From Coprinus comatus (lineage: Eukaryota > Basidiomycota > Agaricomycetes > Agaricales > Agaricaceae): a stretch of DNA of 64,000 nt. A program made the translations under genes and the position numbers. Below the pieces are notes generated by a model. That model made no database searches and had not been told where the DNA came from. It saw nothing but the letters and a program-made list of their open reading frames with translations. Shown here piece after piece: positions 1 through 64,000 of this stretch; the first letter of the stretch is position 1; every line of letters starts with the position of its first letter. The stretch spans positions 248,001-312,000 of the forward strand of contig JAWPGT010000019.1 in assembly GCA_034638255.1 (NCBI GenBank). Direction: 5' to 3'.

Positions 1-1670
1 AGCAAAGCTGTTAACAAGCTACCTATTAACGAGCTACCGGAAGTCTCAGTGCTCAATAGTGATAACTGACGTTTAGTACCTGGACGAAAATACTTGAACA
101 ATGAGCGCTCACAAGAAGGAAAGCCACTAGATCCAATGTGCCCAGTATACAAGGGCCATAGAGGTTAGTATTCTTCGAGAAAATTCAACTCATGACCTTA
201 TGGCCGATTTAAATTATGTACAATGGTCTGGAGTATATTTCTGTAGGGCTCAATCTCTTCTCATGAGGGACCCTGAATTACCAACCCGCAGTATTCTGTG
301 TCTCCCTTTAGTAGGCGTAGTACGTAGATAATAAGACGGACCTTTGTTAAGTATTATAAAACCTTTTGATATTCAGCTCTCTCTCCAGAACCACAACCAC
401 CGCTATCTCAAGCTCAGCTTCAACACTTCCCATGTCCATTTTTAAACTGGTGCAATTGAGATGATTTCAATAGTGAATAATCAATCCTCTCCTCAACGAA
501 CATTGAAATATTGGCTCTTTTTTCGTTGATCAATAAATGTACACCGAGTAACATTTGGGGTATCTTGGGTTGTCTATGCCCGAGATAACTGTCATTGTTT
601 CCATCTTTAAGGTATGGCCGACTTATTTCTTATGCTAACTGAAAGGCTTTATGACAATGGGTTCTCGGCTACGTACTTACCATTGTCAATACACCCCAAT
701 GAACTTCCTATGGATTGTTCGGGTTCGGTTACTGTTATACTTCTGAGTTCGCAAATGATCGTGAGAATCCAGCGTCATCTTACCTATTGGCAATTGGTAC
801 TCTGAGTCACTATCTATGGGTAGAGAAAAGCAGTGTTTCCATTCAGGACTACTCGAACTTCTCATATTCTCCGTGACCCTTCCCAGGTGCCAATAAGAGC
901 CGATATTCCACCACACACTCACACCATGGCGGTGCAAAACTGTGTACAATCCGTTCAAAGCTTCACTAATTTCAACCCATCATCAGTGTGTCGGATCACG
1001 GACGATCACGGTGGCGATAAGTATACGTAAATTCAAAATGAATCAATGATTCCATTGATGCATCGATTATTAATTATGATCGATCATGACGACATCCCTG
1101 AGAAGAGCTTTTCAAGTTGTACTGTTTAGATCGATGCATCGGGATGCACAGGGTGTATGTGTATATGGTCATTGATAGAGCGTCAAATTAGGTATGCGAG
1201 GGTTTATGGGGCTGGAGGAGTTGAACGACGTAAAGTGATTTTGAAATAATACCCAAAAATAGCACTCCGCCTCCAAATACTTCTACTAAGTGCTCAGAAT
1301 GATCCCCCCGGGATGTGTAAATGAAGTTCTGGAGTATTCCAAACCTGTTGAATCTAAAAAGAACCCGAGCACACGGGACTCACTCAAGACAGCTCAAGAC
1401 ATGTTGAATGATTAACGAGCACCGCTGATCTCATCGATATCGCGATGGTTTTCCGGATATGAAATTTGAAGGCTGGATTGCCTCCGGGTCTTCGGTAGAT
1501 GTGGGAAAAGCAGTATATGCGGTATGAGATTACGAGCTATTACGAAGGAAGCCTGTGCACAATGAAGTCTTCTTTTAGGGTGGTTTTCGTCAGATGACTT
1601 CATACCGATGAAACGTATATATGGCGGGTTATTCGTAGGAAAGGAGAACATAACCCCACACTTCAACAAC
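1..1670. other. Gene-poor region upstream of lectin
   Basis: I see no supportable gene in this stretch. Short open frames at 614-805 and 833-1030 have no recognisable protein character and lie in a dispersed repeat described separately (about 375-930). The sequence is AT-rich with scattered stops in every frame. The last part must hold the promoter and 5' leader of the lectin gene starting at 1671. Confidence 0.5.
375..930 (+). repeat. Diverged dispersed repeat, copy 1
   Basis: This segment aligns by eye, in the same orientation, with 55985-56460. Shared landmarks in the same order are CTCTCCAGAACCA, TCAGCTT, AAACTGGTG, a GTGAAT(A/G)ATCAAT block, a T-run followed by ATGTA, AACATTTG(G/T)GGTA, CATCTTT(A/G)AGGTAT and TTACCATTGTCAATA. 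Spacing differs by small indels. No long frame is preserved in both copies, so this is probably a non-coding or decayed mobile fragment of unknown class. Confidence 0.6.
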
Positions 1671-2249
1671 ATGCCTATCCAAATTCACAGCGGTCACGTA
1701 TACAAGATCACCAACGTCAAGAACACCTCAAAGGTCCTTGATCTCTCTGGTGCCAACCAACGTTCCATCATCGGATACGAATTCCACGGTGGAGATAACC
1801 AGAAGGTTGTATATATACTGTTAATTTGCTCTTTATGTGCTGACGGAGTTCATATAGTGGCGGGCTGAGTCGATTGAGGGAGGTTGGACGTTCAGAAACG
1901 TCGGTACTGGCAAATATCTTGCTGTAGACGGACAGCGCAATGCACAGAACAACTACTCCAATGGCGTCAAAGTCATCGGGTCTGACCACGCTTACACTTG
2001 GCACGTCTGGGAAGAGAAAGACTACCACAGGTGCGTCAGACAAATGCGAAAGCCTGAACTTGATTTGATTTCTTGATCAGAATCTCGGTTCCTGATGTCA
2101 AGAAGAGCCTCGATCTTTCCAATCACGGACAGGGTCCTGATGTTGAGATCTGGGGTAAATGGGACGGTGAAAACCAGCTCTGGAAGTTCGAAGAGGGTGC
2201 GTATTGTTTTTTCATTGCTGATGCACTTGCTGATACTTGGATAGTATAG
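1671..2249 (+). CDS. Ricin B-type (beta-trefoil) lectin
   Basis: This gene predicts a small cytosolic-type carbohydrate-binding protein of 142 residues in four exons: 1671-1805, 1858-2030, 2081-2196 and 2245-2249. Introns are 48-52 nt with GT..AG ends, and the phases join cleanly to a TAG stop. The N-terminus (SGHVYKITNVKNTSKVLDLS) and three repeats with DLS and NQ(K/L)W-type motifs are typical of the beta-trefoil ricin-B fold. The length matches single-domain mushroom lectins such as the Clitocybe nebularis type. There is no signal peptide. The start is the first ATG that fits the family N-terminus; an in-frame upstream ATG at 1608 would add 21 unlikely residues. Such lectins usually serve defence against nematodes and insects; that role is inferred. 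A decayed paralogue may lie near 4480-4740. Confidence 0.88.
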
Positions 2250-2450
2250 CTTGAACATCTGGGCGGTAATATGTAATTTGATGTAAAATAATATCATGTC
2301 TTGCACAATTTTCAATTGATATCTGACCGAAAGCCAAGTTATCATTAGAAAAGGAGATTGATCGCACAGTAAGTATTAACTCCCACGCTGGGCTATAGTC
2401 CATCAAAATTGCAAACGAGAAATCTGAAGTCCATATTCATCCGGTACGTC

Positions 2451-3161
2451 TCACAACACCCATGCAGAGAGAACCACCAAAACTCCTATGACACCCATGC
2501 TTGTGGTAATCTTGTGATCGCCATTCCCACTTTGATCTTCACCACCATTCCCACCTTGATCTTCACCTCCATTACCACCTGGCAAATCGGTTGCTTGCGA
2601 AACTCCGCCAGAAACCGTCGATGTGGGGAGAGTGGTACCACTTTGAGCACAGTTGACAATATACGCTGAAGATATTTGAGTAAATGAGTGGCTCATCTGA
2701 AATTTAAGCGCATAACTCACAATCCAAGGATGATTGCCAAAGGTCCGTGTTATTCCGTCCAGTTGCCTCATTGACACAATCGAAACAAGCAACAAGACTC
2801 TGTTCACTTTGCTCACTACATATGCACTTAGCATCTGTTGAGTTGGAGCAAGCCTGGTAGATTCCATGTAATCAAGTCATTGTTATTGTAAGTGGGTGGA
2901 TCGATACTCACACTAAAGGATTCAATAGAGTTACTACATTGTGACCCGCATGTCGTTGCAATATCAGTAACGTTGGAAATCGAGTCATTCTGGCGTGATG
3001 CTAGAACGCGGTAGTTTCCACTACGGTTGAGGATTTTAATATTCGTGGCATCGGCTTTTCTGTAAAATGAACATTTTTCCTCAAGAATATTAAAAAATGT
3101 CCTTACCTAATACTATAGTAAAGTTTAACAGAAGAATGAACGACAGTGTTGGGAAAATCAT
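2451..3161 (-). CDS. Secreted GPI-anchored Cys-rich surface protein
   Basis: The product is about 181 residues in four exons (3161-3107, 3054-2912, 2853-2721, 2665-2451, minus strand). It opens with a clear signal peptide (MIFPTLSFILLLNF, cleavage near VLA). A middle region has paired cysteines (TTCGSQCSN, KCICSEQ, CFDCVNE), N-glycosylation sites (NVT, NNT) and spacing typical of a basidiomycete extracellular family related in style to CFEM proteins. Two GGNGGEDQ repeats follow, then a hydrophobic tail ending VIGVLVVLSAWVL that fits GPI anchoring. Exon 2 uses acceptor GAAAAG, which joins the signal peptide in frame. A cell-wall or adhesion role is inferred. Function in detail is unknown. Confidence 0.72.
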
Positions 3162-5419
3162 CGTCAACGATGTAGGGCAGAAACAAAGGATGCCGTAGGT
3201 ACACAGGTGTCTGGTACTTATATGTCCTCGAAATCAAAAGGGGTAGAAGGATCAAATTGATTGGAAGCGAGACGCTTCCTCTGACAGACGTTTGGCTGCC
3301 AATGTTACTGATGTATCTGACACCCGGCCCGTTGAAAATAAAGCTTTCTAGGTACTAATTCCCCCCGCCTAGAACCTTGGATGTCTGTTACCACGATCTG
3401 AGAATACATGGTATATCCGAAGATGTTGCCCGACACTACTAACCGATGTTTGATGTTCTGAGTTGTCTGTCGTAGTTCTATGTTTATAAATACATAGACG
3501 TTTCCAGTGTGATTAATTGTGGTTCGTAAGTTTTAAGTTTGTTTAAGTATCGAATTTGACCCCTCGGTTTCGGCAATGATATTTCTGATACACAGAAAGG
3601 GACAACGAGTCTTGTGAAAATATGTGCTTCTTCAACCTTGGGCACAGGAACAGACAGGTGCCCAGTAGGAATCATTCAGCTATCAATTCATGGCTTGAGG
3701 TGTTTGTTCCTTATATGTATGTAGGTTACAAAATTAAACGACAACTGACATCAATGCATCACCATCAATTGATTCTGGTATGACGGCGAACCAAAGCCAA
3801 GCATATGTGGTCTTGTGAAGGTTGTTATTATCACTGCGGACTAGTATTTGCCTGGAAAATATTCGGGTACATATTATGACGTGGCCTGGGATAAAGTGTA
3901 GAATGGGTCACAAATTATGGAAGAGTTGGAACTATTAACTACACTGTACCAGAGATGCTCAACAGGTTCGACATGTGCCCTGTTTTCTAACTGATTTACA
4001 TATTCATGAGAGTCTTTTCGGATACGTTGACGCCTGACCCGGGAACAGACGTATACAAAACATTTGACGTGCACCTTTCTCCAAATGCACACTCATTCAC
4101 TGGGCTTTAAACGTTTGAACCAAGTTCAAGTTTTTGATCAGATTTTTTCTTTCTTAGAAAAGCAGTTAAAATGTATATTATCTGAGCTCAAGACTTTATG
4201 TAACAGAAGAGTCGTTTTGCCCTTATAATACCCTCCCAATATCTTAAACGGCCCGGTCTGTCATGATATCATTTACTTTTGACTCATCCAACCTACTTCA
4301 ACAATAATAAATAAGAGAACTTCCCACTGTCATACTATTTCAGTAGAGGAAATGAGTTGTAGGACCACATGGTCAGTATTCAAACGTTTACGTATCATGA
4401 TGTATCAAGAACTTCATGGTGTCGAGTAAACTGACATCTTAAGGAACTTCATCATGTATCAACATTGGATCAAAAATGACACCTCAGTTTCTGACAACCG
4501 TTCGAATAAAAGCTGGTACGACTTTGAAGGTTAAAACGCACAACCACGTACTCGATGTTAGTTCAAAAGACATGGATACACCCCGTCAAAAAGAGGAATA
4601 GTTAAATATGTTTCAACTTGCCTTTGCAAGGACACGAGACGCTCCACTGGCACCCATGACGTACTAAGTATACTATAGACATAACTAACATAACGTAACT
4701 GACTTCAGAGGCTGAACGTGACATGACCCCGGCATGAGCCAGTGATATAAATAACTTCTCGCTTCTAACTTTGCTCCGATCATACTGGGTCTTTTAATTT
4801 TCCTCACACAAGAGTCGGGTTAAATATAATCAATGAATTAGAGAAGCAGAACTTGAGAAGAAGTCGAGGCCAAGTTTCAAGGCATGTAAATATCAATCAA
4901 TATTACCTTTGCCTCGGCGCAAAGCTGGCAGTTCCCGGGATTTTTTTTTACATAGGCTAATGTTGTAAACATTTCCATTAGACTGGGTCATAATTCTCAA
5001 CTCCAAACTTACGTCCGATGTTGGCGTGTGTCAAAAGGGGCGAATCTCGCTATCATTGAACTTGCAGCGGCGTAAGCAAGAACTGGAATATCAGTTTAGT
5101 TTGTGTCCATCCTTGTGCTTTCGTACACAAGAAGTTAGGTTATCGATATCTTGTCGACCTATTGATTGAGTGTTATATTCCAAGATCTTATGAGATCCTA
5201 GTCTCTAATGTTTAATACCAGGTGCTTGGCATCTTTATCATATCATATTTGTTCTCATTTTCCCGTAAATTAATGGGGAACTTCAAGGAAGGTGATAACG
5301 ATGCCACTATCCCCGTTTAACAGGAACAATAAACGCTTAATCATTTAATAAGGCCTGGGTGGAAGCATGTAAATGATACAATCAGGTAGAATCACTTGGT
5401 TCCATTGCAAAGAAAACGT
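3162..5419. other. Intergenic region with possible lectin relic
   Basis: AT-rich sequence without an intact gene. Short open frames at 3484-3675 and 3874-4092 (minus) have no family character. The only structured signal I find is the decayed lectin-like stretch near 4480-4740, listed separately. Confidence 0.5.
4480..4740 (+). pseudogene. Decayed ricin-B-like lectin fragment (tentative)
   Basis: A 41-codon frame starting near 4480 contains IKAGTTLKVKTHNHVLDVSS, which resembles the N-terminal strand pattern of the intact lectin at 1671 (SGHVYKITNVKNTSKVLDLS). It stops at TAG, and after a frame change the next segment reads PLQGHETLHW, resembling the (F)HGGDNQKW motif that ends exon 1 of the intact gene. 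An intron-like GTACTAAG..TTCAG follows. I infer a broken paralogue; the match is short and could be fortuitous. Confidence 0.35.
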
Positions 5420-6639
5420 TCACCACTTCTCGTGGGCGGGTCGTACTGTTAAGGATAGTAAGTGAATCTGTACATTGTTAGGGAAAACAAACTGACAATC
5501 CATTTCCCATGTCCAAGAAGACCTATCTTGTTTCGTGAGATACAGGAAGGCCTGGAGGCAATAGCACAATACACTTAGTTTAGTTTATCTCTCTCAAATG
5601 GAGAAGAACTTACTTCTGCTATGCTATCGGGGTTCAGGCGTATGTTGGAGTCAGTTTCAAATTTGTCTTTGAGTGACGTGTGTTGACGAGTACGATCGGT
5701 CAATATAACTGGAGAGGCCATCATAATCCCATAACAGCTAGCCGGAAGGTCGAAATGACTCACCTCCATCAATAATTACCTATGTAGAAATAGTCAACAA
5801 TCAAATATGAATATTTCCTCCAAGTGGGATATCTTACATGAGACACCTACGTAGTTTGTTTAGAGATCAATTTGGGTCTTGTACTGTAGATCAGAGGTTG
5901 CATACCTGAATATTCTCTTTGTTGAATTCTTTGGCAAGACTTTGTGAAAGAGCTCTAGTGCCAAATTTGCTAGCCGAAAACAGACTAGTCATGGTGTTAC
6001 CGCGCAAACTTGCGGTGGCACCTGTAAAGATTAGGATACCGCGTTTTCCCAGAGGCTCTTCAATTTCATTCCCTTTGAATGTGAGGATAGCTTCACGAGA
6101 GAATGCGAACGCCGAGGCAACGCTGACTTCAAGGTTGTTTTGTACTTCCTCTGGAGAGATATCCAAGAATGGTTTGAAAACAGATTGACCAGTATTGAAA
6201 ACTGCGGCGCGAATGTTGTATTCTGGCAATGCGAATTTCTCTCTGACAGAAGCCCAAGTTGAAGCAATGTCTGAATGTGAATAGGATGACAAAGGAAATG
6301 CAGTGGCCTAAAAATATACGTGAGTTGGAGAGAGAATGTGTGGATGCCAAGTCATACATGTCCCCCTGACTTGTTGATTTCGTCGGCCAAATCATGCAGT
6401 GCTTTTCCATGTCGTGCTAACAGGGCTATGCTATAGCCTTCCTTCGAGTAGTGACGCCTACAACAATTTTACATGTTTTGTTTTTCCACTTTTATGTGAT
6501 TATTGATGCTCACGCAACAGCAGCCCCCGTTCCGGATGCGTTTCCAATGCCTATTGTACATATGTTGTTATCCAATGCTCCTTGTATCTTGAGAGTACTT
6601 TCCTGATATAACAAGAACCCTCTTAGCTATCGATGCCAT
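5420..6639 (-). CDS. Short-chain dehydrogenase/reductase (SDR)
   Basis: An NAD(P)-dependent oxidoreductase of roughly 250 residues; substrate unknown. Minus-strand exons: ?-6514, 6457-6358, 6307-5906, 5779-5764, 5708-5614, 5551-5497, 5445-5420, all with GT..AG introns and consistent phases. The Rossmann motif reads IGIGNASGTGAAVA and is followed by the family block HYSKEGYSIALLARHGKAL. The active-site region reads TGATASLRG...LFSASKF: lysine is present but the classic YxxxK tyrosine is Phe/Ser. That is normal in the SDR subgroup ending RPA/YVEKW; this protein ends DLRPAHEKW. The start codon is unclear. An ATG at 6639 is out of phase unless a 31-nt intron is removed, and otherwise the frame begins at non-ATG codons near 6578. 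Either the start is lost or the first exon is unresolved. Confidence 0.8.
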
Positions 6640-6787
6640 GGGCGGTATAAAGGAAACACACAAGGGTATTATAAATCCGTTTTCTAAACTGACGTCATGA
6701 CAAATCCAATTTATTACGTAATAATGCACATTGGGAGCTTTTGATATTGTGGCTTGGTCATCGACATCCTACTCAGATCCTGCTCTC

Positions 6788-9690
6788 ATGGTGGATTCTC
6801 CCTCGACGAGCCCTCCCACAAAAAAGTCGCGACTTGCAGAACCCTTAGACAGCACGAATAACGAAAAGGATGATTTTCAAGAGGAAGAAGCAGAAAATAA
6901 CTGTAGTATATGTTTACAGCCAATGGAGGACCGTACCGTCATTCCAACATGCTCACACGACTTTTGCTTTGACTGTCTCTTAATATGGACAGGTAAATCC
7001 CTTGAAAGTAGATTTTGAAAGAAGTCTGACGCACATATTCAGCACAATCTCGTCGATGCCCTCTTTGCACTCAAACCATTGGAGAATACGTTATTCATGA
7101 CATCCGTTCCCGTTATGATTACCGCAAACATCATTTGGCACCTCTCGTACCAAAGTCTCCTCAATCTGCGTTTCCAATGCGAGACAGCACATACATTTCA
7201 GCCAGAAATATGGCTAGACGTAGACGACGGGAACGTGAACGCGATAGGTACAGGAATGAGTTGGATGAACAAGATAAACTTGAATTGTCAATTGCGACGA
7301 GAAGATGGATCTATAAACATGACCTGTATGCAAAGGTATGCATCTTAATAATACTCTTATTGAATATTTTGATTCTCGGTCGACTAGGTCTAACTATAAG
7401 CATGATGTTAGCATGTCGCGTCAAATACTTTCACCAAGTACCGCCCGTATCCCACTCCAGCCCAGTTTGCGGCATCTCCGGATCTCATCTCACGCACAAC
7501 TACATTTTTGCGTAGAGAACTTCAAGTTTGGCATGGGCTCGATGTCGAGGTGCTTTATGGTCTTGATCTCTCTATGAATCATACTTGCTAATGAACCCCT
7601 AGTTTTTAACCAATCTTATAATCTCGCTAATGAAAGCCATTGACATACGTTCAGAGTCGGCAGTGAAGCTTATATCCGAGTTCTTGGACATGGATGTACC
7701 ATATCAACCGGGTAGTCGACACGTCAATGCCGAACACTTTGCCCATGGTGAGCCACGTTTTCTATTAAGAAAATCCTGTCCAAAGTTAACTTAGTCCAGA
7801 GGTCTATTCATACGTTCGGTCCCCTTACCGCGATCTCTTTGTTTATGACAGCGTTGTTCAAGTATGCCTCAACAATTACATCGTGATATTCATCCTACTC
7901 ACATCCGTTAATCTTAGTATGATCGCCCAGCGGACGGATCTATCCCCCCATCCACCCGAGAACTTAATAGACGGTGGCGGGAACGTTCTAGAGAAAGGAC
8001 CCGTTCTCCAGAGACTTTTGTTCAAGGCTCGTCTTCAGAAATTCGAAACCATGATGGAGGGTCTTCAGTTGCTCCTATTCATAACGAACAAGAAAACTAT
8101 CAGCACGATCGATCTCGCAGTGGATGTCCCCCATTAGGTGGATTAACATCTGGATTTGTGCAATCCACTCAACCAATATCGATCACGAGGTGAATCAATT
8201 TTTTGTTCTGGAACTAGATTGTTGCAGCTCAAACTACCTTGATACAGCTCTTGTTCAGCGGAGTATAATACAGAGTCCATCCAAACTCAGGTCGATGGAT
8301 CCACTGGTAAAGGCAAGGGAAAGGACGTACGCGCTCGTTTTTAAACCCTCAAGTTCGTATTCTTACCTGTTGAGCCTCAGGTTTCACAGGAATCCCAGGA
8401 CTATCGTTCCATACAAGCGCGCGGGAGTAGAACCAATGTGAATGGACAGACAGGCTCTTCCACTCCTACTTCTTCCGTTAATGCATCGCAGAAGTCCACC
8501 GGATTACCAACTTGCAATGTAGGTAATGAAGTTGGTACATCATCTGGAAACCTATCACAATCAATATCACAATCAAATATGGATGTTGATAAAAAGACTT
8601 TTGCCGGTATCAGTAGATCCAAGCGGCAACAATTATTCATGGATTCTGTCCAAGCCCACTTACATCGCAAATCATCCAAGGTACTACCGGCAGAGACACT
8701 TCCGATCAATCATAAAAATCAATCACTGAATCAATCTCAGCCACATCAACGACTATCTCTTTTGGAGCGCATATCAGATCCACCTATTAACACCGACGAT
8801 AAACATCACTCAATTAGAGCTCACACTACCCTTTCTCATAGTCACGATGACCATGGTGAAATCGCAGAAGTCAAATCACGAGTCTCGTGCAACGACAATA
8901 CTGTAATATCATCTTTAGGATCGAGCAAACGCTACCAACGGTCGTCCTCTTTAACCATCAGTAACCAGGACAATGATAATACAAGTAGACCCGTCGTCAC
9001 TGGCCAACATAAAGGTATTCATTCCGCAGACAACTTTCAATGATTACTGACATAACTCAGGTCAGTGTAGCCAGGACACTAAAAGTGGTACCAACACACT
9101 GCATTGGTTCCCAACGCGAGCGTTGGGTGGTATAAATACAGCTGTCAGAGCGGAAGGTTCGGCTTCTTTTCCTGTATGGTAATTGTGTCAAAATTCACAT
9201 CACAATCTGGATAGATCAGATTGACGTATTATTGCACGTGGGAGCGCCCCCACGTATTCATACTTCGGCGGATACCCATGCGCCGCCTATGTCCACTCCA
9301 ATCATGATGTATGAAGCCCAAGACTCGGAAAGTACCCCTCACTTGGGTACACCGTTGAAGCCGCTATCCCGCCTCGAGGAGAAAAAAAAGCAAACCCACG
9401 AGATCTCTAGCTTGAAAATTGCGAACAGAGTATTGAATCAATTTGCCAATGAAGAGAGTCAGAATCGTCCGCCCTTTGACCGCCCACCAAATATTCAATC
9501 TACGGTCAATATTGAAACTGAGGTGAAGAAGTATCCACAACCATCAAATCAGGATTGTCGTGATGCTGATAACGAGGATCTGAACCCTGTTTCCGAGTTG
9601 AACGTGAAAATGGACTCGGACACTTTGGAAGCCAAGTTGAAAATGCGTATGCGGTTGCGAGCGAAGCTGGCGGCTGAAAAACGGTTGTAG
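6788..9690 (+). CDS. RING-finger E3 ligase, Topors-like
   Basis: Predicted 803-residue protein in ten exons (6788-6992, 7043-7335, 7412-7549, 7603-7747, 7800-7861, 7918-8189, 8248-8326, 8381-9014, 9061-9173, 9220-9690); the summed length is a multiple of three. A C3HC4 RING lies near residues 38-80 (NCSICLQPM..CSHDFCFDCLL..RRCPLC). It is followed by an Arg-rich linker and a conserved helical block (FLTNLIISLMKAIDIRSESA, LSEFLDMD, RHVNAEHFAHE) characteristic of Topors-type proteins. The C-terminal half is a low-complexity Ser/Gln/Asn region ending in a charged helix (LKMRMRLRAKLAAEKRL). Topors proteins are nuclear ubiquitin/SUMO ligases; that function is transferred by family. The start was set at the first ATG before the RING. 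Confidence 0.87.
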
Positions 9691-10174
9691 GAATCTACTT
9701 TATGACTCATGTAGGCATAATCAAAATCTATCCCGTGAATTACTTGCGGAGCACGTAGTGTTCTGGCCATATAATAAGTGTGAATATATTTTTATCAAAA
9801 CGGATTACAATAGACTTCATGACAATAAGGTAGAATATATCAGTAAAAAATGGCCACGCAATCACAGCCAGATAGAAGCAAGATTCGAATACTAAAAGAA
9901 AAAGAAGGAATAAAATGAATGTGATACAGTCATCAATAATCAGGGACAAGAAAAAAATACAGAGGGATTAAGTTTGTAATGTATAGACCAATTACTGGGG
10001 ATATTAAGGTTTCAAGATGCGGCAAAAAATTGAACCATTGACAGGTATTAGAGATTGGTAAGGAACGGATGAGACATTTTAAGGCTACGATGTTGGTAAA
10101 GTTCATCAGCAAGGCGTGAGCACGGTTTATTTTAGTTGTTGAGGACAAAAAGAACGGAAAATTGGATGTTTGTG

Positions 10175-12029
10175 TTAAGATTCATTGCGAGAAGTCGCCT
10201 GAGCGCTGTCTAACTCCTCATCTTGATCCCTATGAGAGATCTGGGAAGGAGAGGACGAGCTACCTGTTCTAGAAAACGGTACAAAAGTCGCACGAACAGG
10301 ATCATATCGGCCACCAATAGAACGTGTTGAGGAAGTGGGTTCCTGTTCAGAGGGTGCATATGGGCCAGAAATAGCGGGTAGTTCTAAGCTATGAGGTGTA
10401 TCCTGACGGCTCCTCACCGCGCTAGTTTCTCTCCAAATTGTAGTGGGAGAAGAACAGCTTTCTCGTGCTGACAATGATTCTGTTCTGGCAGTCACGAGCG
10501 CAGCAGGCCGGAGGGTTGCCGAAAATGTTGACTCATCCCATTGCGGTTCAGGCTGGAGCGTATATGGCGGTGGGAGCGTTGTGTGTGAATGACCGTGTGG
10601 ATCAGGAGATTGGGGCACAAAGTGTGGTGGTACCTGTGGAGATGTCGAGGACATCATCCGTGAACGAGAGAGCTCGGGTAGAGGGAGCCTTATAAATGGC
10701 GTGTGTGGTGGTAGGTTACTAGCTCCAGACATGCTTGGTCCTGCAGTTTGAGATCCAGAGGGGTCAAAAGACAAAGGGGGTAATGTCCTATTAAAGGTTT
10801 GATCGTATGCAGGCATAGCAAGTGCTGTGTGTTTGGAGCCTGATGGTAAGCCACCTGTTGGACTATATGCCTGGTATGGAGGCTCTGAAAGATATCTCGT
10901 CTGGCTGCTAAAATCTTGAGGTGGAGCCTGTGGTACATCCATTGACATACGAGACTGTCCGTGATGGGTAGATCCGTACGAGTCAGCACCTGGTACCCCA
11001 GGCCCCAGAAGCCGGCCTTGTGGCTCCGTGGGTTGATCATTATGAGCTTCTAAAGGATATTGGGCATGGCCACCAGTGATATAAGGTTGCTGAACCGGTG
11101 CATTATATGTGGTGGGAACCAATTGGGGATTGGGTGATGTAGTGGGAGGACTGCTCGGACCTGGTAAGCTGACCGACTGCGAGAACTGCGACAGAGGGGG
11201 ATATGCCGGGAATGGGCCATATCGTGGAGGTAGAGGTGATGATTCATTAGGCTCTTTTCGGGGACGCCTAGCCTTCTGTCTTTGATTCTATATTAAATTA
11301 GAAAAGTCAATGGCTTTGCGAAAATGGAATAATCAATTATTCAGCACCTGGAACCAAATCTGGTGGAAGAACATGCGATCAGACAATGAGATACCCGTCA
11401 TAATAGAATGTTCAAGTACTTACTTGTACTTTACGGGCGCTCAAACCGATTGATCGTCCAACCTCCTCTCTCATCGCAGTGGTCGGAAAACGAGACTAAT
11501 GTACCAGGCTCAATTGAATTAAACATACCATAGAAATCAAAGGACATACTTGAGCAAGAAGCGCGTGGAGGACAGCCGACTGGTGAGGTGTTGTAAGTGT
11601 GCGCGTTCTCTTCTTCTTGACAGGGGCTGTCTCCGTTCTATGCGACTCGGGGTGCTTCCCTTTCCCATCGTCATGGTCGGTATCTGCACCATGGGAGTCT
11701 GACGATGGGCTCGTCCTCCCCGAAAGTACCTCATCCTGGACTGTAGGGGAGCTTCTTCGTATCCGCTTTGCCATTGTAGTTGCTTTTTCTCGAGATTCAG
11801 TGGATCCAGAACGTTTGTCACCCGACTGCGGCACCTGTATGTTGTATGAGCGGGAGGCTGTGGGGCTGGAATCCACGGGCTGTTGGAGCTGCGGTTGATG
11901 CTCGTCTATGGGAATATTATGCGATGTCTCGTTATAAGAGTATGGTCGTGAAATTGTCGTCGAGCCAGGGGAGAGGATGATATTAGTCGAAGGAGTATTA
12001 GGCGAGGAGGGCGAGGAAGTACTAGGCAT
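10175..12029 (-). CDS. Homeobox transcription factor
   Basis: Predicted 558-residue nuclear DNA-binding protein. Minus-strand exons: 12029-11550, 11495-11424, 11359-11348 and 11287-10175. The homeodomain spans roughly residues 138-196: a basic arm KKKRTRTLT, helix 1-2 region HQSAVLHALLAQ / RFPTTAMREEVGRSIGL, and recognition helix KVQIWFQNQRQKARR with the invariant W, F and N. The third exon is only 12 nt and encodes IWFQ, so the recognition helix is assembled from three exons. The N-terminus is Ser/Pro rich and the long C-terminal tail is Pro/Ser/Gln rich, as in activation domains. Comparable single-homeodomain factors (hom1/hom2 type) regulate mushroom development in other Agaricomycetes; that role here is inferred. 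It runs convergent to the RING gene. Confidence 0.87.
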
Positions 12030-12194
12030 CCAGGAAAAAAACAGTAAAAATAAACCGGGTGCCTTCGATGCGGTCTCAGAGCATCGAGAGGCAACGCGAT
12101 GCAGAAACCACCAAGATATGTATGAGGCTCTGGTAGCAAAGAAGCCAGGGTTGGCGGTCGAAGAGCAACTCATGTGAAGACGCATGCAGCCCAA

Positions 12195-14356
12195 AGAGCC
12201 GAGATAATAGCAACCAACTTCAGTTTGATAGACTTAGTCACTACCCAGAAATCTTGAGATCCAGTCCTACGAGATCGAGAGTAAAACAGGAACACGCGTG
12301 ATTACATATCCCAATTGTCTTATACCGAGCCTTGGTCTTCGTCCGCGTATTCCCCGGCGTGAAAGATTTGCAGATAGACCGTTGCTGCTTTTCATATCTG
12401 GGTTGTGCAGCAATACTAGCAACCAACAAACCTAGGGTGACGACGCTGCTAGGCTCATACATTTATTGACTTTGTCACTCAAGTCCGATCATGCGCGTGT
12501 TTCCTTTCTTGGACCCTTTAAATAACATCGCCCACACCAAGGGTCACTGCAACAGTGCGCCTATCCAGTCCATTCAATTACGCACCAACATTCAGTTACA
12601 TCTTCCTTGTCTTTTTTTTTGCCTTTTTTCTCTCTCGTATTTGCTTTAGATTGATCGGCCGGTAAAATACTTATTGCCGCTGGTTGTGACGCGGAGAGTC
12701 ACTCTGGTACAAGTACAAGCGTGCGCGTCATAATAGATTTCAAATTGCAAGGAAGAGACCTCCGGAAGTATTAATTTAGTACCCCAGTTCATACAACCGG
12801 AAATCCTCGTAGAAACCACCGGTGTCCGAAGCGTCACCTTCAACTAATTAACATCAGTGAGGCTCACATTCGTCAGGTAAGGACGAAGCAGTCAGGCAGC
12901 CTGTACTAGTACCTGGTAGTCCTATGAGTCCATATGTATTATAGGGTCACCGGTCTAGACCGGCGCTTGTATAATTGATTAATAATGGGTGTAGTAAATT
13001 GTTCGACGTGAAGGTTGGGGCTTCGAGGTGATGCGGTAGCCATTTCCTGGGTAAACAAGCACATTGGGACAGGCAACCGATTCGCCTATACTTACCGTTA
13101 TTATGGTTTTTCTTTCTGTGACGACATAATGTGTGCGAGTCACAGACTTGGCCTACCCATCATCTCCTGTATTCAGCAAAAATATTACCTAAAATTGGCT
13201 TCACTTGCACTTGCCAAAAATATTTGCCGTCTAGCGAATGTATTAAGATTACAGATCTTGAGAATTAGAATGAGGCCGCGGACCCATGATCCTGCGAAGT
13301 CTGAGACCACAAAAAAAACAAATTTGAGTGATATCCCACGGAAGTAAAGAGGGAAAACAGAATTGACATAAAACGGTAAACTTCAGCCGAGGCTACGGCA
13401 GTCAGGTTTACGGTTATTTGATCAATATATTAGTATGAATAGACTCTGCTTTTTCACTCATGACTCTTTGAGTTGGAAGTACGAGAGAAGAGAAGCATTC
13501 CATTAAGGTTAATGTGTGGACCGAGCCCAAAATATCAATTTTGCTTTGCTTGTTCTCTACCATCTACCGACCGTTCATCGACACTCATAGCCTTTCATTT
13601 CATAGTCGTAGACTGGGCAACCAGGCATACAAGCTTATGCTGATCTCAACCAGTTGATGAGTGTCATGGCAGGCCGCTGTCGGAATTCAGGAATGGTCAA
13701 CAGGTCGTATTCTCCTTGAGTTAGTCATCTAATATTTATTTTATTACATATGTGTTGGAGCAAAAGAATTCTGAAGAAGTCTACTGAAAGGAAGCGGCAT
13801 ATTTGTTCGAACATTGAAAGGAGCTCCGATGACACACTCCGGCTCGCTTGTGCCACGAGGAAATAATCATGATAGCCACGTGTAATTACTGAGGTTGAGT
13901 ATCACAGAAATTATGGGAAAATAGTAAGTCGCAGCATTCCGCATGGGCCTCCCGCGGAAAGTGACAGAAAGAGACTTGACTATATTGTACATAGTGGATA
14001 TACATATACACGGATACCGAGGCCCTCTAAGTGAATAGATTTAATAATAATAGCTTGAAAGGTAAAACACATTGTAACCAACTTCTTCAACTGCTCCGGG
14101 AGCGTGCGAGGCATCCTACTGTAAAAGACTAGATCTACGACTCATTACGCGATCTTTCGATCTAATTATTCTTGTGACCTGGGATTCTTCTCATGGGATA
14201 GTGCGCACACGGGCGCTGAAACTGGACGGGGAACCAAGCAAATAAATAAACTGAATAAAGTACAGTTTTAGACCGTGAATCACGTGGACAGGACAGCACG
14301 GAGAGGGTTGAATTAGCTAAGCAAGGTCTGCAGACAGACACACTGGGCAAAGTCCA
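12195..14356. other. Intergenic region between homeobox and bromodomain genes
   Basis: No supportable gene. Candidate frames at 12241-12462 (minus; a hydrophobic N-terminus but no family), 12646-12843 (minus) and 13015-13347 (plus) show no conserved motifs. The region must contain the divergent promoters of the homeobox gene (minus) and the bromodomain gene (plus). Confidence 0.5.
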
Positions 14357-17142
14357 ATGGATGAATCTTTTTCTTCTCCCTCGTCCTCACGTCTGAACGA
14401 TGTCTCGTCGACGCCAACGACAACGAGATCAGGTCTTACTCTCGTCCTTCCCTCTCTCAAGAACCTCAAGGCTTCTAAGGTAGCAAAAAAGGCAAAACAT
14501 TCCGACACTTATCCCTACTCGCCTACCATCGATGCTGAGGCTGCAGCCAAGAAGGGACCTAGACCACAAAAACTCAAGCCTTTGAAGGAGGTACTAGCAA
14601 AACTGATGTCTCAAATAAAGAAGTATGTTGGATCATATAAACTCAAATTGCATCACTCACCATTGCTTGTAGAAAGGATGATTATGCCTTCTTTTTGGAA
14701 CCCGTGGATGTTAGTTCAGTGCCTGGCTACTCGGACATCATAAAGCGTCCAATGGATCTGGGTACAATGACAAACAAGGTTAATCGCGGAAAATATCGGT
14801 CGTTGGAAGAATTTGCGGTGCGTGATATTGGGGGCGTAAATAATTTAATGTGTTTTAACTCTTGTACAGAATGACCTTAAGCTCGTCACCACTAATGCGA
14901 AAATATTCAATCCCCCGGGATCTATCTACCACACAGAGGCAGACCGCATCGAAGTTTGGGCCTTGGACCACATTTCAAAAGCTGCAGCAACCGTCATTCA
15001 ATACGAGACCGATTGGAACATTGATATCGAGAAGGATGATGATACTACAGTAAACATTGATTATGAAGAAGACGATCCTCCAGAAACAAGCATACCGATG
15101 GAAGAAGTTGGCGTTAACGGTCGCTCATCGTCTGTTGTCTCTCAGATACAACCAACTGGTAGAAGGGGCCATCGTGCTCTACAGACTCAGAAGAGGACCG
15201 GTACTACAAATACTATTTCTGAATCCATTGATAGCGAGGGAAGACTACCTGGATCTAAGGATGGTTTGGGCTCATTTCCACCATGTTCAGATTGGGCGAA
15301 GACTATGACTGCATTGAAACTGAAAGGTGTGTACAGTTCTGTCGCAATTCCAACGTCTCGTATCTTAATCCAATACAGGAAAACGATACAAGACCAAGAA
15401 GGAGCGTTTGAGAATAGAAAAAGAAGGCCCGCCATACCTTCCTGAAGGCAGTCTAGATTATAGCGAATGTACAACCACATCTCTTCTTTCTCAGATATTT
15501 ACTCATGGATTATTTGTAGTGGAAGATCCTTTTTCAGTCCTGTCTGCCCTTGTCCCAGACCCACTGTCTCGCCCACACCTAATACCGGTCTACCCACCAC
15601 TATCAGTACCTCTAAATCCAACCCAACCGTGCTCCGAAAATTCAACGCCACAACCAGAACGTGTACCTTCATCACATTATGCTCCTCCGTCATTTCCCTC
15701 TACAATTTCTGTGCCACTAGATTATAACCCCTTACCCGCAATCAGTAACGAAATTCCCATAGCTTCCCCATACTCAAAACGACGGCACTGGCAAATCATT
15801 CGTAATATGACAGGTCGCAAAGTGAAAGATACAGTCGACGACGGCGAAATGGATGAGCAGCTGTGGCATATTCCCCGCGAAATACATCCGGTTGATTTCG
15901 GTTCTTTTGCTCTTCTTGCGGGAGCTCTCTCAGACGAGTTAAAGAAACGTGGGGTTACAACTGGTATTATGAAAGAAGGGGAAGAAGAAAAGGCTATATT
16001 GAACATGGTTCGAGAGAGTATAGACTTAGAGGAGGCGCAAAAATTGCCTTCCAACACAGAATCCGATGTTTCTGATACTTTTAATGACGGTAATCATCTA
16101 GTGAAGAATCATTTCACACCTCAGCGCGCAGCGGAAGCGGAAGAATATATCTGGGACGTAGTTTATGGTGGTCCGGAAGGACTCGCATATGTGAGGAGTT
16201 TGGCTGAATTTGTGACAACTAGACCTCCTGAGGTACGTTTTCACATATTACGAATGGTCGTTGTTTATAGAGTCATTTGATCCAGATTTCATCAAACATG
16301 TCTCCTTCCGAACTATCACTTGGAATGCCACTTGTCCGCTATGTTCAAAATATAGTGGATGATATCACAGAAGGTAGACATTCACTACTCCGTGAAACCG
16401 GTGAAGAAATGCGCATACAATCTTCCTCAACGAAAATGGATTTGAACTCTTACGTGGCATCGCATACAGCAACTAGTCTATACCAAGTACCTGAGGCGAC
16501 AGCTGCGCTACAGGCATTACTACAGATCAAGATACAGAAAATAGATATGAGCGCTTTAATTAATGAACCGGCAGAACTTTTCTTGAGTGAGGAGGAATGG
16601 GCTGGGAAGGGCATCCGTGAGAAGAGGCGAATTCGGCAATCGGAGAGCGTTAATGGAAAGATTGAATCTGGAAACGATGGTTCTCCGGATGCCTCGATGG
16701 AGGTGGAAGAGGACGGAGAGAAATCCTGGATGGAAGTGGATGCTAGTGTGCCGTCTGGGAAGGATCAATCCGGTACATTTGAGATGGAGAGACCAGAGGA
16801 GTTGGCAGAGTGTTAGATTATGTTGCGGATTTGATCGTTCAAGTTAATAAGCTTGTTCAAGCTGGCTCGAACTCGACAACCTCCATAAATAATGGTCAAC
16901 GTACAGATGAACAACAAACTATAGCGGACCAAACATTAAATGAAGACCCGAAATTACGGAAATTGCGGTTGAACTTGTTGGCCCTTGCGAAACGAGCACC
17001 CTTGGATACACTTGAGCGCTTGCCAATGGAATTAGTACCGGAACACATTCGACACTATATTCCAACTTTGGAGCCCACGACACTGCCACTACGAACACAA
17101 TCGGTTCGGCTACGACAAGTGGGTCGTAATTACTACTCCTAA
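14357..17142 (+). CDS. Bromodomain protein (BRD7/BRD9-like)
   Basis: Predicted 841-residue chromatin protein in six exons (14357-14622, 14673-14817, 14870-15326, 15379-16232, 16286-16745, 16799-17142). The bromodomain is near residues 75-180: [12 protein letters not shown], a ZA-loop [16 protein letters not shown], and [20 protein letters not shown], with the acetyl-lysine-binding Asn in NAKIFN. Downstream come an acidic linker, a basic helix [20 protein letters not shown] and a long conserved helical domain ([20 protein letters not shown] and beyond), resembling the region after the bromodomain in BRD7/9. The last intron (16746-16798, GTGTGC..CAGAG) is the weakest join; without it the frame would break at a TAG. 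BRD7/9 are SWI/SNF-associated acetyl-lysine readers, so a remodelling role is inferred. Confidence 0.86.
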
Positions 17143-19135
17143 CTCCGGGTTTGTGCCACATCCATTCCAAGACTTGTGTTTCCAACGTTCTCCTTGGGGC
17201 GATACGTTGAAGCCTGTCTTTTTTTGTCTGGACTTCTCGGAAATTTCTACAATTAGACCGGGATCTCCTTCTGTTCTATATTATTCTTAGGTTAATAGAG
17301 ATATCGTCGCTTATTCTATTTTTTCCATTCTTCTCAATTGACTTGTTACATGTACATATTACTAGTAGAGAACTCCTTGACATTGAAAGAGCATAATCGC
17401 AATAACCCCATATTACAACAGAACAACAAACGCCGTTGCTTTGGTTGCTTTGCGATGGGTTATGTATGACATATCATCATTAAAGAAGTGAGGATTGTCG
17501 TCCAGGTTCTATATCTAGCATGCTGGTTCCATAGGAATGCTCAGCCCACACACATCCACACGATTGTTACAACTGACAGTATCACATGTAACAATGCTAG
17601 TAGACAGAGATTCGATTTTAATCGACTTCGTCCACGCGAACTCTGGCTACTCAAGAGGAAGATGAAAGTCATATATTTTTAGAATACATAATAGAGATGT
17701 AAATGGGATTTTTTGGAAGGGAGCGGGGTGGACTTAGGATAACTTAAATAACTCTTCGTACATGTGTTGATATGGAACGGAAGATGCCGAAAATCTCAAT
17801 GTGCATAAATCAGATATATAAATTGAAAAGCTTGTGAATATGCGTTTTGCTCCCTACGTTTGCGGAGAATTACTTCATGTTATATAAATTTAATATAGAA
17901 AATAAAATAAAATCTAATTGTGTGGAGATTCGGTGGGTTTTTGATCGGTATAATGCGAAAATTGGGGAATACTTAATTGCGGGTGTATTTCCCTCCCTCT
18001 CTACCATTACATTGGTTACTGACGGTCCCAGCCCACCGAAAAGAAGCAACGCAGTTCATGTGGTGGCGTTTTAGAAGAAGAAGACGGGGTCAAGGGATAC
18101 TCACTATATTCTCATGATAAAGTATGTTTATAGCCAAAGGTAAACCGGTAACCGGTGAAGAGAACTACCATATAGTTAAGACTGTAAGCGGGTCACCCAT
18201 GGTGTGTAGATGGATAGATGTACATGGTACAAGTAGTGCTATCTACTGTATGCAGTGTGCGATGTACCAAAAGTGCCCGAGTGATACGGGCTTTTTTCTT
18301 TTTTGAAATTTGGGTTTGTGGCGTTGTGGTTGATGGACTCTGGGTTTCTGGTGGGTTGTGAACGATAACTGTTTTTAGCTAAATATTGAATTATTCGTTA
18401 TTTTTCTCTGTATAACTGTAACTAAGTACGTAAGAAGCACTATCAGTCAAAGCGGCCGTTTCACTGAATAATAATGACGAAGTTGGGCGTTATAATAGGG
18501 GTTGGTATCAACGTTGGTTGAGAAATTATGGGTAGATGTAGATGTAGAACTCAAGGTTTGAGATTTTAAGTTGGGAAAAAAAGATGATGGTGCCTGTGTA
18601 GCCACGGCTATCCGCTGCTATCCGTCGTTCACCAGTAGCAGGAGTGGCATGGTATACCAAAACCATCAATCACCTGTCGAATTTCATCTCCTATTTCAAC
18701 ACTCTCGGCTACTGCCAAGAGCATGGGCCGGAAAAACGCCCTGATCGTACTCTAAATGGTAGACTGGCCGATAGTGGAGCACACTGAAGTTGTCATTTGT
18801 AGTCCAAAAGCATAGTGGTAGGCACAAGAATGCTTAGCGTGTAGATAGGCGTAGATATGGCCATGTGCATCATAATGCTCATGCGGACTATAACAACCTA
18901 ACCCTGAAGTTAAAGCACAAATCAGAGGCTTAATCTCCTTATCAGGTGACGTGAGATGGTTATGGAGAAAGGAACCTTTTGGGACTTTAAATCCCGGTTG
19001 ATTCTTATAATTGTTGGCACATGCGATATGTGGCAGTTTTTCTAATATCTCTTCTCCAAAACACTCCTTTCAAGTACAGGATATTTCGCGAACCTACACA
19101 ATCTCACGCCGTCTCAGGCGGTCTTAGCGTGATCG
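17143..19135. other. Gene-poor region upstream of 7TM gene
   Basis: No intact gene. Frames at 17488-17682, 17847-18074 and 18124-18306 look random. On the minus strand about 19070-18655 there is an unusually protein-like frame interrupted by TAG and TGA. It contains KPLICALTSGLGCYSPHEHY and RAFFRPMLLAVAESVE. I cannot assign it to a family; it is treated as a possible relic in the findings. Confidence 0.4.
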
Positions 19136-20606
19136 ATGTCCAAAAAATTCCCTATAGATGAGGCGCAGTTGGTTGGGATGTTTATGGAAAGTGTCTTTTA
19201 TGGGTGAGTAAATCTGTTCAGTGTGGCAGGACTTCTGGCCATGTTTTTTTTTCGTTACTGACTCTGTTCATTTATTAGTACGTCAGGGGTTTGAAAAGTC
19301 AAAATACATTCACTTAACCGCTGTATTCAGGCATATTCTTAGTAACATTCTTCAGCTGTTTGAAGGTACTTACATGGGTGGATGGGAGATTAAAGAAATG
19401 GTCGAAGATTAACCTCATGATGCTGATTGCCGCAATTTTGATGTTTATCTTTGGAAGCTTGGACGTAGCTTTTCACCTGCGACATAACTTGGATGCTTTC
19501 GTTAACAATGGAGATGAAGATCCTATCGCAGAATTTCAGGAAACGTCGAACTGGATTAACGTGATGAAGATGGTTTGTTATGTGGCTCAGACATTTATTG
19601 GGGATTGTATTTTGGTACGTAATCATTTAATCTCAGTCCGGGATAAAAATAGAAAATGCTTATTCGTATAATGAAGTTGTATCGATGCTGGATCGTGTAT
19701 AACAGGTGCTGGTTAGTAATCTTGTTGCCGACATTGTTGTGGCTCGGAACAACAGGTATGTGTAAACACTATCTGTCTAATGGACATAAACCAATTACGA
19801 CTTTATAGCGAGCGGCATCATGACTATTTTCTACGAGGCAACATTGAGGGAAAATGATGAACTGTTGATGTCCAATAAAATTGTACCGTTCATCACTAGT
19901 ATGTTGACGTTGACCCTCGCGATGAATGTGCTCACTACATGTACGTTTTATCTTCTTAAAAATAAACTACTCAGAATTCATATTTACTATTTACAGCATT
20001 GATGGTGTATCGGATTCGTAAGATTCGTAACAGACTTAAACACCGAGCAGTCACTCTTACATCTACTGCAAATCCTCTGGACAATGTGACACGCCTTTTA
20101 GTTGAATCGGGACTTATGTACACGGTTTCTATCATCATTTTGTTCGGCATGTATATGGCAGGGCATAACGGGCAATATGGTGTTTCGAACTCGGTAAGTG
20201 GTATTACTTTGTAGTCTATAAGACTTGATCTAACCTGATATTCAGGTTGTCCAAATTATCGTGAGTTCGGGTTGACTTGTTTTACAAGTTGAACGTCGAT
20301 TTCTTAACCTACTCTTCATATTTACAGGGTATCACATTCAACCTCATCATTACAAGTATCGATCGTGGTGATGCAACGACACCATCACCGCCAATCTCTT
20401 CACAAGGAGTATTCTCTCACCAGTCTGGCACCGGAAACACCAATGTTCCATTACATTTGATTAGTATTCAAACTTCAGTCTCAAGATACCCAGATACCTC
20501 CAATACTAGTCCTCTTAGCGGAGGAAAATCACCGATGGAATTGGATGGAGACTCGGAAATTCGGGGAAGTTTAAAGTCGGAATCGGGTTGGAATCATGCG
20601 GTGTGA
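19136..20606 (+). CDS. Seven-helix-type fungal membrane protein
   Basis: A polytopic plasma-membrane-type protein like the large uncharacterised basidiomycete family that begins (L/D)EA.LV..F.ES.FYG. Exons: 19136-19203, 19331-19614, 19677-19755, 19809-19940, 19997-20193, 20246-20260 (15 nt) and 20328-20606. Hydrophobic segments include IFLVTFFSCLKVL, LMMLIAAILMFIFG, FIGDCIL, WLVILLPTLLWLG, IVPFITSMLTLTLAMNVLT, YTVSIIILFGMYMA and VVQIIGITFNLIIT. A Ser/Pro-rich cytosolic tail ends the protein. The exon 1-exon 2 junction is out of phase by one base: exon 1 leaves two bases (GG) while exon 2 needs one. The break sits beside GGG at 19202-19204, so a one-base indel or assembly error is likely. Receptor function is possible but unproven. 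Confidence 0.75.
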
Positions 20607-21656
20607 TTTGAGATTATTTATTGAGGTTGTCCTTGACTCTCGTTCAACTTTCAATATCCAGTGTTGTATATAATTGGACTCGCTCTTTACGTTTTAAATT
20701 TTTTATTAGCTTTACTCTTATATATTTTAGAATAGATACTGAGTGCCACCAGTGACTTTATTCAATTCCGGGATGGTGAAGTTTTGACATGTTCTATCAA
20801 TGATTGATATTGATCTTTGTAACGGCTTTACGGGTGTTGAAATCATTGTTGCACTCGTAACTTACCACCGAATGAACATAAGTATCAATGACAGTTTGGA
20901 TCATCTACTAGTAACCGTTCGTGGGCAATTCGGCGTGGACGGGAAGTCTTGTGCACAGCGTCAGTCATGTGTGAGAAGAGAGCTTCTTTTTCATCCTTAA
21001 TGTACAGCCCAAGTACAGCCTCTCAGATGTAACGCTTACTCTTTCGTTATGTTACGTTTCCTTTAAACTTGGCACAGACTTGCACCTTGGTGAAGAAACT
21101 GAAAAACACTACTAACATTACTTGTTGTTGGACTACATATTCTTATGTGCAGTTGTGAGCTGTTGTGTCTGTATCGTACCACATACAGGGCGTCGGCTTG
21201 CTCATACCAGGTCTCTTAAGGCTCTGTACTAACCTGTACCTCAGCCCTGCCCCAACCCGTAATTCCATTTGTTTCGTTGTGACAGGCCCCCTGCAACGAC
21301 CTCCTTGACGATCAGAATTAGGCGATAATTCCAGCCAAGTCATTATACCAGATATGTGCTCTTACATACAACTTACAATACTCTTCTTGTTGGTATCTAT
21401 CGACAAGAGGTTCAAGCATACTTATAAGTTGTACTCAAGTCGACGATAAAAATAGGATTGGTTGGAGCTTCGGAGTGATGTGTTTCCCGATAAGGAACGC
21501 GCCCGGCGGATATGAGGGACCGCTTGAGACTCGGTTTGACCCTTTTGCCAAGCTTTACTTCCAGCTCTCACAAGGGACTGCTCAGGGATAAATCAGCTAT
21601 AATAGATAATCAGGTCGGTAAACAGTCCCATCTTTCTTTACCTCTCTGTCGACGTC
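20607..21656. other. Intergenic region before phospholipase D
   Basis: No gene supported. Open frames at 20800-21000, 21143-21343 and 21512-21769 lack family features, and the last is a shadow of the phospholipase D first exon. This region should hold the 3' end of the 7TM gene and the phospholipase D promoter. Confidence 0.5.
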
Positions 21657-24600
21657 ATGTCATTTTTCAAGGGTTTGTTGAAGCCTTTGGAAGAGCTAAC
21701 AAAAGCCCCTATAACAGAACAAGCAACCCAACTCCAAACCCAAGGAATGAACGTCTTCTCAGATATTAGCAAGCTCACTACCAAGGGGCTGAAGCACGCC
21801 CGTAACGAAGTGATTGGTGTGTTATTTTTCTAGTGTCGCGTTGCTAAGAGAGCTCACGCGACGTATATTCAGGTCGCTGGAATCCCAATCGTGCGTATCG
21901 TTTAACCCAATTTCCGCGTCGTAAATTAATATACAATATTTTAACTCCTATTAGGCCGTCATGACGAACCAGAAGAACAGGAGAATGATAGGATTCGCGC
22001 AGAAATCAGAGCTAGCCATCGTTTTGATAGCTTTTCGGGACAACGATCGGAGAACACTGTTAAATGGTATATTCGTCTCTGATACCCACAGTATCAAACA
22101 CTGATGGTCTAATAAAAATAGGCACATAGATGGGCATGACTATATGTGGGCTCTGTCAGAAATGCTCGAGAGTGCAAAGGAAGTCATTTTCATCATGGTA
22201 TGTTGCCTAAGCAATCACTCGAATTACTATTAAACACACCTTCAATTAGGATTGGTGGCTAACTCCAGAATTATACCTTCGCCGCCCTCCGGCATTATAC
22301 CCTGAATATAGATTGGACCGCGTATTACAGCGTAAGGCTGAACAGGGAGTGAAGATTCATATTATTGTATACAAAGAGGTGAGATTGGGCGTTTTATGGA
22401 ACCTCAATATTTGGCTGATTAAACTGTAGGTTACGCAAACCATGTCGATGAGCTCTAAGCATACCAAGGTATATTCAGCAACGACGAAGGTCTATTCCTG
22501 TCACTGACTCTTCTATTTTCAGAATACCTTGGAGAAACTGCACTCGAACATCACTTGTATGCGTCACCCTGACCACATTGGAGCCAAAGGTAAAGCGACG
22601 TCGTTGTCTCACTCTAATAAATTTCTTAACATCATACCATTTTTCGTCAGATAGCATCCAATTTTGGTCCCACCATGAAAAGGTACGCTCAAAAAACCCG
22701 TATCATACCGGGTTCGAATCCACTAATTTTCATACTTGAAGGTGGTTGTGGTAGATAATCACTATGCTGCAATTGGTGGTCTTGATTTGTGCTTCGGGCG
22801 CTGGGATACCCATTCACACCCACTTGCCGATGTCCACCCAACAGAATTCTCGAAGACTCTATTCCCAGGTCAAGATTATAATAATGCGCGTATCATGGAC
22901 TTCCACGACGTCTACAATTATGCCAGTAATCAGCTGTCTCCCTTGGATAGCGCTCGTATGCCATGGCATGATGTGAGTTTAATCGTAGATTGAATTGAAG
23001 CCGTTAACAAGTCAATGCTTTGTAATGTTTAGGTTCATATGACTTTCGTTGGTCCCTCAGTATTGGACGTGGCGCAGCATTTTGTTGAAAGATGGAACGA
23101 AATTAAGAACAGAAAGGTCAGTGTGTTGATGACCCACCCCTTCATCACCGGTTACTGATACAATCAATACCCTGTAGTATCGTTCTGACGAGTGAGTTGT
23201 GATTTCGGTCAGCTTGGGAGACTCTTATAGACGTTGTTCTCCAAGCGTATTCCCTGGTTGGCGCTCCCTCACGATCCCGAGCATGCTCCCCAGGAACCAG
23301 TTGCTAGTAGGTTATTGAAAACTATTTCCACGAAAAGCACTATATCATTTTATCAGGACATCCTCACCTCCAAAAATGGCGTCAGATTGGGCACAAGTAT
23401 GGCCAAAGATGGCATGGTTCTGGTTCTGAGGAACACGAACCTCAATATCATATTCCCAAGAATGGAACATGCAATGTCCAGGTTTTGCGCAGTGTCAGCG
23501 ATTGGTCTCATGGTGTTCTCACGGAACACAGTATTCAAAACGCTTGTAAGATTCATCTCGTCATCGTCGACTATGCTTTTCTGAATTCTAGCAGATATCA
23601 AGATGATTGAAGATGCTGAGCATTTTATTTATATTGGTATAATGTCTTGTGTTCAATGGAAAGAGGACTTTTACTGACGATGTCTTCTTTCAGAAAATCA
23701 ATTCTTGTATGTATACGATGAGTCAAACTGACACAGTAATTGACAAAATGCATTTCAGTATCTCAAATACCAAGGAAGGAGGCCAAGTGGTGAATTTGAT
23801 CGGAAAAGCATTGGTTGATCGTATCGTTCGCGCTGCTCGCGAAGGCAAAAAATTCAAGGTATGTCGTAGAAGTCGTATAATCAAACTCTCTTACTTATCA
23901 TACATTTTCTAGGTCGTCATTGTCATACCAGAGGTTCCTGGATTTTCGGGAGATGTCAAGACTGAAAATTCCCTCAAAACTATCATGGCTGCTCAATATA
24001 GGACTATTAACAGGGGTGGAGACAGTATCTACGAAAAAGTTCGTGAGGCTGGTTTTGAACCGTATGTATATTTTATCTATATGAAGGAAACCTTGAACTC
24101 ATGGCATGTACTACCATTTATTCTTCTAGTCTCGACTATATTCGCGTTTATCATCTCCGTGCATACGACCGAATCAATGCTCCCACCAGTGAGTCGACCC
24201 CAGTTACTTTGTGGTTTCAGAAAAAGAATTTATTTTTCTCTAGAGACATACATTAATAAGATTGAAGAGAAGAGTGGTATTAAGTTCCATGAAGCACAAG
24301 TCGCCCTCACTCGTAAATGGGTTGGAGGTGATGCTCTCACTGCTCAGACCGTTGTCCATATCAAGGTTCCCAAAGAATCTGCTGAAGGCTTGGTACAAAG
24401 TGACAAGACACCGGAAGAGATATACGAGTTGCCGATTCCAGAATCAGATTATCAGGCGAATGAGACTATCAAGAGATTCGAAGATAGTGCGAAAGAAATC
24501 AGAGGTGATGAAGAAGTCTCGGACAATGTGGTCCAACACATGCTTGAAGATAAAACTGATTTATTGGATGAACCATGGTTAGGAAATGAGGAAGAAGAGC

Positions 24601-25614
24601 TAAATGCGTATGTGGTTCATCTTTTATTATTATTATATTTTGAGTCGGTTTTGATGTACGTTTTGTTTGACAGATATGTTTCCGAGTTATTGTACATTCA
24701 CAGCAAAGTCATGATCGTTGACGACCGTCGTGTCATTGTGGGTATCAATCCAACATTTATCTCTCTCTCTCTCTAGATTAACTCTTCTGCAGATGGGTTC
24801 TGCCAATATCAACGATCGTAGTCAAAAGGGTGATGGCGATTCTGAGATCTGTCTTATTGTTGAGGATACTGATATGATCGACTCGACTATGAATGGAGTA
24901 CCATATCAAGTCGCACGCTTTGCTGCTACTTTACGTCGCAAGCTCTATAGGGGTTCGTCATCCAGATTAGATTTCTTACCACCACCACGAGACTAAAACA
25001 CAATTGTGCCCACAGAACATCTTGGTCTTATCAAACCTCAAATTGTTCATAACCATGAACAGGTTACTTCGTTCATGCGTCCTGCACCTTGTATGAACGA
25101 AGATGAGACCTATTTACTCGAAGATCAATCCGTCGCTGATCCTATTTCTGAACACACTGATCGCCTGTTGAGAGAAACCGCACGTAAGAATCGCGAAATA
25201 TTCATGGAAATATTCAAGCCTGTTCCTACCAATCTGGTTAGGGACTGGAAATCCTATGCAGTATGTTACCTATTTATGATGCATACATACCCGTAGAGTA
25301 ATCTGATTATGCTAACCTTGATTGATTTTTTTTTTTTTACAGAACTATGTACCAAATGTTAAACACGGTCATGTTGCGCCTGGTGTTGGTCTTGATCGTG
25401 TCAAAGAAAGGTTGGGTCAGGTTAAGGGTGCTATTGTAGAATGTCCTCTGGTGAGATTCTTTTTTCAATGCTCTCACATATGTGTATGAGTGTGTGAACA
25501 TAAATAAAGAACTAACAATTGATTTCAATGTAGGATTTCTTGATTGACGACAAAGATTTCGTTACCGGTCCAGAATGGACGGGACTTAATCCTACATTGC
25601 CCATCTTTATTTGA
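21657..25614 (+). CDS. Phospholipase D (two HKD motifs, no PX-PH)
   Basis: This enzyme hydrolyses phosphatidylcholine-type phospholipids to phosphatidic acid at membranes. The gene has about 24 short exons, several of only 13-18 nt (21873-21890, 23178-23191, 23694-23706). First HKD: HEKVVVVDNHYAAIGGLD (exon from 22742). Second HKD: HSKVMIVDDRRVIV..GSANINDRSQKGDGDSE across 24674-24737 and 24793-24952. Other family blocks are VKWHIDGHDYMWALSEML, DWWLTPELYLRRPP, PWLALPHDPEHAPQEPVA and GLNPTLPIF at the C-terminus. There is no PX or PH domain, so it resembles the PldA-like fungal enzymes rather than Spo14. The exon after 23191 joins one base out of phase (exon 23178-23191 leaves GA), so either a base is missing near GAGTGAG or the splice differs. 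Everything else joins in frame. Confidence 0.9.
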
Positions 25615-25891
25615 TTTTGAAGTCAATTTCATTATCACGTACTGACCAGTATATGAGACTCTTTTCTATCGATTTGAAATTTGAATTGAATGTATATCTA
25701 AGTTATAAAGTAGAAAAAATGCCAATAAAAAAAAGAACTATGTGTAATTGTAGAAATATTGCGAATGTGATAATTAAGTATCGAATCGTCTTGCTATTGA
25801 AGGAGAAGGTAAAAGCGAAAGAGAAAGAGAAAACAAAAGAGGAAGAAAGGAAGATAATATACATATACATAAGTTAAGAGATAAGTTACAG

Positions 25892-28800
25892 TTACATGGT
25901 GAAGATACCATCTTCACGTTTTTTACTTTGCCTCGGATGTACAAGGATATTGGCCATTCCGAGGCCCACAGTCAACCCAATTGCCACTGAAACCAATTTC
26001 ATAGCTGTATGAAAGCCAGAAATATAAGAAGTAGTTGATCCGGACGCTTGTTGTGAAGCGTAACTCAAAAGTCCACCACTTCCTAAGCCGATGGTAATTG
26101 AAAAAGGATACCAGTAATCTGTAAACAAAAGTATGTTAAAAGTTGTATGAAAAAAAAAAAAAAAAGAAAATTGGTGGTGAGTTTGAACGTACCATCACCA
26201 CAAAAGCGTTACATCCAGGGAACATACGCGCGTAGAGATTAGCAACAACGCCAACTGCGAATGCTCTGTTAAAGACAAAAGGAAATCAGTTTTCATTTCC
26301 AAGATGAGTTTGTATTGAAAACAAGGATACGTACCCCACCGCGGCGGTAATATCACTTTGACCGACAAATTTGGTCCCCGTGAAGTAATTTGTGACCCAT
26401 CCAATGGATGCTATTATAACGAGAAGCGGCTGTATCACACAAACAGGTCAAAATTTAAGAAACAAGGAGACCGTTTGTATAGATGTTTACTAACCAATTC
26501 TCTCCGGTTGTAAGGAGCTTGATTCTTCATACTGAGGCACGCGGAGAAGAGTGGAACGGTGAGAAATGCTACAAGTCAACACAATGTGTAAATGTGAGCA
26601 ACAAAGAAAGTGATACTTTGTTAAGAGTAATAATCAAAAACTCACCCCAATATTTACTCGGCGTTCTTTGATACCATGGACCGTCTGGGTTATGTGTCAA
26701 CGTACAGGAATAATCTTCCGCTCCATGTACAGCAGTTCCTGTAAACCTCTCAAAGCAAGAAGCTCCGATGGCAAACCCAAACCCTAAGAACAACGCATAC
26801 ATTAAGGCAAAAGATAGCCGAACAGATCCAGATACAATCTTTCGTGACATAATTTCGAGTGAACCTGTGAGAACAAGAAACCCCTTGTTTGACATGTGTA
26901 TGAATAACCAGGGGGGCTGAGACGAGAAAATATTAACTCACGGGTAAAATCAAAACTACTGAGCTAGATGCTATTGCAGAGTAGCAAAAATGATGAGTAG
27001 CAGCGAGGGCAGCGGCGAGGAAACTGAAGAGGGCTGTAATGGTGAATCTGTAAACGTAAAAATGTAAGAGAGATTGAATGCCTTGGAACTTTCACTTTAC
27101 TTACTCAAATACGTTCGCGTAAAGCACATTCCGTACACTCAATTGCTGAATGGCAACAAGAAGGGCTCCGAGTGGATATACCATTAAAGCATCAATGAAG
27201 CTTCCTCCAAAACTAACGGTACAAATGGCCGTGGAGCACATAGCACCAATAAGGCTCTGCTGCCACCAATTGTAGAATGGTTTCTTCCGCATCAAGATAT
27301 CAAGTTGAGCGGAGGCATCTGTGACGAACATCTTATCATGTATAACCTTTTTCCATATTAGGATTAGAGTTTAGAAGTTCAAAAATACAACAGAACGTAC
27401 CTTCCAGTAAAGGTGATAAGCGTCATCAAGCTTTTCCAGATCTAATGCACTGGCTTGCTTAATGACTCTTACGTGACTAGTCCCCGTCGAGCCGTCATCA
27501 AAGCTAATGAGAACAATATCCGGAAAATACACGACACATAGATCGATATCAAGAACCTTTGCCGCACATTGGATTTGGGATTGTAGGCGGTGCGACGGAC
27601 CACCAAACATCATCATAGCCCGCGTGAGTTTGAGTATAAATTCTTCACGTTGGATGATTCGTGCAACATGTTTAGTTATCTGCAAACCCAGTTTTTAAAT
27701 TACCGTTTCATGACCCCGTCCAAGGAAAAAAGATTTCTACATACAAAAACCTCGGCTTTTCGTCGTTTATTCTTCTTGTTTGGACCGTGGTGATATCGCC
27801 AAAGCCAGTCTTCATGGTCAGATGTCGGTTCAGGCGTGGCATGAGGTGTGGATGTACCACTACGTCGACCACGTGGTATATTGTCAAGCACAGTAGCCGA
27901 TAGGTTACGCATTCCTTTATAGAAAGGAGAAGCAGAGCTGTACTTTTCTTGAATTTCGAAGCAAGCTCCTGTTTCTGGATCGTAACCACCAACCATTGCT
28001 GGTGGTGGTCGAGTGGGAGGTTTCACTGAGTAGCTAACGGGAAAAGCACAAACTTAGTAAATCCTACATGCGTACATGTGTCAGGGGTATGAAATGCTTG
28101 CCGTGATAAACAATAACCTGACCTCTTGACGTTTGGTTGTAGTTGCCCATGTAGAGGAGCTGCTACTCCAACCAGATTTCCTGTACTTGCAATCAGAGAA
28201 CCAATAACACCACCTGCATTACGCGATTGTATTGGTCGTGATGCCGAAAGATGAAGTTTAGATTTCAGTCGTTGGCATTTACTTCGTGTCGCTTCAGAAT
28301 TCCAAACTTTGGTTAGTACACGGAAAAATTCAACAATTCAAAAAAACAACACAGACCTGGCACTTTTTCATCCTCATCAAACTCCTCTTCTAGTTCTGGT
28401 GAAGGAACCCTTGTACTAGTCGACGACAATAAAGTTGATAACGTTGACACGCTATCCAAATCCAAAGCCGGACCCCTTCCATAAAGTTGCAACAATGATG
28501 AAAGAATTCCACTAGTTGGTGCCACCTCAGCCTCTACATCACCTCCCTCTAAATCCTTTTCTTCATCATCATCACATATTGGTGGAGCTGCAACTGTTGG
28601 CAGCTTTGTGACTGAAGACTTCCCATTTCTTATCGCCCTCCGCTTTGGTAGCTTTGACCCCGGTTTATGCAAATGAGTCTGCACAACCCTCGCTGCTTTT
28701 CTATTTGCATATTTGCTCAAATCCTTGGTTCCAGGAAGGCCCACCTCCTCATAAGGATCAATATAGTTGTCCGGTACCTCATGCGTTGGTGAAGGCACAA

Positions 28801-29298
28801 TACTTTCAGCCTTGTCTTTTGTTCTTGATGGTGAACTCGAAGCTTTACTTGGTATTGGTATAGTTGTAATAGCATCTTCATCTTCACTCGAGTCTGTCTC
28901 ACCTTCTTCATCAATACTTCCAGAAGAGGAAGATTGACATTCATCCCGATGCGTGAAGTGTAGTAATGGACTTTAGACCATGGTTTCTGTTGTGATGCAC
29001 GATGTCGTTCAAGGGCTTCTGTAAGGTGTTGAAATGCTTCCGGCTACAACGATGTAAATCAGTTTTTTTTTTGTATTTGAAACGCAGTAGTAGAAAATGT
29101 GAGGAGACGTACATCATGCCCTTGTTCATCCAAAACATGAGTAGATCGAGAGACTAGAAATCTCTCTGTCGAATCCTCATCTAACCATTGTATCCTTCTT
29201 GGGGTCTTCGCAAGTGGTATCTTCGACCTTTCCTCTACTCCTGTATTCTCGCACTCTTGTACTATCTTCTCGCGAGTGGATGGAGAGAAGGAATTCAT
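25892..29298 (-). CDS. ThrE-like (DUF1212) multi-pass transporter
   Basis: A large membrane protein of the fungal ThrE/pheromone-regulated-membrane-protein (Prm10-like) group, a putative amino-acid exporter family. It has about eleven minus-strand exons, including 29298-29113, 29043-28357, 28033-27745, 27679-27401 and 27346-27105. A long acidic, Ser-rich soluble N-terminus precedes the DUF1212 core: ITKHVARIIQREEFILKLTRAMMMFGGPSHRL, then SFDDGSTGTSHVRVIKQ, WWQQSLIGAMCSTAICTVSFGGSFIDAL and several helices to FSITIGLGSGGLLSYASQ. It ends near the basic tail HPRQSKKREDGIFTM. Within exon 2, near 28950 (CGCATCGGGATGAATG), the frame must change by one base to reach the acidic DECQSSSSGSIDEEGE reading. 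This is another one-base break beside a G-run. Function as an exporter is by family only. Confidence 0.82.
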
Positions 29299-29603
29299 AG
29301 AATGGATGTTAAGGAAAATCTCGATCCAATATTAAATGTTCGCTTCAAATAAAAAAAAGAATTAACCAGTGCATGAGAGATGTTGAGATCGTATCAATAG
29401 GACTACATGTGACGTCACCCCGATCGTGTTTAACAGTTAAGTGTTGTATACCTCTCCGCCTCTTCTTTGAAGCACTTATTGAGTAGGGTATTGCGTTGTC
29501 CATTACTCTTTCACCAACAATAACCACAAAGCGAGATAAGATAGATAACAAAGAAAAACAACAGATGCAAAAGAAACACTCAACAAACAGGTAAATGACT
29601 ACT

Positions 29604-32600
29604 TCACATAGTAAGCACCCTAAATGGATCCGATCCTCCACCTTCCAAACCAAACAATACAGCATCCCTAACCGTTTCCAGATAACGTCCAAGCTTTATT
29701 CCGCCTTCGTTTACAAAATCCTCATAAATCCTATATCGCGAATCCGCTACAATATTGACGAGTTCTAGAGCGGTCTTCAGATTTCTGGAGGGGAGAGGGT
29801 TCAAGTTGAGACGTTCGGCTTATGCATGATGATGACTCAGATAAGAAAACGTACCCTGGGATGTGTTGTCTAGATTTCACCAAGATCGAGTGTAACCGGA
29901 TGATTAACTCTGGGATGTATATTTGACGAATTCGTACGAGTTCACGTCGTCGACGTTCGCCTATGACACATATTTCATCAGTCTCTTAGCATGTTTATTG
30001 ACATTTGTCATGCTCACTACTGTTCTCCTCATCTGTCACCAGCCACTCAGAAGTTAGTAATTTGGTGATCTGATCGTATATTTGATCGATCAAGGACTAG
30101 GTTTCAAGTCAGAATTCTGGATGAAGTATCTCGACTGCAATGTAACACTTACTCTATATTCTGTAAGCCAAGTTACGTATACCTCCTTGTCCACATTCTG
30201 TTCAGGTGCTTGCTCGAAATTATCGATATTTTTAAGGGATTCCCATATAACAAAGAATTGACGGTAATGAAGATATTCTGTCGCTCGTGCTTCAGGTTCA
30301 CTAATGGATGCAAGTTCGGCAGGGACTTCCTCTAGCAACTGTTGTGCAAGATGGTGTTTACCAGAAGCTGAAAATATAAGATTATGAGTGATCGAATATC
30401 TTTCACGAAAGAGTAAATAACTTACCCAAAAAGTATCTCATGATGACATTAGTTTGCTCTAGTGCCGTATCGTATGTGCTGTTCATGAAGGCTGTCCATT
30501 CAATGGACCGCAGTAGGAACATTTCGGCATCTGTGCCAGGGACTGTCCACTCTGTTAATGAAGGGAGCGGGCCTTTCAATGCTGGAAGGATCTACTCAAC
30601 ATATCAAGAAAATATTCAGCAAGCTATACTCATTATTTCTCACCTGGAAAGCCTTCGCAATTGTTCTTTCGGCAGTGGTCACTGCAACACGCTCCATATC
30701 CAGGCCATGGTCCTTAGCGCGTGTCAATGCCAAGCGACGTTCTGAAAGATCGGCAGATATTTCCAAAGAAACGAGGAACATGGCATATCGCTCAATAGCA
30801 TTATCGCCAAGAGCACTAGCATACATCGCAATAAGATCGCGTTGGCCAGCTTCCTGTTCGAACTGGTCAATATATTAATGTGGGAGACATCATATAAGGC
30901 TACAAACCTCGAGAACTTGCAGATAACATTCTAGGATAGTTTGGGTAGCAAGTGGTGGGACTTCGACATCAATCATTTGTAGGTATAGGCAAAAATGGGC
31001 AAAGAAGCGACACATTGGCGCATATCTGAGCTGAGGTTAGTTGAATCACCATATCCATCATACAAAAACTGACTCAATAGATCGTGGATGATATGACCCA
31101 TCACTCAACCCGGCAGCAAAGGCATCCAACAGTTGTGATATCCGATTCAAAATGATATATAGTTGTGAAAAGTGGAATGCGTGATCTGCTGGTGGCCTTC
31201 CCAGCAGTAAGTATCTGGTAGTCCTCTGAAGTAGCTGTGGTTGACGCACCCTTCTGTTACTACATGACCCTTGAGATTCTCCAACGTGTCGGTAACCTCT
31301 CTAAGCCACTCCTCTTCTTCATGTTCTTCATCCTCAACTGTAATATTCTTTACCCCTTTCGCAACTGCCTCCAAGCCGTCTTCCCAGAAGTTACTCCCAA
31401 GTTTAGAAAGTTCAGTACTCTCCTTCTCCTCACACATGATGCTGATTTGTGCCCAAAGATGATCCTCCCATGTTCGACATGCAGATTTTAATACATTAGA
31501 CGTTTGTGGTGAAGGTGCTAACGCAGCATATAATACACGTTCATTATCTGACAATGTCGGCTGAAAGCCAAGGGATAAACACCAATGAGTAAACCAGTTT
31601 GGAAAACACGTACATTGAGTGCAGCCTTAACACATGATGTCTTCCATAATTGTCGTTTGCGAGTTCCCTGCCAAATATTTGGGTCTTCTTCATCGTCTTC
31701 CTCATCTAAACGAGGACCGGTACCTAAATGATGTTAGATTAATTCATATTTCTGGAAAGAATCTCACATAGTGCCCTCCAACTAAACAGCAGAGAACCAC
31801 GAATGGCAGCCGCGCGCCATGGCTGGTAAGCTTTCCGGCATAGCTCAACAGCCTCTTCAAGCTGACCTGCACGTATATAGCCATATAAGGCCTGTACTAG
31901 ACTCCTATCATAGTTCTAACCACATTAAAGTAAGCAAATAAATCTCAGATTAATGTTATAATGAATCGTACCGCGTCATCAGTGGCCAAAGATTTCCCTT
32001 CTTCACGATTCACCGCATCAGGATCCATTTCTCTAACCAGTCCATCACGAGTATTTCCTGTGCGCAACGCCTGCATGACACTATGTTTTGTGAACTTCCA
32101 ATATCCAGCATTCGCTTCTGGTGCAATGGGAAGGGGAGCAGTGTCTTGTAACCATTCTCTTACAATCACCAGCTCGGAGAATAGAGGAGAAGAGTCCATT
32201 AAAGCTTGGGCGATTGATGCTGTTGGTATATACGGATTTTCTAGTAGGAGCTCTCTCGGCCTTTTTCTCTGTGGTATTTCCGTTTTTCGGGCACTGTTTC
32301 ATTCAAAGGTCAATGAATATTATTCGTACTGGGTGTTATTTTTGAGAAGCGTACGGCATTAGTGCTTGTATCAATCCCCAAGTATTCTCTTCCAATCTCA
32401 GTAGTTCCAATATCTCCACATCTTCTTGGTCTTCTTGCACGTCTTCTAATTCCTCTACCCTATTGGAATTAATTTAGCCAAAAGGCATACAGCCAAATAT
32501 GATAGAAACGCACTGATCTCGGCATATTTGTCGCAAACGTGGTGCAAAACCTGTCTCTGGGTCCAACAGAGCTTCAAGGTCGTCTTTGACCGACTGGGAT

Positions 32601-32644
32601 ACCGAGAGAACATCGGCACAGGACCTATAGAGTGCCTCCGACAT
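29604..32644 (-). CDS. NUP107: Nucleoporin Nup107 (Nup84) homologue
   Basis: A scaffold component of the nuclear-pore Y-complex. The protein starts MSEALYRSCADVLSV at 32644 and is almost wholly alpha-helical. Diagnostic blocks are ENTWGLIQALMP, PYIPTASIAQALMDSSPLFSELVIVREWL, GYWKFTKHSVMQALRTG with VREMDPDAVNREE, then SLVQALYGYIRAGQLEEAVELCRKAYQPWRAAAIRGSLLF, a signature of the Nup107/Nup84 family. Further exons carry RTWEDHLWAQIS, an acidic linker and the C-terminal SRYRIYEDFVNEGGIKLGRY. Introns are short with GT..AG ends. The gene diverges from the terpene-synthase-like gene across 154 bp and lies upstream of, and co-directional with, the DUF1212 gene. Confidence 0.88.
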
Positions 32645-32798
32645 TCAGCTTGTTTATCTGGATTCCTGTGAGCTGATTATTATAGGATAATTTCTGAAGG
32701 TTCAGACCTGGAGAATATATTGTGTTTGGACCTTGACGAAACACCTGAATGATGTCACGCAACAAGGTGTGACGGCTCGCGATGTTACCTGTCACATC
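32645..32798. promoter_or_regulatory. Compact bidirectional promoter
   Basis: Only 154 bp separate the Nup107 start (32644, minus) from the terpene-synthase-like start (32799, plus), so both promoters and leaders must overlap here. I see no clear TATA box. An upstream in-frame TTG reading at 32733 extends the plus gene open but has no ATG. Confidence 0.5.
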
Positions 32799-34152
32799 AT
32801 GTCATACCATCTCCCCGATCTCCTCACCCCATTGTCTTCCTTGGTCGACGAGGATGATGACTCTACTGAACTGCAGATTAACCCAAACTATCAATCTACC
32901 GCAAAGGTTTCTATAGCCTGGCTTCTGAACAACTTCCAACACATTGAGACTAGTCGCAAAACCTCTCATCTACAGAGAACTCTACCAGAGTTTCTATCAG
33001 AATACAATTCTACTCTGCTTGCAAGCACTTATTTTCCTATTCCATCTACATTGAGATCGACATCTTCGTCTATGTCTGTATCGAAATTACAAATAGCTTC
33101 TGAATGGTTGGCTTTGTGTGCGCTTTGTTCAGAGGATGTTTTAAGACCACGTCGAATTTTAGATTCAATTGCACTCATTTCGAACGACGTATCTCCTCTT
33201 AAAACATTTAGTGAACTATCAAAGCATGCGGTATTTCAATGGTATGCATTTTCATTATATATCATATCAAAAAAGTAACTCCAAAAAAAAACAGTATTAT
33301 TTCCCATATGACGACCTTATGTGCGGATGAAGATACCACACTCCAGAAAGTCATCAAGGAATTCCTTGATGCTCATTCAAATCCCCTACCTCCTCCCAAA
33401 GCATCCGCTGCATACGATCAAACTGCAGAATATTTGAAATGGAGAATCGCGCTTTCCGGCCTCAGACCTCTCTTGAGGCTATTTTGCCCAGTCTCCGAGC
33501 CAAGTGAAACAGAGAAACTCCAGGAAATAATATTAGAAATAATCGTTTGCGTCATGGTAACTTAATATATTTATCATTACCTGTTGAAGAGTTTTTCTGA
33601 TGCATTTGCATTTTTTTGAAGGATCTTCTCATATACAACGTACATCAGGCATGGCACCAAACTCAACCATCGACTCCAAGCCGAAACCATCTCAACATAA
33701 TTGCCTTTATCCAAACACAAGATCCAGAATTGACTTTACAAGGCGCTATCAACATCGCTGGAGAAATGATTCAAGAACACTTTCAACTTCTCAAAATCCA
33801 ATTAACTTTACTCCAAAAGAAACAAGCACAAACTTCACAAAGTACTAACACGAACGAAAGTCGTGGTGTATTTTCTACTCTACTTTCGGTACTCTTCCCT
33901 TCTGCCATGACTACAACAACCGCAGTTACCAATACCAGGAATATCGATGAACTCGATACACTTGATAAGGAAATGATCAAGACGCTCTTTTATTGCTTGA
34001 CGGGAACTATTCATTGGACTTATGAGGTTGACTATTTCACTCCAGAGCTTGGTGGAAATTCCGAGGACAGTAGGAAGAAGAAAAAGAGCGGGGATATCAG
34101 GGATTATGGATGGGTATTTTTGATCAAGAAAAACGACGTAGAAATAGAATAG
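32799..34152 (+). CDS. Terpene-synthase-fold protein lacking catalytic motifs
   Basis: Predicted 411 residues in three exons (32799-33241, 33295-33556, 33622-34152) with in-phase short introns. The order of blocks follows the basidiomycete sesquiterpene-synthase (trichodiene-synthase-like) fold: HLPDLLTPL, INPNYQ..SIAWLLNNF, a helix KLQIASEWLALCALCSEDVLR where the DDxxD/DExxD motif should be, AEYLKWRIALSGLRPLL, VCVMDLLIYNVHQ where NDxxSxxKE should be, NHLNIIAFIQ, INIAGEMIQEHFQLL, and HWTYEVDYF where WSFE.xRY is expected. The first aspartate motif, the NSE triad and the RY pair all deviate, so Mg-diphosphate chemistry looks impossible. Yet there is no internal stop. It may be a pseudoenzyme or a recently dead gene; identification rests on pattern resemblance only. 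Confidence 0.62.
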
Positions 34153-34811
34153 CCCTCCTCAAACAAAAGAATTTTGAATGGGAGGTTGTAAGGAAGGATT
34201 GAGGAAGGAAAATTATAAATAACTCCTTGGGAAATGAGGGGCACGTATAGTTTGGTATCAACAGTAAGCTCCCCATGGGAAGTTCTTCAGTTCTTCGAAG
34301 CCTCACTCAGGCCTCGGGCTGGACCCTGGTAGAGCTCGAGGAATCCTCAAATTGTAACAAGAAGAATGTTCGGCAGTCACATTGACACGTTCCACCTATT
34401 GATCTTAGCTTCATACTTACACATATCCATATAAGAGTTCCACGAGGTTCCCGTAATTTCAATTTCAATTCCACCTGTCAGTCAGGGAAGTAACGGAAAA
34501 TGATGAGCACTCACTGCAAATGTGAGCGCTGACCAGGACAAGTGACTGCCAAATTCAAATCATTGAATAAACTTTCTCATTGCCTTAGAGCTTCTCACAA
34601 AGGCTCGAAATGGAAGATCTAGTTATATAATTGCACAGGTCCCTCAAGACCTCATATGGCATAGCATGACGGAGTTAAAGCTCAAGCGCTCGTTGACAGC
34701 GAAAATGAACCTAGGAAGGAACAATGACGTTCACGTTTAGAACTCATAAAAACCCCAAGGGAACGTTGTGTTACATAGGGTTCTCGATACTCCTCAACCT
34801 CTCTCTCCCAA
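34153..34811. other. Intergenic region upstream of secreted gene A
   Basis: No gene seen. Short frames (34124-34306 minus, 34724-34927 plus) are shadows or random. It should contain the convergent 3' end of the terpene-synthase-like gene and the promoter of copy A. Confidence 0.5.
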
Positions 34812-35956
34812 ATGAAACTCTCCCAACTATCTCTCCTCACATTCTATCTCTCTGGGACAGTCATTGCTTCTGTCATCGACTTCGACCATCCCAAACAACA
34901 ACCTTTAGTCGATATCAACAGAGTTGATGTAACTGCCACTTGCCCAATACCCGCGAGACCTCCCCACGGCAAGTTTTGGGATAACGACAACAGAGCAATT
35001 GAAGAAGTCCATGCTTTCAACACCAAAGAACAGATGTTCGCTGATCCAGGAGAGGGCACAAGTGCATCGGTTCCCTGTTCCCTCCATTCATTTATTAACC
35101 AATTCTTTATCTTTACAGCTGTCACGGTCAACGGTGTTCCTTACCTTCTCAAGGATGATTTAAGTGGCGAATCAGCTTCCAGGGTTTGTTGATACCCAAC
35201 AGCACTAGTGAACTCTTGCTAATGACATTATAAACACATTACAGACATACCGAGCTCATCCAGTCGGTAGTCCCGCTACAATCCGCTACGCCAAACGTCC
35301 TGTATACAAAACAGATCCAGGTGGAGGGTTTGCTTCTGAAGTCAAATGGACACAACAAGCTTCCAACGCTCTTGGCATATCATTATACTATTCCACCGGT
35401 GTCGATCCCGATTTCCAATTCCCGTGGTTAATTACTTATGCAGTTCCTGGTAATTTACTCATCGGACGCTGGGGCGCAAACCGTGCGCTATTCCGGACTA
35501 GAGCCCAATGTGAGGCAGATCTTGAAACTGCAAAAAGAGTAATCAGTACGAAGCAAAGAATTTTGGCAAAGGATTCTAGAACCAAATTTATTCATGACGA
35601 TAGTCATCCTGAAAACGTACGTGAAATATACATTGTTTTGTTCACTAAATTGAACGGATTCTCACATGGACTTCTCTTTTTAGTGGTATGTAGCAGACAA
35701 AGGTTCTATCACGAATGCTACACCTATTGATTTCGGTAAAGTCCGCTCAACAGTAAGTCTTATTCATTGTATTTCTATTTCTTGCACATGACATTGATCC
35801 AACTATTTTCCTTGTCTACTCATTCGGTTCTAACAGGCTGGATTAACTGATTCCGCAATCGACACCTTAATTGCGGATACGATGAATCAGCAGTACAAGC
35901 TTAAGAATGAGGTCTGGGCTTCATTGTCAAGCGACTGCGACCTTTGTCATCCATAG
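34812..35956 (+). CDS. Secreted protein family, copy A (unrecognised)
   Basis: Predicted 291 residues in five exons (34812-35061, 35119-35183, 35245-35616, 35684-35752, 35837-35956), all in phase. There is a signal peptide (MKLSQLSLLTFYLSGTV). I do not recognise the family. It shares exon boundaries, phases and motifs with copies B-D: TVTVNGVPY, SASR|TYRAH, TIRYAKRPV, FQFPWLITY, RAQCEADL, TKFIHDDSHPEN|WYV, PIDFGKVRST and LTDSAIDTLI...QYKL. Copy A has an N-terminal extension of about 50 residues before TVTV that B and D lack. Two cysteines (in RAQC and near the end, CDLCHP) are conserved and could form a disulphide. The product is probably extracellular; function unknown. Confidence 0.78.
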
Positions 35957-37890
35957 ATAGCGTGACATGACATGCAACTGTAAGTACTATACCATTAGTA
36001 GACTGCAGTACATGTTGAGAACTGTTGTAGGTGTGATTCCGTAATGATAATGAACATTTAATGATGTTGGTTCTGGCGCTCATTTAACATGATTATGACA
36101 TTGACATCATGCCTCTGGAGATCAACAAAACCGGATTTGTTTTCAAAAATCAATTTGGGAACTTCAAAGATAGGAAGGGAATGACCTTTGTTTTACAATG
36201 ACCCGATGCAAAGATACAATCTTATCTATCCTGACGCAATTAGATGGTGACTTTAGGTCTCAAGGTCTCGAAGACCACACAATACTACTACTTATTTTCA
36301 ACTCGACTCTCCAACAGAGCCCGCAATGGGCCAAAATCTGAATGCAGCAGATGTTGGAAGAGAAAATTGTGATATATTAATAACGACTCATTGTGATGAC
36401 CTGCCAAAGTTGAAAAGCATGAAAAGCTGAGGCAAACTCAAATGTACTATTTAGTAGTAGTGCGACACGAATTACTAGAATAATAGTACTGAGAAGTAAG
36501 CCAGAGCATTTTAAACAAGAGATGTAATCCTGGATGTTTCCCAACTTCTTCGTCATCCCGTGCTATCGTCATTCCAAGCTTCCATGAAACGTAAGTAGAG
36601 GGCTTCTGCCATAGAGTTCATAATCTTATATAAATAGACTCAGGAGTCACTACTAGTACTAGTCCTAGTGAGGTTGAACATCTTTTGGCGAGGAGTTAGC
36701 AGCAACTACCGTGACATTGATTAAATGAATACGGTGTACCATCCTATACTATGGGACTTGTTATTTTACATGAACGGTAACGTCGGTATTCTGAAGGAGA
36801 CGGGAGTGAAAGACCTCCGCGAGATATTTATATGGACAAAAGTTCCGATTCGACGGCATTGATCTCGTATGACACGGCATAGAAGCCCTGGTAGAACGTT
36901 GTCTAAAGTTGCCTAGCTTTGTAGAAGGTGCAGCACGCACTGACCTTCAATGGTAGATGTATCGTTTCAGTTCGTTATTATTTCAATAAGTAAAACATCA
37001 GACGCACCATAGAATAAGTTATAACATCTGGTCGTAGCACTGCCTACGAAGGCGGACCAAGAACTTCGCAAGCTCGCAAAGGACTTACTGAACACGTTGG
37101 AAAGTCATGGGACAGTACTAGTAACAACACCTTTGACGTAGTACGCGGTTCTGAGATTCTAGAAGTTAACGCGTGAAGATGATGGCTACCATTTTGATTT
37201 CTCTAGAGTCCCTTCGGCGCCATAACATCTATACAATAAGGGAAACGTATCCTGAGAGAAGCAAGTAGAGAATATTAGTGTAAAAAATATGTGGCCTAAA
37301 TAGTAAATTTCTTCAAGTTATCAACCGACGAAGCTAAGTTATCCGATGGACTGCAATACGCTGTCTTCCATATGTTCTCGGTTGCTGTATATACGCAAAT
37401 AGTACGAGAGTAGGTATAAAGTGAGGTCGAATTATTGGTCGAAGTTATTGAACATTGAAATATTGAACGGTGAACCCAAGTTCAACCAATGAAATTTGAA
37501 TTTGAAACGTTGGTGTGACTCCTGTCACTGCCAGTCTTCGGACATCACAGAGTCGGAAGTCCAGCTTGTCTCTCTAACCTGCTACTCATGCTAGACTAAT
37601 AATAACTTAGGAGTTTTCATTCACAGTGGCACAACGAAGTTCAAGCACCGAGAAACTTTTCAAGTGGAGCCTCGTTTACACTCATACTAACTATGCCTGT
37701 TGCTTTCGAAGGGAGTAGCAAGATAGATGAGGTCACTAACTCACTTCTGTTCGACAGGAAAAATCTAGAAGAGATGAGATGCTTCCAAAGTGGATCCACA
37801 TAGCGCGACATTTTACTTGTAAGCATCACCAATGCATCAATACCGAGAGACGAAGATGAATCTATGAGAAAAACTGAGGGGTGGAAAGCA
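35957..37890. other. Gene-free spacer between copies A and B
   Basis: About 1.9 kb without a supportable gene; AT-rich with stops in all frames. The last 300 bp share blocks with the upstream regions of copies C and D, for example a GAGATGAGATG(C/G) stretch followed by TTCCAAAG and a GATGAATCTATGAGAAAA stretch, so the promoter was duplicated with the gene. Confidence 0.5.
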
Positions 37891-37898
37891 TATAAAAG
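37891..37898 (+). promoter_or_regulatory. TATA box of copy B
   Basis: TATAAAAG lies 94 bp upstream of the copy B ATG. The same box in the same context (..TATAAAAGCCAC.GAAAGGTAGGACAATAA..) precedes copy D on the other strand, and a variant precedes copy C. Confidence 0.65.
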
Positions 37899-37991
37899 CC
37901 ACCGAAAGGTAGGACAATAAATCAGTACTCAGTCTTCCTCTGACGACTCAGGATCCCCTTCTCACTTGATAAACCAAGAATCCCTTTTACA

Positions 37992-38961
37992 ATGTTGAAA
38001 ATTGTACTTTCTCAACTTGCTTTTTGCGTCTTCTATGTCGCTGGAGCAGTTATCCAAGCTCGTCAAGGTGATCCAGGAGTTGGTTCTAGTATGTTCCTGT
38101 CACCTTAAAAAGTTCATATGTATAAATTACTGATCAATAACGGTGATCCCAATGTAGCTGTCACCGTCGCTGGTGTTGCCTACCACCTTGATTACGATGT
38201 CTCAAGTGCTGGATCGAATGCAAGGGTTTGTACCCTCCAATTTATTTCCCAAGTTTTTTCGAGTTCTGAGACGACAAATTAAATCATAGACATTCCAAGC
38301 ACACGTAGTTACCACTCCTGCGATAATTCGTTTCGCCAAGCGTCCCGTACGCAGAGAAGATCCCAATCAGGAATTCGCAACAGAAGTCGCCAACACCAGG
38401 AGTGCCTCCACGGTTCTCGCTATCAATTTATTCTTTGCTTCTGGAACCGACCCCACTTTCAATTTCCCCTGGCTTATTACCAATGTTGTTCCTGGTGCTG
38501 CAATCGAGGCTCGCTGGATTAGCAATCCTGATGCCTACAGAACTAGGGCACTATGTGTTGCAGACCTCAACACTGCTAGGAACCTCATTGTTACAAGGCA
38601 AAGGACTCTGGGAAGAAATACGGCAACGAGGTTTATTCACAATGACAATCATACTGGAAACGTAAGTGGACATTGATTGCCTGGAGGTCGTAACTTAAAA
38701 CAAACATCTGTGCTTTAGTGGTATGTGCCTTTAACAGGAGCTATCACCAATCCCATTCCTCTTGATTTTGGTCAAGTCCGCAGTACGGTATGTTGTTCTC
38801 TCCGCTCTCCCGGGTTTTTTTGACCAATGTTACGATTTAGGTCTGGTTTGACTGATGCCCAGATCGATACCTTGATTACCACTACGATGAACACACAATA
38901 TCAAATCAATGCTGATACATGGGCAGCTTTGACGTCAGAGTACAATATTTGTAGGCAATGA
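37992..38961 (+). pseudogene. Secreted protein family, copy B (C-terminal frameshift)
   Basis: Exons 37992-38088, 38158-38225, 38290-38661 and 38719-38787 encode a protein nearly identical to copy D: a signal peptide (MLKIVLSQLAFCVFYV), TVTVAGVAYHLDYDVSSAGS, IIRFAKRPV, FNFPWLITNV, ATRFIHNDNHTGN|WYVPLTGAITNPIPLDFGQVRST. The last exon begins after TTTAG at 38841 as GTCTGGTTTGAC, whereas copy D has GCTGGTATGAC. One extra T therefore shifts the frame and gives a TGA four codons later. The remaining 37 family codons, ending ICRQ at 38961, stay open in the shifted frame. Without that base it would encode 241 residues. The product may still be made in a shortened form lacking the last conserved segment. 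Confidence 0.75.
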
Positions 38962-39757
38962 GCACCAAGAAAGAAAGAACTCACAGCCCTTTGATCAGAA
39001 TGTCTTTTATGACTGCAGAAGTTTGAAACCGAATGAATTTGTATCTTGGAAATGTTTATGTAGAAGTACTTGTGTGGCTGATGAATAACAAGCATATTTG
39101 TTGTGAAAGAAAGACTCTATCACTGAGACATCTCTTGAAACATGACGCTGTACATAAAACTGACTTTCAAATGTTCATTGAGCACGGGATATAGGAACAA
39201 AATCTGGCAATATACATTCTATAGACTTCTATGTTTCCATTTGTTTCCTATACGCAGGCAACACGAGATATAAACTGAGCTCTACCATATTTCAATGAAT
39301 TGCTGTATGGTGACTTACAGACAAAGCTACATTGTTAAGTTGGCGTTGGACGTTGAATGTTAAATATTGCATGTTGATGCGGACGTGTGATCTCTGTGTG
39401 TAAAATGGAGCCCGACTTCATCCTGCTTCCCTCCAACATCCTGCTTCCCTCCAACATCCTGCTTCCCTCCAACATCCTGCTACTGGACTAATATTAACTC
39501 AAGTACATACTAACAGAATTTCAAGCCCTGTGAAGATTCTCAACCAGAAGTAGCTCGGACACCTGATATTCCTGGGTGCAGTACTGGCAGGTGAGCGCTG
39601 AGGTGACAGGTCGCTGATTCGTTCAACAGGTAAAATAGAAGAAAGAGATGAGATGGAAGATTTCCAAAGGCCACTGCGTTCGCATAACATCACATTTCAC
39701 TTGTGAGCCATCACTAATGTATCAATGCCGAGATGAAGATGAATCTATGAGAAAACG
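38962..39757. other. Spacer between copies B and C
   Basis: No gene. It contains an 18-bp minisatellite (39419-39481) and, from about 39490 on, promoter sequence related to that of copies B and D. Confidence 0.5.
39419..39481 (+). repeat. 18-bp minisatellite, about 3.5 copies
   Basis: The unit CATCCTGCTTCCCTCCAA is repeated head to tail about three and a half times without visible variation. The units are not coding. Confidence 0.9.
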
Positions 39758-39765
39758 TATAAAAA
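39758..39765 (+). promoter_or_regulatory. TATA box of decayed copy C
   Basis: TATAAAAA sits in the same context (..AAGCC..AATAAATCAGTACTCAG..) as the TATA boxes of copies B and D, showing that the promoter was part of the duplicated unit. Confidence 0.5.
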
Positions 39766-39845
39766 GCCTACGAAATCTACGGCAATAAATCAGTACTCAG
39801 ACTTCGTCTGACAGCCCTCTTTCTACTAATATCTCAAGAATCTAT

Positions 39846-40620
39846 TATCTCTTACAATCCTACACTTTCTCAACTTGCTTTTTGTGTCTTCTATGTCACT
39901 GGAGCAGTTATCCAAGCGTTGGTTCCAGTATGTTCCTGCGACCCTAAGTTAATAATGCGCAAGTTACTGATTCAGAAATCGGCATATTCAATGTAGCTAT
40001 CACCGTTTCTAACATTACCTACCATCTCGATTCCGATCTCTCACTGGCAAGCCCCGGATCAAATGCAAAGGTTCGTGCCCTCCAATCTTCAGAACATTCT
40101 CCGATTCTAAACAAAACAATGGCCAATGCCAGACCTTCCAAGCGAGTGTAGGTTGATGCCACTCCTGCTATTAATCGATTCGCCAAGCGTCCCGTACGCA
40201 GAGATGATCCCAATCACGAATTTGCTATAGAAATCGTCAACACTCGCCATACCTCCGCAGTTCTCTCGATCGATTTATTCTTTGCCTCTGAAACCGACAC
40301 CACTTTCAATTTCCTCTTGCTGTTAGGAGCCTTATCATGGAAAGGCAGAGGATTTTGGGAAAATACGCTAGAATAAGGTTTATTCATAGTGACAGTCATC
40401 CTGAAAACGTAAGTGAACGTTTGAACATCGATTATCTGGATATCTTAAAAATTAATATTTCTATTTTAGTAGTTTGTAATCCCATTCCTATTGATTTCGG
40501 TAAAGTCCTCAACACGGTACGTTACTTCTTCCATTCTCCCGAAACGGTTTAATTAATGTTAATATATTAGGATGAGATGACTGACACCGATGTCGACATC
40601 TTGGTTTAGGCCACTGTGAT
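39846..40620 (+). pseudogene. Secreted protein family, copy C (decayed)
   Basis: The sequence follows copies B and D through most of the gene but is broken. The initiating ATG is replaced (ATCCTACAC.. instead of ATGTTGAAA..). The end of the signal peptide and first exon is deleted. A TGA interrupts the third exon after TTCCAAGCGAGTGTAGGT. The segment between FNF and the RGFWENT region is missing about 120 bp, removing the FPWLITNV block and the RALC cysteine. The exon 4 start (TAGTAGTTTGTA) has lost the WYVPLTG part. Residual exon order still matches. This is a clear pseudogene. Confidence 0.8.
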
Positions 40621-41534
40621 GATAGGCGATGATACCATGTCGAATTAGTAATGGCATGCTGATTGGTTATTACTGATGACGTCTGCTGGCTCTTTTGATC
40701 GGGATGTCTTTTAAGAAGTTTGAACGAATGAATTCGTATAATGGAAATACTTATGTGGAAGCAGTTGCGTAGCTGATGGATAATAAACATATTTTTTGTG
40801 AAAGAAAGACTACGCTGAAATGCGATATTCTGAGGGCAGGATATAAGGACTACATCATGATATAAAAAGTCTGAACAGGTATTGTTTGCCAACTCCATCA
40901 CGGCCTCGCGTTTCATCCAGAGGATGAGCCACTAACTGAGGGCCTAGATCTTGTGATCCTAATCAGAGGCCCAATGAGCAAAAGTGGGACAGTGTGACGC
41001 CTGGATCCACTGCAATGGGGGCAATGGTCATCGTGGAACTGCTGGATGAATTGGAGCTCGAGCAAGTGCGCCATCAAGCTCATGAATGACGCCTTGCTCC
41101 TTACTTCACCATCATGGGTAAAGTGTCCCTACGAGTGATGGCCTATAAGTAAAATAATCATCTCAATATAAAAGGAACACTTGCATTGTCACCATCGTCC
41201 TCAGAGTCCTCGATATATGCGCGTGGTTCTTCAGCCCTGCGTCCTGAGGCACCTTCGCCAACTGACTGGACATCGGTAGATGTTGAAGCGACAAGCTCTT
41301 TATTATCCTTCGCAAAGGATCAGTCAAGGCTTGGAAATTAATAGCGAGACCCTCACCATAGTACGCTGCTTCTTCTTTTTGTTGCGACGGTTGCGTTTAT
41401 TGCCCTTCATCTTCTCAATAGTAGGGACTGTAGAAATAGAGATGATGGTGGGCGGGGAAAAGATGGTAACTTGGAATTGGACTCCTTTTATATTATGGCA
41501 AGTTGAGTATATGCGCTCTTCTGGTGACGTAGAG
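40621..41534. other. Gene-free spacer
   Basis: No gene supported. One stretch around 40990-41090 reads protein-like for about 30 codons (ending in an acidic helix LLDELELEQVRHQAHE, then TGA) but has no family match I can name. The remainder is AT-rich. Confidence 0.4.
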
Positions 41535-41995
41535 TCATTGCAAGCCTAAATGGTAACCGAATGTCCTTAGAAAGTGCAAGTTCGCCGTAAAGGACAGCGG
41601 ATATAATAGCTTAGAACGCCATTTCTCCACAAAGACAGAAATAGGTGATACTTTATTGTTTAATCTACTCCGAATCATCTTCGCGGACGATGGAACAGCA
41701 GATGATTCCCTCCTAGCCGTCTGGCTTCCAGGTTTGACCCTTCTGTCATACTTCCAGAACTCGCATTCATCATCGTCCGAATCATAATAATCATCCGCTT
41801 GATGGTTTTGACGATTGGAATGAAAGTCAGTGCATCCCAACAGAAAAATTCATAATGGCCGGCTTTGACGATCTCAACCTCCTCTCCACTATCAATGAAA
41901 CTGGTTCTTGAAATAAAAGGGCGTCTATTTTCTTCTTTGTCCTCTGACCTCTCTTTAGGTTCATTTTCCTGATTTAATTCTAGAGGTTAGTTGGG
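41535..41995 (-). pseudogene. Broken paralogue of acidic nuclear protein
   Basis: On the minus strand, 41980-41850 reads EDKEENRRPFISRTSFIDSG then EEVEIVKAG, closely matching EDEDEDKRPVLSRTFFLDKN / GEKVDIVVREGG in the intact gene at 42429-43649. After a frame change, the 41535-41840 frame carries QADDYYDSDDDECEF, matching READDYYNSEDSQDN of the intact gene. Most other parts are missing, and the two segments are in different frames. I read this as a truncated duplicate. Confidence 0.6.
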
Positions 41996-42428
41996 CGATT
42001 TTTTTTCGAGTGGCAGAGAATTAATTACAGAAGACCCTGAGACACACCCTTTCTCTTCTTTATCTTGGCCTCGATAAAACTTTGCCAATCAACGGGCTTC
42101 GCCTACCTCGGTTTGTACAGATAACTAAATATATTGAGCTCGAGATAGTTTGGAGTAGAAAGTTAAACCTGTTTCTTCGTCTCTTTCGAGTCTATTTATA
42201 TTCATATATACGGAAGTCCTTGGTGACAAGACACAGGAACGTCACGTCAGTTTGAGTAATTCCGAAGAAGCAGTGATGTTTATCATTAACGGATCATTAC
42301 TACGATAACAACGAAAGACGAACGAAAGAGACATAACGGAAAAGAAGAAACTAATTATTATGCGGATGCAAGTTTGTTTGTCAAACGAACCACTGACTCA
42401 ACTCCGAAGTTCAGTGAAAGTGGTTCTA

Positions 42429-43649
42429 TCACTGGTTCCGCTTAGGATTCTTAACACCCAGGCCATGTTTATACGGTCCAGACCTACGACCACTCCTAAC
42501 TTCTACCGTATGCTTTGTGGTAGTTCTTTTGTCCAAAGAAGAGGAAGGACCATCCCGTGAAGATTTACCTCTTGGTAAATTTTTAACAGAAGTCTTCTTA
42601 AGACCATTGGCGACCATTTTACTTCTGGAAGTGGTATCGTCCTTCTCGTTCACATTAGTACCACCAGTGTTCCTGCCATTGTTTGACGACGAAGGTGTAC
42701 CAGTTCTCGTCCTTGTACTCTGCGAGTAGGATCGGTCAAAGTTGCCATTTGAAAGAGTAGAAGTAGTAGTACTTACATTTTCCATCTTTCTTGGACTCAC
42801 ATATATTTCTCCTTCTTCTAGATCATTATCATCATCATAAAGACATGGCTCGAGTTCCTCAGACTCAAGTCCGAGTCTATGGGTCATCCCCCTCTTGAGA
42901 ACGACCATGCAACTGTTAGAAGGATCATATTCTTCTTCTTCTGAAGTCGAGTCAATTTCGTCATGGTTGTCCTGTGAGTCTTCAGAGTTGTAATAATCAT
43001 CTGCCTCCCTATGCATCCCAGATTCAAGAAATTGAGCTGCAAATCCCATTATACCAGCCATCCGTTGTGTTTCTTCATCATCCGAATCTTTCTCTACAAT
43101 TTTTACGCAGCACTATAGTAATAATCAGCATTAAGTATAATTCATCGAAGTCGGCCCTTAGTACACCGTGTACAATGACAATAATATTCTTAAAAAAAAA
43201 CTTGAAACACCCACCTTGTTGCGCAAGTCCCTAGCATAAAGTCCCTCGTATTCCGATGGGCATTGTTCTTCCTCTTCATCCGAAGGAATAGGACCTCCCT
43301 CTCTAACAACAATATCTACCTTCTCACCATTCTTATCGAGAAAAAAAGTCCTCGAAAGTACAGGTCGTTTATCCTCATCTTCATCCTCAACTTCAGCCTC
43401 CACCTCCATCTTTCCTTCTTCTTCAACCTCCCCCTCCTCCTCACATATTTTCCTTTCCTTTCGTCTTCGTGGTCGCTTTCGTCTCGAACGACGAGTCTTT
43501 TTATATTTAGTCGGTAGTATGTCATTCGAAGCTTCAATATCGTGTTGTTCAGAGACTTCCTCTACTAAAGGTACTGTGGGAGGTCGTGTTTCGTCCTTCT
43601 TCTTTCCTTTTGAATGAGGTCTAGTCGTACTAGTGCGATACGGAGGCAT
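42429..43649 (-). CDS. Acidic/basic low-complexity protein, unrecognised
   Basis: Predicted 372 residues in two exons (43649-43215 and 43112-42429, minus). I do not recognise the family. The first half has a basic cluster (KTRRSRRKRPRRRKERK, a likely nuclear localisation signal), a Glu-rich stretch and the compact motif RPVLSRTFFLDKNGEKVDIV. The second half has READDYYNSEDSQDN, an acidic Ser-rich region and a basic tail (SGRRSGPYKHGLGVKNPKRN). The alternation of acidic and basic blocks suggests a nuclear or chromatin-associated protein, but that is inference. A truncated paralogue lies immediately downstream at 41535-41995. Confidence 0.65.
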
Positions 43650-44311
43650 GCTTATGAGCCTTTACCAGTTCTCCTAGGAGGGAAGTCTGTGCTGTGCGCT
43701 CCCTGGAAGTTGAAACAAGCTCGTTTGTGGAAGTAGTTGTGTGAGGTGGCCAACTGTGGAGTACACGGCATTTATATGCATTGATGAGTGTACGTATAGG
43801 ACTAGTTACAGGAGATCCGTTAACTACAGGTTATTCAATAGTTGTTCAATAGAGTAATCCTTTAGACTAGTATTTAAACCACTCCCAGAAGCTGTGCTTC
43901 CACCGAAAGCAGATTACCACCATTTTGCATACTTGCAGTAACCTGAGTATATATATTGTATAGTACTGTACTTACACATGTGGTTTTGAAGATCTAAACT
44001 GCTTTCGTTAGAATCGGTGAGGAGAAAAGCTAGCCTTTTGTTCAAGATATAATTCAATTTAAAGTCCGCGAGAGCAACATGTGGTCTATTTTTATCATGG
44101 GTCGACCCGGGATAAACCTACCTTGACTTCAATCTAGTATATGACTCAATGTTACAGAGTCTTGCTTTCACAGCGAATATGCCATTCATCACTACACAAC
44201 TATTCCACATAAACATTTCCAGGATACAAATTCATTCATTCGGTTCAAATTGCAGTCATAAAGGACATTCCATTTCCGATCAAAAAGCTCTGACCTTGGG
44301 GTTCCTGGTGT
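43650..44311. other. Spacer between acidic-protein gene and copy D
   Basis: No gene. A frame at 44149-44367 (plus) is a shadow of copy D and its 3' flank. The 3' flank of copy D resembles the 3' flank of copy B in inverted orientation (for example TTCATTCGGTT near 44235 against its complement near 39030). Confidence 0.5.
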
Positions 44312-45286
44312 TTACTGCCTGCAAATATCGTACGCTGATGTCAATGCTGCCCATGTATCAGCGTTGATTTGATATTGTGTGTTCAGAGTGGTGGTAATCA
44401 AGGTATCAATCTGGGCATCAGTCATACCAGCCTAAAATCGCAACAATGAATATTAGGCAAATAAAACTTGGGGAGAACGGAGAAAACAACATACCGTACT
44501 GCGGACTTGACCAAAATCAAGAGGAATGGGATTGGTGATAGCTCCTGTTAAAGGCACATACCACTAAAACACAGATGTTTGTTTTAAGTCACGACCTCCA
44601 GGCAATCAATGTCCACTTACGTTTCCGGTGTGACTGTCATTATGAATAAACCTTGTTGATGCATTTCTTCCCAAGGTCCTTTGGCTTGTAGCGATGAGGT
44701 TCCTGGCGGTGTTGAGCTCTGCAACACATAGTGCCCTAGTCCTGTAGGCATTAGGATTGCCAATCCAGCGAGCCTCAATTGCACTACCGGGGATAACATT
44801 AGTAATAAGCCAGGGGAAATTGAAAGTGGTGTCGGTTCCAGAAGCAAAGAATAAATTGATGGCGAGGACTGTGGAGGCACTGCGAGTGTTGGCGACTTCT
44901 GTTGCAAATGCTTGCAAGGGATCTAATCTGTTTACAGGACGCTTGGCGAAACGAATAGTAGCAGGAGTTGCAACTACGTGTGCTTGGAAGGTCTATGATT
45001 TAATTTGTCGTCTCAGAACTCGAAAAAACTTGAGAATGTAAATGGGAGGGTACAAACCCTTGCATTCGATCCGGCACTTGAGACATCGGAATCAAGACGG
45101 TAGGCAACACCAGAAACGGTGACAGCTATATTGAAATCACCGTTACTTATCAGTAACTTGTATCATACACTTAGGTGGTAGGAACGCACTAGCACCAACT
45201 CCTGGATCACCTTGACGAGCTTGGATAACTGCTCCAGCGACATAGAAGACGCAAAAAGCAAGTTGAGAAAGTACAATTTTCAACAT
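44312..45286 (-). CDS. Secreted protein family, copy D (intact)
   Basis: Predicted 241 residues. Minus-strand exons: 45286-45190, 45125-45058, 44992-44621, 44563-44495 and 44431-44312, all in phase. There is a signal peptide (MLKIVLSQLAFCVFYV), a short RQGDPGVGA segment, then TVTVSGVAYRLDSDVSSAGS, NAR|TFQAHVV, TIRFAKRPV, VLAINLFFASGTD, FNFPWLITNVIPG, YRTRALCVAEL, STRFIHNDSHTGN|WYV, PLDFGQVRST and AGMTDAQIDTLITTTLNTQY, ending DICRQ. Family unknown to me. Intron positions and phases equal those of copy A, so all copies descend from one gene. It lies in opposite orientation to copy B, which is its closest relative. Probably secreted; two conserved cysteines may pair. Confidence 0.8.
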
Positions 45287-45373
45287 TGTGAGAGAGATCC
45301 TTGAGTTATTAAGAGAGAAGAAGGCTCGTCGGAGGAAGACTGAGTACTGACTTATTGTCCTACCTTTCAGTGG

Positions 45374-45381
45374 CTTTTATA
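45374..45381 (-). promoter_or_regulatory. TATA box of copy D
   Basis: TATAAAAG on the minus strand, 88 bp upstream of the copy D ATG, in the same flanking sequence as the copy B TATA box. Confidence 0.65.
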
Positions 45382-47311
45382 TGCTTTTCCTTGACCCCCC
45401 CCGGTTATTTATCAACTTTCTCATGGATTCATCTTCATCTCTCGGCATGGATGCATTGATGATGTTCACAAGTGAAAGTACGAACCCACTTTGGAAATCC
45501 TTCCATCTCATATTTTTCTTCAATTTTGCCTGTCGAACAAAAATGACTTAGTGACCTCACCTTGTTACTATACACACATCGGGCGCCCGAGCTAGCATGA
45601 ATTTAGATGTTTCACCCTGTTAGAAGTTTCTCGGAGCTTGATTGCTTGGGCACTGTTATGTATATATGAACGGAAATTCTCTCAAGTTGAACTCCGTGAC
45701 ACGTGAGGCCCCGAGGTCCGACATTTCACGAGACAGTGGTCAGCCGGAACGCAGCCACACTTTAACCTCTTCAACATCCGTCAAGAATTCAAAATGCCTA
45801 CATCGCTTTATATTTGCTCTCGTGATATCCGGAAGACTTTAGCTAACGTTCCTCAGTTGATAATTTGAAGGAATTTAGGCCGCATACATCCACACCATAT
45901 ATATATATCGTCCGACCATCAAACTACGTTTTGATACGATACCGAACAACCTCCTAACCAATGACAACCTACCTGGCCAAGTACTAAAAACTCCATGTCT
46001 CTGTTTCAACTTTCTGATGGACTCGAAGCGTTTCTATTATCTCTTTCGTCAATACTACCTGTCATGTATTCAAGTCTTGCCCAACGTCAGATGGAACTGG
46101 TATAGCTTGTAGGCTTGTTCGTTAACTCCGGGTTTAAATTGGGGTAAAAACAAAAAGTGTAAATCTCCTTATTCTGTGTTTGCTTCTTCTCAGATGCCCT
46201 CCTTCTTGTCAAGACCTCGTGGCGCCGAAAAGACTCTAGAAACTCAAAATGATGACTATCGTACACATGCGCTCCACAGTCAACTTCTGGAGCCTCAGAA
46301 CCATACATATTAGTAAACATACTATGTCAAAGGCGTTGTTACTAGACTGACCCATGACTTTCCAACGTGTTCAGCAAAGTCCTTTGCAAACTTATTGAAA
46401 TAGTAGTTAACTGAAAAACGACACATACACACTGCTATCTCTAAACCATTGAAGGTTGTGTTTTGCACTGCTACAGAGTTAGGCAGCTCTACTCGATATT
46501 CTACCAGATTCTCTGTGTCCTATTATACAAAATCCATCATCCATGCCATCGAATCGGAAGCTTTATCTATGTAGGTATCCCGCGACGCTCTTTCAACCCT
46601 CCTGTAACCTGTCGTAGGGTTACAAGTGGGTGATATTCTTACACATAGTCGAACAGCAGCTGATTCTGCACGGTCTCTGTATTTCGAAGTCAAAAAGGTA
46701 AGAATTGCTTACATCGCAACTAGGTCCAATGTCTTATAAAGGGCATTGGACAAATAATAATAAGCTTTCATAAAAAGAAACATAACAGTGAAAGCCGGGA
46801 CGGCTCACTGAAGATGAACAAATATAATAACTCACGAAGGTCCAAGGTAACGGCCACGAAGTTACTATATTAAAGATTGAGAGTGCGCACAGTAAGGTAC
46901 AAGTAATAATATGAGGACGTGAGGGAAGCGGGAAGGGAACGATGTCCTGTAAGATGGGGAGGGTCCCATCTTATATACCTGTTTATGTCAGTATTTTTAG
47001 TCGTTATATGCAGTATGCATTAGTTCTTGGGTCTATGATGTCACTAGGTGACGTGGTAGGTGTGTAACTGTTTACAAACAGATGACGTATTGGATCATCT
47101 ACCCGTTACACCTCCTTAGGGCCTCCTATCTCCTCCTCTCCAGAACACTGATATAACCAGTCCTGTGAAATAAGAAGACATGGAATAGTCAACTAATATA
47201 GGGTAGCACCCCGCATTTCATTAAAGAGATGTTCAACCTGACTGGTGGCTTCTCTATTTCTATAAAGTTTAAACTCACGGGCTTTGCTACAGAACACAGA
47301 TGTTTTACTAC
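45382..47311. other. Gene-free region between copy D and the retrotransposon
   Basis: No supportable gene. Frames at 45642-45842 (plus) and 46087-46320 (minus) have no family features. A (TA)n-rich tract lies near 45898-45908. The first 350 bp repeat blocks seen upstream of copy B. Confidence 0.45.
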
Positions 47312-47938
47312 TGTTACAAGTCCACCCAAACCACCGGCCCATACCACCACCACCGAGGAAGACTTGTTTGCCATCTTCCCTGAACTCATTCCCAATGACG
47401 ACACCATCATGGACGACTCCACCTGACATACTATTCCCCGGTGACATCACTATGACATCGCTATGACCTAACGTCGAACTAAGTATGAGACTCCACTTAC
47501 GCTTAGAAGTCTGCATTTCCCCAGCTCCAGTATTAGTTATCTGTTTCATCATTTTACTCCTGTTGACTAATCTTTCATTGTATATGGAGTAAATAGTCCC
47601 CGACCCCAATGTCTCACCTACTCCTGTTGACAGTTCTAGCATTGTGTATGGAGTAGATTATAAAGCGATGACGAGTATTAGGTTATAATTAGTTAGTAGC
47701 TATTATTAGGTACATCCCTAGAATAGTATAAATACTCGATGTAGTAGACGATTAAAGCCTTAAGCTTTAATCTCTTCTGTTGTAGCCCTTATACATCTCT
47801 GTCTCCATACCTCTCGGTCACTAGGTTGAAAGGCCTTGAGATTGCAGCAGAGTGTTTATTGATCGCACGTTCCTACACGACTGCACTCTAGCGTTTAAGT
47901 TCCAGGAGTGTTCAGCTTAACGGTTCGTGGTCATAACA
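47312..47938 (+). repeat. 5' LTR
   Basis: A direct repeat with 54887-55521, beginning TGTTAC and ending ATAACA, i.e. TG..CA with a 5-bp inverted terminus (TGTTA/TAACA). It is 627 bp against 635 bp for the 3' copy. A TATA-like TATAAATAC near 47729 is probably the element promoter. Confidence 0.92.
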
Positions 47939-48246
47939 TTAGATTAAAGCTTCCCTTTCACTGGACCGGTAGGGTTATCCGGTCTCTCCCCCTTGGAACC
48001 GAACGGAGGATTGTCGAAACCCGACAGTCAATCGATTCCCGTCATCTTGGAACTTGAAACGGCGTTACTTGTTCTGGTCTAACCGGTACCTCTTAGTGGT
48101 ATACTGGTAGTTGTTATACCCGCTAATCCCTGGTATAACGCGTCGCAGCTCACAAAGTGATACTCCTTCGCCGGAGCAAAGTGGGAAGTCTAGGTGTTTG
48201 AAATCCTAGCCAACCGAACCGCGGCCCCTTTAATTAGGACCCCCTG

Positions 48247-48355
48247 GCCGTCAAGCTCTAAGCGAGCGCAAGCTGTTAAGTCAGTAAAAGCTCTAAGCGA
48301 GCACTCAAGCTGTTAGTCAGTAAAAGCTCTAAGCGAGCATTATCAAGCTGTTAGG
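48247..48355 (+). repeat. Tandem repeats in retrotransposon leader
   Basis: Three imperfect copies of a roughly 40-50 bp unit built on AGCTCTAAGCGAGC..AAGCTGTTA.GTCAGTAAA lie between the 5' LTR and gag. The variable part between GAGC and AAGCTG is 2-6 nt. Confidence 0.8.
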
Positions 48356-48506
48356 CAGCAGTTCTCCCTTTTCCATTCCCAATCCATTCCTTACACCCCC
48401 ACACTCCTTTATAAAAACCTCTACAAATTCTTGGGCAACCACCAACTCTGAATCATCATTTCACGACAACGAAGAACCAGCCAAACATCAGTTCCTAAAC
48501 CGGAAT

Positions 48507-50124
48507 TTGATAGGTCACAACTTCAACGAAGCAGATCTCGTTACCGAGAAACCCCTTCCACCGAACCCTTCCCAGTTCACATCCCCGGACCGATCCAAGC
48601 CTCTACCTCACAAGACTCTGGATGCTCCACCTCGTCTTTATACACAACCACCAGTACCTCCCCAATCTCAGCTTTTCGGAGAACCTAGTCCTATACAACG
48701 ACAAGGTTCGCAATCTAGCGAAACTTCAAAACAACAATACAGAGAGAAACAACAACAATCTTCATCTGAAGAAGACAACTCAGACGACGACGACCCCCCG
48801 CCAATCCCTCCTCGAAGACCTAGAGTTACTATCCCGTCTCGAGTCCATACACCAATCACAACTCCCGCCCGCCACCCAACAACTCCACACACTCCGTCAT
48901 TACCCCCGGCTCCACCAAATCCCTCCACACCTACTACAAACAGCTCGTCAAGCTCAAATCCAACGATGCCCTCCACAACTACAGTCCCAGCACTCAAACT
49001 CCCAGTTCCCCCACCATTCGCTGGAGACACAGCATCCTACGGTCATTGGAAACAACGACTTGGAATCTACTATGCAGCAGATCAAGCCCGATTCCATGAC
49101 AGCGAAACAAAGATCCTATACACTCTTTCCCTTATGGTTGGACCGGCAGCCACATGGGCACATGCCTTCACAGAGAGCGCATACGACGACAAGACTTCAA
49201 CCTACAATTTGGGAACCTTCACAGCATTCACCAAAGCCTTGGACACAAGCTTCCGCTCATCCACCCACGTCTCAGATGCCATGGCCCGGATTACCAAGTT
49301 TAAACAAGGAATGCGCAACGTACACGAGTACATCGCAGAATTCGAATCCCTTGCACTTGAAGCACAAATCACACAGGACACACTCAAAATCCATCTCTTC
49401 AAAATGGGTCTTGAACCCACAATTGGAATGTATGCCATCAGAGCCATGCCAGCCGATACCTATGAAGCATGGAAAGGCGCTGCCCGCGCAGCCAGCCACA
49501 TACTTCAGTCTGAACGAGACTATCGTCAGACACACTATCCCCAAAGGAACCCTCAAATACGTCAAAACCCTCGCTATCGCCAGGCTCAAAACTTTCGTCA
49601 ACCGCAGTCTATCCCGCGTTACGTTCAACCACCCGTGCGCAAAAGACCCGTACGCCATGGATGTCGACTACATCGAAGAGGCAATCAATAACCTTCGCCT
49701 CAACGGTGAAGAGGAACTCTGTAACATACACGATGAACAGGAGGACTTTGAAGAAGAAACCCCTCAGCCATCTCAAATTGATCCCGGAGAAATCCTTAAT
49801 CAATTCATCGACAGAGTCTTCACAAGCGAACAAAAGGAATTATTCAGAGATCGACTCTGTTTCCTCTGCAAGAAACCAGGCCATTTCGCCAACCGATGCC
49901 CAGCTCGACGAACTGGCCCATCACCTAATCGCCCGAGGACAATCCCTCGCCAGGCGTACAACCAGAGGAAGGCCCCGACCAAAAATCGAAACCCCCATCT
50001 ACGACGCCAGATCAACAACCTCATTGAAACCGCCCCTGAAGAAGAAGTAGCAGACGTCTACGATTACTTCTCCCAAGATAACATGAACAACGATTTCAAC
50101 AGCAAAATCAAGGATTTTGCTTAA
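48507..50124 (+). pseudogene. gag: gag with one-base frame break
   Basis: Capsid/nucleocapsid region. A Pro/Ser-rich N-terminus leads to a capsid domain (KLPVPPPFAGDTASYGHWKQ, AMARITKFKQGMRNVHEYI, ESLALEAQI) in one frame up to about 49640. It continues in the next frame as DPYAMDVDYIEEAINNLRLN and the CCHC knuckle CFLCKKPGHFANRC (about 49858-49899), stopping with TAA at 50122-50124. The frames join at CGCAAAAGACCC, so one extra A would explain the break. The first frame begins at a TTG and I see no upstream ATG in frame, so the start is uncertain. Confidence 0.85.
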
Positions 50125-53100
50125 AGAGATTAGCCACCACGTCTAACTCTCTTCCATCTGTGTCTACTGCCCCATCTACATCATCATATTCTATTCCTCT
50201 TCCACTCAACGCTGTACAACTCGGAGGAAATGGATCCAACTCTATCTACGCCCCCACACAAACTTCCAGTGCAGTAGCCAACTCAGAAACCATGGATATC
50301 CTCGCCCTCATCGACTCAGGAGCAGGAGGAAATTTCATTGACCCAGCTTTGGTAAAACAACACCAATGGCCTGTCAAGAAACTCTTAAAACCCATTACTG
50401 CTTACAATGCAGATGGTACCAAAAATGGTGTTTGTTCATTCTATTCCCCATTGAACTGTACAGTTAATGGTCGACAAACAACCATCGAAGCCAAAATAAT
50501 CAGTCTCGGAAAACCTAGAATCATTTTAGGATTCCCCTGGTTACAAGAAAATAATCCAGACATCAACTGGTCTGACAGATTACTCAAATGGAGAGAAGAA
50601 GAATCAAGCGACGAGATATACCTTGATCTAATTCAAACCATTACTGACGATGACACACAACTGAACAAAATCTGCCTCGATGAGGAAGACTCAGTTGAGA
50701 TTAATGTCAAAACATCATCCTCTAACACCATCGCTCAACAATTTGGTGACAAGAAACAAGACGACCCTAAGAAAGTCGTTCCTAAAGAGTTTGCCGAATT
50801 CTACAAACTCTTTGACAAGAAAGCATCAGAACGCTTTCCTCAAACCCGACCTTGGGATCATAAAATTGAACTCGAAGATTCATTCGAAGCTCGTTCAATT
50901 AAACCATATCGGTTATCACCTCTAGAAGAGAAGGAACTGGACACCTTCTTAAAAGAGAATCTTGAAAAAGGTTACATTCGACCTTCGAAATCACCTATGG
51001 CCTCCCCTTTCTTCTTTGTAGGAAAGAAAGATGGAAAACTACGGCCCTGTCAAGATTACAGATATCTAAATCAACACACTATCAAAAACGCATATCCCAT
51101 TCCACTCATCTCATCAATACTCGACAAATTGAGAGATTCGAAATGGTTCACAAAACTTGATGTTCGTCTAGGATATAACAATATCCGCATAAAAGATGGA
51201 GATCAATGGAAAGGAGCTTTTAAAACAACTAAAGGACTTTTTGAACCCACAGTCATGTTCTTTGGAATGTGCAACTCGCCAGCTACCTTCCAAGCAATGA
51301 TGGACTCATTGTTTAGAAAGCTGATAGATGATGGAGAAGTCATTGTCTATATGGATGATATCCTCATTCATGCCAAAACTAAAGAGGAACTTCGCCGTAT
51401 TACTAAAGAAGTACTACGAATCCTCCTAAAGAATGATCTATTTCTCAAAACAGAGAAATGCGAATTCGAAAAACAACACCTCGAGTATCTCGGTGTAATC
51501 ATCACTCCCAACAACGTCGCCATGGACCCCGCGAAATTACAAGGCATCCAACAATGGCCCGTACCCAAGTCAGTACGAGACGTTCGCAAGTTCATTGGAT
51601 TTTGCAATTTCTACCGCAAATTCATTCGAAACTACTCCGACCTCGCACATCCGCTTAACGCTCTTATGTCTAATACTAAAGTATTCGATTGGACATCCGA
51701 ATGCCAGTCTTCACTCGAAGATCTGAAAGCGCGATTTCTCACACAGCCCATCCTCACAGTTGCCGATCAAACTAAACCGTTTGAAATAGAATGCGATGCA
51801 TCCCTATACGCAACAGGAGCTGTCCTACTACAACGAGACACCAATGGAGTCAAGCACCCAGTTGCTTATCACAGTCGAAGTTTCAATCCCGCCGAACGAA
51901 ATTATCATTGCTCAGAACAAGAATTCCTCGCAATAATTCGAGCACTCACAGAGTGGAGACACTACTTCGAAGGATCACCACACAAAACCATTGTATGGTC
52001 CGATCACGAAAACCTCAAACGTTGGAAAAACCCTCAAGATCTCAACTGACGACAAGCACGATGGACAGCGTATATGCAAAGATTCAACATTGAAATCCGA
52101 CATATTCCCGGCAAGAAAAATGGTCCCGCCGATCACCTATCCCGAAGACCTGATCACATACCTATCGGAGACGATAATCATGACGTAACTGCACTACCCC
52201 CGTCATTATTCTCCACAGATTTACGAGAAACGTCAATCTGCATTATTGATGACCTCATCGGTCAGAAAATAAAAGACGTCACTCAACAACGGTCTTCATC
52301 TATTCCTGAAACATACGTCATCGATGACGATGGTTTCCTCCGCTATCAGAACAAGATTGTCATCCCTGATGATCTTCTTCTCCGACGATCCCTCCTACAA
52401 AGAGTACATGACCATATCACCGCTGGACACCCAGGAATTACAGAAACTTTACGAAAACTAAAGCAATACTGTTACTGGCCCGGTATGAACTCGTTCGTAC
52501 ACAACTACGTTCAAGGTTGTGGAACCTGTCAACAATACAAGATCAATCGCCACCCACTCAAAGCACCCTTACAACCCATAAAAGGACCTGCTTCCATCCG
52601 TCCATTCACCCAAATCTCCATGGACATGATAACGGATCTACCTCCAGACGGCCCCTATGACTCTATATTGTCCATAGTGGACCATGGACTTACAAAGGGG
52701 ATATTAATTATTCCTACTGCGAAAACAGCCACAGCCGATGACATAGCCGAGCTATTGATAGAACGGTTATTCGCCAAATTCGGAACTCCCGAAAAGGTTA
52801 TCTCAGATCGAGGACCCCAATTCATCGCCAAGTCAATGCAAGAATTCTATTCAAAACTAAATATAGAACCCGCATACTCGACCGCCTATCATCCTCAATC
52901 CGACGGATCAACCGAAAGATTCAATCAAGAGATCGAACTATTCTTATCCATCTATTGCTCTGCAAACCCCAATGCTTGGGCACGAGCACTGCCTATCCTC
53001 GAATTTACACACAATTCCCGCACCCATGCTGGTCGCACTCAAACCCCATTCGAACTAATGTATGGCTATGCACCAAAAACATTCCATACTACGGAAGAAC

Positions 53101-53651
53101 CCTCAAACATCCCATCTATCTCATCCCGATTTGAGTACCTCAAGCAAACAAGAGAACAGGCTCAAGAAGCTCATGAACATATGCGTCAACTTATGGCCGC
53201 TCGATCGAACAGACCATTACCAACCCTAGAACCAGGACAACGGGTCTGGCTCGATAACAGAAACCTCCAAATCAAATACAAATCGAAGAAAATGGCACAG
53301 CGCCGAGAAGGCCCCTTCAAAATTCTACGCAAAATAGGAACAACCACCTATGAACTAGAGTTACCAATGACGTGGAGGATCCACAACAAATTCCATATCC
53401 AACTCCTCACTCCTGTCAAAGAGAATGACGTATATGGCAAAATGTTTACAACACCACCTCCAGACATCGTAAATGGAGAAGAAGAGTACGAAGTCGAAAA
53501 TATCCTGAACCACCGAGGAACCCCGAGGACAAGACGGTATCTTGTTCATTGGAAAGGATACTCTTCCACAGAAGATTCTTGGGAACCTGAATCGAATCTT
53601 ACCAATTCAGGAGCAATCCTAAAAGACTATAAAGAGAGACATGGACTCTGA
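50082..53651 (+). pseudogene. pol: pol polyprotein with internal TGA
   Basis: Aspartic protease (ILALIDSGAGGNFIDPALV), reverse transcriptase (KKDGKLRPCQDYRYLN, active site VIVYMDDILIHAK), RNase H (FEIECDASLYATGAVLL; AERNYHCSEQEFLAIIRAL; WSDHENLKRW), integrase (zinc site HDHITAGHPGI..CGTCQQYK; DDE residues in SMDMITDLPP, VISDRGPQF and STERFNQEIE) and a chromodomain (YEVENILNHRG..YLVHWKGYSSTEDSWEPESN). The frame is open from about 50082, overlapping the end of gag by about 40 nt in the -1 frame. A single TGA at 52047-52049 interrupts RNase H just before RQARWTAYMQRF, where the family normally has arginine. Otherwise it is intact. Confidence 0.94.
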
Positions 53652-54674
53652 CCAAATCCCCAGTTCAATGCTCTACTCTCCTCCCAATACACCCATCACT
53701 ACTATCGCCAATGCCACCCCCACCGTACTCCCAACCCAAACCTTGGCTCCTACCAATGGTTCCACCACACGCATCCCTCTCCCGTATTCCCCTGACACTC
53801 AGCTTGTTCGATTCTGACTATCATGCGAAACATACATCGCTGACCTCGAATCCGTTCATCGAAACAACTCTGAACGCCGCACACTCCTTCACACCCTTCG
53901 GGAAGACCTATCTGCTTACTTTCCTCAAAGAGCTAAGGAACTGTACCTTTGGGACACCTTGGCCCACACTTGTCAAAAACTCCAATCGAATGGTTTTTCA
54001 CAACCAGAGCATGCTAGCCTCCACCAGCTTTTCCAGGATCTTGACAGATCCCGAAATTCAAGACCTTCGCTCTTCAGCGTTAGTTTTGGACCACGATATG
54101 TTAGCACTAGCAACCTTGAGACTCGAAGGGACGGAAATCCTTTCTAGAGACTCGGAAGCGACTCACACCACTCCTCAGGAACCACTACATGCTCGAACAA
54201 TGGGCCCGGAACCTGACCACTCAGGAAAGCTACTACCTGACCAACCTACTATCCCACCAAACGTTCCCAGCCAATGTCCCCAGACCCCATACATGCCACC
54301 AATTAAATCCACACAGCGTCGGTGCCCTGCATGTAACGGACATAACCACTTTCTACCACATTGCGAAAGTTACTTCTGCAACCACTGTAAGCAAACTGCT
54401 CCAGGCCACTATGCCAAGCATTGCTCCCGCAACAAGTACAAAGGTCTCCCTTCCAACACCATCCCGACCTCCGTTATTGAGGAGCACTACATCCAAAACC
54501 CTAAACTCCGCCCTGCCGATAAAACGGACAGTAACATTCTACAAGGAGATAGGACACTTTTACAACAGCAACCGACACAACGACCAATCAATCGAGGGAC
54601 AACGCGTCCTAGCATTCATGAACCACCAGAGATACGCCGCTCATGATCAACAGGACCCCGTACCCCAATTCTGA
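53641..54674 (+). pseudogene. Third retrotransposon ORF, zinc-knuckle protein, broken
   Basis: The ATG at 53641 overlaps the pol stop codon. The frame runs MDSDQIPSS.., meets TGA at 53815-53817, and stays open as LLHTLREDLSAYFPQRAKEL, YLWDTLAHTCQKLQ. It then changes frame near 54100 to reach a double zinc-binding region (CPACNGHNHFLPHC and CNHCKQTAPGHYAKHC, about 54317-54430). A second frame change near 54560 and a TGA at 54672-54674 follow, after which the frame continues to a helix IIDAIPTLAKHAAAHARVLD. Similar extra ORFs with zinc knuckles occur downstream of pol in some fungal Gypsy elements. Role unknown. Confidence 0.7.
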
Positions 54675-54886
54675 CTGGATCTCGCAGTGAAAGACATCAT
54701 CGATGCCATTCCCACTCTCGCCAAGCACGCCGCCGCTCATGCCAGAGTACTGGATCAAATCAAGAAGACTTTGGACGAGACTTTGGAGAAGACTACGACC
54801 CCGTCGCCGAGGCCAACATCACTGGCTCCCCTTGCAGAGACCTCTGAAGTTGAGAATGAGGACATTCCCCTTAAGGAAGGAAGTAA

Positions 54887-55521
54887 TGTTACGAGTCCAC
54901 CCAAACCACCGGCCCGTACCACCACCACCGAGGAAGACTTGTTCGCCATCTTCCCCGAACTCATTCCCAATGATGACACCATGGACGACTCCGCTTGACA
55001 TACCATTCCCCGGTGACATCACAGTGACATCACTATGACATCGTTATGACCTAACGTCGAACTAAGTATGAGACTCCACTTATGCTTAGAAGTATACATT
55101 TCCCCAGCTCCAGTATTAGTTATCTGTTTCGTCATTTTACTCCTGTTGACTAATCTTTCATTGTATATGGAGTAAATAGTCCCCGACCCCGATGTCTCAC
55201 CTACTCCTGTTGACAGTTCTAGCATTGTGTATGGAGTAGATTATAAAGCGATGACGAGTATTAGGTTATAATTAGTTAGTAGCTATTATTAGGTACATCC
55301 CTAGAATAGTATAAATACTCGATGTAGTAGACGATTAAAGCCTTAAGCTTTAATCTCTTCTGTTGTAGCCCTTATACATCTCTGTCTCCATACCTCTCGG
55401 TCACTAGGTTGAAAGGCCTTGAGATTGCAGCAGAGTGTTTATTGATCGCACGTTCCTACACGACTGCACTCTAGCGTTTAAGTTCCAGGAGTGTTCAGCT
55501 TAACAGTTCGTGGTCATAACA
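54887..55521 (+). repeat. 3' LTR
   Basis: Starts TGTTAC after the polypurine tract and ends ATAACA. It differs from the 5' LTR by about 15 substitutions, a 3-bp indel and a roughly 10-bp duplication in a TGACATCAC(T/A).. tract. Most substitutions are CG in one copy and TG or CA in the other. Confidence 0.93.
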
Positions 55522-58512
55522 ATATCTCGAACAACAGCCTGAAACTGATGAGGGTTGTGGTTGAGATTCTTTGTGAAATCAATCATCCTCTCCAACAATC
55601 CTCCACCATAGACTCATAGTAAGAATAAGTTATCTTTCTAACCAGTTCAGAGTCTATGATTAGATGACGATCCCCCCAGCATTACATCCTCATCCATGGT
55701 GAGCAAGGAGAATATGAATATTTGAAATAAATAAGGTTTTATTGTATGTGAACTGTAGTGGAGAAATCTTTTTGCTTTTTATTTTTTTTGACACCACCAT
55801 CTGTATGGAGTTTCTTTCTGAAAAGGTCTGAATTTTGGATTGTTGAGGAGATATCTAGTCTTTATATGTTTTATTTAATTCAAGACTACAATGTCATCAA
55901 CCTCTGAATATTTGAATCCTAAACAGAGGCTAACTGGTTTAATTTTATCACAACTCAAGCATTACAAAATCCCCTTGACTCCCTCTAGCTTGTTCTCTCC
56001 AGAACCAGAATCATTGTTCGAGCATCCGTCAGCCTCAGCTTTAATCTTTACCTCATACACTTTCAAACTGGTGGATTCTCTTTACGAATAACGTTTGGAT
56101 AATCTCAACTCGTGAATGATCAATTCTCTTCTTGAATAGCATCAAATATCTTGCTCCCCTTTTTTGTCAACTAGATGTATGCTGAATAACATTTGTGGTA
56201 CCTTGGGGTCATGCATTTCATAGGGGTATAGACCCAGGATACCCCTCGAGCAAGATGGTGTTGAGACTTCATCTTTGAGGTATCCTGGGTTGACACATTG
56301 GACTACTACTTCTTATATTGAATATCCTCTAGATAATAACTTTGCAGCTATGCAGGTAGCGGCTTACCATTGTCAATATATCTTAAGCTCAGTTAACCTG
56401 CAACCGCAACTCTTCTCCACTCCTCGCTCAGGCTATTGGGCTATTCTAGGCTCTCAGTGATATAATCCGCTGTCCCCACTGTCATCTCCCCACCTCTATT
56501 CATCGATCATCACTGGAGCATGATGTCGAATCCACATCCATATAATATTGTTCCCCAACTCCTTATATCTACCTCCACCATATACGCCTACCCGCCTTTT
56601 CCTGCGATATTGTCATCGCGCAACCACTACCTGCATTTCACCTGCCTTCAACGAGACCCACAATGTCTGCCTCACACATCTCGTATGATCTTGGCGATGT
56701 TTTTCACTCAGACGTCCCCTACCCAACTTCTTGAACATTAGCACTTCAATCAAGCCACCTCTCCTGGCATACCACATTCTCCCAATCCCGCTTCATTATC
56801 TTGGTTGGTCAAAGATTCATTTATTTCCACTATTTTTTTCTTTTCATTTTTTCTGTTTTGCAGCATTCTCGAAATATAGTATAGTATAGCATAGTATCTC
56901 ATCTTCTTTCTCCTTCAATTAGTATCAAGTATTAGTATTCTAGTATATCTCTCTGTAAAGAAAATCAAGGATTCAAGTGTATTTTATACTAGTACTTTCC
57001 CCATGGATGTAAGTTGTTTTCATTACTGTAGTATATACTTAGGTGTTCGGGTTGTTCTCATCGTGTGATAAATGAATACTATGAATAACCTGTCTGCTTC
57101 AGCTCACAGCTCCAATGCTAGTGACGTTGGAATTAGCCCTCAGAGATGATGGAAAATACGTTTCAACAAAATAAAGTAAGAATACATTGCAACATGAAAA
57201 AGAAGGCTTTACTAGTATCGTACTCATGGTAACAAAGCATTTTCGATATTAGTGCAGAGAGTCAAGGGGTTGGTACTTGATATTTGATACTAAGCAGCAC
57301 CTGTGGTTCCCACATGGCCTCACTAGTTAGGCTGGGATACAAGGTCTGTCTCTGAGCCTAGTTAGTATCAATTTTAGCTATTTAATGGTCCTGTGATAAT
57401 CATGCAAAAAGCACTCAACTCTGAATCAACTTTCAGCCTTCAATACACTATATACTGTAGATAATAGACTATGTACTGAACATTAGTGTTTTTTTCTTAT
57501 CTTGTTATTGGCCAGATAAGATTATTTGATCCCAGTCACTTGTCAGGTGTCTTGTCACACTGATATATGATGAAGAGCGGGATCATATGTTGTGTGATGG
57601 ATGATGGCGCATCAACACATTATGTTTCCATCATTTCCTCTATTATTTCGACTCTCTCAATGGTGTCGCTCAACCATTGGTATGTCTTTTTTTTCATTTC
57701 CTCCTTTCTGTACCACTCATAAATTATGATACAAATATATTAATCAGAACTTAACACAAAAACCATATGTTAGTTATTAGTAATCCCAATGTTAAAACCC
57801 TTGACTTGACTCTACAGTAAGACTCAAGTCTTACACACAATATGTTAGAATATATATGTGTAGTATTTTTCTGCCCATAGCCTCATGTTTACTGTTATCT
57901 ATAACAAGGTATTTCAAAGTTCAGATTGCATAGCAACTGTCAAAAGGCTTCTCAATTAATATTCATTAACAATACACCAGATCACAGAGTACCTGTCATC
58001 GGAATATGTCATACCATGACAGCTTTTCCATCCTTCTTAATTAAGAACCAACCAATGGCAACTCAGTGCCAGCCTTTGACTTCCAAAGAATTCAAAACCA
58101 CTACTATAGATTGGCTTGAGCCTCGAGCTCATTCAGTATACTTGCCAAAGTTATTGTTTCATTCCTTAGAACCAACACTGTTCAAGGACCCCAGTATATG
58201 GTGAGTAATAACATCTGTCTAACTACTGTTGACAACAATATTCCACCACGGCGTTTCGGGATTCGCATTTGAGTGTTCATTTCCACAATGTAAAAATAGT
58301 ACATGATTCATTCATTTGTTTCAGTGTTATGCCTTTACATTTACATGTTACCTAATTCCTTGGAGAATCAGAAAACAAACACAATATTTGCAGCACTAAC
58401 ACTGCAATAGGTCCCTTCCCATCCCACCATTCCATTAAAATAGGTCATAAGGAGGGTAGATATCAACAGTATGTCAATAGTAATATTACTAATGACAGTG
58501 ATGCCGCCAAGG
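55522..58512. other. Repeat-rich region without genes
   Basis: No gene I can support. Open frames at 55891-56091, 56275-56460, 56520-56741 and 57926-58204 do not resemble known families. The first two lie in or beside the second copy of the dispersed repeat. Low-complexity tracts such as AGTATAGTATAGCATAGTAT occur near 56877. Confidence 0.45.
55985..56460 (+). repeat. Diverged dispersed repeat, copy 2
   Basis: Same orientation and landmark order as 375-930: CTCTCCAGAACCA, CTCAGCTTTAATC, AAACTGGTG, GTGAATGATCAAT, AACATTTGTGGTACCTTGG, CATCTTTGAGGTATC, TTACCATTGTCAATA and a final CTATTGG..CTCTCAGTGATAT. Indels of up to about 60 bp separate the two. Confidence 0.6.
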
Positions 58513-58558
58513 CAACAATGATTCTCAACATCCCCATTGATGTTGAGAATCATTGTTG
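58513..58558. repeat. Perfect 20-bp hairpin
   Basis: CAACAATGATTCTCAACATC at 58513-58532 is followed, after a 6-nt loop, by its exact reverse complement at 58539-58558. A related imperfect hairpin using the same GATTCTCAACATC core follows at about 58583-58615. It lies about 190 bp beyond the stop of the KDZ transposase. Confidence 0.85.
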
Positions 58559-58747
58559 TATAACCGGAACCCTGAACCCAACCAAGATTCTCAACATCAA
58601 CAGGGATGTTGGGTATCATATGTCTATGTTGCATACCACAATAAATATTTATTCAGAAAGAGGAAAAGCTGGCAAACACATTGAGACATTCACAGGAAAT
58701 TGTCTTACACATAACACAACATTATACCACATACAAATACATGCACA

Positions 58748-61700
58748 TCATACTACTTGTTCCAAGGAAGAGGGGGAAAGTACATCAAATGGATCAACAG
58801 ATTCTTTGTTACACATCTCTGGCTCTGAAATACGAACAATTGTTTCCAAGTCCCTGCATAGTTCTATTTCAGCCTCATCGTCTTCTTGTTCTTCTTGCAC
58901 CTCAAGATCTTGTTCATTCAGTGTGTGAGGAAGGTTGAGAGATGAGAATCTTGCTGTGTTTGTTTGAAGGCAATGTTTTAGGTCCCCAGCAATATGTGAA
59001 ACTGCACTTTGATGTTCTGCCATCAATCCTAAACCAGCCCCCTGCAGTATAGACCGATGTTTGTGGTTCATTTGTTCAAACCGAACCCTCTCGAGATGAA
59101 TTTGATAAGCCAGTTCTGGTTCTGAAAGGGATAACTGATTTTCCATTGCTAAAAGAAAGTCCTCTTCATCTTTGATGTATACGAGAAAGTGATTGGCCTC
59201 AATCTCCACTCATTCTATTTCCTCGCATGCTCTTTCCATCTTGAAGTACCGATCCAACAGTGAATGTGCCCAAGCCCTTTCATGGACATCTTCAGTGGAA
59301 TCGGATAATAAATCAAACTCTGATAAAAATATATACTCAACAACTTGGTCCCATTGCAAAGGAGGACGAGGGGGATCAAGTTGTGCAGCTGCATTGTTGA
59401 AGTCATTTAAAAGTTCCCTGATTGCGGTTGACCATTTTTGGAGAGCTTTTGAGATCTGTTGTCACATTTTATAGCCTGATAACAAAATCACTAGTAAAGA
59501 TAACAAATTGGTGGATGAAGTTGAAAGACTTACCTCGATGTGACTGATTCATATGTCCCAGCTCGAAGATCCTCTGGACTACCTTGCTCTCTAACTTCTC
59601 TAATTTCAGACGGTAGTCCCTTGTGGTGATTCTCTCCGACACCCTTGTCCAGTTTTGATCTCCTTTCACCCACCGCTTTGTGATGTTCATCTTTAGTTCA
59701 AGGTCATGGACATGCCCTAGAACTGCCACATGTAGCTCGAGATTATGCTTATGGTCGCATTTGGACTTGGTGGTGGTAGTAGAATAGCTGGTGTAGTCAT
59801 GATTGCTAAGGTTGGCTGCTGTCTCAACAAAGTCTTGATGCGACAGTGTTAGTTTTTTTCTGTTCAGCTAATTTTAGGATGAGTACATTAAAAAATCAAC
59901 ATAAGAACTCACTGAACATCAAGTAGCTCAATCAGGCTACATAGATATTGCATTTCCCAGGTCTCTACTGATGATTCTTTCCCTCTACTTTGCAAATACT
60001 CTCTTTCTTCAGTGAGCCAGTCCTTGAAAACAGAGTTGTCCTTGATACCCATTTCCACCTTTACTTTTTCAAATGAAGGGGTGTTGGACAATATTTCCTT
60101 TGCACGTTTGTAGTTTGTGACAAGGAATTTGCCTAGAATACAGATCACATTAGAAAATTTATGGTGGATAAAGGAAAAATTTCATACTCAGTCCCTCATA
60201 AGTATCTGTTTTATCCAAATGTTTAAAGTAGTTGGTAATACACTGCAGCCGATGGAATGTGCTGGAGTGGCGAGTTGTGGTGGCCAAGTCGTTTGACTGC
60301 GAAAATAGATGTTCTGCACCTTCCAAATCACTAAGACCGAGGCCCTCCATATAAGTTGATAAAAAAGACAGTTGACACAGGTGGTTATGAGCATGGCCAT
60401 GAAATGCCCCAACCAAAGATGTATAGTCCAGTTCTTTCGCTTGTGCTCCGAGTGCGCTATTAGCTAGCATGATCTTGAACCAACATCCGATGTCATACCC
60501 AGGTAGCTGACTAACCAAAAGTGGTAACAAACAGGTACCACTAGTTGTTATAAATGGATACCACTAGTTGTTTCAAATAGGTACATACATATGTATCTTA
60601 CTTGGCACATATGTCTGTACCACCCTTTGTACATATATATGTATCCATTATTATTATGATAGGCAATAGGAATGAATTAATCTGAATTTTGTACACTTTT
60701 AGATTAGAGAAATTCGAAAAATTGAAAAAAAAATTAGGTGAAATATAGTAGATTTATACAGGAAACTTGTACAAATGTACTACATTTCTCATAATTGTAG
60801 TAGATTCCTACAAGTTTCCTGAAGAAATCTACTACATTTCCAATAATTGTGGTAGATTTGTACAAGTTTTCTGTATAAATCTACTATATTTCACCTAATT
60901 TTTTTTTTCAATTTTTCGAATTTCTCTAATCTAAAAGTGTACAAAATTCAGATTAATTCATTCCTATTGCCTATCATAATAATAATGGATACATATATAT
61001 GTACAAAGGGTGGTACAGACATATGTGCCAAGTAAGATACATATGTATGTACCTATTTGAAACAACTAGTGGTATCCATTTATAACAACTAGTGGTACCT
61101 ATTTGTTACCATTTATATCAGTCTCCTGCCCCATCATACCCTCCACCCAGGTTGGACCCAAATACATCCATCATCTTTTTCACCACCGCTAATGGGTACT
61201 GTGTACTAGGCAGTGTTAGGTTTTAATACTATGAGAAAAGAACATATAAATTATTACTTACCCCTCACAGCTCCTGATCATATCTGTGAATACCAAGATA
61301 AAGCCATGTCAACATAATGACACAAAGATGCCACTTTCTTCGAAAATCCCAAGTGACTTAGTGGTCATTTGTTCGGACATATTCTTCCACCTTCCCGAAC
61401 AAGGACTATCAACGACCTTGCCAAATGAAAACTTGTTAGTAATCTACTTGATAATGATGAATTATGAATCCTACTTCTTCCTCAGAATCCTGTGAGCCGC
61501 TTTTCTGGAATGATTCTTTTTGAGAATTCTTTGACTGAGAATTGAAACATGGTTAGGAAAATATTTAGGAGGATATGGGAGGATACACTTACCAGATGTT
61601 TTTTGGGAACTCCTTTTTCAGGTATCATTTTTGCAACATATACATACATGCTGGACATGCATGTGACAACCTCCACTCATTATCATCTCGTTGAAGCACT

Positions 61701-62864
61701 TTTTTGAGTCATAAATCCATTTCTTCAAGAATCGCGAGATGGACATCATGGCAAATGGAAAACTGCTTGTTTAAATGTTGCTGGTAAGGTTTCTTTGAAG
61801 AAATTAGAACACGTTATGATAAGTGTCAGAATTCTGAACTTACATGATGATGATTACAGAGAGTCTTAACATAGTTTTGGATAGCAAATCAGGGACATTG
61901 CAGGGAGAGAAGATGGAATAATTCAAGGGTATTGATAGTGATGGCAAGGGTTGGTTTAAATGGGGAACAAGGAATAAGACCATGTTTGACCAGTGCTGCA
62001 GCAATGCTAGCATCACCAGCATGAAGTGGAACCCATTCTTCATATGTACCTGCAAAATTCCGGAGTATTAGCAGTGGACACTGGAGAACCAAGGATTACA
62101 CCACACGTACTTACTGGCAATATCCACAACCGTAACTAAATAGTAATCTTGTGCATGTTCATCTGGAATTGGTGATGGTGATTGAGCATTCACATTAAGA
62201 CCGTCATTGGTAGTTCTACTCCACACCAGATAGCTATCCACCATTCCTAGAAGCTGCTCCTTAAATCCTGTATTGCGCAGATGTGCTTGGTCATGTCTAT
62301 TCCTTGTGTCTTTTCGAGGTAGTCTGTAATACAGATCAACATTAGAATAAAGACCAGGAGATGAAGTGAACGGTTTACCTCTCTTTTTGTAGATCTTCGG
62401 TAATAGTTTGAAAAAGTTCACCCCCTGCATGACTGAGTGGCACTTGATCATTGCCATACATGAGATCATCAAGATCAACGTCCATTGCTTCATCGTGATA
62501 ATTGCAATGATGCTCATTGAGGAAGTCAGTCCCTTCAACATTAGCTAATGCTTCCTACTTAGAGTATCAGAATATTAATTTTAAAAAAAGATATATGCGT
62601 ACTTGCCTGAGCATAGAGGCCTTGATGGTGGAATACAACATGAGCCTTCTGCCTCTCAGTTCCCTTCATGATCTTGCCATATGATGGAATCGTTACACCT
62701 TTGTGATGAGTGCTAGGATATATGCGTATTTTGCACATTAGTTTACCTTGTTTCGCACCCATGGTAGAGATACCAGTGTTGCAAGAGTGTGAAAGTAGCG
62801 TGTTCAACAAGCACATTGACACATCACATGCACTCAACCCCTTCCCCAATTTCTCTAAGTCCAT
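58748..62864 (-). pseudogene. KDZ-type DNA transposase, TGA-interrupted
   Basis: A multi-exon minus-strand gene whose pieces follow the Kyakuja-Dileera-Zisupton order. An N-terminal region ends DQAHLRNTGFKEQLLGMVDSYLVW. A block HAGDASIAAALVKHGLIPCSPFKPTL is followed by ITINTLELFHLL. Then come QHLNKQFSICHDVHLAIL, HAC..CMYML, IFEESGIFVSLC*HGF, YPLAVVKKMMDVFGSNLGG, YDIGCWFK, FHGHAHNHLCQLSF, GLGLSDLEGAEHLFS and TTRHSSTFHRLQ, with a helical C-terminus. TGA codons interrupt the otherwise open exons at 61889-61891, 61709-61711, 61625-61627 and 61309-61311. A foldback element sits in the intron between the GSNLGG and YDIGC exons. The true N-terminus is uncertain and may lie upstream of 62864. The copy is inactive. 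Confidence 0.85.
60523..61110. mobile_element. 588-bp foldback (MITE-like) element
   Basis: The two ends are long inverted repeats of about 280 bp. GGTAACAAACAGGTACCACT at the left end mirrors the right end, which reads in reverse complement GGTAACAAATAGGTACCACT. Similarity continues through a ..TACATATATATGTATCCATTATTAT.. block, an ATTCGAAAAATTGAAAAA tract and a CTACTATATTTCACCTAATT tract. The centre holds further short palindromic copies of GTAGATTTCTACAAGTTTCC-type sequence. It has no ORF. It lies inside a KDZ intron (donor GTATGATGG at about 61140 on the minus strand, acceptor TTGGTTAG). I do not see a convincing target-site duplication. Confidence 0.88.
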
Positions 62865-64000
62865 TTCGCTAACCTACAACCACAAAAGTGGTTATATATT
62901 AGTAAATGAGAGTAAGCCACCCACTAAGACATTCCTGTATGGTAATATAATTAGCCACCGAGTGTTGGATTAAATTAGGCATATTATAATGTAGTTCAAT
63001 AGTATTTATTGGTGATTAATAGTATACGGCGCCCAATGTACTTGTAATGCTTCGCATTCTCAGCATAGTAGGCCATTTATTGTGGGGTACACTAATAATA
63101 TTATCTTAAACCTTCTAATTAATCAAGACTTTCCATGTTTACTCTCCAGTTTTAGTGTCTTCTCAATATGTTTTAAATATTCATTATATGTTCAGGAATA
63201 TGTTAATGCAAACATTACAAAGTAAGGAGGAGCACATGAACCTCCTATATACAGTAAATGGCAGGCTTTTATAGAAACCTTTACAATGATACTAAGTAAT
63301 GGGGAATTGCCCTTAAGCTACATGTCCGAAATTCTATTCATGTAAACCACTTGACTAGAAGACCAAAAAATCAAAAGATGTTGCCACCTATGGCTACTAC
63401 TTGATCTACACCATATATATGTATCTGAAATATGTGTACATGAATGAAATAGATAGTTCTACAATATTTGTTAGCACCTGCAATACAAAGGTGAACTACA
63501 ATACAAGATTCAACTACGATATACATGTGGATTAAGTAGAAGTTGGGGCTTAAATATGTCATTTCTGAAATTTGCTCTACTTCCAAAGTGCCAGGGATGG
63601 ATCTGTAGAAAAATTTGAGGAGAGTATAAATATGAACTCAGTTTTTTAGTTGCTTGTCTGTGTCGTATAAGAAATGGGAAATTGTGATATCATCAATATT
63701 ATTATGGATTTAATAGTAACCCCATATCATCCTTTTTGCTCAAAGTAAATAAATATAACAAACTAAATAGAACATCTTGGTAGATATAAATTGTTTGTGA
63801 AGTATTAGCTGAAATACACAATCGAAAAATTGGCATTCAAAAGTCAAAAAGTCCTCTATTATATCTTTGTGACAACTTATCATTTACTCTCAGAAACAGT
63901 CTCATTCTATAGAAAATACCAGCAATAAATAGTCCCACTAACTTTTACAGTATAATACTGTCAGGCTGTGCTAAGGAATGCAAAGGCGGTATGTGAGCGG
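62865..64000. other. AT-rich flank of the KDZ element
   Basis: Nothing supportable. It may include the 5' exons, promoter or terminal repeat of the KDZ transposon, but I cannot identify them. Frames at 62710-62973 and 63371-63586 are shadows or random. Confidence 0.4.

Follow-up and report, generated by a model that had tools for sequence, protein, structure and literature searches.

A putative family of small secreted proteins with a kinase-like core in Coprinus comatus

Organization of the gene cluster

The window, a 64,000-nucleotide stretch of Coprinus comatus contig JAWPGT010000019.1 (positions 248,001 to 312,000), holds four related five-exon genes (A–D), which our sequence readings confirmed at the places given in a preliminary description made from the sequence alone. 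That description did not include a fifth copy (E), which is intact and sits immediately to the left of the window, or ten distant paralogues elsewhere in the genome. The genome total is thus 15 loci (five cluster copies and ten distant paralogues), perhaps 12 of them distinct. The cluster copies are as follows, in window positions except for E.

34812-35956, plus strand: copy A, complete, five exons (34812-35061, 35119-35183, 35245-35616, 35684-35752, 35837-35956)
37992-38961, plus strand: copy B, five exons, frameshifted (37992-38088, 38158-38225, 38290-38661, 38719-38787, 38841-38961)
about 39864-40620, plus strand: copy C, dead, having lost its start codon and part of exon 3 and carrying in-frame stops
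45286-44312, minus strand: copy D, complete (exons 45286-45190, 45125-45058, 44992-44621, 44563-44495, 44431-44312)
C19:245507-246460 (L006 6460-5507), minus strand: copy E, intact

Intron positions and phases agree in A, B, D, and E, and the reported series from intact through truncated to dead copies also holds, with A and D intact, B frameshifted, and C dead. Exons 1–4 of copy B are open, while exon 5 (38841-38961) is one base out of frame, leading to a predicted stop at 38853-38855 and the loss of the C-terminal ~38 residues. The exon-1 donor of copy A is uncertain, with three candidates. TATA-like boxes lie upstream of the ATG in B (-101), D (-95), and E (-87), and copy C retains one (TATAAAAA) at 39758-39765, in agreement with the earlier view that promoters were duplicated with the genes; the promoter of A carries ATAAAA at -66.

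Relatedness and sequence evolution

The kinship of the copies is not a matter of chance because of the strength of their matches: exon-3 proteins match at E values of about 1e-36 for A against B, D, and E and of 1.7e-61 for E against D, weaker values are obtained for copy C (3.4e-5 with A, 2.0e-18 with E), and the ten distant loci match at 3.6e-12 to 1.4e-19. Protein identity to D is 90% for B (exons 1–4), 83% for E, and 51% for A. B and D also match each other as inverted nucleotide stretches, among them one of 575 nt (90% identical) and one of 148 nt (91%). The cluster appears to have grown by tandem and inverted duplication, accompanied by local gene conversion and gene death.

Fast birth and death of copies had been taken to suggest a conflict or effector role, which the substitution pattern does not bear out. 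Each of the six pairwise comparisons among A, B, D, and E gives a dN/dS of 0.21–0.31, dS being saturated (1.35–1.75) in the three pairs that include A, and the family sequence is under purifying selection without an arms-race signal. Divergence between B and D is uneven, exon 3 being 86.6% identical and introns 2 and 3 together with exon 4 95–100% identical (Fisher p 1.6e-5). Positive selection on exon 3 was considered as a cause and ruled out: synonymous changes account for 23 of the 40 altered codons, exon 5 and introns 1 and 4 (81–88% identical) have diverged like exon 3, and identity measured in 60-column steps varies between 74.5 and 100% along the gene. As judged from these alignments, the pattern looks like gene conversion. 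Copy turnover by itself neither demonstrates nor rules out conflict.

A kinase-like catalytic core

The proteins had previously been left outside any family. We find that their motif series reads as a kinase catalytic core, with FAKRP corresponding to the beta-3 Lys, EVxxT to the alpha-C Glu, WLIT to the hinge, HxDxHxxN to the catalytic loop, and DFG to the Mg loop, all in kinase order. The Asn follows the catalytic Asp by five residues, a kinase-like spacing. In copies A, B, and D, the central elements lie at these positions.

35287-35301, plus strand: copy A, YAKRP, read as beta-3 Lys
35587-35616, plus strand: copy A, FIHDDSHPEN, read as catalytic loop HxDxxxxN
35729-35737, plus strand: copy A, DFG, read as Mg loop
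38332-38346, plus strand: copy B, FAKRP, read as beta-3 Lys
38632-38661, plus strand: copy B, FIHNDNHTGN, read as catalytic loop
38764-38772, plus strand: copy B, DFG, read as Mg loop
44936-44950, minus strand: copy D, FAKRP, read as beta-3 Lys
44621-44650, minus strand: copy D, FIHNDSHTGN, read as catalytic loop
44510-44518, minus strand: copy D, DFG, read as Mg loop

The ordered set, hinge included, is kept throughout the 15 loci. Pattern searches detect the Lys, HxDxHxxN, and DFG in every one of them and the alpha-C Glu in all but one (L054), where it is evident by reading. Even in dead copy C, FAKRP, HSDSHPEN, and DFG are still legible, each in a separate frame. A Gly-rich-loop pattern occurs in eight of the ten distant paralogues and in none of the five cluster copies. 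A mid-domain and a C-terminal Cys are invariant in all seven aligned domains, and after DFG only about 45 residues remain, fewer than in canonical kinases.

Profile searches support this assignment. All four distant paralogue domains tested passed the Pfam ABC1 (PF03109) cut-off of 22.9 bits (27.1, 32.9, 23.1, and 24.6 bits), while the window-type copies A (13.9), D (14.5), and E (17.0) stayed under it. Ordinary protein kinases of the same genome also pass PF03109 (L016 31.5 bits, L017 31.0 bits), and a passing score therefore establishes a kinase core but not that a protein belongs to ABC1. APH (PF01636) was the second match in the same four domains, at 17.9–22.5 bits against a cut-off of 23.2; copy E scored 12.3, and A and D gave no APH row in the Pfam scan. 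Two NCBIfam models, MABP-1 and UbiB, hit the same stretch in copy E, both far under their cut-offs. A profile of seven sequences (A4) retrieved 12 PDB chains at E ≤ 1, all of them kinases; one is an ABC1 protein (E 0.94), and the other 11 are protein kinases, the best at E 0.0027. In hhalign, the family profile matched bacterial ABC1 with a probability of 94.3 (E 1e-7) over 48 columns, vs. 75.6 over 37 columns for the window-type sequences alone; the ABC1 profile matches are limited to the catalytic loop and DFG. None of eight reversed or shuffled controls matched any kinase. One of the eight gave a chance match to Haemadin (E 0.29).

A phmmer search of D against PDB returned no kinase, its seven weak rows being six Hsp104 chains and one nucleotidyltransferase, and protein database searches yielded nothing with D (E ≤ 1e-3), A2 (E ≤ 1), or the eight exon-3 sequences of A3 (E ≤ 0.1). 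Scans with A3 gave 21 pattern matches in viral contigs and 26 in prokaryotic genomes, none of them a relative. Two AlphaFold models (pLDDT 37 and 40) were too poor for a fold search; the first shows strand, helix, strand, strand, helix, strand between beta-3 and the catalytic loop, an order that a kinase would also have, but to which we give no weight (pLDDT < 50) and which the second does not repeat. From the sequence evidence as a whole, we consider a kinase fold in the family highly probable, and the catalytic core is best explained as lying nearest to the ABC1/UbiB and APH kinases.

Predicted secretion

In A, B, D, and E, hydropathy peaks at the N-terminus (1.69–2.58) and elsewhere reaches at most 0.96 over 19 residues, without a stretch of membrane-span strength. 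The N-termini are hydrophobic rather than basic amphipathic, and signal-like N-termini were also found in six of the ten distant loci, i.e., all those whose 5' ends were read. The multicopy family is therefore very probably secreted, as proposed earlier.

Comparison with known kinases

ABC1/UbiB/COQ8 proteins (PF03109) are the best Pfam match, and their HxDxHPGN catalytic loop and DFG align with the present family. Its members differ from them in carrying a signal peptide and in being half as large, and most of the distant paralogues have the Gly-rich-loop pattern. UbiB/ABC1 proteins are marked by a KxGQ motif in an N-terminal extension (PMC7877690) and by an A-rich (AAAS) loop replacing the Gly-rich loop (PMC7263595, PMC7877690). 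KxGQ was not found in three-frame readings of 14 of the 15 loci, the lone string, at B, lying upstream of the start codon, and the A-rich loop was found in 0 of 15. The pattern QExD[FL], used to look for ExD, had no match in any of the 15 loci; QELDF is the form seen in bacterial ABC1 proteins. APH/choline-kinase-like enzymes (PF01636) share HGDxHPGN and DFG with the family, which differs from them in scoring under the Pfam cut-off, in being secreted by prediction, and in having no long C-terminal part.

Proposed function and alternative explanations

We propose that the products of these genes are small secreted enzymes built on a minimal kinase-like fold, a reading to which we assign a probability of roughly 60%; catalytic activity is favored to a similar degree. 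The signal peptide would route the protein into the secretory pathway, where a disulfide between the two conserved Cys may stabilize it. The AKRP Lys, alpha-C Glu, and DFG Asp would hold Mg-ATP, and the HxD Asp would aid phosphate transfer to a substrate, or ATP hydrolysis, in the ER/Golgi, at the cell wall, or outside the cell. More tentatively, the family may represent a class of minimal (~200-residue) secreted fungal kinases apart from UbiB/ABC1 and APH, with about 12–15 loci in one genome and a cluster branch with an altered nucleotide loop. Their targets would be proteins or small molecules, phosphorylated either extracellularly or within the secretory pathway.

The fold could instead serve as a secreted, pseudokinase-type scaffold that recognizes a partner (self, host, or microbe) without phosphate transfer. 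The missing Gly-rich-loop pattern in A–E, the short C-lobe, and copy turnover in the cluster would fit such a binding protein. Pseudokinase scaffolds, however, often lose catalytic residues, whereas Lys, Glu, HxDxHxxN, and DFG are retained in all loci and purifying selection acts on the sequence, so that we regard this explanation as unlikely. Less likely still is a secreted APH-like enzyme that detoxifies, by phosphorylation, small molecules released by competitors, such as antibiotics. The consistent second rank of APH in the distant domains points in that direction, and an expanded, variable copy number would suit chemical defense, but every APH score is under the cut-off, there is little ATP outside cells, and we saw neither a substrate nor a context suggestive of resistance.

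It appears very improbable that the proteins have an unrelated secreted fold in which the likeness in HxDxHxxN and DFG is convergent or fortuitous. The low pLDDT of both AlphaFold models, the shortness of the sequence matches, and the failure of D alone to match a PDB kinase would be in line with such an origin; the concurrence of Pfam, NCBIfam, and PDB profile matches, the kinase-like order and spacing of the elements, and the clean controls together argue against it. Finally, the top rank of ABC1 in Pfam could indicate that these are ordinary COQ8/UbiB relatives and that a mitochondrial targeting signal has been mistaken for a signal peptide. This explanation, to which we accord a negligible probability, was rejected, as the UbiB/ABC1 marks were not found in the readings of the loci, the proteins are only about 200–290 residues long, their N-termini are of the wrong character, and separate ABC1 genes exist in the genome.

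If the family is active, a group of small secreted proteins of unknown nature would join an enzyme superfamily, and extracellular or lumenal phosphorylation in Coprinus comatus would become directly testable. Kinases are ATP-using enzymes and as such unusual outside the cell, and to our knowledge few kinase-fold enzymes act outside the cytosol. A literature search found no secreted ABC1/APH-like fungal kinase in titles and abstracts, which is weak evidence of absence, and gave no match for PsSPK1. CotH of Mucorales is kinase-like with a signal peptide, and Pfam scans of the family matched neither the CotH nor the Fam20 families. Fam20 of animals comprises kinase-like proteins with a signal peptide (PMC7948968). 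The resemblance of our family to both is one of setting in the secretory pathway, not of demonstrated kinship. FunK1, which is intracellular, was likewise not matched in the Pfam scans; FunK1 and other expanded fungal kinases resemble the family in forming multicopy kinase families in fungi.

Gene copies in the cluster and across the genome

Repeat search and translation confirmed that the window (C19:248001-312000 of a 35.7 Mb genome in 134 contigs) holds four gene copies with a common five-exon build, A, B and C on the forward strand and D on the reverse strand. A and D translate into complete predicted secreted proteins of about 291 residues (the position of A's first donor being approximate) and 241 residues, respectively. 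The frame of B is open to the end of exon 4 and shifted by one base thereafter. In C the start codon is missing and exon 3 is truncated. The cluster extends beyond the window: about 1.5 kb outside its left edge lies E (L006), a complete fifth copy with 83% identity to D, and the cluster therefore spans about 48 kb. TATA boxes were duplicated along with B, C and D, as previously described, and also with E.

A whole-genome search with A and E as queries recovered ten additional loci with 36-44% identity over exon 3:

C9, four loci
C69, two loci
C72, one locus
C49, one locus
C15, two loci

Searches with two of these distant members recovered the same loci minus the dead copy C, and one extra weak match on C19 (E 0.35). 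Since the search counts are lower bounds, the family numbers at least 15 loci. With about 98-99.8% identity to copies on C9, those on C69 and C72 may represent haplotypes or recent duplications, in which case the distinct loci may number 12. The stretches bearing distant paralogues on these three contigs (L046-L051) are themselves near-identical (about 92-99.8%), representing haplotype contigs or recent segmental duplicates. Exon 4 of L047 is frameshifted, and exon-5 junctions are approximate for the distant paralogues. No relatives were found in protein, viral and prokaryotic collections, the fungal share of the protein collection not being established.

Secretion and domain layout

All six distant loci read at the 5' end (L045, L047, L051-L054) begin with signal-like peptides, e.g., MKFSASFVVLAFALAKSTVALP, followed by a charged or repetitive linker and then the same domain as in the cluster copies. 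The family is real, multicopy and, on the evidence of hydropathy and our reading of the N-termini, secreted. Mid-domain and C-terminal cysteines are invariant in the seven aligned domains, which suggests a predicted disulphide between them. In L047 and L051 the linker between signal peptide and kinase-like domain is repetitive and basic (PPADNKKPPADNKK...), and the basic stretch closing it might be a processing site.

Relation to kinases

The preliminary description could not place these proteins in any family; motifs and profiles now point to the kinase-like superfamily. The top Pfam match of A and D is the ABC1 kinase family (UbiB/COQ8), with scores of 13.9 and 14.5 bits that fall short of the 22.9 cut-off, covering the HxDxHxxN-DFG stretch. 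The NCBIfam ABC1-type MABP-1 and UbiB models match E at the same place, with scores far under their cut-offs. All four distant paralogue domains tested exceeded the ABC1 cut-off (27.1, 32.9, 23.1 and 24.6 bits), with aminoglycoside phosphotransferase (APH) as second match, under its own cut-off. Eight reversed or shuffled controls gave no kinase match and one chance Haemadin match. When PDB was searched with a profile of seven family members, every one of the 12 chains matched at E<=1 was a kinase; 11 of them were protein kinases, the best with E 0.0027, and the twelfth was an ABC1 protein (E 0.94). Aligned to an ABC1 profile built from ten proteins, nine of them bacterial or archaeal and the tenth encoded by the C. 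comatus genome, the family profile reached a probability of 94.3 (E 1e-7); the aligned region covers 48 columns, the catalytic loop through DFG. The window-type alignment alone reached a probability of 75.6 against the ABC1 profile. Both structure models were unusable (pLDDT 37 and 40).

Given these Pfam, NCBIfam, PDB-profile and profile-profile matches, the conserved motifs can be read as kinase elements: FAKRP as the beta-3 Lys, EVxxT as the alpha-C Glu, WLIT as the hinge, HxDxHxxN as the catalytic loop and DFG as the Mg loop. Pattern search places Lys, the catalytic loop and DFG at 15/15 loci and the alpha-C Glu at 14, the remaining locus (L054) reading KEVENT. The Gly-rich-loop pattern is found in eight of the ten distant paralogues and in none of the five cluster copies, so that the latter might alternatively be pseudokinases.

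The family is not assigned to UbiB/ABC1 itself. The ABC1 cut-off is also passed by ordinary protein kinases of this genome (e.g., L016, 31.5 bits, and L017, 31.0 bits, each with HRDxK), so the match reflects the kinase core and not ABC1 membership. According to PMC7877690 and PMC7263595, UbiB/COQ8 proteins are marked by three features: a KxGQ extension, an ExD motif and an A-rich loop that replaces the Gly-rich loop. When the 15 loci were read in three frames, a procedure that an intron-split motif could escape, A-rich loop and ExD patterns were absent and the single KxGQ string lay upstream of B's start codon; separate ABC1 genes are present elsewhere in the genome. The family would work like ABC1 and APH kinases and is probably related to them. 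Judged from sequence, it is most likely a small, divergent branch of the kinase-like superfamily, and probably a disulphide-bonded one.

Evolution and surroundings

The proposal of a fast birth-and-death locus stands as regards gene birth and death; pairwise averages of dN/dS (Nei-Gojobori) gave no sign of an arms race at the protein level, with 0.21-0.31 for each of the six pairings of A, B, D and E (dS saturated in the three that involve A). Between B and inverted D (compared over 37958-39100 and 44203-45387), identity varies in patches from 74.5 to 100% in exons and introns alike (exon 4, 100%; exon 1, 99%; exon 3, 86.6%; intron 1, 81%), a mosaic consistent with gene conversion. Two mobile elements lie right of the cluster, and it is plausible that they were the origin of rearrangement:

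48622-53651 (+), chromodomain retrotransposon with three ORFs: protease, reverse transcriptase, RNase H, integrase and chromodomain, with a zinc knuckle just under cut-off
60162-60563 (-), KDZ (Kyakuja-Dileera-Zisupton) transposase fragment, E 5.5e-34

A further gene and a stretch beside it lie among the copies:

42432-43661 (-), charged low-complexity gene between C and D, without Pfam match
41538-41986 (-), shorter neighbouring stretch resembling a degraded second copy of that gene; by eye, ADDYY(D/N)S(D/E)D is common to both
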